Source: Argopecten irradians (taxonomy: Eukaryota; Mollusca; Bivalvia; Pectinida; Pectinidae). Taken from it: 64,000 nt of DNA. The stretch lies in contig NC_091143.1 of NCBI RefSeq assembly GCF_041381155.1, forward strand, positions 26,439,695-26,503,694, given 5' to 3'. A program made the translations under genes and the position numbers. The stretch's first letter is position 1. Every line of letters starts with the position of its first letter. A model generated the notes under the pieces. The model had not been told where the DNA came from. It saw nothing but the letters and a program-made list of their open reading frames with translations, and made no database searches. This document shows, piece by piece, positions 1 through 64,000 of the stretch.

Positions 1-2640
1 ACTGTTTTCTGTGTAAGTGAAAATTTGTATTCTTGCCGCATAAACTGACCAGAATCAGTACTGTCTATATCCGCTGAATAAACATGTACAATTACTGTCC
101 CTGTATAGACCAGTACTGTCCCTGTCCCTGTGTAGACCATTACTGTCCCTGTCCCTGTGTAGACCAGTACTGTCCCTGTCCCTATCCTTACCATCGATGT
201 AACATTGATCAGTCAAGTGACTGTTTTCTGTGTAAGTGAAAATTTGTATTCTTGCCGCATTAACTGACCAGAATCAGTACTGTCTATATCTGCTGAATAA
301 ACATGTACAGTTACATGTACTATCCCTGTCCCTGTGTCCCTGTGTAGACCATTACTGTCCCTGTCCCTGTGTAGACCAGTACTGTCCCTGTCCCTGCCCC
401 CCCCCCCCTTCAGTATAGACCAGTACTGGTACTGTCCCTGTCCTTGTGTAGTTGTAGACCAGTACTGTCTCCTCTGACCCCTGTGTGGACCAGTACATGT
501 ACTGTCCCTGTACCCTGTGTAGACAAATATTGTCCCTGTCCCCTGTGTAAACCAGTACTGTCCCTGACCTCTGTGTAGACCAGTACTGTCCCTGTCCCTG
601 CCCCCCAAGATATAGACCAGTACTGGCACTGTCCCTGTCCCCTATGTAGACCAGTACTGGTACTTTCCCTGTCCCCTGTGTTTACCAGTACTGGTGCTGT
701 GTCTGTTCTTCATGTAGAACAGTACTGGTACTGTCCATGTCCCCTGGGTAAAACATAACTGGCACTGTCGATATCTCATGTGTAGACCAGTACTGTCCAT
801 GTCCTCTGTGTAGACCTGTCCTGTTACTGCCTCTGTCCCCTGTGTAGACCAGTACTGTCCCTGACCCCTGTGTAGACCAGTACTGTACTGTCCCTGTCCC
901 CTGTGTAGACCAGTACTGTCCCTGTCCCTGTGTAGACCAGAACTGGTACTGTCCCTGTCCCCTGTGTGGACCAGTACTGGTACTGTCACTGTATCCTGTG
1001 TAGACCTGTACTGGTACTGTCACTGACCCCTGTGTAGACCAGTACTGGTACTGTCCCTGTCCCCTGTGTAGACCAGTACTGGTACTGTCCCTGTCCCCTG
1101 TGTAGACCAGTACTGGTACTGTCCCTGTCCCCTGTGTAGACCAGTACTGGTACTGTATTGTCCCCTGTGTAGACCAGTACTGGTACTGTATTGTCCCCTG
1201 TGTAGACCAGTACTGGTACTGTCACTGACCACTGTGTAGACCAGTACTGGTACTGTCCCTGTCCCCTGTGTAGACCAGTACTAGTACTGTCCCTGTCCCC
1301 TGTGTAGACCAGTAGTACTGTCCTTGTCCCCTGTGTAGACCAGTACTGGTACTGTCCCTGTCCCCTGTGTAGACCAGTACTGGTACTGTCCCTGTCCCCT
1401 GTGTAGACCAGTACTGGTACTGTCCCTGTCCCCTGTGTAGACCAGTACTGGTACTGTCCCTGTCCCCTGTGTAGACCAGTACTGGTACTGTCACTGACCA
1501 CTGTGTAGACCAGTACTGGTACTGTCACTGACCCCTGTGTAGACCAGTACTGGTACTGTCACCTGTACTGTGTAGACCAGTACTGGTACTTGTCCCTGTC
1601 CCCTGTGTAGACCAGTATGGTACTGTCTTGTATTCGGTGTGTAGACCAGTACTGGTCCCGTCCTCTGTGTAGACCCTTACTGGTACTTTCCCTGTACCCT
1701 GTGTAGACTAGTAGTGGTAATGTCCCTGTACCCTGTGTAGACCAGTATTGGTAAGTCCCTGTACCCTGTGTAGACCAGTACTGTACTGTCCCTGACCCCT
1801 GTGTAGACCAGTACTGGTACTGTCCCTGTCCCCTGTGTAGACCTGTACTGGTACTGTATCACTGACCCCTGTGTAGACCAGTACTGGTACTGTCACTGAC
1901 CCTGTGTAGACCAGTACTGGTACTGTCCCTGACCCCTGTGTAGTACCAGTACTGGTACTGTCCCTGTCCCCTGTGTAGACCAGTACTGTCCTGCCTGACC
2001 CCAAGTAGTTTCTTTCCCTGTGTAGACCAGTATTGTCCTGGTACTTGCGGTTGTATCCTGTGTAGACCTGTACTGGTACTGTCACTTACCACTGTGTAGA
2101 CCTGTACTGGTACTGTCACTGACCACTGTGTAGACCTGTACTGGTACTGTCACTGACCATTGTGTAGACCAGTACTGGTACTGTCCCTGACCCCTGTGTA
2201 GACCAGTACTGGTACTGTCCCTGTCCCCTGTGTAGACCGGGTACTGGTACTTGTCTTGTATTCGGTGTAGACCAGTACTGGTACTGTCCCGTCCTCTGTG
2301 TAGACCCTTACTGGTACTTCCCTGTACCCTGTGTAGACTAGTAGTGGTAATGTCCCTGTACCCTGTGTAGACCAGTATTGGTAAGTCCCTGTACCCTGTG
2401 TAGACCAGTACTGTCCCTGACCCTTGTGAAGACCAGTAACTGGTACTGTCCCTGTCCCCTGTGTGGACCAGTACTGGCACTGTATTGTCCCCTGTGTATC
2501 TAGAACGAAGTACTGTCCCTGACCCCTGTGTAGACCAGTACTGGTACTGTGCGAATTGAACCACTATGTGTCGTAGACCAGTACTGGTACTGCCGAAATG
2601 ACCACTGTGTAGACCAGTACTGGTACTATGCTTTTTTTAT
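1..2640. repeat. Minisatellite array 1 (27-bp and 34-bp unit forms)
   Basis: Head-to-tail repeats built on tgtgtagaccagtactg followed by gtccctgtccc. The core (about 1020-2600) uses a 34-bp unit; the left flank mostly uses a 27-bp unit. The long form has an extra ggtact plus one c, which completes the perfect palindrome ACCAGTACTGGT. A block at 1-110 recurs at about 220-330, and a block at about 1625-1790 recurs at about 2252-2425, so longer segments were also duplicated. The minus strand is free of stops over long stretches only because of unit composition; I do not regard these reading frames as genes. Confidence 0.95.
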
Positions 2641-3000
2641 CCTGTCTTAGACAAGTAACTGTTTTGTTCCCGTGCATTTACAGTATTTTTGTCCTTGTGT
2701 AAACCAGTACCTGTCTTGTGTATATGTACCACTGTGTAGTCAAATTCCAATTGTACTTGTCTGTCAGAAAGACCCCTGGTATTTTCTGATGAATTGCCTG
2801 ATTAGATCAGTATTTCATGTTGGTTCAGGTACGTGTAGTTAAGCAATATCAAACAAGTACGATATAATGCAAACAGACGTTTTATAATGGTTTGCATAAT
2901 CATTACTTTGCTCCATTAGCAGTAATAGGCACCAATTGTAGCTCTAAAGACACCATTTTCTGTCCAAAAAGTCTTTTGAGCTACAATATTGCAGCTAGCC
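2641..3000. other. Spacer between the two blocks of array 1
   Basis: Diverged, partly repeat-derived sequence with no gene seen. It contains a short inverted pair, ttgtagctc near 2936 and gagctacaa near 2979. Confidence 0.5.
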
Positions 3001-3552
3001 TTGTATCCTGTCTAGACAAGTATTGTTTCGGTTCCCTGTGTAGACAAGTATTGTCCCTGTCCCTGTGTAAACCAGTACTGTCCCTGTCCCTGTGTAGACC
3101 AATACTGTTCTCTGACCCCTGTGTAGACCAGTACTTGTACTGTCCCTGTACCCTGTGTAGACAAGTATTGTCCCTGTGCCCTGTGTAAACCAGTACTGTC
3201 CCTGACCTCTGTGTAGACCAGTACTGTCCCTGTCCCTGTATAGACCAGTTATTTTCCCTGTCCATGCACCCTGCCTCCCTCCCCCTTTATAGACCAGTAC
3301 TGGTACTGTACCTGTCCACAGTGTAGACCAGTTACTGTCCCTTACCCCTGTGTAGACCAGTACTGGTACTGTCCCTGCCCCCCTTTACTATAGACCAGTA
3401 CTGGTACTGTACCTGTCCCGTGTAAACCAGTACTGTCCCTGTCCTTGTGTAGACCAGTACTGTCCCTGTCCCTGTCCCTGTGTAGACCATTACTGCCCTG
3501 TCCCTGTGTAGACCAGTACTGTCCCTGTCCCTGTATAGACCAGTACTGTCCC

Positions 3553-3585
<33 letters not shown>

Positions 3586-3645
3586 TCCCGCCCAGTATTG
3601 GTACTGGTATTGTCCCTGTCCCCAGTGTAGACTAGTACTGGTATT
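3001..3645. repeat. Minisatellite array 1, distal block with poly-C run
   Basis: The same family as the first block, mainly in the 27-bp form lacking the ggtact insert. A pure run of 31 C lies at 3554-3584, and shorter C runs occur elsewhere in the family, for example near 397-410. Such C runs could form i-motif or, on the other strand, G-quadruplex structures, and their length in the assembly should be treated with caution. Confidence 0.9.
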
Positions 3646-3649
3646 TCAA

Positions 3650-4880
3650 TGCAAACGCTTGCGTGGATTTTGTTTACTACTAGATTATCATTATGAAGAA
3701 ATTTTCTTTGTTTGAAAACAATTTGCATCACCAAAGTTATGTGATAAGGGAGGTAATCCCTATAAGAATTCCGTCAGAGTCGATAGGTTAAAGTTGTATT
3801 GCTGCTAATTTCACTGTAACGATATGTAACTTAAACATTTGATATTTAAACATTGAAATGTAACTTGATGATTTAGCTCCCCAAAAGCATATGTCGGCCT
3901 ATAAGAGAGCCGAAATCTAGGAATCATATATTCCTGGTTTTGAATAAAGCGCCTTCAATCACCGCCATGTTCAGTGACTTCGGATTCCGAATCGTGTCAC
4001 GTGACTGACGTTCGACACGACCTGCACGTGGTGAGCCAGATAACTAGCGTAAGCGCACATGTGTTTGTTTACGTTTTCCTTCTGGCTTTTATGAGCAAAT
4101 CATGCTGGTATATGTCCACAGATAGAGTATTTGAAACATCCAATTTACACATTACCGTAAAAATATTGTGTGTATCAAATATAGTAATGTGCGAGCATTA
4201 TTTTCTTTGTAGATAGAGTCTAATTTATAATTAAAGATACTTCCAGTGCTGCAACTTTATTAAAAGTGGTAAAATTAGAAAGTTTAAAACTCAGGCAGAC
4301 GGAGAAAAATATGTATAACACTTAAACAGTTTTCACTATGACAAAAAGAGCGAAAGTTATAGACCATACAACTTTAACTTTTTTGTGTATTATTAGGCAA
4401 AAAAAAACAAAAACACCAAACTAATAATATAGGCAGGTTTAGCGGACTTTGTTCGGACATTTTACATGTCTCTGGGATCTTAACTACATAGGAATAAGAA
4501 ATAAATACTATTTTTTGTTTGTTTGTTTGGATTCTATTAAAGAAATCTTAAACGTCTAAAAATAAAATTGAGAGTTCTTTATTACTGGAACCAATTCTAA
4601 TGTCGAGTTCATTCTGTGTGTAAAGCAGAACGTGATTTTATACGGAACTTATCACTATATCATCCTGTTCAGCACTCCGTATAAATACTTGTGTGACGTG
4701 TGACACCGCATTTCAAACTCGTATTAATTGGATAATTAGCGAATTGAGTCATAATCGTATCAAGGAGAAGCTGAACGTATATGTCAATAAATATTGATAC
4801 ATGGAACTATTATCATTACCGTATTAGAATATGATAAATATTATAAATTAATGCATATATCGACACTCCGGCAACTTAAG
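3650..4880. other. Non-coding AT-rich stretch
   Basis: No convincing gene. The only notable element is a dispersed motif, ataggcaggtttagcggac, at about 4429-4447, which recurs in related form near 35.17, 45.05 and 50.98 kb. Confidence 0.5.
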
Positions 4881-5066
4881 TTTCACTCATTATGATATAA
4901 CAAGGTTTTGTGGAAAAATGTGTTCTTCCAACAGAAAGCCCGGATGGAGGCATCGGCAATAAACATGTACATTTTTTCAAAATTATACTTTGCACCAGAA
5001 TAGCATCTTAAGAGTAAGCAAAGTAAGAATGTTTTATAAAAAAAATGTTTTTGTCCATCAGGTTTG

Positions 5067-5125
5067 TTTAAAGATGGTCCACCGCCGACACAGCATAAAC
5101 GATACCAGTCATTCAAACGACACCA
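5067..5125 (+). mobile_element. Partial end of TTAA-flanked MITE family
   Basis: Starts TTAAAGATGGTCCACCGCC and continues toward a stretch resembling the inner flank of the 19.48-kb and 42.32-kb MITEs in reverse orientation. Only one end is recognisable, so this is a truncated or rearranged relative. Confidence 0.6.
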
Positions 5126-5159
5126 ATGTATACATATTGTCAAACGGCATAAACGCAAT

Positions 5160-5283
5160 ATAGGCCATGGGCTAGTAGGGTCCCACATGCACCCCCCCCC
5201 ATCTCGAATTTCACTAAAAATTGAAAAAATAGTCATAGAGGTGGGGGGGGGGTTCATGTGGGACCCTCCTAGCCCATGGCCTA
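5160..5283. mobile_element. Foldback/MITE with ~40-bp inverted arms
   Basis: The left arm begins TAGGCCATGGGCTAG and ends in a C run; the right arm is its near-perfect reverse complement, ending CTAGCCCATGGCCTA. The loop is about 40 bp. A 20-bp sequence, caatgtatacatattgtcaa, occurs on both sides (near 5125 and 5287), so a local duplication accompanies the insertion. Confidence 0.8.
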
Positions 5284-5348
5284 ATACCAATGTATACATA
5301 TTGTCAACATAGACGTACACAGGGAACCTTATAAATATATTGTTTGGT

Positions 5349-5507
5349 GTTATCACTGGGACCTGGCACGATTTTTTTAAACTAACAGTATACATATGTG
5401 TATATTATATGTATATATTATAGTATATAAATACTATAATATATTTATATATGTATACTATTGGTTAAAAATTTTCGTACCAGGTCCCTGTGGGTGTTAT
5501 AACTTCA
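5349..5507. mobile_element. Near-palindromic foldback element
   Basis: GGGACCTGGCACGA on the left pairs with tcgtaccaggtccc on the right. Pairing continues inward through agtatacatat to an AT-only centre around tatagtatataaatactata. The arms are about 60 bp with scattered mismatches. Non-coding. Confidence 0.75.
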
Positions 5508-5607
5508 TTTTAGATCACGAATATCGTAGTTTTGGTGTTATAAATATCATAAGAAAACTTTTTCTATTTGTTAAAACTTTGAACTATTAATGTGGCTTTA
5601 AGTTATT

Positions 5608-5930
5608 AGAGACTAGAGACCTGATATTGAACCGGTGAAATGCTGGGATGAAGGGCTACCAAGTTTGTTCAAATGAATCACCTAGAACTTTATTGAAGGT
5701 CACAGGGGTCAAATAGACTAAACTCTTCAAACAACTTCATATGAATAACTAAGAGGCCTAGAGACCTTGGGCCAGTGACATACTGGGATAAAGGGCTACC
5801 AATGTTTGTTCAAATTAATGACCTTGATCTTCATTCAAGGTCACAGGGATCAAAAAAGGCTAATATCTTAACTAAGCGGCTTAAAGATACTGCTGGATAC
5901 TGGACTTGTAGCATGGTGGGAATCAAAGGA
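5608..5930 (-). repeat. ~140-bp molluscan repeat, two units, reversed
   Basis: Read on the minus strand this holds the same phrases as the arrays at 48.5-50.4 and 62.6-62.9 kb: ttggtagccctt, then a cagcat/cagtat segment, then gacccctgtgacctt. Two units with gggctaccaa at about 5653 and 5795. Confidence 0.75.
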
Positions 5931-7272
5931 CCTTATTGATATTCCAATTCATAAAATATATCAGAACCTGAACTTCTATTAAAAGAATTCTTTTGTATTG
6001 CCTTCATAGTCAAATTTGTATATAAATAATCCCAAATACTAGTAGCTTTAATCCCCATAATTAGCTTTTCGTTTTCATGCTTGTATGACTTTCTGCAATT
6101 TGCATTTTTTTAAAGGATTTGGTCCTAAATTACACAACTGTCGTTTAGCCATAAAGGCAAGCCTGAAGTCAGCAGTTGGAATATCGTCGCAAATTTCACC
6201 AATACCTGGATCTTAGTGAACCAATAAAAGGACAAAAACAGTCAACACAGTTTATAGTCTACATATTTTATTCTGGTGTAAGCATTTTAGAGAATAAAAC
6301 AAAAGATCCCCATGCCTTGGTGTAATGAAATAAAGCAAAAGTAAAACCAAAGATTTAACAATAGGTATGTGACATAATGTTTTACTGTTCTACATGTATG
6401 CAGATCTAACACAAACCTCAGATATACTGTATGGATGTTGTCCAGTAAATTAAGGGAGAGTCCATACAGTTCTATTCTATCTTTAACACTGAAGAGTTCT
6501 ATAGAAAACATTGAAGAGTTCTGTCTATAGCACTAAAATGTTTTACTTGTAGAACTTAGAAGTTTATCTCTAGTAATGAAGAGTTCTTTCTTGAACACTG
6601 GAGAATTCCAGTTCAACAACAGTGTTCTTATTTTATCTTAAATTCTTTAATGATAAATAACTTCCCAAATAAAGAAGCAAATGAGTAGGCGTTGATAACA
6701 CTTTAAATGTTTTTTCATCTTCAATTTTAATTTATACTTAACAAACTAAGACCAGCTAGATAGGTTTACAATAGATTATGCTGTAGAAACTCCATCAGCA
6801 CTACCATATGTGTTATGAAAGGGTACTGGCTTGAAAAAGGTAGAAACGTTTATACAGATTCAAAAGCATTTACAGAACATCATGACAAAAATAAATTCAT
6901 TAACTTCATATTGCACTTATGATACTGCTTTTACAGCACAAATAAATAATTTCATAATCGCATCCTGGAAATACTTGCCAGCCAAGTTCTTCCAGATACC
7001 AAAACAATTGCCAATATCTCATAACAGTTATTTGCTACATTCAGGAAATATTGGCTAATTTGCTTCTTGGAAGTGATGGCAAAGTCCACACATTGGTCAG
7101 CCACTTCCTAGAAATATTGGTCAGTCTTTTCCTTGAAGCGATAGCAAGCCACTTCCTTCAAACAATGTACCGTTCCTTGCAGGAAACACAAGCCAGTGAT
7201 TTCCTACAAAGCTTGTTAGTTTTCAAACTTTCCGAAAACGTTGGCATGTCATCCCCTGGAAAGTTTAGTAAA
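5931..7272 (-). other. DCTN3 downstream region and probable 3' UTR
   Basis: This is downstream of the DCTN3 stop codon on the minus strand. A minus-strand AATAAA (ttttatt at about 6267-6273) could be a distal polyadenylation signal, giving a 3' UTR near 1 kb; this is inference. The region carries loose repeats such as gaagagttct (6480-6600) and cttcctt-type phrases (6960-7280). Short open frames here show no family resemblance. Confidence 0.35.
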
Positions 7273-7353
7273 TCACTTCCTTGAAAGTTTGGCTTGTTCT
7301 AGTTTGGTTAGAGTTTCGTCCCATTGTACAAACTGTTTAGACGTCATAGAAAC
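7273..7353 (-). CDS. DCTN3: DCTN3 exon 7 (stop codon)
   Basis: Encodes VSMTSKQFVQWDETLTKLEQ and ends AKLSRK before TGA. SKQFVQWDE is identical to the human C-terminal segment. The acceptor is catcattcag. Confidence 0.92.
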   Translation of the reverse strand, partial: VSMTSKQFVQWDETLTKLEQAKLSRK

Positions 7354-10300
7354 CTGAATGATGGTCAAGGATTAGTACAACGAAAACAACTTTATGGCAT
7401 CATCCCCATACTTTTTACAATTAAACTTAAAGAGATGTCATTTTTTTATGAAATGAACTATAAACTTTAAAACAATCAAACTTTTTATTTTATATCGAGT
7501 GTGAAAACAAGTTATATAATTTTTACAAGTTACTTTCGAAAGCCTGGAATTTGTATGAGGGGTTTAATTTCAGAGTGGATTGCCTGGAGAAACCCCATGT
7601 GATTGGGAAGCCAGTGACCTGACCTTTTCTCAGCCGTACTAGGTATAGAACTCCAGCTGGCTGGCTGAACCAGTATACCAATCAACCCCTAAAGAACTAC
7701 AAACCCTTCTGAGATGTTTTGTACTATATTTCAAAAACTGATGATATAAATGAAGAACCTGGTACAGAAAGGATACAATATTATTGTAAGCAGAGAGCAT
7801 ATTCCTCACTTCATCTGTAAGATCAGCAGTCTTGTCCTGTTAAGACAAAAGATTAGATATAGATAAATCAATGCAAGCAACAACAGTAAGAACACAAGGT
7901 TTGTTTTTTAATGTGAAAAATACCCAAAATGAGCAGTTTTATATCATTCCTTAAACTGAAAGAGTAAGCTGAATCTATTGGGCATCAGTTTTGACATGTT
8001 CAAATTTATCAAATATGATACAACCTGACACCCACGTGGTTACTATAAACTATAGCATAGCTAATGTAATAGAAACTCGATTCAATATATGTGAATGTCG
8101 TTATGTTAGAAACTGATATGTTACTGATAAAATTTATGGTTTACATGTAAGAATTATTCTCACAAAGGCAGGATGTACATTTACTGTTGATTTCTGCATC
8201 AAGTTTGTTCCCTGAACTACGGCTGGTGAAACATCCAACAATGTAAGGAAAGCTTACCTGGTGGTCAAGCTGAATCCTGCTGAGTTCCTGGAATTTACTG
8301 GTATTCTTGGGTAATGCTTCAAAGGAAAAAAATAGCAAACATTTATCAATACACAAAAAGGAAACAATTTATTGTGAGAGTTATCTTTATTCACACTTTG
8401 GAGGAAAAAGATTATCATTTATCAATAACATGTAGCATAAGAAAATACCTGTTGAGCATGTTATTACAAAATTGCAAGCAGATAACATCGGAATATTGGA
8501 AAGGGCTTCTCCTTGGATTTGACCCTAGTTCTAAAAGACTTGATCAAAAGGAGAGGGGGCTTATTGGTGGGGGAGGGCTAATTGCCAGCAAAAATATGGT
8601 ACAGACCTTTCATATGCTCACTGTTGATACAATCCTTCAGTGATTCCATCATTTCCAGCTTAGCAGTCTGCTGTCGTATGAAATCCTCATCTGGAATGGA
8701 AACAGGAGATATAGTATCTCTCATCTGTAAGCTTGATTTGATACGGAAACAGAAGATACAGTATCCACAAAAGTTAACCTCTGTAAGCTTGATTTGAAAT
8801 GGAAACAGAAGATATAGCATCCACAAAAGAAAGTTTGTTTATATGAATTATCATTAATGATTCCTTCACAGTAAAAGTGTTTTGACCAAAGCCTGAAGAT
8901 TTGATTGAGTGTACACCAACCTGCTATAAGGGTATCTGCCTTGGCAGAATCTGACACGGTCATCTCGTCTGTGTAGGATGGGTCAAGGTACTGCTGAATG
9001 TTGGACACTGTACAATAAAAACATGGAAACAAGATAAATCACACACATCGTCTTACTCCACAAAATTGTGAATTGTATTGATCTCACCCTCATCAATTTC
9101 CAATGAAATAAATAAATATTAAGTTGCAAGAGTAAAATGGGACTTCAACCTACCAGGTATATATAAAGGACACATATGAGACGATTGTGTTCAGTAAAAT
9201 TGACCTATATATGTAATCTTTGGGCATATTGTCTCAATATAGCCCCAGAGTACCTGAGAAAAACCTGCATGATCAAGTAAGAGCATGAAATGTACATTTA
9301 CAGCATTCCATATTCAACCTTATAAGCACCTTCCCCATTTTTTGAGTTATTTACTAAGTGACCTTGGTGCTTATTGGTGTGAGGGATATATGATTATATA
9401 TCTTAAACCCTGGCTGGTAAGTTGACCATGTGAAGCTATTGTATTACACGAACATCCCCAACATGTCATTAAAGGAATATTGCTGTGAATATAGTGTATA
9501 TATCAGACATGCCTGGACGTACTAACTAATGAGACCGAGGTGGCATAGTGATGGAGGTGTTTAACATTGTAGGTGTTCCTTAATCTGCCACAAGCCTTCA
9601 CCTCTTGGTTACCAGTATACAGACCATTTCATCAGGTACAGAGCACAGGTCTATGGTTTTTCTATGTGTACTCCACTTTTCTACCACCTCTAGAACATGG
9701 CATAACCTTACATAGTCCGAGATACACTGGCCCTGACACCAGACTTAGACATTTTGACAGATGCACAGAGGCCAGAGCACAGTGCTATATCAAAAGGTGG
9801 AACTCGCCAACACTGTTTGGTATCGGCCCAGGTCATCTCCAATTGAGCTGCTTTCAAAACAATATACCACCAAGAAGCCTCACTTAAATTGGTCTTTTCA
9901 ACAAATGAATAATTTATCTACTCATAACAATCCATTTTATAAAACATGCACGTTACATTATGTTTATACAGTAGTTTCCTTTATGCAACTTTAAATTTCC
10001 CTCCTCGTTGTTGCCATTTTCTCATGGTGTGTAAATCGCCTCTAATCTTGACGGATTACTATATTTGGGTAGAAAAATCATTCATTTGTGGAAAAGACCA
10101 AGGTAAGTGGGGCTTCTCAGAGGTCAGTCTGAATGAGAGATGACCTGGCCCGATATCAAACGGTATCGGCGAGTTCCACCTTTTGATATAAAACTGCGCT
10201 CTGGCCCTACACTAGACATCATCTGTCATAATATTTAAGTCTGGTGTCGGATCCAGAGTATCTTGGGCTAATCCTTACATTGTAAAATACCATGACTGTA

Positions 10301-13300
10301 GATAGAATGAACTACCAGTACATGTATTTCTGATTACATACCAGTACATGTATTTCTGATTACATACCAGTACATGTATTTCTGATTATAATATATATAG
10401 AAATACATGTACTCATAAGTATTTGTACTGGTATGTAAATAGAATTACATGTACTGGTATATAATATATACCAGTATATGTATCTCTAATTACATACCAG
10501 AACATGTATTTCTAATTACATACCAGTACATGTATTTCTAATTACATACCAGTACATGTATTTCTAATTACATACCAGTACATGTATTTCTAATTACATA
10601 CCAGTACATGTATTTCTAATTACATACCAGTACATGTATTTCAAATTTCATACCAGTACATGTATTTCTAATTACATACCAGTACATGTATTTCTAATTA
10701 CATACCAGTACATGTATTTCTATTTACATACCAGTACATGTATTTCTAATTACATATCAGTATGTGTATTTCTAATTACATACCAGTACATGTATTTCTA
10801 TTTACATACCAGTACGTACATGTACTACTTACATTTACTGTAGGCCTGTGATATCCTCTTCTTGCCCTGAACTGCAGCATTGGTCTTGTTCTGGACATTG
10901 TGTAGGCTATCTATACACTGAAATCAAAGGTAAATCATAAATTACAAACTTGATTCAAATAAAAGAATTCATTTTCTATAACTACATTTAACTTGGTTAA
11001 TATAAAAGTAGAATAACTGGGATCCCAGTTTTAACTGGGTTATCACTGGGGTATCTGGGCATGGTGAGAACTTATTACCTGTGACAAGTCATATATATTT
11101 ATATTTGAATCATAATAACAAGGACATATAAAACAATGCATACTCATCTTCATCTTTAAATTCTATATGAGTTCTATGTATTACCTAATTTACAGTTGTC
11201 GGTTGAATATATTTTGTGTACAAGACAGACAACACATCTGCAACCATAATACTCAATTAGTAAAGAACACGGCTAGTATCTGGAGGGCTGCAGTTTAAAA
11301 TCCTGGTCTCAGCGCTTCATTTTCTTCTCTCCTGTTACAGACATCAACTAAAATACCTAGACAGTTTATAAGGGCCTCTTTGGGGATAAAGACTGAGAGA
11401 GAAGGGAGGAGCTTAACAGCTTAACATGACTGTACGCCAAAGGAGCGTAACAGCTTAACATGACTGTACGCCACAGGAACGTAACAGCTTAACATGACTG
11501 TACGCCACAGGAGCGTAACAGCTTAACATGACTGTACGCTACAGGAGCGTAACAGCTTAACATGACTGGACGCTACAGGAGCGTAACAGCTTAACATGAC
11601 TGGACGCTACAGGAGCGTAACAGCTTAACATGACTGTACGCTACAGGAGCGTAACAGCTTAACATGACTGTACGCCACAGGAGCGTAACAGCTTAACATG
11701 ACTGTACGCCACAGGAGCGTAACAGCTTAACATGACTGTACGCCACAGGAGCGTAACAGCTTAACATGACTGTACGCCACAGGAGCGTAACAGCTTAACA
11801 TGACTGTACGCCACAGGAGCGTAACAGCTTAACATGACTGTACGCTACAGGAGTGTAACAGCTTAACATGACTGTACGCCACAGGAGCGTAACAGCTTAA
11901 CATGACTGTACGCTACAGAGTAACACTTAAACGTAAGAGGAAGCTTAACATGACTGTACGCCACAGGAGCGTAACAGCTTAACATGACTGTACACCCACA
12001 GGAGCGTAACAGCTTAACATGACTGTACGCTACAGGAGCGTAACAGCTTAACATGACTGTACGCTACAGGAGCGTAACAGCTTAACATGACTGTATGCTA
12101 CAGGAGCGTAACAGCTTAACATGACTGGATGCTACAGGAGTGTAACAGCTTAACATGACTGTACGCTACAGGAGCGTAACAGCTTAACATGACTGGATGC
12201 TACAGGAGCGTAACAGCTTAACATGACTGGATGCTACAGGAGCGTAACAGCTTAACATGACTGGACGCTACAGGAGCGTAACAGCTTAACATGACTGGAT
12301 GCTACAGGAGCGTAACAGCTTAACATGACTGTACGCTACAGGAGCGTAACAGCTTAACATGACTGGATGCTACAGGAGCGTAACAGCTTAACATGACTGG
12401 ATGCTACAGGAGCGTAACAGCTTAACATGACTGGATGCTACAGGAGCGTAACAGCTTAACATGATGGATGCTACAGGAGCGTAACAGCTTAACATGACTG
12501 GATGCTACAGGAGCGTAACAGCTTAACATGACTGGACGCTACAGGAGCGTAACAGCTTAACATGACTGTACAGCTACAGGAGCGTAACAGCTTAACATGC
12601 ATATGACTGGACGCTACAGGAGCGTAACAGCTTAACATGACTGGATGCTACAGGAGTGTAACAGCTTAACATGACTGGACGCTACAGGAGCGTAACAGCT
12701 TAACATGACTGTACACTACAGGAGCGTAACAGCTTAACACATGACTGGATGCTACAGGAGCGTAACAGCTTAACATGACTGTATGCTACAGGAGCGTAAC
12801 AGCTTAACATGACTGGATGCTACAGGAGTGTAACAGCTTAACATGACTGTATGCTACAGGAGCGTAACAGCTTAACATGACTGTACGCTACAGGAGCGTA
12901 ACAGCTTAACATGACTGGATGACTACAGCGTAACAGCTTAACATGACTGGATGCTACAGGAGCGTAACAGCTTAACATGACTGTACGCTACAGGAGCGTA
13001 ACAGCTTAACATGACTGTACGCTACAGGAGCGTAACAGCTTAACATGACTGTACGCTACAGGAGCGTAACAGCTTAACATGACTGTACGCTACAGGAGCG
13101 TAACAGCTTAACATGACTGGACGCTACAGGAGCGTAACAGCTTAACATGACTGTACGCTACAGGAGTGTAACAGCTTAACATGGCTGTACGCCACAGGAG
13201 CGTAACAGCTTAACATGACTGTACGCCACAGGAGTGTAACAGCTTAACATGACTGTACACTACAGGAGCGTAACAGCTTAACATGACTGGATGCTACAGG

Positions 13301-16300
13301 AGTGTAACAGCTTAACATGGCTGTTGAAGCTACAGGAGCGTAACAGCTTAACATGACTGGATGCTACAGGAGTGTAACAGCTTAACATGGCTGTATGATA
13401 CAGGAGCGTAACAGCTTAACATGACTGGATGCTACAGGAGTGTAACAGCTTAACATGACTGTATGCTACAGGAGCGTAACAGCTTAACATGACTGTACGC
13501 TACAGGAGCGTAACAGCTTAACATGACTGGACGCTACAGGAGCGTAACAGCTTAACATGACTGGATGCTACAGGAGTGTAACAGCTTAACATGGCTGTAC
13601 GCTACAGGAGCGTAACAGCTTAACATAACTGGATGCTACAGGAGCGTAACAGCTTAACATGACTGGATGCTACAGGAGCGTAACAGCTTAACATGACTGG
13701 ATGCTACAGGAGCGTAACAGCTTAACATGACTGGATGCTACAGGAGCGTAACAGCTTAACATGACTGGATGCTACAGGAGCGTAACAGCTTAACATGACT
13801 GGATGCTACAGGAGGTAACAGCTTAACATGACTGGACGCTACAGGAGTGTAACAGCTTAACATGACTGGACGCTACAGGAGCGTAACAGCTTAACATGAC
13901 TGACATGCTACAGGAGCGTAAACAGCTTAACATGACTGTATGCTACAGCGGAGCTTTAACATGACTGGATGCTACAGGAGTGTAACAGCTTAACATGACT
14001 GGAGCTACAGGAGTGTAACAGCTTAACATGACTGTATGTACAGGAGTGTAACAGCTTAACATGACTGTACGCTACAGGAGCGTAACAGCTTAACATGACT
14101 GGATGCTACAGGAGCGTAACAGCTTAACATGACTGTATGCTACAGGAGCGTAACAGCTTAACATGACTGGATGCTACAGGAGTTAACAGCTTAACATGAC
14201 TGTATGCTACAGGAGCGTAACAGCTTAACATGACTGTATGCTACAGGAGCGTAACAGCTTAACATGACTGGATGCTACAGGAGCGTAACAGCTTAACATG
14301 ACTGGATGCTACAGGAGCGTAACAGCTTAACATGACTGTATGCTACAGGAGCGTAACAGCTTAACATGACTGTGGATGCTACAGGAGCGTAACAGCTTAA
14401 CATGACTGGATGCTACAGGAGCGTAACAGCTTAACATGACTGGATGCTACAGGAGTGTAACAGCTTAACATGACTGGACGCTACAGGAGCGTAACAGCTT
14501 AACATGACTGTACACTACAGGAGCGTAACAGCTTAACATGACTTGTATGCTACAGGACGTAACAGCTTAACATGACTGTATGCTACAGGAGCGTAACAGC
14601 TTAACATGACTGTACGCTACAGGAGTAAACTTAACATGACTGGATGCTACAGGAGCGTAACAGCTTAACATGACTGGATGCTACAGGAGTGTAACAGCTT
14701 AACATGACTGTACGCTACAGGAGCGTAACAGCTTAACATGACTGGATGCTACAGGAGTGTAACAGCTTAACATGGCTGGATGCTACAGGAGCGTAACAGC
14801 TTAACATGACTGGATGCTACAGGAGCGTAACAGCTTAACATGACTGGATGCTACAGGAGTGTAACAGCTTAACATGACTGTATGCTACAGGAGCGTAACA
14901 GCTTAACATGACTGTATGCTACAGGAGCGTAACAGCTTAACATGACTGTATGCTACAGGAGTGTAACAGCTTAACATGACTGGATGCTACAGGAGTGTAA
15001 ACAGCTTAACATGGACTGTACGCTACAGGAGTGTAACAGCTTAACATGACTGGATGCTACAGGAGTGTAACAGCTTAACATGATGTATGCTACAGGAGCG
15101 TAACAGCTTAACATGACTGGACGCTACAGGAGCGTAACAGCTTAACATGACTGGATGCTACAGGAGCGTAACAGCTTAACATGACTGGATGCTACAGGAG
15201 CGTAACAGCTTAACATGACTGGATGCTACAGGAGTGTAACAGCTTAACATGACTGGATGCTACAGGAGCGTAACAGCTTAACATGACTGTACACTACAGG
15301 AGCTTAACATGACTGGATGCTACAGGAGCGTAACAGCTTAACATGACTGGATGCTACAGGAGCGTAACAGCTTAACATGACTGGATGCTACAGGAGTGTA
15401 ACAGCTTAACATGACTGTATGCTACAGGAGCGTAACAGCTTAACATGACTGGATGCTACAGGATGACTGTATGCTACAGGAGCGTAACAGCTTAACATGA
15501 CTGGATGCTACAGGAGTGTAACAGCTTAACATGACTGGATGCTACAGGAGCGTAACAGCTTAACATGACTGCTACAGGAGCGTAACTGTACGCTACAGGA
15601 GTGTAACAGCTTAACATGACTGTACGCTACAGGAGCGTAACAGCTTAACATGACTGGATGCTACAGGAGTGTAACAGCTTAACATGACTGGATGCTACAG
15701 GAGCGTAACAGCTTAACATGACTGGATGCTACAGGAGCGTAACAGCTTAACATGACTGGACGCTACAGGAGCGTAACAAGCTTAACATGGCTGTACGCTA
15801 ACACTGGATGAGCGTAACAGCTTAACATGACTGGATGCTACAGGAGTGTAACAGCTTAACATGGCTGTATGCTACAGGAGCGTAACAGCTTAACATGACT
15901 GGATGCTACAGGAGTGTAACAGCTTAACATGACTGGATGCTACAGGAGCGTAACAGCTTAACATGACTGGATGCTACAGGAGTGTAACAGCTTAACATGA
16001 CTGGATGCTACAGGAGTGTAACAGCTTAACATGACTGGACGCTACAGGAGCGTAACAGCTTAACATGACTGGATGCTACAGGAGCGTAACAGCTTAACAT
16101 GACTGGATGCTACAGGAGCGTAACAGCTTAACATGATCGGACTAACAGGACATGACTGATGCTACAGGAGCGTAACAGCTTAACATGACTGGACGCTACA
16201 GGAGCGTAACAGCTTAACATGACTGTATGCTACAGGAGCGTAACAGCTTAACATGACTGGATGCTACAGGAGTGTAACAGCTTAACATGACTGGATGCTA

Positions 16301-19300
16301 CAGGAGTGTAACAGCTTAACATGACTGGACGCTACAGGAGCGTAACAGCTTAACATGACTGGATGCTACAGGAGCGTAACAGCTTAACATGACTGTATGC
16401 TACAGGAGCGTAACAGCTTAACATGACTGGATGCTACAGGAGCGTAACAGCTTAACATGACTGGACGCTACAGGAGCGTAACAGCTTAACATGACTGGAT
16501 GCTACAGGAGTGTAACAGCTTAACATGGCTGTAAGCTACAGGAGGCGTAACAGCTACAGGAGCGTAACAGCTTAACATGACTGGATGCTACAGGAGCGTA
16601 ACAGCTTAACATGACTGGATGCTACAGGAGTGTAACAGCTTAACATGACTGGACGCTACAGGAGCGTAACAGCTTAACATGACTGGACACTACAGGAGCG
16701 TAACAGCTTAACATGACTGGACGCTACAGGAGCGTAACAGCTTAACATGACTGGATGCTACAGGAGCGTAACAGCTTAACATGACTGGATGCTACAGGAG
16801 CGTAACAGCTTAACATGACTGGATGCTACAGGAGCGTAACAGCTTAACATGACTTGGACCTACAGGAGCGTAACAGCTTAACATGATGACTGTACAGGAC
16901 GTAACAGCTTAACACAACTGGACCTACAGGAGCGTAACAGCTTAACATGACTGGACGCTACAGGAGCGTAACAGCTTAACATGACTGGACACTACAGGAG
17001 TGTAACAGCTTAACACATGGACACTACAGGAGTGTAACAGCTTAACATGACTGGACGCTACAGGAGCGTAACAGCTTAACATGACTGGACGCCTACAGGA
17101 GTGTAACAGCTTAACACAACTGGACGCTACAGGAGTGTAACAGCTTAACATGACTGGACGCTACAGGAGCGTAACAGCTTAACATGACTGTACGGCCTAC
17201 AGGAGTGTAACAGCTTAACATGACTGGACGCTACAGGAGGTAACAGCTTAACATGACTGGACGCTACAGGAGCGTAACAGCTTAACATGACTGTACGCTA
17301 CAGGAGCGTAACAGCTTAACATGACTGTACGCTACAGGAGCGTAACAGCTTAACATGACTGGATGCTACAGGAGCGTAACAGCTTAACATGACTGTACGC
17401 TACAGGAGCGTAACAGCTTAACATGACTGGACGCTACAGGAGCGTAACAGCTTAACATGACTGGATGCTACAGGAGCGTAACAGCTTAACATGACTGGAC
17501 GCTACAGGAGCGTAACAGCTTAACATGACTGGACGCTACAGGAGTGTAACAGCTTAACATGACTGGACGCTACAGGAGCGTAACAGCTTAACACAACTGT
17601 ACGCCACAGGAGCGTAACAGCTTAACATGACTGTACACTACAGGAGCGTAACAGCTTAACATGACTGGACGCTACAGGAGCGTAACAGCTTAACACAACT
17701 GTACGCCACAGGAGCGTAACAGCTTAACATGACTGTACACTACAGGAGCGTAACAGCTTAACACAACTGGACGCTACAGGAACGTAACAGCTTAACATGA
17801 CTGGATGCTACAGGAGTGTAACAGCTTAACATGACTGTACACTACAGGAGTGTAACAGCTTAACATGACTGGACGCTACAGGAACGTAACAGCTTAACAT
17901 GACTGGACGCTACAGGAGCGTAACAGCTTAACATGACTGGACGCTACAGGAGTGTAACAGCTTAACAATGACTGGACGCTACAGGAGAGTAACAGCTTAA
18001 CATGACTGGACGTTACAGGAGTGTAACAGCTTAACATGACTGGAGCTACAGGAAGTAACAGCTTAACATGACTACAGAGTGTAACAGCTTAACATGACTG
18101 GACGCTACAGGAGTGTAACAGCTTAACATGACTGGACGCTACAGGAGTGTAACAGCTTAACATGACTGGAGCTACAGGAGTGTAACAGCATAAAGTGAAT
18201 GGACGCTACAGGAGTGTAACAGCTTAAAGTGACTGGACGCTACAGGAGTGTAACAGCTTAAAGTGAATGTGACGACGCTACAGGAGTGTAACAGCTTAAC
18301 AGTGACTGGATGCTACAGGAGCGTAAACAGCTTAACATGACTGGACGCTACAGGAGCGTAACAGCTTAACACTGACTGGACGCTACAGGAACGTAACAGC
18401 TTAACATGACTGGAGCTACCCTACAGCTTAACATGAGCTACAGGAGCGTAACAGCTTAACATGACTAGACGCTACAGGAGTGTAACAGCTTAACATGACT
18501 GGATGCTACAGGTGCGTAACAGCTTAACACAACTGGACGCTACAGGAGCGTCATTGCTAAACATGACTGAACGCTACAGGAGCGTAACAGCTTAACATGA
18601 CTGGACGCTACAGGAGCGTCACAGCTTAACATGACTGGACGCTACAGGAGCGTCATTGCTTAACATGACTAAACGCTACAGGAGCATAACAGCTTAACAT
18701 TACTGAACACTACATTTTTGCCTTTCTTGTTCCATACATGCTACCAGGTGTAGATATATATATCAGATGATATAAAGGATATGAAAAGACAACATATGAC
18801 TAATATGCATACAAAAATATATTGTATCATCATGATTAATAACAATTTCGCTGTCTTCCAACATGCAAAGAATTTGGTATTATCATCTGTAGGTAAAATG
18901 CAGATTCTGATTAAATGTATGCATTATTGTGTTGTGCCATATGCAATATGCATAACATGATGTATTACCATTTAAGTGCAAAATCTCCAGCAAATTGGTT
19001 ACAGACAAGATACATTTGGAAAATGTCTAGCAGGCAAAATTAAATAATTCATAAAACACAAAATACAAACAGGCAATTTGCATAATTATTTAGACATGTA
19101 TGTTACATTTCAGTGTTTAAATTTCACTGTTTAAACTTCAGGTTTACCTGTAAAGAAAATTGAAATAACTTCTAACTGTTACATAATCTACACACACAAA
19201 ATGTACCGGTATACAGATATATATCACATGTCTTTCTGATAAAAAAAGTTATTAAGATTTTTTATGAAAACATTATCTATATAATATATTTAATATAGAA

Positions 19301-22300
19301 AATTATAAGCGTCATTTGTTTTCTTCCAGTTTAAATACTTCAGAGATTTATCTAGCTAGATGTAACTATATATTACGGTTCATATATTACCTAGCATGCT
19401 TGTTCAAATAACTGCCTATATAGCTAGAAAGACGCTTTTCAAGACCTTATACAGTCATAAGAAATTTCTGGATAGATAATTAAAGATGCTCTACCGCTGA
19501 CAAATAATATTTTTTCTCTATCAAAAACAGGACCAGACAATCTAGTATTTTTCTTCAGTTACAAAAGTTACTTACTGTACACCATTACCACCATTGAAAA
19601 GTCTGAGCTTCTTATTTTACTTCAAGATTAAAATATTAAAAATGATTTATTGCATCCCGAAATAATTCTGTGGCACTACGACCTATATAGAATGCAGTAC
19701 TGATTGCGCATGCACCGAAAGCAAAATCAATTACTTTATAATATTTTTTGAGGTAATAAAACATACATATACACGATTTAACACAAATTATTGTTCAAAT
19801 GATTGGTACCATTTATGCTGTCGGCGGTGGAGCATCTTTAAAATTCATGTTAGTGGGATATATATTAGTAAATAGATGGTACTAAATATAAATAGAAACC
19901 AAATCACCATCAAATTACCTAAATCTCTAAATCTTCCAATTTGTTCCTTTTAAAGAAAGATTTACTAACTATAACACATATATGTATCACCTAATATATA
20001 TTAGGGTGCAGGGTATAGGTGATCATTGGTGGGGGTACCCTTGGCAAAAGTCATGGTTCTGAAGTTTTATGTTACAAATTCGGTTAGAGAATAACTTTTG
20101 ACAAAAAATTATTTATTTTTTAAACCAGGCTTTGTGAAGTTATCTCTCAATGACAAAAACTCCAAAACAAAAAGATACCATATACAGAAAGGTCAAACTT
20201 CAAGTGGTTTAAAATAATTAAAAAACAAACAACAACAAAAAACTGGAAACATAAAAGCAAAATACTTTTTATATAATTTTTAACTTTTAAATATAATTTT
20301 CTCATCTTTCAAATTAAAACATTTTTTCTTGTAAAGCTATACATAGGGTGTCCTTATTATAGCTGACAAATTAAACCTTATTATAATTTAACAGGTGTAT
20401 AAATGGTATTTGATGAATCACCAGTTTGCTAAAGCTGTTATTGAGTTAATAATATACATCATACATGATGTTACAATTCATTCAAGCAAAGAAATTATTT
20501 TTCATCATAAGTCATTCTTCTTGCATATTGGTAAAAGAAAACATACACTGTGTAACTGTATCAACATCAACACCTTGTGCTGAATTTAACCAACTTGAGT
20601 AGGCATTAAACTTGGTGATTCTCTATCAACCACTGTACATGTATGTATGACTGGCAACCTGAACCTCTAGAATATATTAAAATGAGCAATAATATCATCA
20701 TTTTGATTACCATACTCATTGAAGCTAAGGGGAGACAATCTAAAAAGTAGTGATAGAATTTGACTAGCTAATGGGAGACAATCTATTAATAGTTTTTGGT
20801 TAAGAAATCATTAATATACATATAAGTTCTTGTGGTCTACTGGTATTTGTATATATATAATGTAAACTTCCTGAACTGATATAAAGCAATGTTAGTTTAA
20901 AATGTTAATGTATTAGTAAAAATAATTCATTAATAGCAGCTATGAAATTAAACAAGAAGGCCAAACTAACCAGGTAAACAGAATAAATAAATTCTGATTT
21001 CATTATCCAGATATAGAGAATACATTGTTAGTATCCTACAATACAAGGTTTATTTTGGTGCGAGGCTTAGGAAAGCCGAGAGGACAAGGCTTTGCCGAGT
21101 CATCTCGACTGTCCGTGTTGAGCACCCAAATTAACCTTTTATTGTAAGATACTAACCATGTATTCTGTTTATCCTGCAACTATCATGACATTTAAAACGC
21201 AAAAAATTGCCATTCACTTGGTTTCGCCCAAAGCGGGACGGGTCTTTGATGCGGAGGAAAAGATTCCTTCATTAAACCGAATGAGTGTGTACTCCTTTTT
21301 ACTGTCGTGGGAAATATATAAGCGCTTCACAAACAGTACCAGTAATCCTATTCAGTGTGTAATATGACTGAAACAATATGAAAATACTCAAAAAACAATA
21401 ATCACCCATCAAAGAATTACAATTATGTACTTTACAATACAAACCTTTGCCATGAGCGAAAAATGAGACGACACCGCCATTCGAGATTTTCGATATCGTA
21501 AAAATTACGTCATCCCGGTGAATGTGACGTCACATTTTAGCGGGACTGACTGATGTTTCATTCACAGAAAGGTAAAAGTTCGAGGTCAAGTTAGAAAATG
21601 TTCTGTCAGATGTGGAACAAATTCACGTGACCACATTGACGGATAAAGCATTTCGTATTGACAGATAAATCACAAGTTTATCCGGCAGTAGTTATCCGTC
21701 AGTATGTGTGGCAGTTGCAGGATAAAAGACAATCTCTGTAGCTTTTGTTTACAATGTATATATACAAATCCTTTATCTCACCAATCTCAACAATTGTCAG
21801 CAGAGTTTGATAACCTGGATTACAAATTCAGCTTGGTACTACCAGGGTTACTATTATTACAAGTGAATCTGGAGTTGTATTGATGCATTTATGAACCCTT
21901 CATCTGGATAAGTATTTTGATTCAGTGTCCAGTTTACAATTTCTATTTGGCTTTATTTGTTAAACTCATCAACAATTACAAGGACCTCAGAAAATTACAT
22001 TTAGGATTACACACCACTGATTCTTCTTCTGTAATGACTTTAGTAAAAGAATTAGATTAACACATCAACACTCACATAATGTTATGTGACTATCCAAAAC
22101 AAATTGGTAGATATTTTGAAAAGACTTCTCTAGCAGACGTATTTTTCAATATCTGTATTTAAGTGGCTCTATATGTCAATAAAAAGAATAGATATGCATG
22201 CTATCACAAGAGTTACTTCCCTTAGTTTGCACATGTACAAAAATGTACTTATAGAAAGATTTTGACAAAAAAGATATATATTGTAGATAAATCATATAGC

Positions 22301-25300
22301 TATAGTATAGTATATCCTAATCAAACAATAGTCATATGCGATTAATGCTCAAAACAGAAGATGAAAACAATAATACAATATATATGGTACGTAATAACAT
22401 GTATTTAGGATCTAGCCTATATATATATAGCTAGCAATTTAAGTTGCCTTGGTTCCTTTGTTTATATATATAAAGCATTTGAGGTAGTAGAAGAATATAT
22501 GATCAGACAGAATAACTAGCCATGTAGTACTGGACACTGAATTTTGTATGTGCTGTTATGTGCTGCTATAGAAAAACTTTTTGTTTGTGTTCCCTGACAG
22601 AAATAGTTTTTACCTCTTCTCTTTGCTTGCAACCCTGTTTTTAGAAACATCAAAAATACAAAACAAACATTAGTTTTTATGCAACAAAAATACATGTAGT
22701 CTATGTTCTATAATGACATGTATAGTATGTATTTATTTCAAAACCACATAATGCAATGTGTTAAGACATATACCATGCAAGGCTTGATGCAGGATAAGAA
22801 AACACAATACAATATTTAAATAATGACAAGCATTCTGAAGTGAAATATAGTCTGACAATATATAGAATGAATCATTTCATGATGACAATCAAAGTAGAAA
22901 TATTATGAAAGTAGGCCTAGCTAGGCTTAAGTACCCTAAATATTTGCAAATTATTCATCTTTGTATTTGCACATTACAGAGTTATCTGCCCTTGTAGGTA
23001 GGTATTGATTGTGACGTCATGTGTTTGCGAGCGTAATGTCATGCATTTCGGTGAAAACGACGTGAATTGCGCTCACAAAATAATGATGTAACAATCGGAT
23101 ACCTACCCGAAAGGGAGCTAACTCTGTAATATGCAAAGACGGAATATGGGCTAGCGTTATATTCATAAAGTTACTACAGATAATGATATGATGTCATCAA
23201 AGTGATCAGACTTATTTAGAATTTAGATACAACAAAAGACATGCTCTAACAAACCATCTCTGTTAAAATAGACTATAATCTTATATGTATGCATGATGTA
23301 CAATTTTATATTTGGAAATCAAATTTGATAATTGATTAATTGGTCAATGGGTTTTTGTTTTCATTTGCACATGCAGTAAATTAATTTACTTATGAAATGT
23401 ACATGTTTGTAGCATATAGCTGACTGGGAAATAACATGACATCCTTTTCAGAAAAAAAAATATATTGATATTTACTAGCATGTTTAATATACAAAGACTT
23501 GTAATGAATGTTAATGAGAATATTTATCCTACATTATGTAGATCAAGGAAATCAGACATAGACTGGTGTAGACCAAGATACTCCAGCCTTGACACCAGAC
23601 TTAGTCATTATGACAGAATCATGCCTGCATGGTGTAGATCCAGAAACTGCTATATTAACGTTTGCTATCATTGGGCCAGCCAGGTCATTTCCTTTTCAGA
23701 CTGACACCGAGAAGGGCCACTTACCTTGGTCTTTTCAACAAATGAATAATTTATCTCCCCAAATATAGTAGTTCATCAAGATCTAAGGCGATTTAATTTG
23801 CATACTTTGAGAAAATGGCAACGACGAGGAGGAAAATTTAAAGGTGCAGAAAAGAAACTACATGTATACGTACTGTATTTATAGTATAAAATGCATGTGA
23901 GATAAAATGGATTACTATGAGTAGATAAATTATTCATTTGTTGAAAAGACCAAGGCAATTAACAGGTTGGGGACACTCCTGTATATGCAGGATAGTCCTG
24001 CATTTGAGTAATAGTCCTGTATTTGAGGGATAATTTTGTTATGCAAATGCAGGACTCTGTGAAATGAAAAGTGATAAAGTTGTTTTTAAACATTTTCATC
24101 AAAAAAGGGCATCATAAGTTTTATATGGCATCATCACTAATACAACTTTCCACATTATCACTCAAATAGAAACAAATTTCATTATCTAAATGTTTGTATA
24201 GGTCACAAACAAAATGACCTCTAAGGTCACAGTACCCAAATCGGATCAGTACCCAAATCGGATCACGGATTCGAGAAATTGCTCTTTTTATCGCATGCAC
24301 ATTTTACGTTTAAAATAAACGTACATATAGTCATAAAAATGCATTTCCGCGATATTTAAACCAAATTTTGAAGCAGTGATCGATTTTATTATGCTTTAAT
24401 GAAGACTTTGAAATCGGCAAGTTGGTGTTATTTTCGTCAATCTCCTACAATGTCACCGTGCGACGGTCTATTTTCTCATGTTTAACCCCATTACACTGCA
24501 CTACATATCATCAAAACATAAAAGTATGTACCCAAAACAAGAATAGAGAAACATTTAGGGAGGTATTCGATGAACAGGGTAGTCCATACCTTTATTTAGG
24601 ATGCCACTAGAAACGATTCATATTCTGCCGCCATCTTGGAACTATTACTCAATGATCTTTGCGCATGTCAAAAAGTCATTCTAAACGAACAGGTACTTGT
24701 ACTATGATTTTCCGGTTTTTTCAATGTTGTATAAGAGTTATTTCCCTTCTGTCATTGTTTCGATTTTTTTTGAGTTTTGCATATCTGTGATTATATAATA
24801 TTTATAATAATTATTATCTTACTATAAGATGTTGCTATTATCAATTATAATGTAACATTATTTGTTTTCTCCAGCAACAAAGAATATACAAAACACAACT
24901 ACAGATATGAGAATGTGTTATTAAATAAAATGTTTAAAATATGTAAATACAAATAGTGAAATACAGAAATGAATATTACAAAATGTTCAAATTCATATTA
25001 TTTGTATTATTGATTATGAAAAAATGTATTTTAGTACACAAGATGTTAACAAATTACCATAAAATATTTATATTATTTAAATACTGTTTTAAACAAAACA
25101 AATATAAGGAGATTATACAAATGCAATATTAGGTAATGATATGTAAACTGGTTTAAAAAAATATCTTTCTGAACAGTAGTGTCTACAGATAAGAAGAGGT
25201 AGTTTGTTTCATATACAGAGCACTGTCAGTGAAGTTTTTTTTCTATTTACAGGGAAAATAGTAAAAACCTTTAAATAGAAATATATGGTGCCAGCATGGC

Positions 25301-28300
25301 AATATCAAGTACCTGGCCTTCTGACATTGGTAGAGATCATTCTTGAAGCAGAACAAACAAATTTCAGCGAGGAATACCAGAGTACATAAATCGTGTTACA
25401 TCTATCAAATTAATTAGATTGGTTTTGAATTTGTATTATTCTAAATTTTTATATTTTCAGATCACTGCACTGCCATCCAAGTTTCTGATATTTCCTCCTC
25501 TATTCTGTTTCATTTTTATTACACAATGTATATCATTTGACAATCTGATAATAAGTTGATTTTTAAGTGTATATTTTATTAATTCATCAATGATACTTGG
25601 GAAAGCAAAATACAACAAGAATTATTTATCAACACTTTATTTAATCTAGAGTGACATATCAATTTTACTGTGAGACCCTGCATTTCCAAGTGAATCAGCA
25701 TGAGTGAAATATTCATTTGATATTAGTTACAATTATTGAAGTGGCTGCTATTTTAAAATCCAAGCATCAATTAAAGATAAGCATCAATTAAAGATATTGT
25801 ACACTTCCATTTCAGACATAGGGTAAGTGCATCTATAATATGAATGAAACATGTTTGGTCAAGGAACATTCCTGTACAAAGTATGCCACCTTGATAGACA
25901 AGGGTGTTGTATACAAGGTCATTGGATCTCCGTGACAAACTCCCACACAACAGCAGCAGTATGTTTGTCCATGAAAAAGTCCTCTTGATAAATTGCCCAT
26001 GAAAAAGTCCTTCTGACGTTTGTAACTTATGAAAAGTCATTTCCAAGTGCAGGCTACCTTGATGATAAGTCTACAAAACCTGAAATAAAAAAAAGAATAA
26101 CTGAGACATATGTAGCTGTAAAATATTGATAATTTCTGAGCAAATGTTTAAAGCCTTAAGATTTGGAAAAAAAATCTTAAAATTTCAAATGAAAATCCAC
26201 AGCTTTACTAATAAAGTAATGTTTAATGTTATAGCTTATAGACATACCTCTACATAAAATCCTCCAGGTATCTTTTGAAGCGTCCATCAAAAGGAAGACT
26301 CCTGATGTTAATACTTTGGTTGAGAAGGCCAGAGTGAACAGTGTGGAATATTTTTGTTTCCTTCCTCACTACTCATTTGCTACAGCCTTTTAGTGTAGCC
26401 TTGTTTCAGCTAATGAAGGCACAGACTTCATTTCAGAGCTGGCAATCAGTCATGGATACCTGAACAGTCACCTAGTTATAGAAGAAAAAAAAGGTTTAAC
26501 TCTTGAAGTTTTTCATTTACAAAATATCTTGTACACATGTGATCAATAATAAACAACTAATTAGAAAAAAAATACTGTCTGATCTTGTTAACTGACACTT
26601 AGGTTTTCATAATTCTTAGACATGTAATATATATATATAAGCTATTGACTAAACCTAAATTTGCCAGTTGTCTCCCTTCCATCAAGTTCATACAATACCT
26701 GTTGCTCTTCTGGACAACCTGTTATTGTACATGTAAGAAAAGTGACTATCAATATCGCCTCCCATGAACAGCTCTCAGACAACAAAACAGACTTGGCTCA
26801 TTTACATATTATTAGCATGTTTATACTTAATACTGTGAATAAAGTTACTGAAGATAGAATGAATTATCCACATTTCTGTTAAATATAAGTCAGAGGGTTT
26901 TGAGATCACATTTTAACTTGAACTGGATTATTTATTATTGCCTTGTATTTCGCCTTATCACTCTGTTCGAAACAAGGACAACATATATATAATAATTGTA
27001 TTGAACTTAATAAGTACAGATCTACAATTTGAAGACTTTGAAATTTAAAATGAAAAAATAAATATGAGAATTGATTTTTGCTTCAAGGTTGCCCAAGTAC
27101 TTGTGTTCCATTTTTCTGATGCATGCACACAGTGATTAAAGCAGTCATTCATTAATCAATAATAATTAAACAAAATACTAACCAATCATGTTTTGTATAA
27201 TAACAAGCTGAATTAAGACACATTTTTCAGTTCTTCAGAAGGTTGGGGCCTGCAATAATGAAATAATATAGTATGTATTATACATCACAATAATATAGTA
27301 ATAATACAAATTCATAGTTTGCCAGGTACAGTACTGTATCAGGGATCAAGCCTCTCTTGTGTAAACATACATACCCTACATGACGTACTTGAAAGTGAAG
27401 GGAATGGGTGTTTTTTTTTTAAATAGTTATGACATGGTTGCGTACAATATGTAGATACAATGTATGTCAGTACACCTGAGATCCATATATATACATGTGT
27501 AGAAGAAAATAGAAAATGTATACGTAGCGGCCAGACAGGGATTCAAACTTAGAACCTCCCAACAATAGCTGACTGAGCAACTTGGTCACCGACTATCGAT
27601 CCAGTCTTATCCTGCTACACATATGCAGTCACATGTGCCTGATCATTGTTGATGCTTATGAGATTTGTATAATGACTATAATTATGTATGTCTGCAGTTC
27701 AAATAGTTATAAGACAAAATTATCAAAAGTTCCCAATTCCCAGAAATCTCTTGCTTGTGTGAGATTTAATCTACTATTTTTTTTCTATTAATTTCACAAA
27801 TTAAATTTTAATTAATCACTAAAAGGCAGCAAGATTTACATTATAATTTAAAAAAAGAATTACCAATATATTTTATATGTAAATATAAATAAAAACAATA
27901 ATTGATAGATATTCATTTGATGCATGTTACATTTTAAAGAAAAAAATCTACCAAAGTGCACTGTATGTATTTCAGTTGTTGATGTTACATGTTGTCACAC
28001 AATCTACTGATTGTGTTATGTGGAAGATCGACAGTAAATAAACTTGAGACCCCATCAGGATTCGAAAAAAACTACGAAAATTTTGTTATACTTTGAGAGA
28101 CATAGGGTAGAAATGGTTAATTTCTCAATTAAAGCATAAAATCATTTAATTGTTGCAGCTAAACAATAATAAATATCGACCAATTATCATTTTCGTCAAT
28201 CTAACAATGCGCACCTGTTCGGTTTGTCAACCGGAAATTGAAACCGTCATGCGGTCGATCGTGTTATGAATTTGAAAGGCTCAATAAAACACTAAAAAAT

Positions 28301-31300
28301 GACTGTGACGCACAAAATTACTGATCAATCTTGTCAATAGTGATGATATTTATCGTACATACCAATTATTTAACTATATAATGCATAAAATATACCTATT
28401 TTGGGTTATTTCTCTCGCTGATCCGATTTGGGTACTCTTCTGTTAAAAAACCGGAAGTTCATCTGTCAATGTTTGTGACGTCATAATTCACGCGCGCACG
28501 CGACTATGACAGTGTGGAGCTGTCTGAACTTCGTCACGCATAGCCTTCTTATGAAAAAACACGATATGTAAAAGGTCAGTTGCAAAATTTGGTTTAGAAA
28601 GAAGAAAATGTTGTTTTGGTGATCCGATTTGGGTACTGTGACCTTATTGCTTACTATGGGGCTTAAAGCGAATAGTCGGGCAAGTGACTGTAAAATCGGT
28701 AAAAATGGTATTAATATATCCGGTATAATTTCTTATGAATTAGAAAAATAAAACTTTCCGTCAAAATCGCTGTACATGCGAAGAAAATAATAATATCTAT
28801 GGGAATCCTAAAAGTCCTCCCGGACGGCTAAGAGTGCAGTTCAATCTTAACGCATGCGCAACACCCACCACTCTCCGTAGTAAACAAAAATGGCTACCGT
28901 AGTTTTGAACCAAAATGTTTCCGCCAAAACAACCAACTGACTCACCTAAAATGCGAAAGGAAAGGCAATTTTGCAGCGACAATCCCAACAACTGACTCGG
29001 TAAACATTACGACGCATGGAGAGTGTTAATACAACTTGTTATAGTGAAGAGAACAGTTCAAACGAGCACGCGGCTCCGGACCGCTACTGTACGTACCTAG
29101 GCCTACTACGTACCCGGTACTCCCTGCTCAGCTGATTGTGAGTGAGTCTTCGTATTTTGATCATTATGTAAATAGTCCCTAGCAGTATTTTTTCATAAAT
29201 GAGTGGTCACATATGGTCACATGTTTCATACCTGTTCCCCAATCGCGTAAAACGTAACCCTGGGGTAAATAGCGGTTCTTTAGTGGGGCCTCTTTAGGGG
29301 TAATGAATGCCCTGTATGCTACCGGTCAATTCATACAGTTCTGATGTATATATTTATAGATTTTTAATTTGTAAATTTTTGTTCTGTACATGTTCTGGTA
29401 GTGTTATACACATACATTGTATATAGGATTTACATTGTAGGTTAATTGGTAAAATTGTATTGTATATGTTCTGATATACACATATACATATATGTACATG
29501 TAGGTTTTAGCTTGTTCTTTAGATATATTTGGAGGACACATACAATATTATTTCTGGTCATAATAATAAATAGTGTTTGTATATTTATTACAACTGTACC
29601 TGGTTCATGTGTATATGACAAACTTTACAGAGTTGAAATGTACTGCAGCCATGTATCATTTATAATTATTCTGAATTTTTGTTGGAACTATAGATAATGA
29701 ATTTTGTATCTTTTTTGAAACAATATTTGATTCTATCAAATGCATCAGTGACACATTCACAACTTATAAAATGTTTTCTCTAAAATAAAAAAAAACCCTG
29801 TAGAATGAACCTACATTTATTCATTTATATATATTTGAAATTGATCATTTCAATTTTTGTCATATTCAACAGATATAAAAAATTGCTGGTTCTTTTTTTC
29901 AGGCACCATGCATGCATAGTGACATGAATACAGAAAGATCATCCCTTGGACCTGTATACAAGTGTATGTATACATATACATACAATTAGCATCATATGAA
30001 GACTGAAGAATGTTGATTTGAGTGCTCTTGAAAGTAAACTTTTCCAATATGGACCTAGAAGATCATGAACAGAACATTTAAACAGTATTAATTTATTAAA
30101 TGTTCCTTTCAACTGTAATCATTAAATAAAATTATGATGCAATACTTTTTCATTGTTTAACTTTGTAGAAATATTTGTTTATATTAGTCCTCTAGATCCA
30201 GTGATTATAATTCTTGCATCCATATGCCTGCCCATTTGTTTGTCAGGGCTTGTGAGATAGCTTTTCAATTACTTTTAAAATATAAGGATTTTTTTTTACA
30301 TATAGCAATATAGATAACATTGTCTTAGGATTTCTAAATTCTACTTTACAAGAGAGTAGACTCAACATATAAATAAAACCATAAAACTAGCAAGTTATCT
30401 GAAATGTTAAAAATCTTTTTGTCTGAACCAAATTTCACATTTATTGTCTATGTGTAACTTGTACATAGACCATTTATGTATTAATACTGTAGTAACAGTG
30501 ATTACAAACACATAGACTAAAATGTAGTATGTAGTACTATGTACATCTGTCTTTGATTTGAGTTCTAAACAAAAAAGTGGTACCTATTGGGAAGTTGTGA
30601 CTTGGGCGGAGGGTGAAATACAGAAGAAATAGCTACACATGGAAAAAAGAAAGATATACAGTACCATATGGATTCAAAGTTGCTCCAAAATCAATGAGAC
30701 TAAATAACCAAAAAAAGCCATGTAAACCCCAAATATGCAATGACCAGATCAATGATAAAGCACCCTTCCACTTCCAGTTATCTGTAGCTATTTCTTCTAT
30801 ATTTCAACCCTCCACTCAAGTTACAACTTCCCAACCTCATGATTCTTCTGTCTTTTAGCCCCCCCCACCCCCCAACACACACATACCTGATTGATTGTCA
30901 TGTTATTTCAGGTTCCTATTCAGGTATTATTCCTAAAAACCTAAAAGGGTATACACACTGTGTACTCTCAAAGGAGGGGAACCACTTCATTCAAAAATGG
31001 AATTTACAATTTCATCTTAATTTTTAAATTTTCAATTTAATTATTTATTACTGGACTATTAAAACAGTATAGAACCCCTCGGCTACAGACAAAGTACTGT
31101 GGTACACATTTCTCTTAATTAATTACTTTTCTTCAACTCAATCATCTTTTTCTCCAGAGCACAAAAAAGAACAGGAAACAACAGAAAAGGAAAGTAACAT
31201 ACATGTAGGCCTATATGTTTTCTGGAAATATATATGATGTGTTAATTCTCACAGCATAGGCCTACATGAATGTGAAGAATTAAATATTATCAATGTTTGA

Positions 31301-33022
31301 GAGAATTTCCTAGTTGTGATTCTATAGCAGCTACATGGAATGTACGTTTACATATATACATTGTACGATACATATACATCATAAAAGTTTCTTTCCTTCC
31401 AGCTGGACATTCATGTCATCTCTCTCCAGAACTCAAATATTGTTTACAAAAAAAAACCAACCAGAGACATAGATAATTTAATTAAATCTCTGCAAAAAAC
31501 TACACGAATAATTGAACACATATATTGTACTTGTAAAATATCTATGTATGAGCTAATTTATTTTCACATCTTTGACAGCTACATGCATGGACGTTCTATG
31601 GAACGTTTTCGTGTGGTTTTAAATGGGAAATTATGTTACGATTATTTGTATTTAACCTTCATGATTCGGTTGATGTAAAATACGACGAATGCTATGCTGC
31701 AATAATTACCCCTTGCCGGGGCCCCATCTCTGCATCGGCCGAATATTTGTGTCGATTTCCATGTACAAGATGCTTTTATCGAAAAATGATTACAAAGCAT
31801 TGTCATTAATGTAAGAATACTTCATTTGCATCAAATGTATCATCTCAAAACAACAATTTGCATACCGCATTAGTGGTTTATCACACGAAACAAAACCGAC
31901 ACGACTGAGAAACACATGTCCATGTTGACATTTCCACGCAGCCTCGTTTTCAAAGAGTTTGGCGAATTTATATTTAGAACTGTGCTAAATTTACACGGGG
32001 CTTCCCCAAAATTTCAATGGTCAAAACTGGAACACCGTGAGCAGAACTTGACCATCATTATGGTATACAATGACTTTTGGAAGGCCAAAGAACGCATTTA
32101 GACTGGTTTCCTTTGCCCGACTATTCACTTTAAAATAGAACACAGGTAAAAGTCAATCAATCATGACATTTACACTAAATTTCCCTGATGGCTATACACT
32201 GTGGTATATGGACAGCACTTAAATGGTCACTTCATTACAAAGTGAGACAATGGAATTCAATAGTTCATACACAAAAAACATAAAGTCTTCAATTAGGGCT
32301 ATCTGAAAATTATGACACCCTTTTTTGATACAAAATTTTAAAATAACTTTATCCGTTTTCATTTCACAAAATCCTGCATTTGAGTAACAAAATTTGTCCT
32401 CAAATACAGGACTGTTACTCAAATGCATGACTATCCTGCAATATACCGGAGTGTCCCCAACATGATTAAGCGAGGCTTCTCAATGGTAATGTTTTGTATG
32501 CAGTCTGAATCGGAGACGACATGATGGTCTGCTACCAAACGGTGTCGGCGAGTTCCACCTTTTGATATAGTAGTACGCTCTGGCCCCACACCAGACAACA
32601 ATCTGTCATAATGTCTAAATCAGTTGTCAGGTTCAGAGTTAGATCATGAGTCATCCGATATAAATTGACAGACTGCAGGGTCAATCAAATTGTGACCTTT
32701 TTGTCTACTTAAAAGTCTTATATCACATTCTCTAACTGCTAGGATATATGCCTAAAGTCCAACAGAAATTCATATTCAAGTTCTGTTCACGTTCACCACT
32801 TTACGATCGCGAGATTCCGAAAGAACCATTGACACTGACAGGCTAAACCAGCAGCAAATAGCAGAGTCAAGAGGGGGGAATGTAAATGGAAACATCATTC
32901 CGGTGATCTATGTTATCTTTAAATACCTTTGGGTATAGCGCATCTTTATCAGAGCTCCCAAATACCAGACATTCGAGTAATGTTATGCGATTCTCGAGTT
33001 GATCCAGTTGGTCGTCGGCCAT
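7273..33022 (-). CDS. DCTN3: Dynactin subunit 3 (p24), seven exons, complete
   Basis: Dynactin subunit 3 is the small coiled-coil subunit of the dynactin shoulder, which works with cytoplasmic dynein in cargo transport along microtubules. Coding exons on the minus strand: 33022-32927, 10917-10833, 9007-8921, 8690-8607, 8316-8258, 7836-7777 and 7353-7273. Every junction has GT-AG ends and phases agree (0, 1, 1, 1, 0, 0), giving 183 aa; human DCTN3 has 186. Telling matches to the vertebrate protein: IQQYLDPSYTDE for IKYLDPEYIDR, LIADEDFIRQQ for ILAEEQFILSQ, ALPKNTSKFQELSRIQLDHQ for [20 protein letters not shown], and SKQFVQWDE, which is identical. The start is the only ATG that gives the family N-terminus (MADDQLDQLENRI). 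Intron 1 is about 22 kb and packed with repeats; introns 2-6 are 0.2-1.8 kb. No breaks were seen in the coding exons. Confidence 0.93.
7777..7836 (-). CDS. DCTN3: DCTN3 exon 6
   Basis: Encodes DKTADLTDEVRNMLSAYNNI. The acceptor is tgtcttaacag and the donor ATT followed by gtatcc. Without splicing the frame runs on into unrelated sequence; splicing to exon 7 restores the family sequence. Confidence 0.88.
8258..8316 (-). CDS. DCTN3: DCTN3 exon 5
   Basis: Encodes ALPKNTSKFQELSRIQLDHQ. The acceptor is cctttgaag and the donor CACCAG followed by gtaagc. Confidence 0.92.
8607..8690 (-). CDS. DCTN3: DCTN3 exon 4
   Basis: Encodes DEDFIRQQTAKLEMMESLKD and onward to SEHMK, matching EEQFILSQVALLEQV of the human protein. 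The acceptor is tccattccag and the donor GAAAG followed by gtctgt. Confidence 0.93.
8691..8830. repeat. Tandem copies of the acceptor region in DCTN3 intron 3
   Basis: About 2.5 copies of a 56-bp unit (ctgtaagcttgattt at 8725 and 8781). The part next to exon 4, ggaatggaaacaggagatat, is repeated in diverged form, so the intron holds extra pyrimidine-rich tracts with AG on the minus strand. Confidence 0.7.
8921..9007 (-). CDS. DCTN3: DCTN3 exon 3
   Basis: Encodes SNIQQYLDPSYTDEM and onward to ADTLIA, the best-conserved block of the protein. The acceptor is ttattgtacag and the donor GCAG followed by gttggt. Confidence 0.93.
9715..10270. mobile_element. Foldback element A, uninterrupted copy (DCTN3 intron 2)
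   Basis: Long inverted arms of about 170 bp (left 9715-9887, right 10104-10270) share ctgacaccagactta, atatcaaaaggtggaactcg and ggtatcgg with their reverse complements. The 216-bp centre (9888-10103) has its own inverted ends (ttggtcttttcaacaaatga). No coding capacity. A related copy at 23565-32640 is split by a later insertion. Confidence 0.85.
10313..10820. repeat. 26-bp minisatellite, about 19 units
   Basis: The unit is taccagtacatgtatttcta plus attaca. Most units face the same way, but around 10400-10460 they are reversed (tacatgtactggtat). The array lies in DCTN3 intron 2 and its end is close to the exon 2 donor. Confidence 0.95.
10833..10917 (-). CDS. DCTN3: DCTN3 exon 2
   Basis: Encodes CIDSLHNVQNKTNAAVQGKK and ends ISQAYSK. 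The acceptor is ttgatttcag and the donor AAAT followed by gtaagta. A 26-bp minisatellite in intron 2 ends about a dozen bases from this donor. Confidence 0.9.
11235..11345 (+). mobile_element. Possible degenerate tRNA-derived SINE head
   Basis: Ends in gcagtttaaaatcctggtct, which resembles a decayed B box of a tRNA-derived SINE, preceded by an A-box-like stretch. Weak; no tail or target duplication could be fixed. Confidence 0.3.
11410..18713. repeat. Minisatellite array 2: 34-bp unit, about 215 copies (DCTN3 intron 1)
   Basis: The unit is gcttaacatgactgga then cgctacaggagcgtaaca, 34 bp. Over 7.3 kb the copies differ mostly at a few positions: tgtacgcc forms dominate the left end, tggatgct the middle and tggacgct the right end. 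Both CpG sites in the unit (gaCGct and gagCGta) often appear as TG or CA. Scattered copies have small deletions. The only reading frames are by-products of the repeat. Confidence 0.97.
18720..19475. other. Non-coding intron sequence
   Basis: AT-rich DCTN3 intron 1 sequence with no gene or clear repeat recognised. Confidence 0.5.
19480..19841. mobile_element. TTAA-flanked MITE, copy 1
   Basis: Left end TTAA then AGATGCTCTACCGCTGACA; right end TGTCGGCGGTGGAGCATCT then TTAA. 362 bp, AT-rich and non-coding. A second full copy lies at 42324-42687 and a partial one at about 5067. TTAA may be the target duplication, or TA with a longer terminus; two copies cannot settle this. Confidence 0.88.
19842..21005. 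other. Non-coding intron sequence
   Basis: No gene seen. Contains the 16-bp palindrome cctaatatatattagg near 19991-20006 and A-rich tracts around 20100-20260. Confidence 0.45.
21010..21735. mobile_element. Pair of adjoining inverted-repeat elements
   Basis: The inverted pair gaatacattgttagtatcc (about 21018) and ctaaccatgtattct (about 21152) bounds one small element. tttatcctgcaact at about 21165 and gttgcaggataaa at about 21714 bound a second of about 560 bp. The second contains ttacgtcat and tgacgtca motifs. Non-coding, with no transposase. Confidence 0.6.
21740..22950. other. Non-coding intron sequence
   Basis: AT-rich, no gene, no clear repeat. Confidence 0.45.
22954..23147. mobile_element. 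CRE-carrying MITE, copy 1
   Basis: Inverted ends: tacagagttatctgccctt on the left and gagctaactctgtaata with tgcaaagacggaata on the right. The interior holds a perfect TGACGTCA at 23012-23019. The family also lies at 37.26, 39.64, 45.80 and 47.07 kb. Confidence 0.85.
23565..23962. mobile_element. Foldback element A, split copy: left part
   Basis: The left arm (ccttgacaccagacttagtc and following) and the central palindrome (23724-23955, ends ccttggtcttttcaacaaat and its complement) match the 9715-10270 copy. The right arm is found 8.5 kb away at 32466-32640, because element B is inserted at the TTAA at 23959-23962. Confidence 0.82.
24222..28646. mobile_element. Element C: 4.4-kb segment with perfect 27-bp inverted ends
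   Basis: taaggtcacagtacccaaat followed by cggatca at 24222-24248 is exactly inverted at 28620-28646. The inner 17 bp (gtacccaaatcggatca) is repeated at 24249-24265 and, inverted, at 28419-28435. No transposase was recognised. It may be a DNA transposon with TA target, or two smaller related insertions facing each other. Confidence 0.6.
27525..27600 (-). mobile_element. tRNA-derived SINE head
   Basis: On the minus strand cggtgaccaagttgctcagt resembles an A box and gtttgaatccctgtc a B box, about 35 bp apart, as in tRNA-derived SINEs. No clear tail. It sits inside element C. Confidence 0.5.
28420..29130. promoter_or_regulatory. GC-richer patch with CRE and NRF1-like sites
   Basis: In otherwise AT-rich intron sequence this patch has TGACGTCA (28475-28482), cgcatgcgca (28851-28860, NRF1-like) and acgcgcgcacgcg. 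A short plus-strand frame starts MATVVLNQNVSAKTTN. It could be an internal promoter of a mobile element; no gene follows that I can recognise. Confidence 0.25.
28667..32129. mobile_element. Element D: 3.5-kb TTAA-flanked segment nested in B
   Basis: The left end is TTAA (28663-28666) then AGCGAATAGTCGGGCAA; the right end is TTGCCCGACTATTCACT then TTAA (32130-32133). The 17-bp ends match with one mismatch. No transposase seen. It contains a smaller foldback at 30584-30838. Confidence 0.65.
30584..30838. mobile_element. Foldback element inside element D
   Basis: ttgggaagttgtgacttgg and aagaaatagctaca on the left pair with tgtagctatttctt and ttacaacttcccaa on the right. The arms are about 60 bp. 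The 81-aa frame across it is an artefact of the palindrome. Confidence 0.75.
32466..32640. mobile_element. Foldback element A, split copy: right arm
   Basis: gcgaggcttctcaatggta, then a cagtctgaatcggaga block, ggtgtcggcgagttccacct and tttgatata match the right arm of the 9715-10270 copy. Confidence 0.82.
32927..33022 (-). CDS. DCTN3: DCTN3 exon 1 (start codon)
   Basis: Encodes 32 residues beginning MADDQLDQLENRITLLE, the heptad-rich N-terminus typical of the subunit. The donor is CCCAAAG followed by GTATTT, in phase 0. Confidence 0.9.
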
Positions 33023-33907
33023 GATGCTTTTTGTGATACACTATGTAATTATTTCATGTTTGATTTAGAGTAGGCCTATTACGTATAAAGATAATATACT
33101 ACTGATAAATTCGCTTAATCATAGATAGCGTACGTTGTTTTATATCCTTAAGACGAATAAAAAATCGTATGTATCATTACAATAAATACATAGCGTTTCA
33201 CCTAAACATGGGAGGTAACTCTCGCCTTTTTTTACGTGAAATGAAGGTGGTCTCAAAATGATTTTCTGTTTGGAGGTGACAAGATCTAACACTACGGAAA
33301 TATTTTAAAAGCGTGCACTGCAATATGTTTGTATTGTATCTAAATTGTGATACGCAGAAACTCATATTACAATACGGTACTTAATAAATAAAATATTTGA
33401 TAAACTAGCAGCAGATCAGAAGTAGTGTTTAATCAGATAAAAGAATGCTGAATCACCATGATGACTAGCTGGCTTATGAAGATACGCGGAATCTGAAACT
33501 GATATTTTTGCATAAGAATGCATATCATTAAAACAAATTGTCATTAATACGATGACATTGTATTCAATAAATACGTAAGATATACGATTATATATTAACA
33601 AGACATTTTCTTTCTCTGTATTTCATTAAAAACATAATTCCTCTTCTGCTTAATACCTGCTATATTTGTATATGTCTATCAATCGCGAATGACCATGTAA
33701 GGCCAAAAAATGATATGTTTATGGTTACCCGACCGATCCTAATTTTTTACCCCGACTCTAATTGTTTTTCCACTTTTCTACGAAAAATATAAATGTCGCG
33801 ATTTCGATGTCAGACTCCGGGTTCCGGCCATTATTTAAAGTGAAAGAAAAAAAAATCCTCCAGACCAGAGATTTAAATATAAAATCTCTGTCAAGACCTA
33901 CCGACCC

Positions 33908-33943
<36 letters not shown>

Positions 33944-34690
33944 CAATGTAACCCTAAACAAACATATTTATATTTTTTGGGCCTAATCAGATTATGGGAT
34001 CCTCATCGCCTTCCACTGCTTGGTTTTAAATCGAATGTTAAATTTGAAGCGCTCTCAATAACACTTTTATGTTGTAAGGTTTACCTTTTTTACAATACAC
34101 ATCATCCTCAATACTCCATGGGTCACTATTATCACTGACATGGATATTACGACAGTCATATATATTAAGCTATTGAGTATCGAGGATGTATATATATACA
34201 TATGAACATATCTAACTTTTGATGATGTATATGTAAGTAGAGTTTAAGAATTTTGTGAATATGTTGTTTACATAAGTAAAATTATAAGAACGTTAGACCA
34301 CCATTGTCCTAATCAAAACACAAGATTTTGTGACAATACCGTTAAAGTAAGTAAAATCAAAGCCGTATATATATATATAGTATCTCTCAAGTTGAAAAAA
34401 ATGTAATTTTATGTTTGCTAATATTTTAGCGTCAATCTAGACAGTAATACTATATTTGATTATAATGTGAAGTTTCCTCAATTTATTCGTTTTCCTTAAC
34501 ATGCCGGAAATCATACACTCCCAATCCCACATTAACCATGTGCACCGTGAAATATCAACGATACAACTTGTCTTCACGTGTCTGTGACTGTTTACAAGCC
34601 CATGTCTCACCTCTAGTGCAAATTGATGTTGGCATATATTTCTTTGTATTTGGTGAGTGAACTGATGAATGTGCATAATAGTCATTTGAT

Positions 34691-34830
34691 TTTAACCCCA
34701 GAAAATACGAAATTTGAAAAAAAATATAAAAAAATCTGGATATTTACTAAAAATCTCTTTTATATTTGTATATCCCGATTTAAAAAATATTTTTTTCCAA
34801 ATCCCGTATTTTCTGGGGGAAAATCCCCCA
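34691..34830. mobile_element. Small foldback element
   Basis: accccagaaaatacgaaatt on the left pairs with cccgtattttctgggg on the right, and pairing continues inward through A- and T-rich arms of about 50 bp. Confidence 0.75.
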
Positions 34831-35461
34831 CCCTGCTGTGTCCATGCGTACCTCAATTACCAAACCGATATCACTAATCTATGATTGAGTTTTTTTTCCG
34901 AATTCATTCATCAAACAATCGTTGCGAAGTGAAGTATTTCTCTTTAACTTCAAGTTACGTTATAATAAAGGTATGTTTTACTGATGTAGAGTCCTTTTTA
35001 TAAACAAAATACACAGCTTGAAAAAATGTTTCTCTTCTGTAGATTTCATTATCATATTCTTAGTACTAGGCCTAGATTATTCTAGCCCGCTAAATCTGCC
35101 TTTATTATTAGAATTGTTTAATTTCCTCTTTTTTTCCTGTTTTAGACAAAATAAAAAAAGCCTAATGATATAGGCAGGTTTAGCTGACTTAAGATTATTC
35201 ATGTCAAATCCCTGTACTGTGAACTTGAATATAGGTCTATATGAACCAGGGTCCTTTTCAAGGAATTTTTTTATGAGAATATACAGAATGATATCATATA
35301 TGATAAAATGATATATATAAGAAACACACACTTTTTATTGGTATATGCATTATGCTCCTGTTATAGTAAAACAATGTTAAATACCACGTATTTTATTGGA
35401 TTAAAAAAGAATGTTGAGACGGCCCCTAACTGTATCCGGAAACGGAAATCGAAAGAAAACT

Positions 35462-35469
35462 TGACGTCA
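35462..35469. promoter_or_regulatory. CRE-like palindrome upstream of LARP6
   Basis: A perfect TGACGTCA 135-142 bp before the LARP6 start codon, the binding consensus of CREB/ATF factors. Position and sequence fit a promoter element; function is inferred. Confidence 0.35.
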
Positions 35470-35603
35470 CAAGGACGTACACACGGCAGCAAGTCAAGAA
35501 GGCACGCAGTTTTGTGGGGGGTTCCTTACAATTTTACTGCCTTATAGACTGAAAGCTGTTTGTTTTGGATTATTAACAGGTAAAATAGTTACATCTCGAT
35601 ACA

Positions 35604-37064
35604 ATGAGCGAGTCTGTTGTGAACGAAAACGTCCCTGTCATACATGAAGTACCGGCTGAAGATGGCGATCCACCTCAACAGACGGCAGAAGTAGTAAACA
35701 ACGTGGCCGCCTCGCCGTCTCTTGTTGCCCCGTTTCTTCGCGTCGAGCAAATCAAGGATGAAGACGGCACAAGCTCTGTGTATACGAGTGAGGAGGAAGG
35801 TGATGGTGACCGAGATAAGTCACCTGAGCCAGAGTTCCATCCCCCTACGGATGAACTGCGTGATAAGATAATTAAACAGGTTGAATTCTACTTTTCTGAT
35901 GTAAACATATTGAAGGATGCGTTTTTGCTAAAACACGTTCGAAGGAATAGACAGGGGTATGTAAGCATCAAACTGATAACTTCTTTTAAGAAAGTGAAGT
36001 CTTTGACCAAAGACTATCGAGCTGTAGCCTATAGCTTGAGACAATCTGAACATCTTGAAGTGAATGAAGAAGGAAAGAAGGTGAGACGGAAAGATCCATT
36101 GCCTGAGTATGACGAAACAACACCGTCTCGCTCTGTTGTTGCAGTGAATCTTCCCATGGAGACGCCTTCAATTGAAAACGTAGCTGAACTTTTTTCCAAA
36201 TGTGGTGAAGTTTCCTTGATTCGTATCCTGCGCCCTGGCAAGAGTATACCACAGGATGTCAAAAAGTATGCAGCTAAACACACAGAAATTGGTACCACTG
36301 TTTGTTGTGTTGTTGAGTTTGAAAAACATGAGTCTGCTAAACTTGCCTGTGATACAATGACAGACACAGAGGATTGGAGAAAAGGTATGCGAGTCATGCT
36401 TCTCGCTCCGCAGAAAAAGAAAGACAAAAAGAAAGATAAAGAAGGAAATGAGGAGAATGAAGGTGAGGAAGGAGAGGAAAATAATGAAAAGATAAAGAAA
36501 AGGAGAGAAAGAAGGAAGAAAAACAGAGTTGATCAACTTGCACAGGAAAATGACTCTTCCTATGCTAGCAGTGGGTCTGAGGCCGATACACCCACACCAT
36601 CTAAGCATTCTATTGCACACCACCAAAAGTCACTCAGTCCAAATCATCTGGACCCTAATAAACTAAGCCCATCTAACTCACCTCGTTCTAGTCCGAGATC
36701 TAGTCCACTGACAAGCCCAAGATCCCGCCGCAGAAATCAGCATACAAAGTCACCACTGACACATGCTGGAAGTCCTAGCAATAGTCCAAGGAATAGCCCT
36801 AGGAGCAGCCCAGAAATGGGCAGAAAGACATACGATTATTCGTCTGGTGGTGATAGTACCCCTTCCAGTCCATGGGTACAGCGTAGACTCAAGGCTGCTC
36901 AGGAAATCAGTCCACTGGCCAACCAAGGGAATCCAGGACGCAGTCCAAACGGGAGACATCACCTGCTGGATATGGAAGGAGTAGTGCGCCAACCTAAGGG
37001 ACCTGATGGCACCCCTGGGTTTCATCTTGGACGTGGGAAACCAAGGAGCAGTACATTTTCTTAA
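35604..37064 (+). CDS. LARP6: La-related protein 6, single coding exon
   Basis: A 486-aa RNA-binding protein. LARP6 family members bind structured or U-rich mRNA segments (in vertebrates the collagen 5' stem-loop) through a La motif plus RRM, and act in mRNA localisation and translation. Residues 84-165 form the La motif, with the aromatic signature KQVEFYFSDVNILKDAFLLK; 176-268 form the RRM (VVAVNLP as RNP2, TVCCVVEFE as RNP1-like). Residues 270-320 are Lys/Glu-rich, a probable nuclear-localisation and linker region. 340-420 are Ser-Pro-rich with SPRSSPRSSPLTSPRS-type repeats, likely phosphorylated. The tail VVRQPKGPDGTPGFHLGRGK is the SUZ-C motif diagnostic of LARP6. Acidic residues dominate the first 80. 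The start is the first ATG of the frame, preceded by an acceptor-like ttattaacag, so a 5' UTR intron is possible. The coding region itself is intronless and intact. Confidence 0.95.
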   Translation: MSESVVNENVPVIHEVPAEDGDPPQQTAEVVNNVAASPSLVAPFLRVEQIKDEDGTSSVYTSEEEGDGDRDKSPEPEFHPPTDELRDKIIKQVEFYFSDVNILKDAFLLKHVRRNRQGYVSIKLITSFKKVKSLTKDYRAVAYSLRQSEHLEVNEEGKKVRRKDPLPEYDETTPSRSVVAVNLPMETPSIENVAELFSKCGEVSLIRILRPGKSIPQDVKKYAAKHTEIGTTVCCVVEFEKHESAKLACDTMTDTEDWRKGMRVMLLAPQKKKDKKKDKEGNEENEGEEGEENNEKIKKRRERRKKNRVDQLAQENDSSYASSGSEADTPTPSKHSIAHHQKSLSPNHLDPNKLSPSNSPRSSPRSSPLTSPRSRRRNQHTKSPLTHAGSPSNSPRNSPRSSPEMGRKTYDYSSGGDSTPSSPWVQRRLKAAQEISPLANQGNPGRSPNGRHHLLDMEGVVRQPKGPDGTPGFHLGRGKPRSSTFS

Positions 37065-37260
37065 ATATTGTGCAAACATTCAATTTATGTTTTATTTCAT
37101 TTGTCTCATATTTGTATGTTTGGGGACTATGTAAGGTACTATAATTTTATAAATGGATATACATTTGTGAGTCATTTTAGCTCAAGGATCGCATAGTGTA
37201 TGCATGCATACAAATATACAAAAACAGATGTCCACAAGCTTAAGGTATATCCACATTTAA
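37065..37260 (+). other. LARP6 3' flank / probable 3' UTR
   Basis: AT-rich sequence after the LARP6 stop. No AATAAA close by, so the transcript end is not placed. Confidence 0.35.
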
Positions 37261-37261
37261 A

Positions 37262-37459
37262 TGTTCTTAATTTGCATATTACAGAGTTATCTGCACTTGC
37301 GAGTAGGTATTGATTGTGACGTCATGTGTTTGCGAGCATAAGGTCATAATATTCGGAGAAAACGAAGAGAATTCCGCCCACAAAATAATGATGTCACAAT
37401 TAATACCTACCCGCAAGTGGGCTAACTTTGTATTAATGTAATATGCAAAGACGGAATAC
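37262..37459. mobile_element. CRE-carrying MITE, copy 2
   Basis: Ends gcatattacagagttatctg and gtaatatgcaaagacggaat. Perfect TGACGTCA at 37317-37324. It lies 200 bp past the LARP6 stop codon. Confidence 0.87.
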
Positions 37460-39630
37460 TGCCAAACTAAAAAGCACAAGTACCTCTTGGTTTAATTGGG
37501 CCATATTACATACTAAAATGTTAATTTTTAGTGTGGTAAAATTGTCATTCAAAGAAGATTTTTGACATGTATGCGTATTACTAAGGTTTATAACTATTTA
37601 AATATCATTACCAAAGTTAAATTATTCTAGGGGAAAGTAGGTGTTTAGTAATGTTCACACATTATTGTATATATATAGTCCTTTTGGCATTTTATATAAA
37701 ATGATATGTACCAACTCAAACCCAACTTTTGGATTTTCTAATAGATGAATTGAAATATATTGGAAGTTATTTGAATTCATCTATTGGAAAACCAAATAGC
37801 GGGAATGAGATTTTAAGATAATTACGGATTTTATGATATGCTGGGAACTTAAATATAGCTGTAATTGTGTACAGAGAAATTGTCAGAACTAACACTCTAT
37901 CAGTATAATATCACAATTTGTTTAAAAAAACTACATTATTATTAAGAAAACAGTGAGGATATTGTTTTTGTAAATATAATCAATATATCAATGTATGTAC
38001 CTCAGTACTTAATATTTTACTATTTTGTTTCCTGTTTTGGAATCTACATACCGGTAGCACTATAGTGTTCTCAAAATGACTGACTTTACAGAAAGGTACA
38101 TCCATAACAAAGTTTGAATTAATGTAGAGGATTAATTGAAATTTCTGGACATTTACCAGGTATATGCATGTGTATAGATATTATTTTAAGTCATCATTAT
38201 CATTAATTTCTTTTTACATCATAATGAGATGCATAATGGTGTTACAGATTTTGTTATTGTTGATTTTAATTCAATCAGTGGTATTATCATCATTTTCTGT
38301 TTTGATATACAGAATGATTATGCATTGCTGCAAATTTTAATATATAATTAGCAATTTAGCACAGTCAAGTAAAGTTATCTATCCAAATTATATACATTGT
38401 ATATATAAATATATATATAAAGACAAAACAAAAATATATGAAGACATAAGTAGGTCTTTACCAATGAATTTTAATGATTGATAGTAGATTGATAATATAC
38501 ATGTGTTTCATGAAATAATCCAAAGTATCTTGTTTCATCGCCAGAGACTCATGAATGATTACATTACACTGTATACTACACTTCAGTGTAAGTACGTAGT
38601 GTATTGTGACTCCGTTGTCTCAGACGATGATCTTGTTTTTGGCAAGGACGTATATGAGAAGGATAAGTCACACTGTGTTTTGGGGGAGTACAAGGCAGGA
38701 GCTTTTGTGTTTGTGCAGTGACCGTGACGTTGGTCGACGGCTGATTTTCCTTTGATATCCGCCGGCGCAGCCTTTGATGTAGCTTGCGGGTGCGAGGGTT
38801 ACCGTCTTACTTTCTGAAGCGGGCCGTCATTTCATGAGCTGTCATATTTTTTTAACGAAAATTTAAGACATATCCTCTAAATCTTCTGTCCTTAAATCAA
38901 GTTATAAACGTTGTGATATTTAATAAACTTTACATTGGTGTTTCGTTTGACTCGATAAGACAAGTATTTGTTGAGAAAAACGGTTTTTATTCCCGGTTCA
39001 AAGGCGTCTCGCGTGGTGTTTAGTAATGTAAAGAGACAGTCACGAATCCATCTCACTTATAAATCCTTGTTTTCGGATACAACAATTTACATGTTAATCT
39101 GTAATGACCTTGACCTAGATCAAATTACGTGTTAAATCAACCCTCTATATTGTTCATTTTAATGTTGAGAATATTAACTCAAAACGTAACGCATTAGCCA
39201 TACAATAGCAATTGGAATACCTTAACTTGAAACTCAAGTAGTGAAATACTAGCTTATTTTTTGATTTGACTAATAATTATAACAATTGTCTTAGATTTAT
39301 GCTTGTCTCAAACATTAGTTCTAATTGTTTTGCTGATCCTGACTACAGACCATACATTCTCTTGCATAAATCAATTTAAAGTTCATTTATCTCAAATACT
39401 CTGGTTATTTAAATTTTTATTCTGGTCCCGCCGACTTAGATTTAAATGACTGTATACGTATATGAGTGTTATCTGGTATGTTATCAAAACAATAGATATC
39501 CCATAACATTATATATAATAAAAAAAATACTAAATATATACTATTCACAATCTTCAAATTATAAACTCTCATTGATGTACAGAAGTGAAATGCAAATGAA
39601 TGATAGTGATGTTGTTGATGTAACAAAATT
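37460..39630. other. Non-coding stretch downstream of LARP6
   Basis: Mostly AT-rich. A hairpin at 37733-37790 pairs ttttctaatagatgaatt with aattcatctattggaaaa. No certain gene; the small frame at 38503-38721 is listed separately. Confidence 0.45.
38503..38721 (+). CDS. Small unrecognised ORF
   Basis: A 72-aa frame whose second half (from about 38600) has higher GC and a protein-like composition, VVYCDSVVSDDDLVFGKDVY, with GEYKAGAFVFVQ just before the stop. It could be a terminal exon or part of an old gene copy. No family recognised and no partner exon found. Confidence 0.2.
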   Translation: MFHEIIQSILFHRQRLMNDYITLYTTLQCKYVVYCDSVVSDDDLVFGKDVYEKDKSHCVLGEYKAGAFVFVQ

Positions 39631-39636
39631 ATCATG

Positions 39637-39826
39637 TATTCCGAATATGCATATTACAGGGTTATCTGCACTTGCGGGTAGGTATTGATTGTGACGTCAT
39701 GTATTTGAGAGTGTAACGTCATACGTTTCGGAGAAAACAACGTGAATTGCACTCACAATATAATGATGTAACAATTGATACCTACCCGCAAGGGAGCTAA
39801 CTCTGTAATATGCGAAGACGGAATAT
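39637..39826. mobile_element. CRE-carrying MITE, copy 3
   Basis: Ends gcatattacagggttatctg and ctctgtaatatgcgaagacg. Perfect TGACGTCA at 39692-39699. Confidence 0.87.
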
Positions 39827-39829
39827 ACA

Positions 39830-42030
39830 AGCTTGATATACCTAGCTATAAGTCATAAAGCTTGATCGTGTGTGAGGGTTCCAAGTCATATACATGTGCA
39901 CATGTAAATACTATTTCATAGATGTTCTTCATTAAGGTAGATTGTTATAGTTTAGTCAAACATGATAAAATAATCTAGATAAAACCCTACCAACATTCCA
40001 TTCACTATTAGAAGCTATATAAAGGCAAATGTTTCTAGTATATCTTGGACACTTCTTACAAAAACATAAGAAAAACATCAGGAGTGGTCTGAGGGTATTA
40101 CAAAAAACAAGCAATGCTTCAGCTTCATGATAGATATGTTGAGGATGTTTTACTGTATAATGGTTTCATTTAAAAGCATAGATAAAAAAAAATAATGCTC
40201 GTTTTTTGGCTAGCTCCTGTGTAGAAAATTTTATAATTTACCTCCCAGTTACTAGATACAAATACATTGATGACATGTCACATTTATGTCACTAAATTCT
40301 CCCCATTACAATGGACAAGAATGTTTTTCACTTTATTAGTACACTTGTATGCAATTTTGGTTTGGTTATTTTGAAAGAGTTCTTTCCCCTTTGAATTATC
40401 TAAAACTGATTTTTACCTTTTTACTGTTCTTCGCACTTTCCTCAGTCAATTTCAACAGGCTATTTTTTTTGTCTAAATGGTTTCTAGATATAATTAGTTT
40501 CCTTTCGCGCAGGCATTATACAACATTTATATAATCATGTACTTGTACACAGACTAGTCACTAGTGTATAATACTGTAAATTGCCTTTGTCATTATATGC
40601 TGATATAGTGTCAATGTCTTTAGTTCTGGTGTCAAGGACAAAGGACAGTTCAGCCATGTTTTCTATCAATCTCTATATGCCTACTACTTAAGATTAAGTT
40701 TATAATTCTCCAAGGATTAGACTATGAACGTGTACCTATATTTTAAGTTATGTCTATCTATCAGTTCATTTTTCTTTGAGTTATATTACCTTATTTTCTC
40801 CCTCTCTGTGTTTTGAACTGTTTTCAACTGTCTGTTGTTTGTGATCATGAACTACTTTTAAAAATGTTACCAATACCAACACTCATCACATGTACATGTG
40901 TATTGTTCTACTTCCTCAAAGTCATAATGATTACGACAACTACTGGCTGTGACCATCATATGTTTTTTTTTATTCATTTATAACATGATCACAGTTTTAG
41001 AGGTTAAACTGGCAAAAAATATCATAGAGGAGAGGTAAGCTAGTATTCCAGTGGTAAATACATAATGTACAATTCTTTGTTTAAAATTTAGTAAAACCTT
41101 TAGATTATGGGGTAAAGATCATTAAAGGTTTGTTCAGGAAGTTTTTAATTGATATCATATGTATACTTCAGTCAATATGTGTTTTGTATTCCTGTTGAAT
41201 GTGTTAATGAATGGTTTGAATGCATGGGTGTAATTTTACAATATTCATTTTTATTTTCTTGCTTCGGGAAATTAAATTTGACTACTTCACCATATCAGTA
41301 GTATAGGATTTCATACTTAATTTGTGTGAATTTGATTCTATATTCAGCAATGGATGTTTAATACCATGTAATATGTACATACTGGTATTTAGATAGAAAA
41401 TGATCAACAATGTCCAAATAAAAATGACCAAGTTCATTTGGTTTGAAAATGGTCATAAAAGCATAATCGATAACAATATTATATAGAGTATTTAAAACCA
41501 AAGTTTTCTGTTTTTGCAATATTTAAAGGAAAGTTTACAACATGGAAGCATTTATTATTTTTGTAGATACTTCACAATATACATATTTAGAAAAAAAATT
41601 GTAAATATACCAGCTAGATTTTTTTGTCAGTAATTCAAAGTTATGGTACCCAGTGTACTTTTTTATAAATCTACCAAAACTTGATGTGTTAATCATGCTG
41701 TAAATGTTCTATTTGATAATCGTTATAAAGTTAGAATTGCCTTATTAATATTGATTTACCTGGGTTTTTTTTTAAGTTGTACTATTATTTTATATGCATA
41801 TTTATAAACAAGTCATGATGTTTGTGATATTTGTTTAAAAGACATTGGTGTGAAGCAAATTTAATGGAAATTGTTAAGAGAGAAAAATGAAGTAGCTGAT
41901 CAAATTATCATCCTAATTATATACACTAATTATTAGATTAAATGTAAATAACAATGTATATAGGGTGCTAGAAATTATCAATAAATTCTAGAACTTTCGA
42001 AAATTTGCTCATGTGAGCAAGTATCAATAC
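39830..42030. other. Non-coding AT-rich stretch
   Basis: No gene, repeat array or element boundary recognised. Confidence 0.45.
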
Positions 42031-42033
42031 CGT

Positions 42034-42215
42034 GAATTTGAGGTCCTAAATCTACGTGGGTAAAGTACAATTTAACATTGATTAGTTCCACCATCCAGTC
42101 ATGATGACGTCATTTGACGTGATTTTTGTGACATCACATGTACAGTCAATGGAAGGTGGGACTTATCTTTGGAAAATCATACTTTACCCACATCATTTTG
42201 GGATCTTGAAACCCC
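42034..42215. mobile_element. Small inverted-repeat element (MITE-like)
   Basis: Arms of about 65 bp: tttgaggtcctaaatctacg then tgggtaaagta on the left, tactttacccaca and gatcttgaaa on the right. The centre holds TGACGTCA at 42105-42112. Confidence 0.7.
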
Positions 42216-42323
42216 CATATTGTAGTTATAGATATGTGTTACATGCACACTGATGAGATAACTGGCAACTGCTGCATCATTAATAAAAAAAATGATATTT
42301 TATATGGCATTTACATGCAATGA

Positions 42324-42687
42324 TTAAAGATGCTCCACCTCTGACAAATAGTATTTTTTCACTATCAAAAACAGGAGCAGACGATTTAGTATTTTTCTTC
42401 AGTTACAAAAGTTACTTTTTTACACCATAACTAACATTGAGAAGTTTCAGCTTCTAATTTTACTTCAAGTTAAAGATATGAAAAATAATTAATTGCATCC
42501 CGAAAAGATTCTATGGCACTATATCCTATATGGAATCAAGTACTGATTGCGTCTGCACCAAAGGCAAAATAATCTTTTTTATTTTATTTTTTTGTGTTAA
42601 TTAGACATGTATATACATGATTAAACACCAATTATTGTTCAAATGATGAATATCATTTATGCTCTGTCGGCGGTGGAGCATCTTTAA
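42324..42687. mobile_element. TTAA-flanked MITE, copy 2
   Basis: TTAA then AGATGCTCCACCTCTGACA on the left; TGTCGGCGGTGGAGCATCT then TTAA on the right. 364 bp, clearly homologous along its whole length to the 19480-19841 copy. Confidence 0.9.
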
Positions 42688-42788
42688 TCTGTAGTCAGCT
42701 CATTTAATGACCTGTGGCATTGTCTTTCCCAAATTTTAGGCCATGATGTGTATAAATTATTTTGAGATATTTAATCTCTGGGTATATA

Positions 42789-43713
42789 GAAACATTGGTT
42801 TAGTTGTTTGAAATGGTCAGTTTCCATTTATTGAAGACATGTTGATAGAAACATTGGTTTAGTGGTTTGAAATGGTCAGTTTCCATTTGAAGACATGTTG
42901 AAAGAAACATTGGTTTAGTGGTTTGAAATGGTCAGTTTCCATTTGAAGACATGTTGAAAGAAACATTGGTTTAGTGGTTTGAAATGGTCAGTTTCCATTT
43001 GAAGACATGTTGAAAGAAACATTGGTTTAGTGGTTTGAAATGGTCAGTTTCCATTTAGTGAAGACATGTTGATAGAAACATTGGTTTAGTTGTTTGAAAT
43101 GGTCAGTTTCCATTTAGTGAAGACATGTTGATAGAAACATTGGTTTAGTGGTTTGAAATGGTCAGTTTCCATTTAGTGAAGACATGTTGATAGAAACATT
43201 GGTTTAGTGGTTTGAAATGGTCAGTTTCCATTTGAAGACATGTTGAAAGAAACATTGGTTTAGTGGTTTGAAATGGTCGGTTTCCATTTATTAAAGACAT
43301 GTTGATAGAAACATTGGTTTAGTTGTTTGAAATGGTCAGTTTCCATTTATTGAAGATATGTTGATAGGAAAATTGGTTTAGTTGTTTGAAATGGTCGGTT
43401 TCCATTTAGTGAAGACATGTTGATAGAAACATTGGTTTAGTGGTTTGAAATGGTCAGTTTCCATTTAGTGAAGACATGTTGATAGAAACATTGGTTTAGT
43501 GGTTTGAAATGGTCAGTTTCCATTTGAAGACATGTTGAAAGAAACATTGGTTTAGTGGTTTGAAATGGTCAGTTTCCATTTATTAAAGACATGTTGATAG
43601 AAACATTGGTTTAGTGGTTTGAAATGGTCAGTTTCCATTTAGTGAAGACATGTTGATAGAAACATTGGTTTAGTTGTTTGAAATGGTCAGTTTCCATTTA
43701 TTAAAGACATGTT
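42789..43713. repeat. Tandem array, 16 units of 56 or 59 bp
   Basis: The unit begins gaaacattggtttagtggtt. A 59-bp form has atttagtgaagacatgttga and a 56-bp form lacks 3 bases there (atttgaagacatgttgaaag). Each length form has its own linked substitution (gata or gaaa), so units were copied as haplotypes. Confidence 0.95.
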
Positions 43714-44400
43714 AACTGTAGGTCTTTTACATTTATGTATGCAGATGCTATATGTTTTGTATATTTTGGAGGATGGACAAATATGTCTGTTATATTACAC
43801 AAGGTTGTTATATTTTCTTAACTGCTATATAGACTGGTATTCATACTTCAGCTTAACTCCGGCTCGACATTTACTAGTAAATACACTGTACTCCATCTAC
43901 TCATTGATACAAAGTTCACCACCATGGAATGCTATGGCAAGACCATATAAGGCTATAGTCTTGGTAATACGCCTATAAATAGAATCTCGCCTCTGATTGG
44001 CCCAAAATTAATGTTGATGGCTCGAGACTGAACTTCATGTTAGAGGTTGGACTATTGGCTTAAAATAAACCATTATTTTCAGCTAATGCCGTAAATATTA
44101 AATGCATGTTTTCTACTCTTTGAAAAAAATATTTGAGTATTAATTTTTGCATTTGGGGGATATTTAAGGTAATTTTGAAAATTTGACAATTTCCTGTGTT
44201 TCACTTGGTATTCTGTGGGGGACTGCTGTATCTCAGACGAGCATGGATTTTGGAAGATGTTTTATTCATCATCAATCTTTATTCCTCAAAAATGAGAGTG
44301 TGTAACACAGAAAAAGAAAACAAAATTAATAATTGATACATGTATATACAATATAGATCAAATTTTGAAAGTCTCGTATCTTAAACAACATATCAATGTT
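43714..44400. other. Non-coding stretch
   Basis: No gene recognised; its right part may be the 3' tail of the LINE-type fragment at 44438-45007. Confidence 0.4.
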
Positions 44401-44437
44401 CTTTGCTAGGGGTGTATCCCCCTGACATCTTATGGTA

Positions 44438-45007
44438 TCATTCCATGTTTACGGCGTTAAAATACGTTTGTGCTGCTTTATACAAAAAATATATACAGTC
44501 GTTTGCGAATTCGCAGCCCACAGCATCATTGCCAAATTCATGTTCGCCAAGTGTTGCATTAAAAAGAGACACTAAAGGTTTCTCGTCACTCATCTGCGAT
44601 GTCAGATATGGCTGTACACCATAGTAATTTATTATTTTGTCCATAAACGTGTCCCTGAGATAGAATGTGGTAGTACATTCAGTGACGAAATGCCGAATGA
44701 CGTCATAGGAAGGCTTTCCGCACTTCATACACATTTTGCTACTGTGTTCTATAGGAGGGCAAGTTAACATTTTACAGACGTATAATACTTCCTTCTTATT
44801 GGTGTTTTCCAATTTCAGCAGCTTATATGGTTCACTATATGTCATGTGTACATTTTTAAAACGATTAAAATCAGAGTCATTGTTCATTTGTTCTTTAGCA
44901 TTGTCGCCTATGGGAAATCTATATGCTAGTCTTGCCTCTTGGTATTCTTTGTTAGTAATCAGTGTTTCTAGCTTGTCTGAGCAATATCCGGTTTCTTTAT
45001 TTGCCAT
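44438..45007 (-). mobile_element. LINE-type reverse transcriptase C-terminal ORF
   Basis: An uninterrupted 189-aa frame. CMKCGKPSYDVIRHFVTEC has the CX2CX8HX4C pattern of the zinc-binding segment that follows the reverse transcriptase in many non-LTR retrotransposons, and LRDTFMDKI follows as in that family. No reverse transcriptase domain precedes it: upstream of its ATG lies a short inverted repeat (ggtttagcagacta against ggtttagtggacta). It may be a 5'-truncated LINE copy or a domesticated remnant. The clade is not assigned. Confidence 0.6.
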
Positions 45008-45030
45008 ATACTTTCGACTTGTGACCTATA

Positions 45031-45138
45031 CAGGAAATAGTCTGCTAAACCTGCCTATATAGGCTATATTGTTTTGCTTTTCTTTTTTTTTCCTCTTCTT
45101 TTTTTTACCTATATTAAAGGTTTAGTGGACTATACAGG
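45031..45138. repeat. Inverted repeat upstream of the LINE-type ORF
   Basis: aatagtctgctaaacctgcc and aggtttagtggactata face each other across a T-rich loop. The core ggtttagYRgact occurs elsewhere in the window. Confidence 0.6.
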
Positions 45139-45800
45139 CAAATGAAGCAAATGTGAAGGGTTCTGACTATCTGAATATCTGGATATTTGATTGTGGAGTC
45201 ATTTATCAAGTCAAATAGTCTGAACCCTTCAGAGTCACTGCTTCCAACTACAGATATTTGATTTGAAACTGTAAAAGGTTGCTATGATATTTACCTATGT
45301 TATTTCGCCTGTCTTTTCATTTGCCTTGCATTTATATATAGTTAGGATGACCTATCCTACTTGAATGGTGTAATGCAACGGTAGAAAATAAATGTATTTT
45401 GAAGTGTATGATAAAGTACTATAGAAAAGTCGAAGCCTCAATTTTGTTATCATTTTGTTGACGTTTGTGCAGGAATTATAATTAAATGATCAATGCAATT
45501 AAGTGATTTTCAAAGAAGAAAAAAAATGTAAATGGCAAAGGGTTTATTTCTTTTCTTTCAGACATTCCCACTTTACATATGTAAATTTCTCATTTTTCTC
45601 TAGTAATAATCAAATATTAAGACCTTTGTAGATGTTGTAATTTATCTACTTGTGAAATTATTAATGCTTACCTTGTAGACATGTCAAACTGCCATATTAT
45701 ATTATATAATTACTATGTATATATGTGTAACATTGATGTCTGGTTTTCATTTGTCACTTAAAAGTGCCTCCTCTTTAGCATAACTACTACAAACAAACAT
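45139..45800. other. Non-coding stretch
   Basis: AT-rich; nothing recognised. Confidence 0.4.
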
Positions 45801-45801
45801 C

Positions 45802-45945
45802 TATTCTGCATTATAGAGTTATCTGCCCTTGTAGATAAATATTTAGTTTAACATCTTAGGTTTGTGAGGGAGACATACTCCTAAATAGAAAATGATGCTA
45901 TTTTCTTACACCCGTCGAGAGCAGATTACTCTGTAATATGATAAA
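45802..45945. mobile_element. CRE-carrying MITE family, decayed copy 4
   Basis: Ends ttatagagttatctgccctt and gattactctgtaatatg are clear; the interior has diverged and lost the TGACGTCA. Confidence 0.65.
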
Positions 45946-47065
45946 CTAGAATTGATTTAGTTGCATGCACTGCTCAAGCAAACTGCCAGGATCATTATTA
46001 ATCCACTAAAATATTCCTCATAATCTAGTCCTGGAAAAGAATCAAAATTAATCTCCAACATCAGAAAAAAAATTAAAAATGCTTATCAAAATGACATGTT
46101 TAGCTAAATAAAACTATAGATATGAAATATATAAATTTTTGTTAGTGTGTAATTGTTTGGTTTATAATACAGTATAGGATTTACTGTATTTTTTATGTTT
46201 ATCTGTTTTTGAAATCTTTATTTTCTGCAATGTTCATGGAATATTGCATTTAATGATATTTGTTACCAGGTTGGTATATGTAAATGTCATTGCATTTTTC
46301 TTGTTTTAGCCCCATCGATGAATTGTCTGCCGTCTGTTGTTCTTTTTCACATAGCATGGAATGCATGTGAGCAGACATGATGTTTGTGTATGTTGTTATT
46401 ATTGGTTCTGGAACAGCTCAATTGTTTTTAAATTCACGAATATGTGTCAATTTCTGGAAAATATTGAGAATTTTCTGAAAATTTATTTTGCATAACAGAA
46501 GTTAGTATAAAATGTAAACAAACATTATTATTACATAGTATGGTATATGTATTAAAACTTTAGTTCAGTGCAGATAAAATTTTTGTATTTGATTTACATG
46601 TAATTTTGACCTTTGCCTATTTTAAAGGTCAAACTAAATGTTATTTATAGAGAAAAAAAATCCTTTTATCAAAGATGAATAAGGAAAGCTGAAGATCAAG
46701 AACTTATCTGTAAATGATGAATTGTATATGATTTTTGTTTTACTTAACTTATAAATCATAATTATTAATTGATCATATACAATTAGCATAGAACCCCAGG
46801 CGAGGTCTGGTTTAGCTAGGATAGTTTGCATTTTATAAAGTATTGAAACAATATTAGATATACGTAAGTGCTATTAGCTATTTAATGGCTGTTGTCTACT
46901 AATGTATTGTCTGCACATATCACTATGGTATGGTATTGAGTTTTGTGTTCAGGTACATTAAAAGTATAGTGAAATTCTGTTTAATGCCTCAGGTAATTAA
47001 TATAATTGAAGTGATAAATGATAGAAATAATTGTATTTGGACTTTGTCTATTTTATGTCTAGGAT
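45946..47065. other. Non-coding stretch
   Basis: AT-rich; no gene or repeat recognised. Confidence 0.4.
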
Positions 47066-47069
47066 TCAC

Positions 47070-47235
47070 GAATTCTGTTTTTGCATATTACAGAGTTATT
47101 GCCCCTTGTTGTTTTGTGTTTACGAGCACATCATTTTTTTTTCAAAAGCAACAAGATTTTATCATGATATAATGATGTCACAATCAATACCTATACCTGA
47201 AGGGGCAGATAACTGTAGTATACAAAGACAGAATA
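47070..47235. mobile_element. CRE-carrying MITE family, decayed copy 5
   Basis: Ends gcatattacagagttattgc and ggcagataactgtagtatac; atgatgtcacaatcaatacc is kept inside, but the perfect TGACGTCA is lost. Confidence 0.7.
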
Positions 47236-47239
47236 GGCT

Positions 47240-48535
47240 GAAACTGTATACTCCAATGTTATCTCCCCTTTGAAAAAATCACTTGGATTTACTAATTCTG
47301 AACTACTATTGATAATACAATGACGGGGAGAAATGAGAAAATTAAGGTATGTGAACTGTACCATTAGACAATGTTCAACAGAAGTTGTAAAATTTATTTT
47401 ACCTGGTAAATTAGTGTTGCAAGTTGTAAATGATCAATTTACATGATTGTAAATATTTTGACAAATATTAAGTAAATAATGAATATTTCATATTACATAA
47501 CAATGAATGGTAACAGGCGTACTATTGAAGTTCTATGTAATTGTCTGCTTCAAATCATGTTATAGTGAAGTAAAAAGAAAACAACACTTGACACTGTATT
47601 GTTTTGTATTTCTTTTCATTTTTGTACTAAAACCAGTTATGTCAATAATTAGTCTTGACATTCATTCAGACTACTGTTTATTCTCGTAAACACACAGACA
47701 GTTGACTCATCTACAATAATAGGTTCTGTTTATATTAATGGACTGAATTAAGACGAGTACACACATTGTGTAGAGCTCGCGGGCGTGACTTTAGTAGGGA
47801 TCAAGTCAACCATCCATATACGCTAAAGACATTTTGATATTTTGCTTTCTTGTATTGCCGTTCATTTGTTTCTTAACCTAACATTTGATGGCTTAATACA
47901 GAGAGTATATATACTTTCTAATTCTTTGCTAATTATAAATGTGAATGAAATTCAATGTTGACAAGAAAGGAAACACGGAAAGAATAATGAAATAAATAAT
48001 TAGAAAAAAAGGAAACGTGAAAGTAATCATAAATAAAAAATGGCAGGTATTTCATACAAAAAATGCGGTTTTAATTAACATAAATTAATGTGCATTTTAA
48101 TTAAAGATGCAATGTATGGTCATACATGTACGTGTTTACGTCACGTGCGTCTCGGTAATGCGAGGGCGTGACACGTACGTTCAGAGATGTCTCGCTTGTC
48201 AGTTTTGTGGTTAAACCAGAGTTATTAAATTTTAAATTCATAATTTTATCGCATTCATTTCGTTTTTTAAGTCATTTGCTATGCCACAGAAAAGGCGGTT
48301 GTAACAATCATATTACTAGTTGATTTTTGATCTAGACTCATAAACGCTTAAAATGGTCTTAGAATACTCTTGTGGATCCGTAATTATATATACCTGTGTA
48401 TATGTATTCTACAAATGCCTTAATGTACTGATTTTCTGTTTAATTATATCAGGGACATGTTTTTATAATATATAATGCAATTATTTGAACAATACCTAAC
48501 TAGAAATTATCACTGGACAATTTGACGGACTTTTC
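47240..48535. other. Non-coding stretch
   Basis: No gene recognised. A short GC-richer spot near 48130-48180 (ttacgtcacgtgcg) has no visible gene beside it. Confidence 0.4.
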
Positions 48536-48539
48536 ACCA

Positions 48540-49490
48540 ACACGGATTTTCGGTCAAAGTCATTTATATTAACAAACTTGGTAGCCCTTATCTCAACGTG
48601 TTACAGGTCCAATTTCAGGTCTCTAGGTCACCCTGAACTTGAAAAGAAGTAGTTAAAATTTTTTAGGATGTTTGGCCCAAGTGAGCTTGAATAAAGGTCA
48701 AGGTCTTTCATGTTAACAAACTTGTTAGCCATTTTTGTCAGTATGCTACATGCTTGATATAAAATTGTCTCTAGGTCTTCTAGAACTTCACAAGAAATAG
48801 TTTAAATATTTTAGAATTTTGTGGTCCATGTGACCTTGAATAAAAGTCAAGGTCATTAATATTATCAAGCATGGTATGCATTTATGTCAGCATGCTACAA
48901 GCCAAATATTAGGTCTCTATGCCTTCCAGAACTTCACAGGAAATCATATGAATATTTTCAGATTTAATACAGGTCAAGGTCAATCGTATTAAACAAAATT
49001 GGTAGCAATGCATGTCAGAAACTTGCTTGCCTTATATTAGGTCAATAGGCTTTCTAGAACTTTAAAAGAAGTCATTTGTAGATTTTTTTGTCCCATGACT
49101 TTGAATATCGTTCAAGGTCAATCATATTGACAGACTTGGTAGGCATTTAAGTCAGTACATAATGTAGGAGGCCAGTCTAGTCAGTATGAATTCATTTGAA
49201 GATTTTAGAATGTTTGGTTCATTTGACTTTGAATGAAGGTCAAGGTAATTCATGTTATCAAGACCGGTAGGCATTTTTGTCAGTATGTTACAAAAGCCTA
49301 ATATTAGGTCCCTCGGCCTTCCAGAACTTTACAGAAGCCATTTAAAAATATTTGATGTTGTTTGGCCCCCATGACCTTGAATAAAGGCGAATGTCAATCA
49401 TATTAACAAAATTGTTAGGCATTTATGTCAGCATGCTACAGTGTACATGCCTAATATTACTTCTAGAACTTGAGAAGAAGATCTTTTAAT
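48540..49490 (+). repeat. ~140-150-bp molluscan tandem repeat, about 6 units
   Basis: Each unit has gaccttgaataaaggtcaag, then an aaacttggtaggcattt-like phrase, catgctaca, then aggtctctaggccttct and agaacttcacaagaa. Units have diverged in sequence and spacing (roughly 125-150 bp). The resemblance to old bivalve satellite or transposon-core repeats is an inference. Confidence 0.85.
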
Positions 49491-49885
49491 GTGTTTTTTT
49501 TCTCTCTCGAAAAAATGCACTTTTGAACTTTGACCCTTATTTCCAACCGGAAGAGTGTCAAAATAAATATTGGTTTTGTTTTTTATTCTACCTAATATAT
49601 CAAAAAGTGAAAGAAATTCGTCAAGCCCTTAACGAGATATTAACATAAGTTTAAAACCGGAAGTGAGATCATAGCGGCTATTGGATTTTCGACCAACATA
49701 AAAATTCTGCTATCATAACTTCAACCACAGGTTTACGACGCGAAAAAAAATCCGAAAAATACTGATTTTTAGTTGTTATTTTATGCGTCGTAAACCTGTG
49801 CTCCAACTCATGCCCTTCAATATGGTGACACTTTCATTGACATACCTAGCTCTTAACATTTGTATACAACTTTCTGTACAGAAGA
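49491..49885. other. Spacer with a perfect 16-bp hairpin
   Basis: CACAGGTTTACGACGC at 49726-49741 is exactly inverted at 49785-49800, with a 43-base AT-rich loop. No gene. Confidence 0.7.
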
Positions 49886-50368
49886 ATAATAAACAAGAGG
49901 CCCATGGGCCTTAACGGTCATCTGACTATTGGCACAGTACCACACCTCAAAGTTAATAGTGGTGACAAACAATAAAGACAATACAAAGAACTCTTTTAAT
50001 AGAAGAAGCTCAGTTCTGATATATTTGATGAATTAGACCATGATTTATGGTTCCTTGATCATGCTACAAGTCCAATATCCAATCTCTATGCATCTTAGTT
50101 ATTTACAAGAAGTCGTTTATATAAGATTTTAAACTATTTGATCCCTGTGGCCTTGAATGAAGATCAAGGTCATTCATTTGAACAAGCTTGGTAGGCCTTC
50201 ATTCCAGTTTGTCACAGGCCCAATATCTGGGGTTTAGGCCTCTTAGTTATTCACAAGAAGTCTTTTAAAGATGTTAGCTTATTTGACCCACGTTACCTTG
50301 AATGAATGTTAAGGTCATTTATTTGAACACACTTGATACTTCATTCCAGCATGTCACAGGCCCAATAT
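49886..50368 (+). repeat. ~140-150-bp molluscan repeat, second block with hairpin head
   Basis: Opens with aagaggcccatgggccttaa, a self-complementary head, then about three units of the same family as 48540-49490. The block runs straight into the helicase-like fragment. Confidence 0.8.
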
Positions 50369-50732
50369 GTCTATGCATCAATGTTTGATGTTGTGCAAGA
50401 AATTGGACGAGCGGAAAGATTCGGCGAAAAGGCTGTGGCCTTACTTGTGCACAATTGCTATTATCTTCGCCAATGTGATCCAGATGTTAAAAAGTTGTAC
50501 AAGAAAAATGAAATGTCATTTCTAAAGGAAGATGAACTTGAGAAACTGAAATCTAGCATCGGGAACTGTACTTGTTGTGACATATGCCAGGCTATCTGTA
50601 CTTGAGGCGATTGTTCAATATTCCCCATGAGAAACTCTTCCTGGTTGACAGTTCAGTGGATCAGGTAAAGTCAGAAGGTTTTTCTGATGATGCAGAATTG
50701 AAAGACATTGATTTAGGTGATTATGATTAAAA
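50369..50732 (+). pseudogene. RecQ-helicase-like fragment
   Basis: VVQEIGRAERFGEKAVALLV resembles helicase motif VI of RecQ-type enzymes (Q-x-x-GRAGRDG), here with E and F in place of the usual G and D. CTCCDICQAICT looks like part of the zinc-binding region after it. The frame stops at 50605; an adjoining frame stays open and protein-like to about 50732 (NIPHEKLFLVDSSVDQ). The helicase core before motif VI is absent, replaced by repeat sequence, so this is one exon or a broken captured piece, not a working gene. Confidence 0.55.
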
Positions 50733-51380
50733 TGTGCATGCTTTTGTTTCAGGCTTATTCTTGTCTATGATTTGTACTGCAACCAGTTCAACATGGTATA
50801 TAAAATATATTTAACGTTATATGTGCCACGACAATTTTGACAAACTCTAGCTATTTGTTCGTTATTAAGTTGAGTAATATATTGAAAGCCATAAGATGAC
50901 AAATTAAGTGTGAAAACCAATCAAATCCAGACTAAAATGTTTGATGCATTATAAACATTACTATAACAACAGTAGTCCGCTAAACCAGGTGCTTGGTGGA
51001 TGACTTCAGAAACAACCACTTAGCATTTATTATGCATGTATGGTGAGTACTGTGGTAAGTCTTCGTAGCCATAATTTGCTCTCATATTATTCCAATGTGA
51101 TAATACACGCTGTGAATTTATAAACAGAAATGGCAATACATTTAGAAATAAAAAAAATATGTTCAATATAATACTTAAAATAATTCCTACATCAACATCT
51201 TACATACACATACTTACATGTGTACGTAATTCAATGAGGAATATCACTTCCTTAGTATCTATATTTCTCAATAATTATGAGAAAATATATATGAATATAA
51301 TACTCTATAATTTGATTATTAATTTTACAGAACTTTACATTTAATCTCTTGATTTAATTCAATAATTATTGAATAATTGT
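50733..51380. other. Non-coding stretch
   Basis: AT-rich. It contains a minus-strand ggtttagcggact motif (about 50974-50987). No 3' LTR for the neighbouring Gypsy remnant could be identified here. Confidence 0.4.
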
Positions 51381-53591
51381 TCATGTCTTCCGCAGTTCAT
51401 TTCCTCCACTGGAATTTCCTGGCCTCTGGACACGTCCATCGTGTTCCATATCATCTCTTGTAGACTGGTGATTGTATCCCGTCATCCCGTCTTCCGAAGG
51501 TAGCTTTACAAGTGAGACACTGGTGTACTGTTTTACGACTCCTTTCCAAAATCCATATTACAGAGAAAGTGCAATTATATTGTTTCATGAGAAGATGACC
51601 TGTAAGCCATCATGAGTAACTTAATGTGTTCATCCCAGTCCCTTAAATTCTCTGCCACAAATGAGGAGAGCATATTTCCAAATGTTCTGTTGGCTCGTTC
51701 AACCATTCCATCAGACTGAGGTCTATATGGTGTGGTTCGAGTCTTTTCAATTCCCAAGATTCTACACATTTCTTGGAATACATCTGATTCAAAGTTTGTC
51801 CCTTAATCAGAGCCAAGTTGCATAGGCACACCAAAAATGGTGACAATTCTATCTATGAATTTTTGTGCAACTGTCGTACATAATATGTAGCTTTCTGATT
51901 ACGCATGGGTATTGCGCCTCAACCTATTAAGTAAAGTAATCTGCTACTACTAGGTGATAAGAATTCCCCTTATTGCTTAAAGGCAAAGGTCCCAATACAT
52001 CAATGGCCCATCTCTCCATAGGGAGACCCACATTGTATGTATGTAATGTACCCTTAGGCCATTTTGGTGGTGTTTTCCTAGCTGCACATTTGTCACAGTT
52101 TTTAATTTACTCTTTGATATCTCTGGACATTCTGTCTCAGAAATATCGTTTTCTCACTTTGGAGAATGTTTTCTTACGCACTAAATGACCTCCAGTCACA
52201 CTATTGTGTAACTGATTGATCACATAGTCTGTGAGGAATTTGGGTATATCCATTTGGTACGAGGGTTGTCCCCCTTGGGTGGTTTCCCATTTGTGACATG
52301 ATATGTCATCTTTTATAGTGAGGGAATCAAATCGCATCCAATAAAACATCTAAATTAGATATATCAGGCCATTTAGGTCTTTCCCCACGTTTAACCCAGT
52401 TCCATACAATTTTAAGGACTGGATCATTTTTCTGACTATCTTTTATTGATGCTGTGAAACAGCAATCATAGGTACGCTAAGCTAGCCTGAGCACATCAAA
52501 ACAATAATAAGAATCCGCGATGAAAATTAAATGCTGTTTTAGTTACTTTCACACCCTAATTCAAGGTATGAAATAATAAAACACATGTACAATAACTGTT
52601 ACAACGATTATCGATGTATACAATTACGCTATCAGTGATGTTTTCCGATGTTTACTTGGAACTATTTCGTTTTGATCTTGGTTCAGATCTTGTGTATTCC
52701 CGAAAATCACACACAACGCCTTCTTAATTAATTCCTCCGCAGTAGATTTTCTTAGTTTATCTATCTAGTTGAATGGTACAAAATTGATGCTATAAATGAT
52801 GATAAATTATATTTGTTTTAATGATTTATACAAAAAATAAGATTTAAATGTGTTTGCAAAAGTCTTTTATTTGGTTGACGTTGCGTACTATATCTGTTGA
52901 AATTACTACGCTCTCTTCCATCTAGAGGTGTGAAATCTCGAGTTGCCTCGATCCTTTTAAACGTCATTGCTATTAGGCCTTTCATTGCAGGAATTTATTA
53001 TTTATAGCTACCTTTTAATTATTTAACTAAGATCAAATCAAACGAATCCATATATAAATGATACATGAGGTGTCAATCTTTAGTCAACATTAATTCCATT
53101 TTTTTTTCTGAAAACAATTACCGTAGTAAACCGAACTGTATCTGATGAAATTACTACGATCTCTTCCAATTAGAGATGTGAAAGCTCGAGTTGCCTCCCT
53201 TTAAACCTCATTACTATATTACCGTAGTGAAAGTGCACTGAATAGCACTTGCTGTTCGACTTGTTCAAGCCCTGTTTAAACAAACATATTTGCAATAATA
53301 TTTCATAACATCACATGATTGTTGTAATAGGTATCCAAATTATGACTTTTTTTGTAACAAAAGTATCTGGCCATGATTTATAAGTCAAAAATCGGCAAAG
53401 CAAACTTGAAAGTGATACACATGTAAGCAGCCATGTTAGTCTTTCTAATAAGGATATCACTACATAATCCAGAAATCGCAATATTTCGGTTGTTATTAAA
53501 TGGATATTAATTAACATCTTTTCTTTTCTTTTCTTGTAAGGAGACATTTTTCATGTTGTTTTTTTCTTTTTCTATAGTTTCTGAAGATTTT

Positions 53592-53660
53592 CTGTAAATA
53601 TAAATGAGACAGCTGTTTAGATCCGATGTTCTTTATTCCTTGTCCAAGCTCTGAGTGAAG
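53592..53660. repeat. Exact 69-bp direct repeat, copy 1
   Basis: Identical to 54951-55019; contains gagacagctgtttagatccg and gtccaagctctgagtgaag. The flanks differ on both sides. Confidence 0.95.
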
Positions 53661-54950
53661 TACATGAATATGATAAACAATCATTCAGTACAAAGGTAAA
53701 CTACAATTGATATCGACTTAGATATACAATACAGAAATATCTATTTGTCAAATAAGAGTTACAATTATATTAAATTGAACTACAATGTACATCAAAATAA
53801 TTTACTGTATATAAAGAAAATATATACTATACTGAAAACTTTCGTTAAACATATTGTATTTGGGGAATGGGGATTAGCTAAGGTAAAGTCTATTCACTTG
53901 GCTATGAGAAGTACATTTAGCCTATAGATAAATGAACAAGCGATCTATTATTTACAATACTGATATTAAAAAACAACACATTAATATCAGACATTAGAAC
54001 AATTAGAAGAAAACTCATTTACACAACATTTATAAAATAAGCACGACCCATGAATAAGATTTGACTATCTTCTGTTTACATTGACAACTTCTACTTTCAC
54101 TTTTGATACTGTACTTCCGGCATGTAGTGGTCATTTCCGGTCAGACCGAAATTCGTTAGATAGATAGTAATCATCAATAATCACCGAGCTTAAATCCGAG
54201 ATCGAATATTAAGCTCTTATAATGAAAATGTACATTATGGATCAATGGTTATTCAAAGATTATAATAAAAATATTTACATCTTAAATTTACTGATCATTG
54301 ACGTTAGCAACTGACACAAAAACTTATGACACTTGTAGTTTAAAACTCGCTCATTCAGATCAGATTAAACTAGTAGAGAAAAGTATACATTTCAGATTAA
54401 AAAGACAAAAATCATAAATCAATATTACATACAGTTACCTCAATGATGAAATTGATATTGAATCGAGGAACATGATTTACACAAAGATGTATTTCGCACA
54501 TGTCGGCAGTCATTTTATTTACGGAAGATCTCACAAGGGAGATAACTCTAACAAAAGTTGTAATTTAAGGTAACGCTTCACTGAACCACAAAGGTTCGCA
54601 TAGATAATACTGATAACTTTAAGGTAAACTGATTTCTTACAGAACATGGTCTACCCTAGAGTTAAGTTATAGGTAAAACAGATAATAATGCTGCTTAGAT
54701 TCCGAACATTCAAATTTACGCATTTGTTAATTCGTTTCTTTTGTTAGAAAGACTGCGACACAGAATACATACATGTACGTAAAATATACAAATGAAAAAT
54801 TTATATACAGCATTGAAAAATTAAATAACTTTTAAATCAAAATGAAACATAAATCATTTAACAATATAATGTCAAATAGCTAATATGACTGATGACGAAT
54901 AAATGATTTTTAAAAAATAACAAAGATAGTAAAAATAAAGGATTGCTTAC

Positions 54951-55110
54951 CTGTAAATATAAATGAGACAGCTGTTTAGATCCGATGTTCTTTATTCCTT
55001 GTCCAAGCTCTGAGTGAAGAGCTGGACGATGAACCAAATCTAAACAGACTGTCCGAAGAACTTTTTCCGTATTCTGATTGGTCAGCCAATCAGATCTAAG
55101 ATCAAGGTAA
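54951..55110 (-). other. Exact 69-bp repeat, copy 2, within a possible exon
   Basis: Positions 54951-55019 are the second copy. On the minus strand a frame reads VCLDLVHRPALHSELGQGIK and ends at ttacag followed by gtaagc, a good donor, with an acceptor-like gatcttag at its other end. It could be an exon of an unknown gene or untranslated LTR-like sequence; a perfect palindrome tctgattgg-ctga-ccaatcaga overlaps it. No family recognised. Confidence 0.25.
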
Positions 55111-58100
55111 GACAATCAGACAATACCGTTTACTGCGACACAGCGCACTGGCATCTAATCACACTGTCGCTAATTGATACTTAATGCCTGACACGGCTGT
55201 CAGATAATTAACTGACCAGGTAAAATCACAGGTGCCTTGTAAATGTCATGATGGTGACATAACTTGTACAAAGGGAAGATAAATCTGGAGGAACAGGTGT
55301 TTACTTCAAGTGACCATAGAGTAATTAAAATTGCAATTAGCTATGTAGATATTCTTTGTTTGTTAACTAGCCAACACTAATAACACACGGCGTGGGTAGG
55401 ATATTATTACAATGATCAAAGGAAAGGAATTACATACAATAAAGCTGACACACATGTTTCTTGAGAAAGATTGTATCACATACTTTATACATAATTATTT
55501 TCAATTCTTGAAATAATTTCTTCAATGCATTTTGATTTCTAATTCCTTTTTCTTACTAAATATGACCTTTTATTTACAAAAACAGAGAATTATAAAGAAA
55601 AGTCTAAAATAAAACTTTTTACAAAAATCACAGATTTTCTTGTAATGAGACATTGATGAAATTAACAATTTCAGTAATTAATACGTGTATATAGATTTAC
55701 ATGCATTAAACGAAAAAAGTACTCAGATTTTTACCAGATTCATTGGTTTAGTTAATCTACTAACTTCAGAAATAAGAAATTTTAATATATAAAATGAATT
55801 TCAGTCATTTCAAAAACCTATTTAACTTAATTGAATCAACTTGATTATAATAGAATAATCAATATCTTTCGTTTAACTCCGAAATTCAACATTGTCCATT
55901 AAATAAATACAATGTTCTACAACATGTTAACTGAATTTGATATAAATGATAAACCAATTATTTCATTCCTTTGTTTGAGTCCTTCATTCACAGCGTCTAT
56001 GAGTGGCCTTGGTACTTTGATTAGTAGGAGGTTAATAGTCTTTTCTCCTGTTTCAGATACATCCGGATGTCCCGGTGTGGAACCCTTAGCTGCTGCCTTG
56101 GTTATATCAGACATATCTTGGTATGGATCAGAACCCCTGGATCTTGACATTGGAGAGTTGTCTCCCCTAGAGTCATTGGTATGGTTTGTTTTATGAGATC
56201 TTGTTGTAACTCTACAAATAGTATATGTAGCCTCATCAGAACAGGTTTTGTTAATTTATTATACCTTTGTTCTGCTTTATCACAATGACTACAATTTCTT
56301 TCTAAACAAGGTCTCCTAGATAAGGCATCAGTATTACCACGAGCTTTACCTGCTCAACTTTAAATTGATTAGCAGATAATAATTCAAACCATCTAGCCAT
56401 TTGTCCTTCAGGGCTTTTAAAGTTGATCAACCAAGTAAGGGCACCATGATCACTTCTGACCAAGAAACATGCCCATAAAGATAGTGGTGAAATTGTTTAA
56501 CAGAGTTTACTATTGCCAGTAATTCTCTACGTGTCATACATTATTTTCTCTCAGATCTGCTGAACATTTTACTATAGTAACATATGACCTTCTCTTTCCC
56601 ATCTTGTAGCTGAGAGAGGACTGTACCTAAACCTGTGTCATAAGCATCTGTATCCAGTATGAATTCACCTTCAGACCTTGGATATGCCAGTATCGCCGAG
56701 CTCGTCAATGCCCGTTTCAATGTGTCAAAGGCACTTTGACAATCCAAGGACCAGGTAGACCTCTGGTACTGCTCCGTCAACTTATGTAGTGTTTAACTAT
56801 GGTAGTAAATCCTTGCACAAACTTCCTATAGTAGGAGCATAGCCCAAAGAATTGTCTCACCTCTTTAACAGAATTAGGAATAGGCCAATTTTTGACTGAC
56901 TCTATCTTTTCTGGATCGGTAGAGATACCCTCTTCACCAACAATATGGCAAACGAAGTCTGTTTCTTACTTAGAAAAATTTCTTAGCATGCATCTTAAAT
57001 TAGCTTCCTGAAGCCTTCCAAACACTTTGTCAAGGTTATTGATGTGTTCATCAAATGTCTTGGCTAGTACTATTATATCATCCAAAGTCACCATGAAATA
57101 TTATGAGAAAGTAAATAAGTACTTTTTCCATTGGATAACTTCTTTGAAGGTTGCCGGGTCATTTCAATTTCCAGATAGTTTTGCTACAATCTTAGGCTAG
57201 AATCCTTTTTCCGTATCAAGACCACTGGAGTTCTCCATGGATTATAGGAAAGTTCGATTACCCCTTTTTGTGCCATTTCTTCTATCTCTTTCTCAACCTC
57301 CTTAACCAATGATAGAGGAACCCGCCTAGGCGGTTGTCGGATAGGTGGAGTTGAGTCAGTGTTTATTTTGTGTTTAGCAAGATCTGTCATACCCAAATCA
57401 TAGGACGATTTTGAGAAACTATCTTTGTACTTTATAAGTAATTATTTTAATTGACCACTTTGATTCTCATTCAGATATTCACAAGATTGCTTCATAGAGG
57501 GACTTCACATGTTCCGGAATAATATGAGTTTATGGTTTTCCCACAGTGACTTCATTAACTTACACATTCTCGTGCTTTTGATCCACAATTTCATCAATAG
57601 TATCTATAGTCGCCACCACAAAATTATTGTACACTTTGCGTTCATTATCGCTAAAGTTCAGAATTCTTAAAGGGACATACTAGGGTTTACAACAGCTTTG
57701 TCACCAACACCTCATGTTTTGACATAAATCCTGGTGAAGGCTTTATAACAGCTGTATTTTGTCTACAAATTGGATCATTAAATTTTTCAGGAACAATCAT
57801 CTCACAATTTGGAGGTATTATAATATCCTCTGATAATGAGACTCTACAACAAGCTGGCTTTGCTGCTTCAGCTTGATATCGGAAACATTGAATTTCGTCT
57901 CCTTTTATTTTCAAGCATTCTTGTTCAAAAAGATATCTATAGAATGCGTGGTCAGAAAATCGAAACCTATGATACCCTGTTGTTTAATGTCTGCTATCAA
58001 GACTTCTTGTAACAACTTCTGTTTCCCTAAGCCAATAACAAGCTTACATTTTCCAATAAATGGGGTCTTATCTCCAGTAGCGGTTATCAAATTTAATTTC

Positions 58101-59828
58101 ACCGGTTCTACATTGGAGTTCTTTATACCCTATTTTTGGAAGCAGTTATTGCTTAGAATGGTTACAGTTGCACCTGTATCCACAAGTAGCGGAATTGCAA
58201 AGTCTTAGATTCGTGCACAAACAAACAAACCGGTGTGATCATCATTATTTATGCTGCTCACAACAATATCTGCGGGTCTCTCCACCTCTTCTACTGAATT
58301 CCGACCCTCGAAGTCAGTATCTAGTAGTTTCCCTGAATCGGAGGTGACTGAAAGTTATTAATTACCACTATTAGACTGTGGAAGTGTGGGAGGGGTTGTG
58401 ACATTTGACATTGACCTCTGTGTTTGGTTCCAATTTGAACCAGTACTTGTGCAATAGTCATGTGTGTGAAATCTGGAACTTTTCCTAATTTGGGAATCAA
58501 ATCTTTTGTGTTTGTTTTCCATAATATGGATTAAACACTTGGTTGTTACCACTTCCATTCCCATTCCACCTTTCCTAGGTTTAAGATTTTGTCCATTTGG
58601 AGTGAAACCTGAGTTTCTCTGATCTACCAAATGTTTGGTAGTTTTGTGTAGGGCTTGTATGGATTTAATGTCGCAATATCAATGCCCTATTGATCTGCCA
58701 TTTTAGCAGAATATAGCGTTTGGGTGTGGCACACAGAGCGATCTTCCTCAGAGATTATGTGTATGGCCTTACTCCTTTGCTTATCAGCTAACCTATGAGC
58801 CTCGAGCCTGATGGCATGCGTTTCGGCTTCATTAAGGTTCTTTGGTCTCAGTTCCCTGATCCGTAACCGGGTATCAGAGTCTGGTATAGCATCGATAAAG
58901 TAATCCAATGCTAGGATATTTATCATTGATGCATCAGCCATAGGGTATGCTTGGCGAGTCATTTTTTCGGATAGACTGACTGAGTCTCATCCTTTCCTTT
59001 AACTCTTTAGAGTCTAGCTCTGTAAATTTCAGAGCGTTCCAATGACCCAAACCTTACATTAAGTAACCTAACTAGGGTATCAAAATCTTGGGTCTCCTTA
59101 GCATTGAGCTCTGTGAGGATGGCTCTCGCACTTCCACTTAGGCTTCCAGCTAGATAGAGAGATTTTGTCTGATAGTCCCACCCATTTATTTGTGCTACTA
59201 TTTCAAATTGGGACAGACATTCTTCTAGATTTTCCCCACCAGAATATTGTTGAGGTTTAAAACTCTGTCTTGTATTTTGTGCAGTGTTTCTTGTGTTCAA
59301 ATGAGGTGATCCACAACTATTTTCATTTATGTCAGCCACGTGCACTTGTGAACTACACACATTAGCACTCTGGTGTTCATGAGAAGGATTCCTTTCCCTA
59401 TGACTATGATTAATTTCATACTCTAAAGATTCTACATGTTCATGTATACTATTAATTTCTTGTCTAAGCTCTCTATTGAGTTTCCATGAATTCCTTCTAT
59501 TGTCTTCTATAAAACTATCAAACTGTTTGTTTATATTCTCCATTAGAATATTAGCTAAATCTTTGCTATTTTGTGTATTTTCAGAACTTTGAACCATTTC
59601 TGGAGAAGCTCTATTATCAACCTCTTCATTTTCTCGGTATCCAGACCATCATTCCTGATCCGGAATGTTACTTCAGAATCATCTGAATCGGACATCTCTA
59701 CAGATTTTTATGATTTCAGTAAATATTAACTCAATATCTCAGATTCAATTTGTGATTTTTTTATATACCATAAATAATGTTAATTTTAATGTTCTTTTTA
59801 TGGATTCATTGACACTGGAACCCAGTTT

Positions 59829-59892
59829 ATCCCACTTCTGACACCAACCTGGTTTCCATGCGTGGGTTCGAATCCCACTTCTGATACCAATG
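59829..59892 (-). other. Two tRNA-Leu-like primer-binding sites in tandem
   Basis: Read on the minus strand, tggtatcagaagtgggattc (starting about 59891) and tggtgtcagaagtgggat (starting about 59846) match the 3' end of tRNA-Leu. The first match extends into the T-arm (cgaacccacgc). They lie between LTR sequence and gag, as a primer-binding site should. Confidence 0.75.
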
Positions 59893-60720
59893 TAACTTTT
59901 TTCCCTGGTCTGGTTGCGTATTTCAGCAATCGCCAAGTAAAAGTAATATATTAGGGATTCGGTTCCAGCCTAGCACTACTCAATAAAAAGACAAAGTCAG
60001 GAATAAAAATCAACTTATGATTTATTATTATCACAAATCATCAAAGTACAGGTACTGGATACATGGAGATTTACTAAGGTTATACAAACAGTTACACTGA
60101 AATAGTTATCTAGATTCTTGAATACATTATTGGAATATGGAACATTTCCATAGATGGAGGTGCTTCCATCTATACTGGTACAATGCTCCGAATATGGAGA
60201 AATAAATAGCTACTATCTCAAAACTGTTATAATAAACATTAATTATTAGATTAAAAATATGTAATGATCACGAGCCACTATTAGGTCATTGGTTGCGAGA
60301 TGACGCAAGGCTTTCCAAAGTTCAGGGCCTGAAGAGGCGACCACTCGTTTGGAAGCTCAAATGAGTTCTAACTTTCCGACTGATTTCACCCCGTTTTATA
60401 GCCTGCGCTGGTGATCATCCGACGAGTCCGATCCAATCAAAACGCTAGTCCGCGAGTGCCAAAATCGAGGCTTCACTATAGTCTGTGAACTTCATATAAT
60501 GAATAACATCACATATCTCTTTCCGAAGTTAAAAATCATTATATTGTAGAACAACTAACAATTAACTAGAACTCTAACTAGAATTAAATAATAACTTAAA
60601 CTGAAACTGTTCTTTAAATAAGGTTTCCTTATTATAAGTCCAGAAACCAAAACAAATTGAAGTGTCGATGAGTAGACTTCTTTGACTAGATCACTATCAC
60701 TATAAAACCGGTATACGCGA
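59893..60720 (-). repeat. LTR sequence between Gypsy remnants A and B
   Basis: On the minus strand the end abutting the primer-binding site is gttaca. A TATA-like ctataaaacgggg lies near 60395-60405 and an AATAAA near 60025. The outer limits are not fixed: an inverted tgtaac/gttaca pair at 59893 and 60096 would give a short 204-bp LTR for B, leaving the rest as the LTR of A. No second copy was found in the window to prove it. Confidence 0.55.
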
Positions 60721-60721
60721 G

Positions 60722-62331
60722 TTAAAAGTTCAGTTTATCCGGTTGCTTGATTAGCCTTCCACTCCTAGTTCTGCGATCGATTCGCGACACATGTTTCTCA
60801 GATCCAGCTCTTGGTGTTTGTTTTACACGTCTTTCTGAACCAGTCCTCGGAGTTTTAGGGGAAAAAATACTTTCCACTTGTACAGTAGGTTTTGAATCAA
60901 TGTTCAGACATATATCCGTGATGATCATCGTCTAATTGGTCGATCTTAGGGCGCAACAAGTTGACGTCTGTTGCGTCGTATGTTACTCGTAGGATCGGTC
61001 GTTCTTGTCTATATGAGACTCCACTGTTCCATGAAATCCACCACATTTTCTTTAACTCAAAAAGTCTCACCAGGCCTCTGTTTTGGGAGGCTCACAGCAC
61101 AATGATGAATGTTAAAGCTTTCCTTTTGTTTTGACTTGTTTTCATCTTCCTTGGTTTTTACTTCCTCAAGGTACGGCCATTGTGGAGTTAGATTTAGGAG
61201 GGTTTTCCGTCCAATCAATTGCTCAGATGGGCAATACCCATTTTGTAACGCAATAGGCCAATAATGCTAAATATGAATCTTGCGAGTTCTGAATAAGTCT
61301 CTTAACTGTTTGGATAGCTCTTTCCGCTTCCCCGTTACCCTGAGGGTAATGAGGGCTGCTGGCGATATGTCGAAATCCATATTCATTGGCAAAGTTCTGG
61401 AATACTGAGCTGGCATATTGTGGCCCAGTGTCTGTTACTTAAACCTCGGGAATGCCGTGACGCGCGAAGATAGATGGTAAATGTTGAACTATCGCTTGTG
61501 ATGTCGTCGATGTAAGTTTCGCGATTTCAAATTATCGAGGGAAATACTCGACCACTACCAGGTATATAATGTTTCTCAATTGGCATAGATCTATGATACT
61601 TACCTGGCATAAGAGGTTCTGCTCGGTCGATATGATTTCTCATACATGAGGTAATGTTCTTTATAAGATCTTCTATCTCACGACTTAGACCTGGCCACCA
61701 CACTAAAGATTTATCTCTCTCTCAACACTTGACTATGCCTGGTGACCATCTTTGCAGTATTCTGCGGAATGTGGATGTGCAATCTTTGATAGAGGGATGT
61801 TCGTAAGTCGGCCAGCCTTCCTCACAATATTTGATGATGACGCGAGTTTGTTTAGATTTCCGATAACCGAGGTTCCGATGCTGGTAAGCTATCTAATATC
61901 AAGTGAACATACGATTATACTTCCTCTTGAAGTTCTGTATCTTGTAATTGGCGTGGTAGAGGTGACCTTGAAAATGCATCTGCGGTGTAGAGGAATTTTC
62001 CAGGTACGTCTATGATATCATACTCAAACCTCATCAGTCTCATCCTGAACCTTTGTATTCTAGGAGGAAGATCACTGATAGCCTTTGTACCCAACAGTGA
62101 CACAATTGGTTTATGGTCAGTCACTATTGGAAAATGTTTTCAAATGAGAAAGTCGATGAATTTCTCTGTAGCCCAGGTGACAGCTAGTGTTTCCTTTTCA
62201 ACTTGTGCATAGCGTTGCTCGGTTGAATTTATTGATCGCAAAGCATAAGTCACTAGCTTCCAGGATTCTTTTCGGGTATCATCACTTCCGTGTTCTTTAG
62301 TAGAAATTGTCAACATTGGATTCAAATGCAT
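60722..62331 (-). mobile_element. Ty3/Gypsy LTR-retrotransposon remnant A, 3' part (fossil)
   Basis: RNase H (about 62330-61915, with SINSTEQRYAQVEKETLA and PPRIQRFRMRLMRFEYDI) is followed by integrase remains and a typical pol tail, TRSGRLIKQPDKLNF, ending at 60722. It resembles the mag / K02A2.6-like Gypsy type, a different family from remnant B. Gag, protease and reverse transcriptase are not present in the window. Broken, with several breaks. Confidence 0.85.
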
Positions 62332-62511
62332 CTATCTGTTTAAATAATGGTGATAAAGTTAAAAACTTGACGTCTACAACTAGAATAACATCCCCTACTA
62401 ACATCCAGGTATGTGTCAAAGCCGTGTTTGAACGGAATATTTTTTTACAAGACATAATCGATGGTCGGTCGTCGTACCTGATTTGGTTTCCCACACCTTT
62501 ATAGAGGGACC

Positions 62512-62553
62512 TTGCAGTAGCGGAAAAGTCAGTCAAAGGTGATATCTTTTCCG
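62512..62553. repeat. Small hairpin at the border of remnant A
   Basis: gtagcggaaaag and cttttccgctac are exact inverted copies at the junction with the following tandem repeat. Confidence 0.7.
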
Positions 62554-62561
62554 CTACAATA

Positions 62562-62878
62562 GTAGCTACCCAGCATGCTACAGGCCCAATATCAGTACTC
62601 TTGGTGTTCTGGTTCTTGAAAAGAAGCCGTTTAAAGATTTTAGCCTTTTTGACCCCTGTGACCTTCAAACAACGTCAAGGTCATTTATTTGAACAAACTT
62701 TGTAGCCCTTCATCACAGCATGGTTACATGACCAAATATCTAGGTCTCTAGTATTTCACAAGAACTCGTTTAAAGATTTTAGCCTTTTTGATTCCTGTGA
62801 CCTTGAATGAAGATCAAGGTCATTCATTTGAACAAAAGAAATTGTTCAAAGATTTTAGCCAATCTGACCCCTGTGATC
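62562..62878 (+). repeat. ~140-bp molluscan repeat, third block
   Basis: Units share gtttaaagattttagccttt, gacccctgtgacctt and ggtcatttatttgaacaaac with the 48.5-50.4-kb blocks; spacing is about 140 bp. Confidence 0.85.
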
Positions 62879-62884
62879 ATCGAT

Positions 62885-63200
62885 AAGTGTTGTTATTTTT
62901 CGGCTGATCCGAAATCAAATATGGCCGCCACAGCCGCCATCTTGAAAACACATTTTGAACTTCATCTCAAGTTCTACAGGTGCGATTTGGCTGAAACTTA
63001 CATGAATTGATCCTGACATGGTCCCGATAAAGTGTTGTTTTTTTTTTTCGAATTCAAGATGTCCGCTTCGCCATCTTGAAAACACTGAACTTCCCAAGTT
63101 CTACCAAGCTGAAACTTGCATGAAATTATCCGCTGGTCGCGACAAGTGTTGTGACATCCTTGTTGCTAAATCAAAGATGGCTACCATGACACTATACTAA
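62885..63200 (+). repeat. Three diverged units of another tandem repeat
   Basis: aagtgttg begins units at about 62885, 63029 and 63144. Each has a gccatcttgaaaaca and caagttctac phrase and gctgaaact. The short frames across it are repeat artefacts. Confidence 0.75.
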
Positions 63201-63715
63201 TGAACTTCCTATACGATTATTACCAAGGTAGCACAGGGATTACTGTTTAGGTCTCTAGGGACTCTCTTGTATTTGTTATAATGGGACTTCTGAAAACATG
63301 ACTTATATAATATTAATAACAGATACAACCTTATTAATTCTATCATCCGGGAATTTCCAGGGCAATACAGATGGACAACAGTGTCTCGCTCTCTCCATGC
63401 TTGATGCCCTCCCCCCCCCTTTAATTAGGCCCCCGCCCGTCACGTAGTTTATCCGAGTGACTCCATTGACATGCTATCAGTCATTGTGCCTTCTGTCTCG
63501 ATAATTTCTGGGGGAATGTGCTTATTTTCCAAAACCAAGGTTTCCCCCCCCTCCCACCCCCCCTCACCCCCCCCCCCTTGTAATTTATATCATAATAGGC
63601 CCCCCTCCCCCCCCCGGCCATATCACAAGAGGAATGCCCATTATTCTTTGTTCTATATTATAAATCAATATGGTATTACCTAGTGGAAGCGGTAAATTTA
63701 ATTTGGATAATCTGT
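63201..63715. other. C-rich, low-complexity stretch
   Basis: Several C runs (63410-63420, 63543-63580, 63600-63617) separated by AT-rich text such as taatttatatcataataggc. No gene. Confidence 0.6.
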
Positions 63716-63719
63716 TGTT

Positions 63720-63908
63720 TTGACCCATGGAATCCAAACATGTTGGAAGGCATTCAACGTTACAGGAATATCAGCTTTTGACGTTTTCAGTACAACAAAT
63801 TACCAACCCGGGAGAGTGTGGAAAGGAGTGTCACAGAATATGGAAACTGTAACGCTTTCGCCTTTAACTACTGATCTGGTGTATGTCAAGGTCACAGTTA
63901 CCTTATAA
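63720..63908 (+). other. Unrecognised short ORF at window end
   Basis: A 62-aa frame (ends LTTDLVYVKVTVTL). The base composition is richer than the surroundings and it runs close to the window end, so it could be part of a gene or element cut by the border. No family seen. Confidence 0.15.
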
Positions 63909-64000
63909 CTACCAGAGTGCCACCACATACAACGTGACAGGAGCTTTGAGCGCTAGTTCCTCTCTTGTCTATGTGCAACAGGGAGATGCCTGTCTGTAAA

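Follow-up and report, generated by a model that had tools for sequence, protein, structure and literature searches.

Elements of the MULE group follow a rule of 9-bp target duplication, hAT elements have termini resembling CAGG...CCTG, and piggyBac elements combine a TTAA target with termini that start with CC. A target duplication of 8 bp is usual for hAT elements, and a hAT5 group with 5-bp target duplications has been named in the same source, citing Kapitonov and Jurka 2007 (PMC12730594). Duplication of TA is described for Tc1/mariner elements (PMC5199201), and relatives of Harbinger that duplicate TA are also on record (PMC12730594). Kolobok elements are reported to duplicate TTAA and to carry 5'-RR/YY-3' termini (PMC9587614). 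In a survey of molluscs, DNA elements including MITEs were over-represented relative to LINEs in bivalves, and Kolobok types were reported almost only from bivalves (PMC10294476).

Here we describe a segment of about 8.5 kb and its foldback host (23565-32640) in a window of 64,000 nucleotides from Argopecten irradians, which is contig C10:26439695-26503694 of an 845.8-Mb assembly. Coordinates are those of the window and refer to the plus strand unless stated otherwise. With a probability that we put at roughly 95%, this region consists of four nested DNA transposons, A, B, C and D, which are non-coding and differ in kind; A is the foldback host. For B, C and D, the junctions and target duplications were read directly, as were the uninterrupted paralogous sites and the family membership of each piece. 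The superfamily names given below are provisional; they are drawn from ends and target sites, a transposase having been located for none of the four. Nothing in the stack is a new kind of system, as it is built of nested transposons of known kinds.

A MITE within a foldback element

The host, element A, is a foldback of about 565 bp whose left part lies at 23568-23957 and whose right part lies at 32470-32639, as placed by alignment to paralogues. When the two parts were joined across B, A (positions 69-633 of the joined sequence) aligned to its paralogues over about 565 bp, with the longer pieces 70-79% identical and one 102-bp piece 90% identical to a paralogue, which runs against the age gradient of the stack. 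A family member without the B insertion lies within the window at 9713-10270, spanning 558 bp from one end motif to the other. Over 457 bp it shares about 77% identity with A, and as single-stranded DNA it folds over its whole length (z = -16.9; 100 shuffles). An earlier interpretation, made from the letters alone and referred to here as the sequence-only reading, had recognised the insertion within a foldback and had taken the sister copy at 9715-10270 for the preserved empty site. The insertion and the uninterrupted relative were borne out. Since the paralogue is about 77% identical and lacks the ATTAA target of B, it shows the kind of site that B entered and not the actual, allelic or orthologous, empty site.

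Target duplications of the A family were looked for in eight sources, with the pair of end motifs present in three and in none of the other five. One copy (L007) is flanked by a perfect 9-bp duplication, TATCAGTAG, and in both L005 and the 9.7-kb paralogue 8 of the 9 flanking positions agree. By eye, L006 matches at 9 of 9, L008 shows no 9-bp duplication, and the window's A shows no clear one. With its 9-bp target duplications and full-length foldback, the A family is like MULE foldback elements, for example the root-knot nematode element Tm1, but differs from them in having no linked transposase, and the window's A has lost its own duplication. The likeness suggests that A is MULE-like. A presumably reached this site by an insertion of its own, the target duplication of which is no longer visible.

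Element B interrupts A between two copies of ATTAA (23958-23962 and 32465-32469), with borders that read ATTAA|CAGGTT...AACATG|ATTAA. It is present in three pieces, placed by blastn: piece 1 at 23963-24223, which corresponds to positions 1-260 of a 615-bp copy elsewhere in the genome (L013) and has at its end the TA that C duplicated; piece 2 at 28645-28666 (TATTGCTTACTATGGGGCTTAA), between C and D; and piece 3 at 32130-32464, positions 279-615 of the same copy. Aligned by blastn, L013 matched the window at 23963-24223, 28641-28667 and 32132-32464, in the same order and on a single strand, and the short middle piece was recovered with 4 of the 5 copies compared. Once the inserts and the duplications that they made are taken out, the window's B is 612 bp long. 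The ends of B form one of the nine inverted-repeat pairs listed in a search of the window (23986-24108/32318-32440, 83%). The roughly 160-bp inverted ends of the sequence-only reading are thus real, at about 123-167 bp and 83-84% complementarity (23963-24129 and 32298-32464).

To place B in its family, the best 40 of 615 first-look candidates for its left end were scored across the genome and 30 loci were cut out, the window's included. Both ends were found in 22 of the 30 loci, 613-642 bp apart in 21 and 1,514 bp apart in one, and no end pair was found within the locus at the remaining eight, the window's among them. An exact 5-bp duplication flanked 19 of the 22 copies with both ends (for example TTGGA, TCAAA, TAGGA, TTGTA and TACAG); the exceptions were L010 (one mismatch), L014 (compatible with a 6-bp TTATAA) and L015 (no match). 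The spacing of about 615 bp together with the 5-bp duplications argues that the unit of the B family is a MITE of that length. In comparison with five copies, the window's B was 88-94% identical, while other copies were closer to one another than to it (23 of 30 loci, with a median identity of 98.7% to L013), so that the window's B is older or belongs to a different line, divergence being only a rough measure of age. B duplicates 5 bp and not the 8 bp of canonical hAT elements. In that duplication it resembles the hAT5 group, and its family termini, CAGG...CCTG, are hAT-like; it differs from that group in the lack of a linked transposase and in its inverted ends of about 160 bp. B is therefore described here as probably hAT5-like.

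These data bear on the reading of the 8.5-kb segment as one non-autonomous transposon that has inverted ends of 160 bp and duplicates a TTAA target. TTAA does stand literally near both ends of the segment, and one end repeats the other in inverted orientation. Yet these outer ends belong to a family whose unit measures about 615 bp and makes 5-bp duplications, the interior consists of two independent families, C and D, which have their own ends and targets elsewhere, and a piece of B sits between them. We rejected the single element on the flanks of the family copies, and regard it as almost certainly wrong. Copies of the outer ends lacking TTAA borders, which the sequence-only reading had named as evidence against itself, are the rule: TTAA was flush on the left in 5 of 22, on the right in 3 of 22 and on both sides in none of the 22. 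Even in the window it is not flush on the right, where the border reads CATG|ATTAA (CATG standing here for the family end CCTG). The two outer ends do occur together elsewhere, as had been expected, but at the MITE's spacing in 21 of 22 copies and not at 8.5 kb. What had been taken for one element is a 612-bp MITE flanked by a 5-bp duplication of ATTAA, and its extra length comes from two inserts, one of 4,421 bp with TA flanks and one of 3,463 bp with TTAA flanks. The notion of an element nested within an element was right, then, at each junction of B, C and D, but the TTAA-bounded outer unit was not.

TA- and TTAA-flanked inserts in the MITE

Element C, which had gone unnoticed in the sequence-only reading, occupies 24224-28644 (4,421 bp, without a recognisable coding domain) between TA at 24222-24223 and TA at 28645-28646. 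Its terminal inverted repeat is a perfect 27 bp, found at 100% in the search of the window, and the arms (24222-24248 and 28620-28646) take in the flanking TA. A genome search with the left end (279 bases) gave 26 first-look candidates, all of which were scored, and 27 match rows; the right end (206 bases) gave 26 match rows. Over its full length the left end was matched by eight sequences at 100% (rounded, window included) and by three more at 97-99%. When rows were paired by position, by hand, both ends were present at 19 places, some of these pairings coming from partial end matches (for example C715, with 54 of 206 right-end bases). The span was 4.05-4.46 kb at 11 of the 19 (4,424 bp between match ends in the window) and 0.23 (two), 0.8, 2.2, 5.9, 7.3, 7.3 and 9.8 kb at the others. 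TA was flush at 16 of the 17 left ends that had the motif (20 loci) and at all six right ends fetched.

Over up to 1.8 kb, 13 of 19 copies were 97-99.7% identical to the window's C and six were 75-92% identical; for C as for D, the copies compared were the best-scoring ones, which biases identity upward. With copies mostly 97-99% identical among those compared, C is a young family. A six-frame Pfam search of the window's C gave no match at E<=0.5, as expected for a non-autonomous copy. C shares TA duplication with elements of the Tc1/mariner type or the TA-duplicating Harbinger type, and differs from both in measuring 4.4 kb without a recognisable coding domain and in its 27-bp inverted repeat; we class it simply as a TA-targeting element.

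C encloses a dispersed repeat at 27524-27620 (minus strand) that is SINE-like by eye. It is also present within other C copies and has relatives of 72-80% identity elsewhere, and ARAGORN called no tRNA in it. At four places the end matches of C relatives lie 5.9-9.8 kb apart (C5:18280287-18290121, C15:24244669-24251920, C7:34280813-34286740 and C15:6293645-6300971), and these long relatives contain either further insertions or the missing transposase. Two 227-bp stretches (C16:22661932-22662158 and C14:936214-936440) match partial left and right C ends and are perhaps MITE-sized derivatives.

Element D occupies 28667-32129 (3,463 bp, without a recognisable coding domain), exactly the inner TTAA-bounded segment of the sequence-only reading, between TTAA at 28663-28666 and at 32130-32133. 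Its ends are AGCGAATAGTCGGGCA...TGCCCGACTATTCACT, the end at the side opposite AGCGAATAGTCGGGCA being AGTGAATAGTCGGGCA. For this element the TTAA interpretation was upheld: TTAA was flush at all 30 left ends that were read, one of them the window's, and at 12 of 12 right ends fetched, with AG at each of these left and CT at each of these right termini. The family is abundant. The left end (198-201 bases) was 100% identical in the best 40 of 815 first-look candidates, and the right end (234 bases) 99-100% identical in the best 40 of 1,384; as these two sets of 40 have two places in common, at least 78 distinct places carry a D end of 99-100% identity. In comparisons over about 1.7 kb, 26 of 29 copies gave a single long alignment, and their identity to the window's D had a median of 98.5%; the other three, L048, L056 and L067, are shorter or broken and do not enter this median. 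Like C, D is a young family, mostly 97-99% identical among the copies compared.

A further foldback had been reported inside D at 30584-30838. The foldback exists (30587-30834; inverted-repeat pair 30587-30614/30807-30834, 89%), but a second full copy of D (L044 and L089), with TTAA on both sides, has the same foldback and aligns through it. The foldback thus belongs to D, and a separate insertion was rejected.

No transposase had been recognised in the sequence-only reading, and the searches here, which used Pfam only, likewise gave no match: none in six frames of the window's D at E<=0.5, and no support for coding capacity in the window's C or D. An open reading frame in a D copy had weak Pfam matches below the family cut-offs (DUF2344, E = 0.0094; DAAF9_2, E = 0.064). 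Reverse-transcriptase matches were also seen in two loci, L035 and L073. L067 was considered as a longer coding relative of D and rejected, as its 218-aa open reading frame had no Pfam match and the sequence further on is a tandem array. Its D follows the window's D for about 430 bp and then diverges, and the later tandem array runs into L108; at 1372-1934 of this locus, a diverged D-type left end (80%) lies just ahead of the D left end.

The insertion sites of both elements are preserved uninterrupted in other members of the B family. D's site was intact in every one of the 29 other B loci, where it reads TTGCTTACTATGGGGC-TAAAAATAG or a sequence close to it, and C's site in 28 of 29, the exception being L036, which has another insert nearby. 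At D's site the family reads CTAAAAATAG, whereas the joined flanks of the window read CTTAAAATAG, indicating that one substitution in the window's B supplied the TTAA. The insert in L036 (about 1759-2655) is a different element of about 0.9 kb with CAGTG-type ends and an apparent duplication of CCTC, roughly two bases from C's site.

Classification and spread of the TTAA-flanked family

The ends and the TTAA target of D fit a Kolobok-like element. D has the TTAA duplication and the 5'-RR...YY-3' termini (AG...CT) seen in Xenopus XKol A1 and T2-MITE, and its AGCGAATAGTC/AGTGAATAGTC resemble the XKol A1 ends, given as AGCGATTCTG and AGTGATACTG (PMC6004289). It differs in having no recognisable coding domain and in measuring 3.5 kb, against the size of <800 bp given for MITEs (PMC5199201). 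D does not have piggyBac termini, since it begins AGCG.

On contig C9 near 27,415,900 (L090, C9:27415600-27415960), two D copies stand head to tail with exactly one TTAA between them. Such an arrangement would be expected if D were the unit of a KolobokP-type composite that spreads by transposition and tandem multiplication, as multimers and solo terminal direct repeats have been reported for KolobokP, which is described as especially rich in bivalves (PMC9587614). The terminal direct repeats of KolobokP are, however, given as about 450 or 660 bp in that source, and no direct repeat of >=40 bp was found in the window's D, which thus lacks long terminal direct repeats of the KolobokP type. Insertion of D into the TTAA beside another D also explains the tandem and needs nothing new. 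We consider the composite distinctly improbable. A broader proposal would make D a non-coding family of Kolobok type that is active at present and numbers very many nearly identical copies of 3.5 kb; the size of the copies, their inner foldback and the tandems that share a TTAA would then reflect a second, non-canonical mode of multiplication beside transposition. This seems to us unlikely, if somewhat less so. D is best kept as a young, Kolobok-like family.

Host gene and order of insertions

The sequence-only reading had put the segment in a DCTN3-like gene, after the first coding exon, and this location was confirmed. A pattern search placed the first coding exon at 32927-33022 on the minus strand (32 codons, MADDQLDQLENRITLLECLVFGSSDKDALYPK, followed by GT). 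Later exons, spanning 7291-9017 on the same strand, were placed at 9017-8922, 8697-8602, 7839-7765 and 7347-7291 (E = 0.003, 0.56, 0.74 and 0.001) with human dynactin subunit 3 as the protein probe. The four matches are in the right order, the middle two being too weak to stand alone (E = 0.56 and 0.74). The whole stack thus lies between the first coding exon (~33022) and the next detected exon (~9017); residues about 33-57 had no placed match, and a small exon in between is possible. A genome search with the Pfam dynactin p22 model gave no match, and none in 14 controls either, and is hence uninformative.

The same gap between the first coding exon and the next detected one holds a 7.3-kb tandem array at 11407-18714 (34-bp unit, about 216 copies). 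Two other arrays in the window lie at 10313-10815 (26-bp units), starting just past the A paralogue, and at 42786-43713 (59-bp units).

About 290 bp separate the nested block from the first coding exon, which might suggest that the block owes its retention to a part in regulating the DCTN3-like gene; location is the one point in favour of such a role. C and D are so young that conservation could not show, no result here indicates function, and neutral accumulation in a large intron suffices as an explanation. A regulatory role is, in our judgement, very improbable.

The stack is best explained by at least four cut-and-paste insertions of non-coding DNA transposons, one after another, each element probably being mobilised in trans by a transposase from elsewhere in the genome. 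The MULE-like foldback A presumably entered the large early intron of the DCTN3-like gene; the 612-bp hAT5-like MITE B then inserted into A at ATTAA; and C (4.4 kb, TA target) and the Kolobok-like D (3.5 kb, TTAA target) each inserted into B afterwards. The sequence does not fix the order of C relative to D. Identity to relatives is 70-79% for A, 88-94% for B and mostly 97-99% for C and D, and the nesting order fits this gradient of divergence, A > B > C, D.

The stack thus supplies a relative order of insertions. It also corrects two readings: TTAA flanks that had been misread as a target signature are part of a 5-bp ATTAA duplication, and insertions stacked in one another had been read as a single large element. 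Beyond this locus it leads to two young families, one TA-flanked and of low copy number (C), the other TTAA-flanked, abundant and very young (D), and it is the D family that is the most interesting component of the stack.
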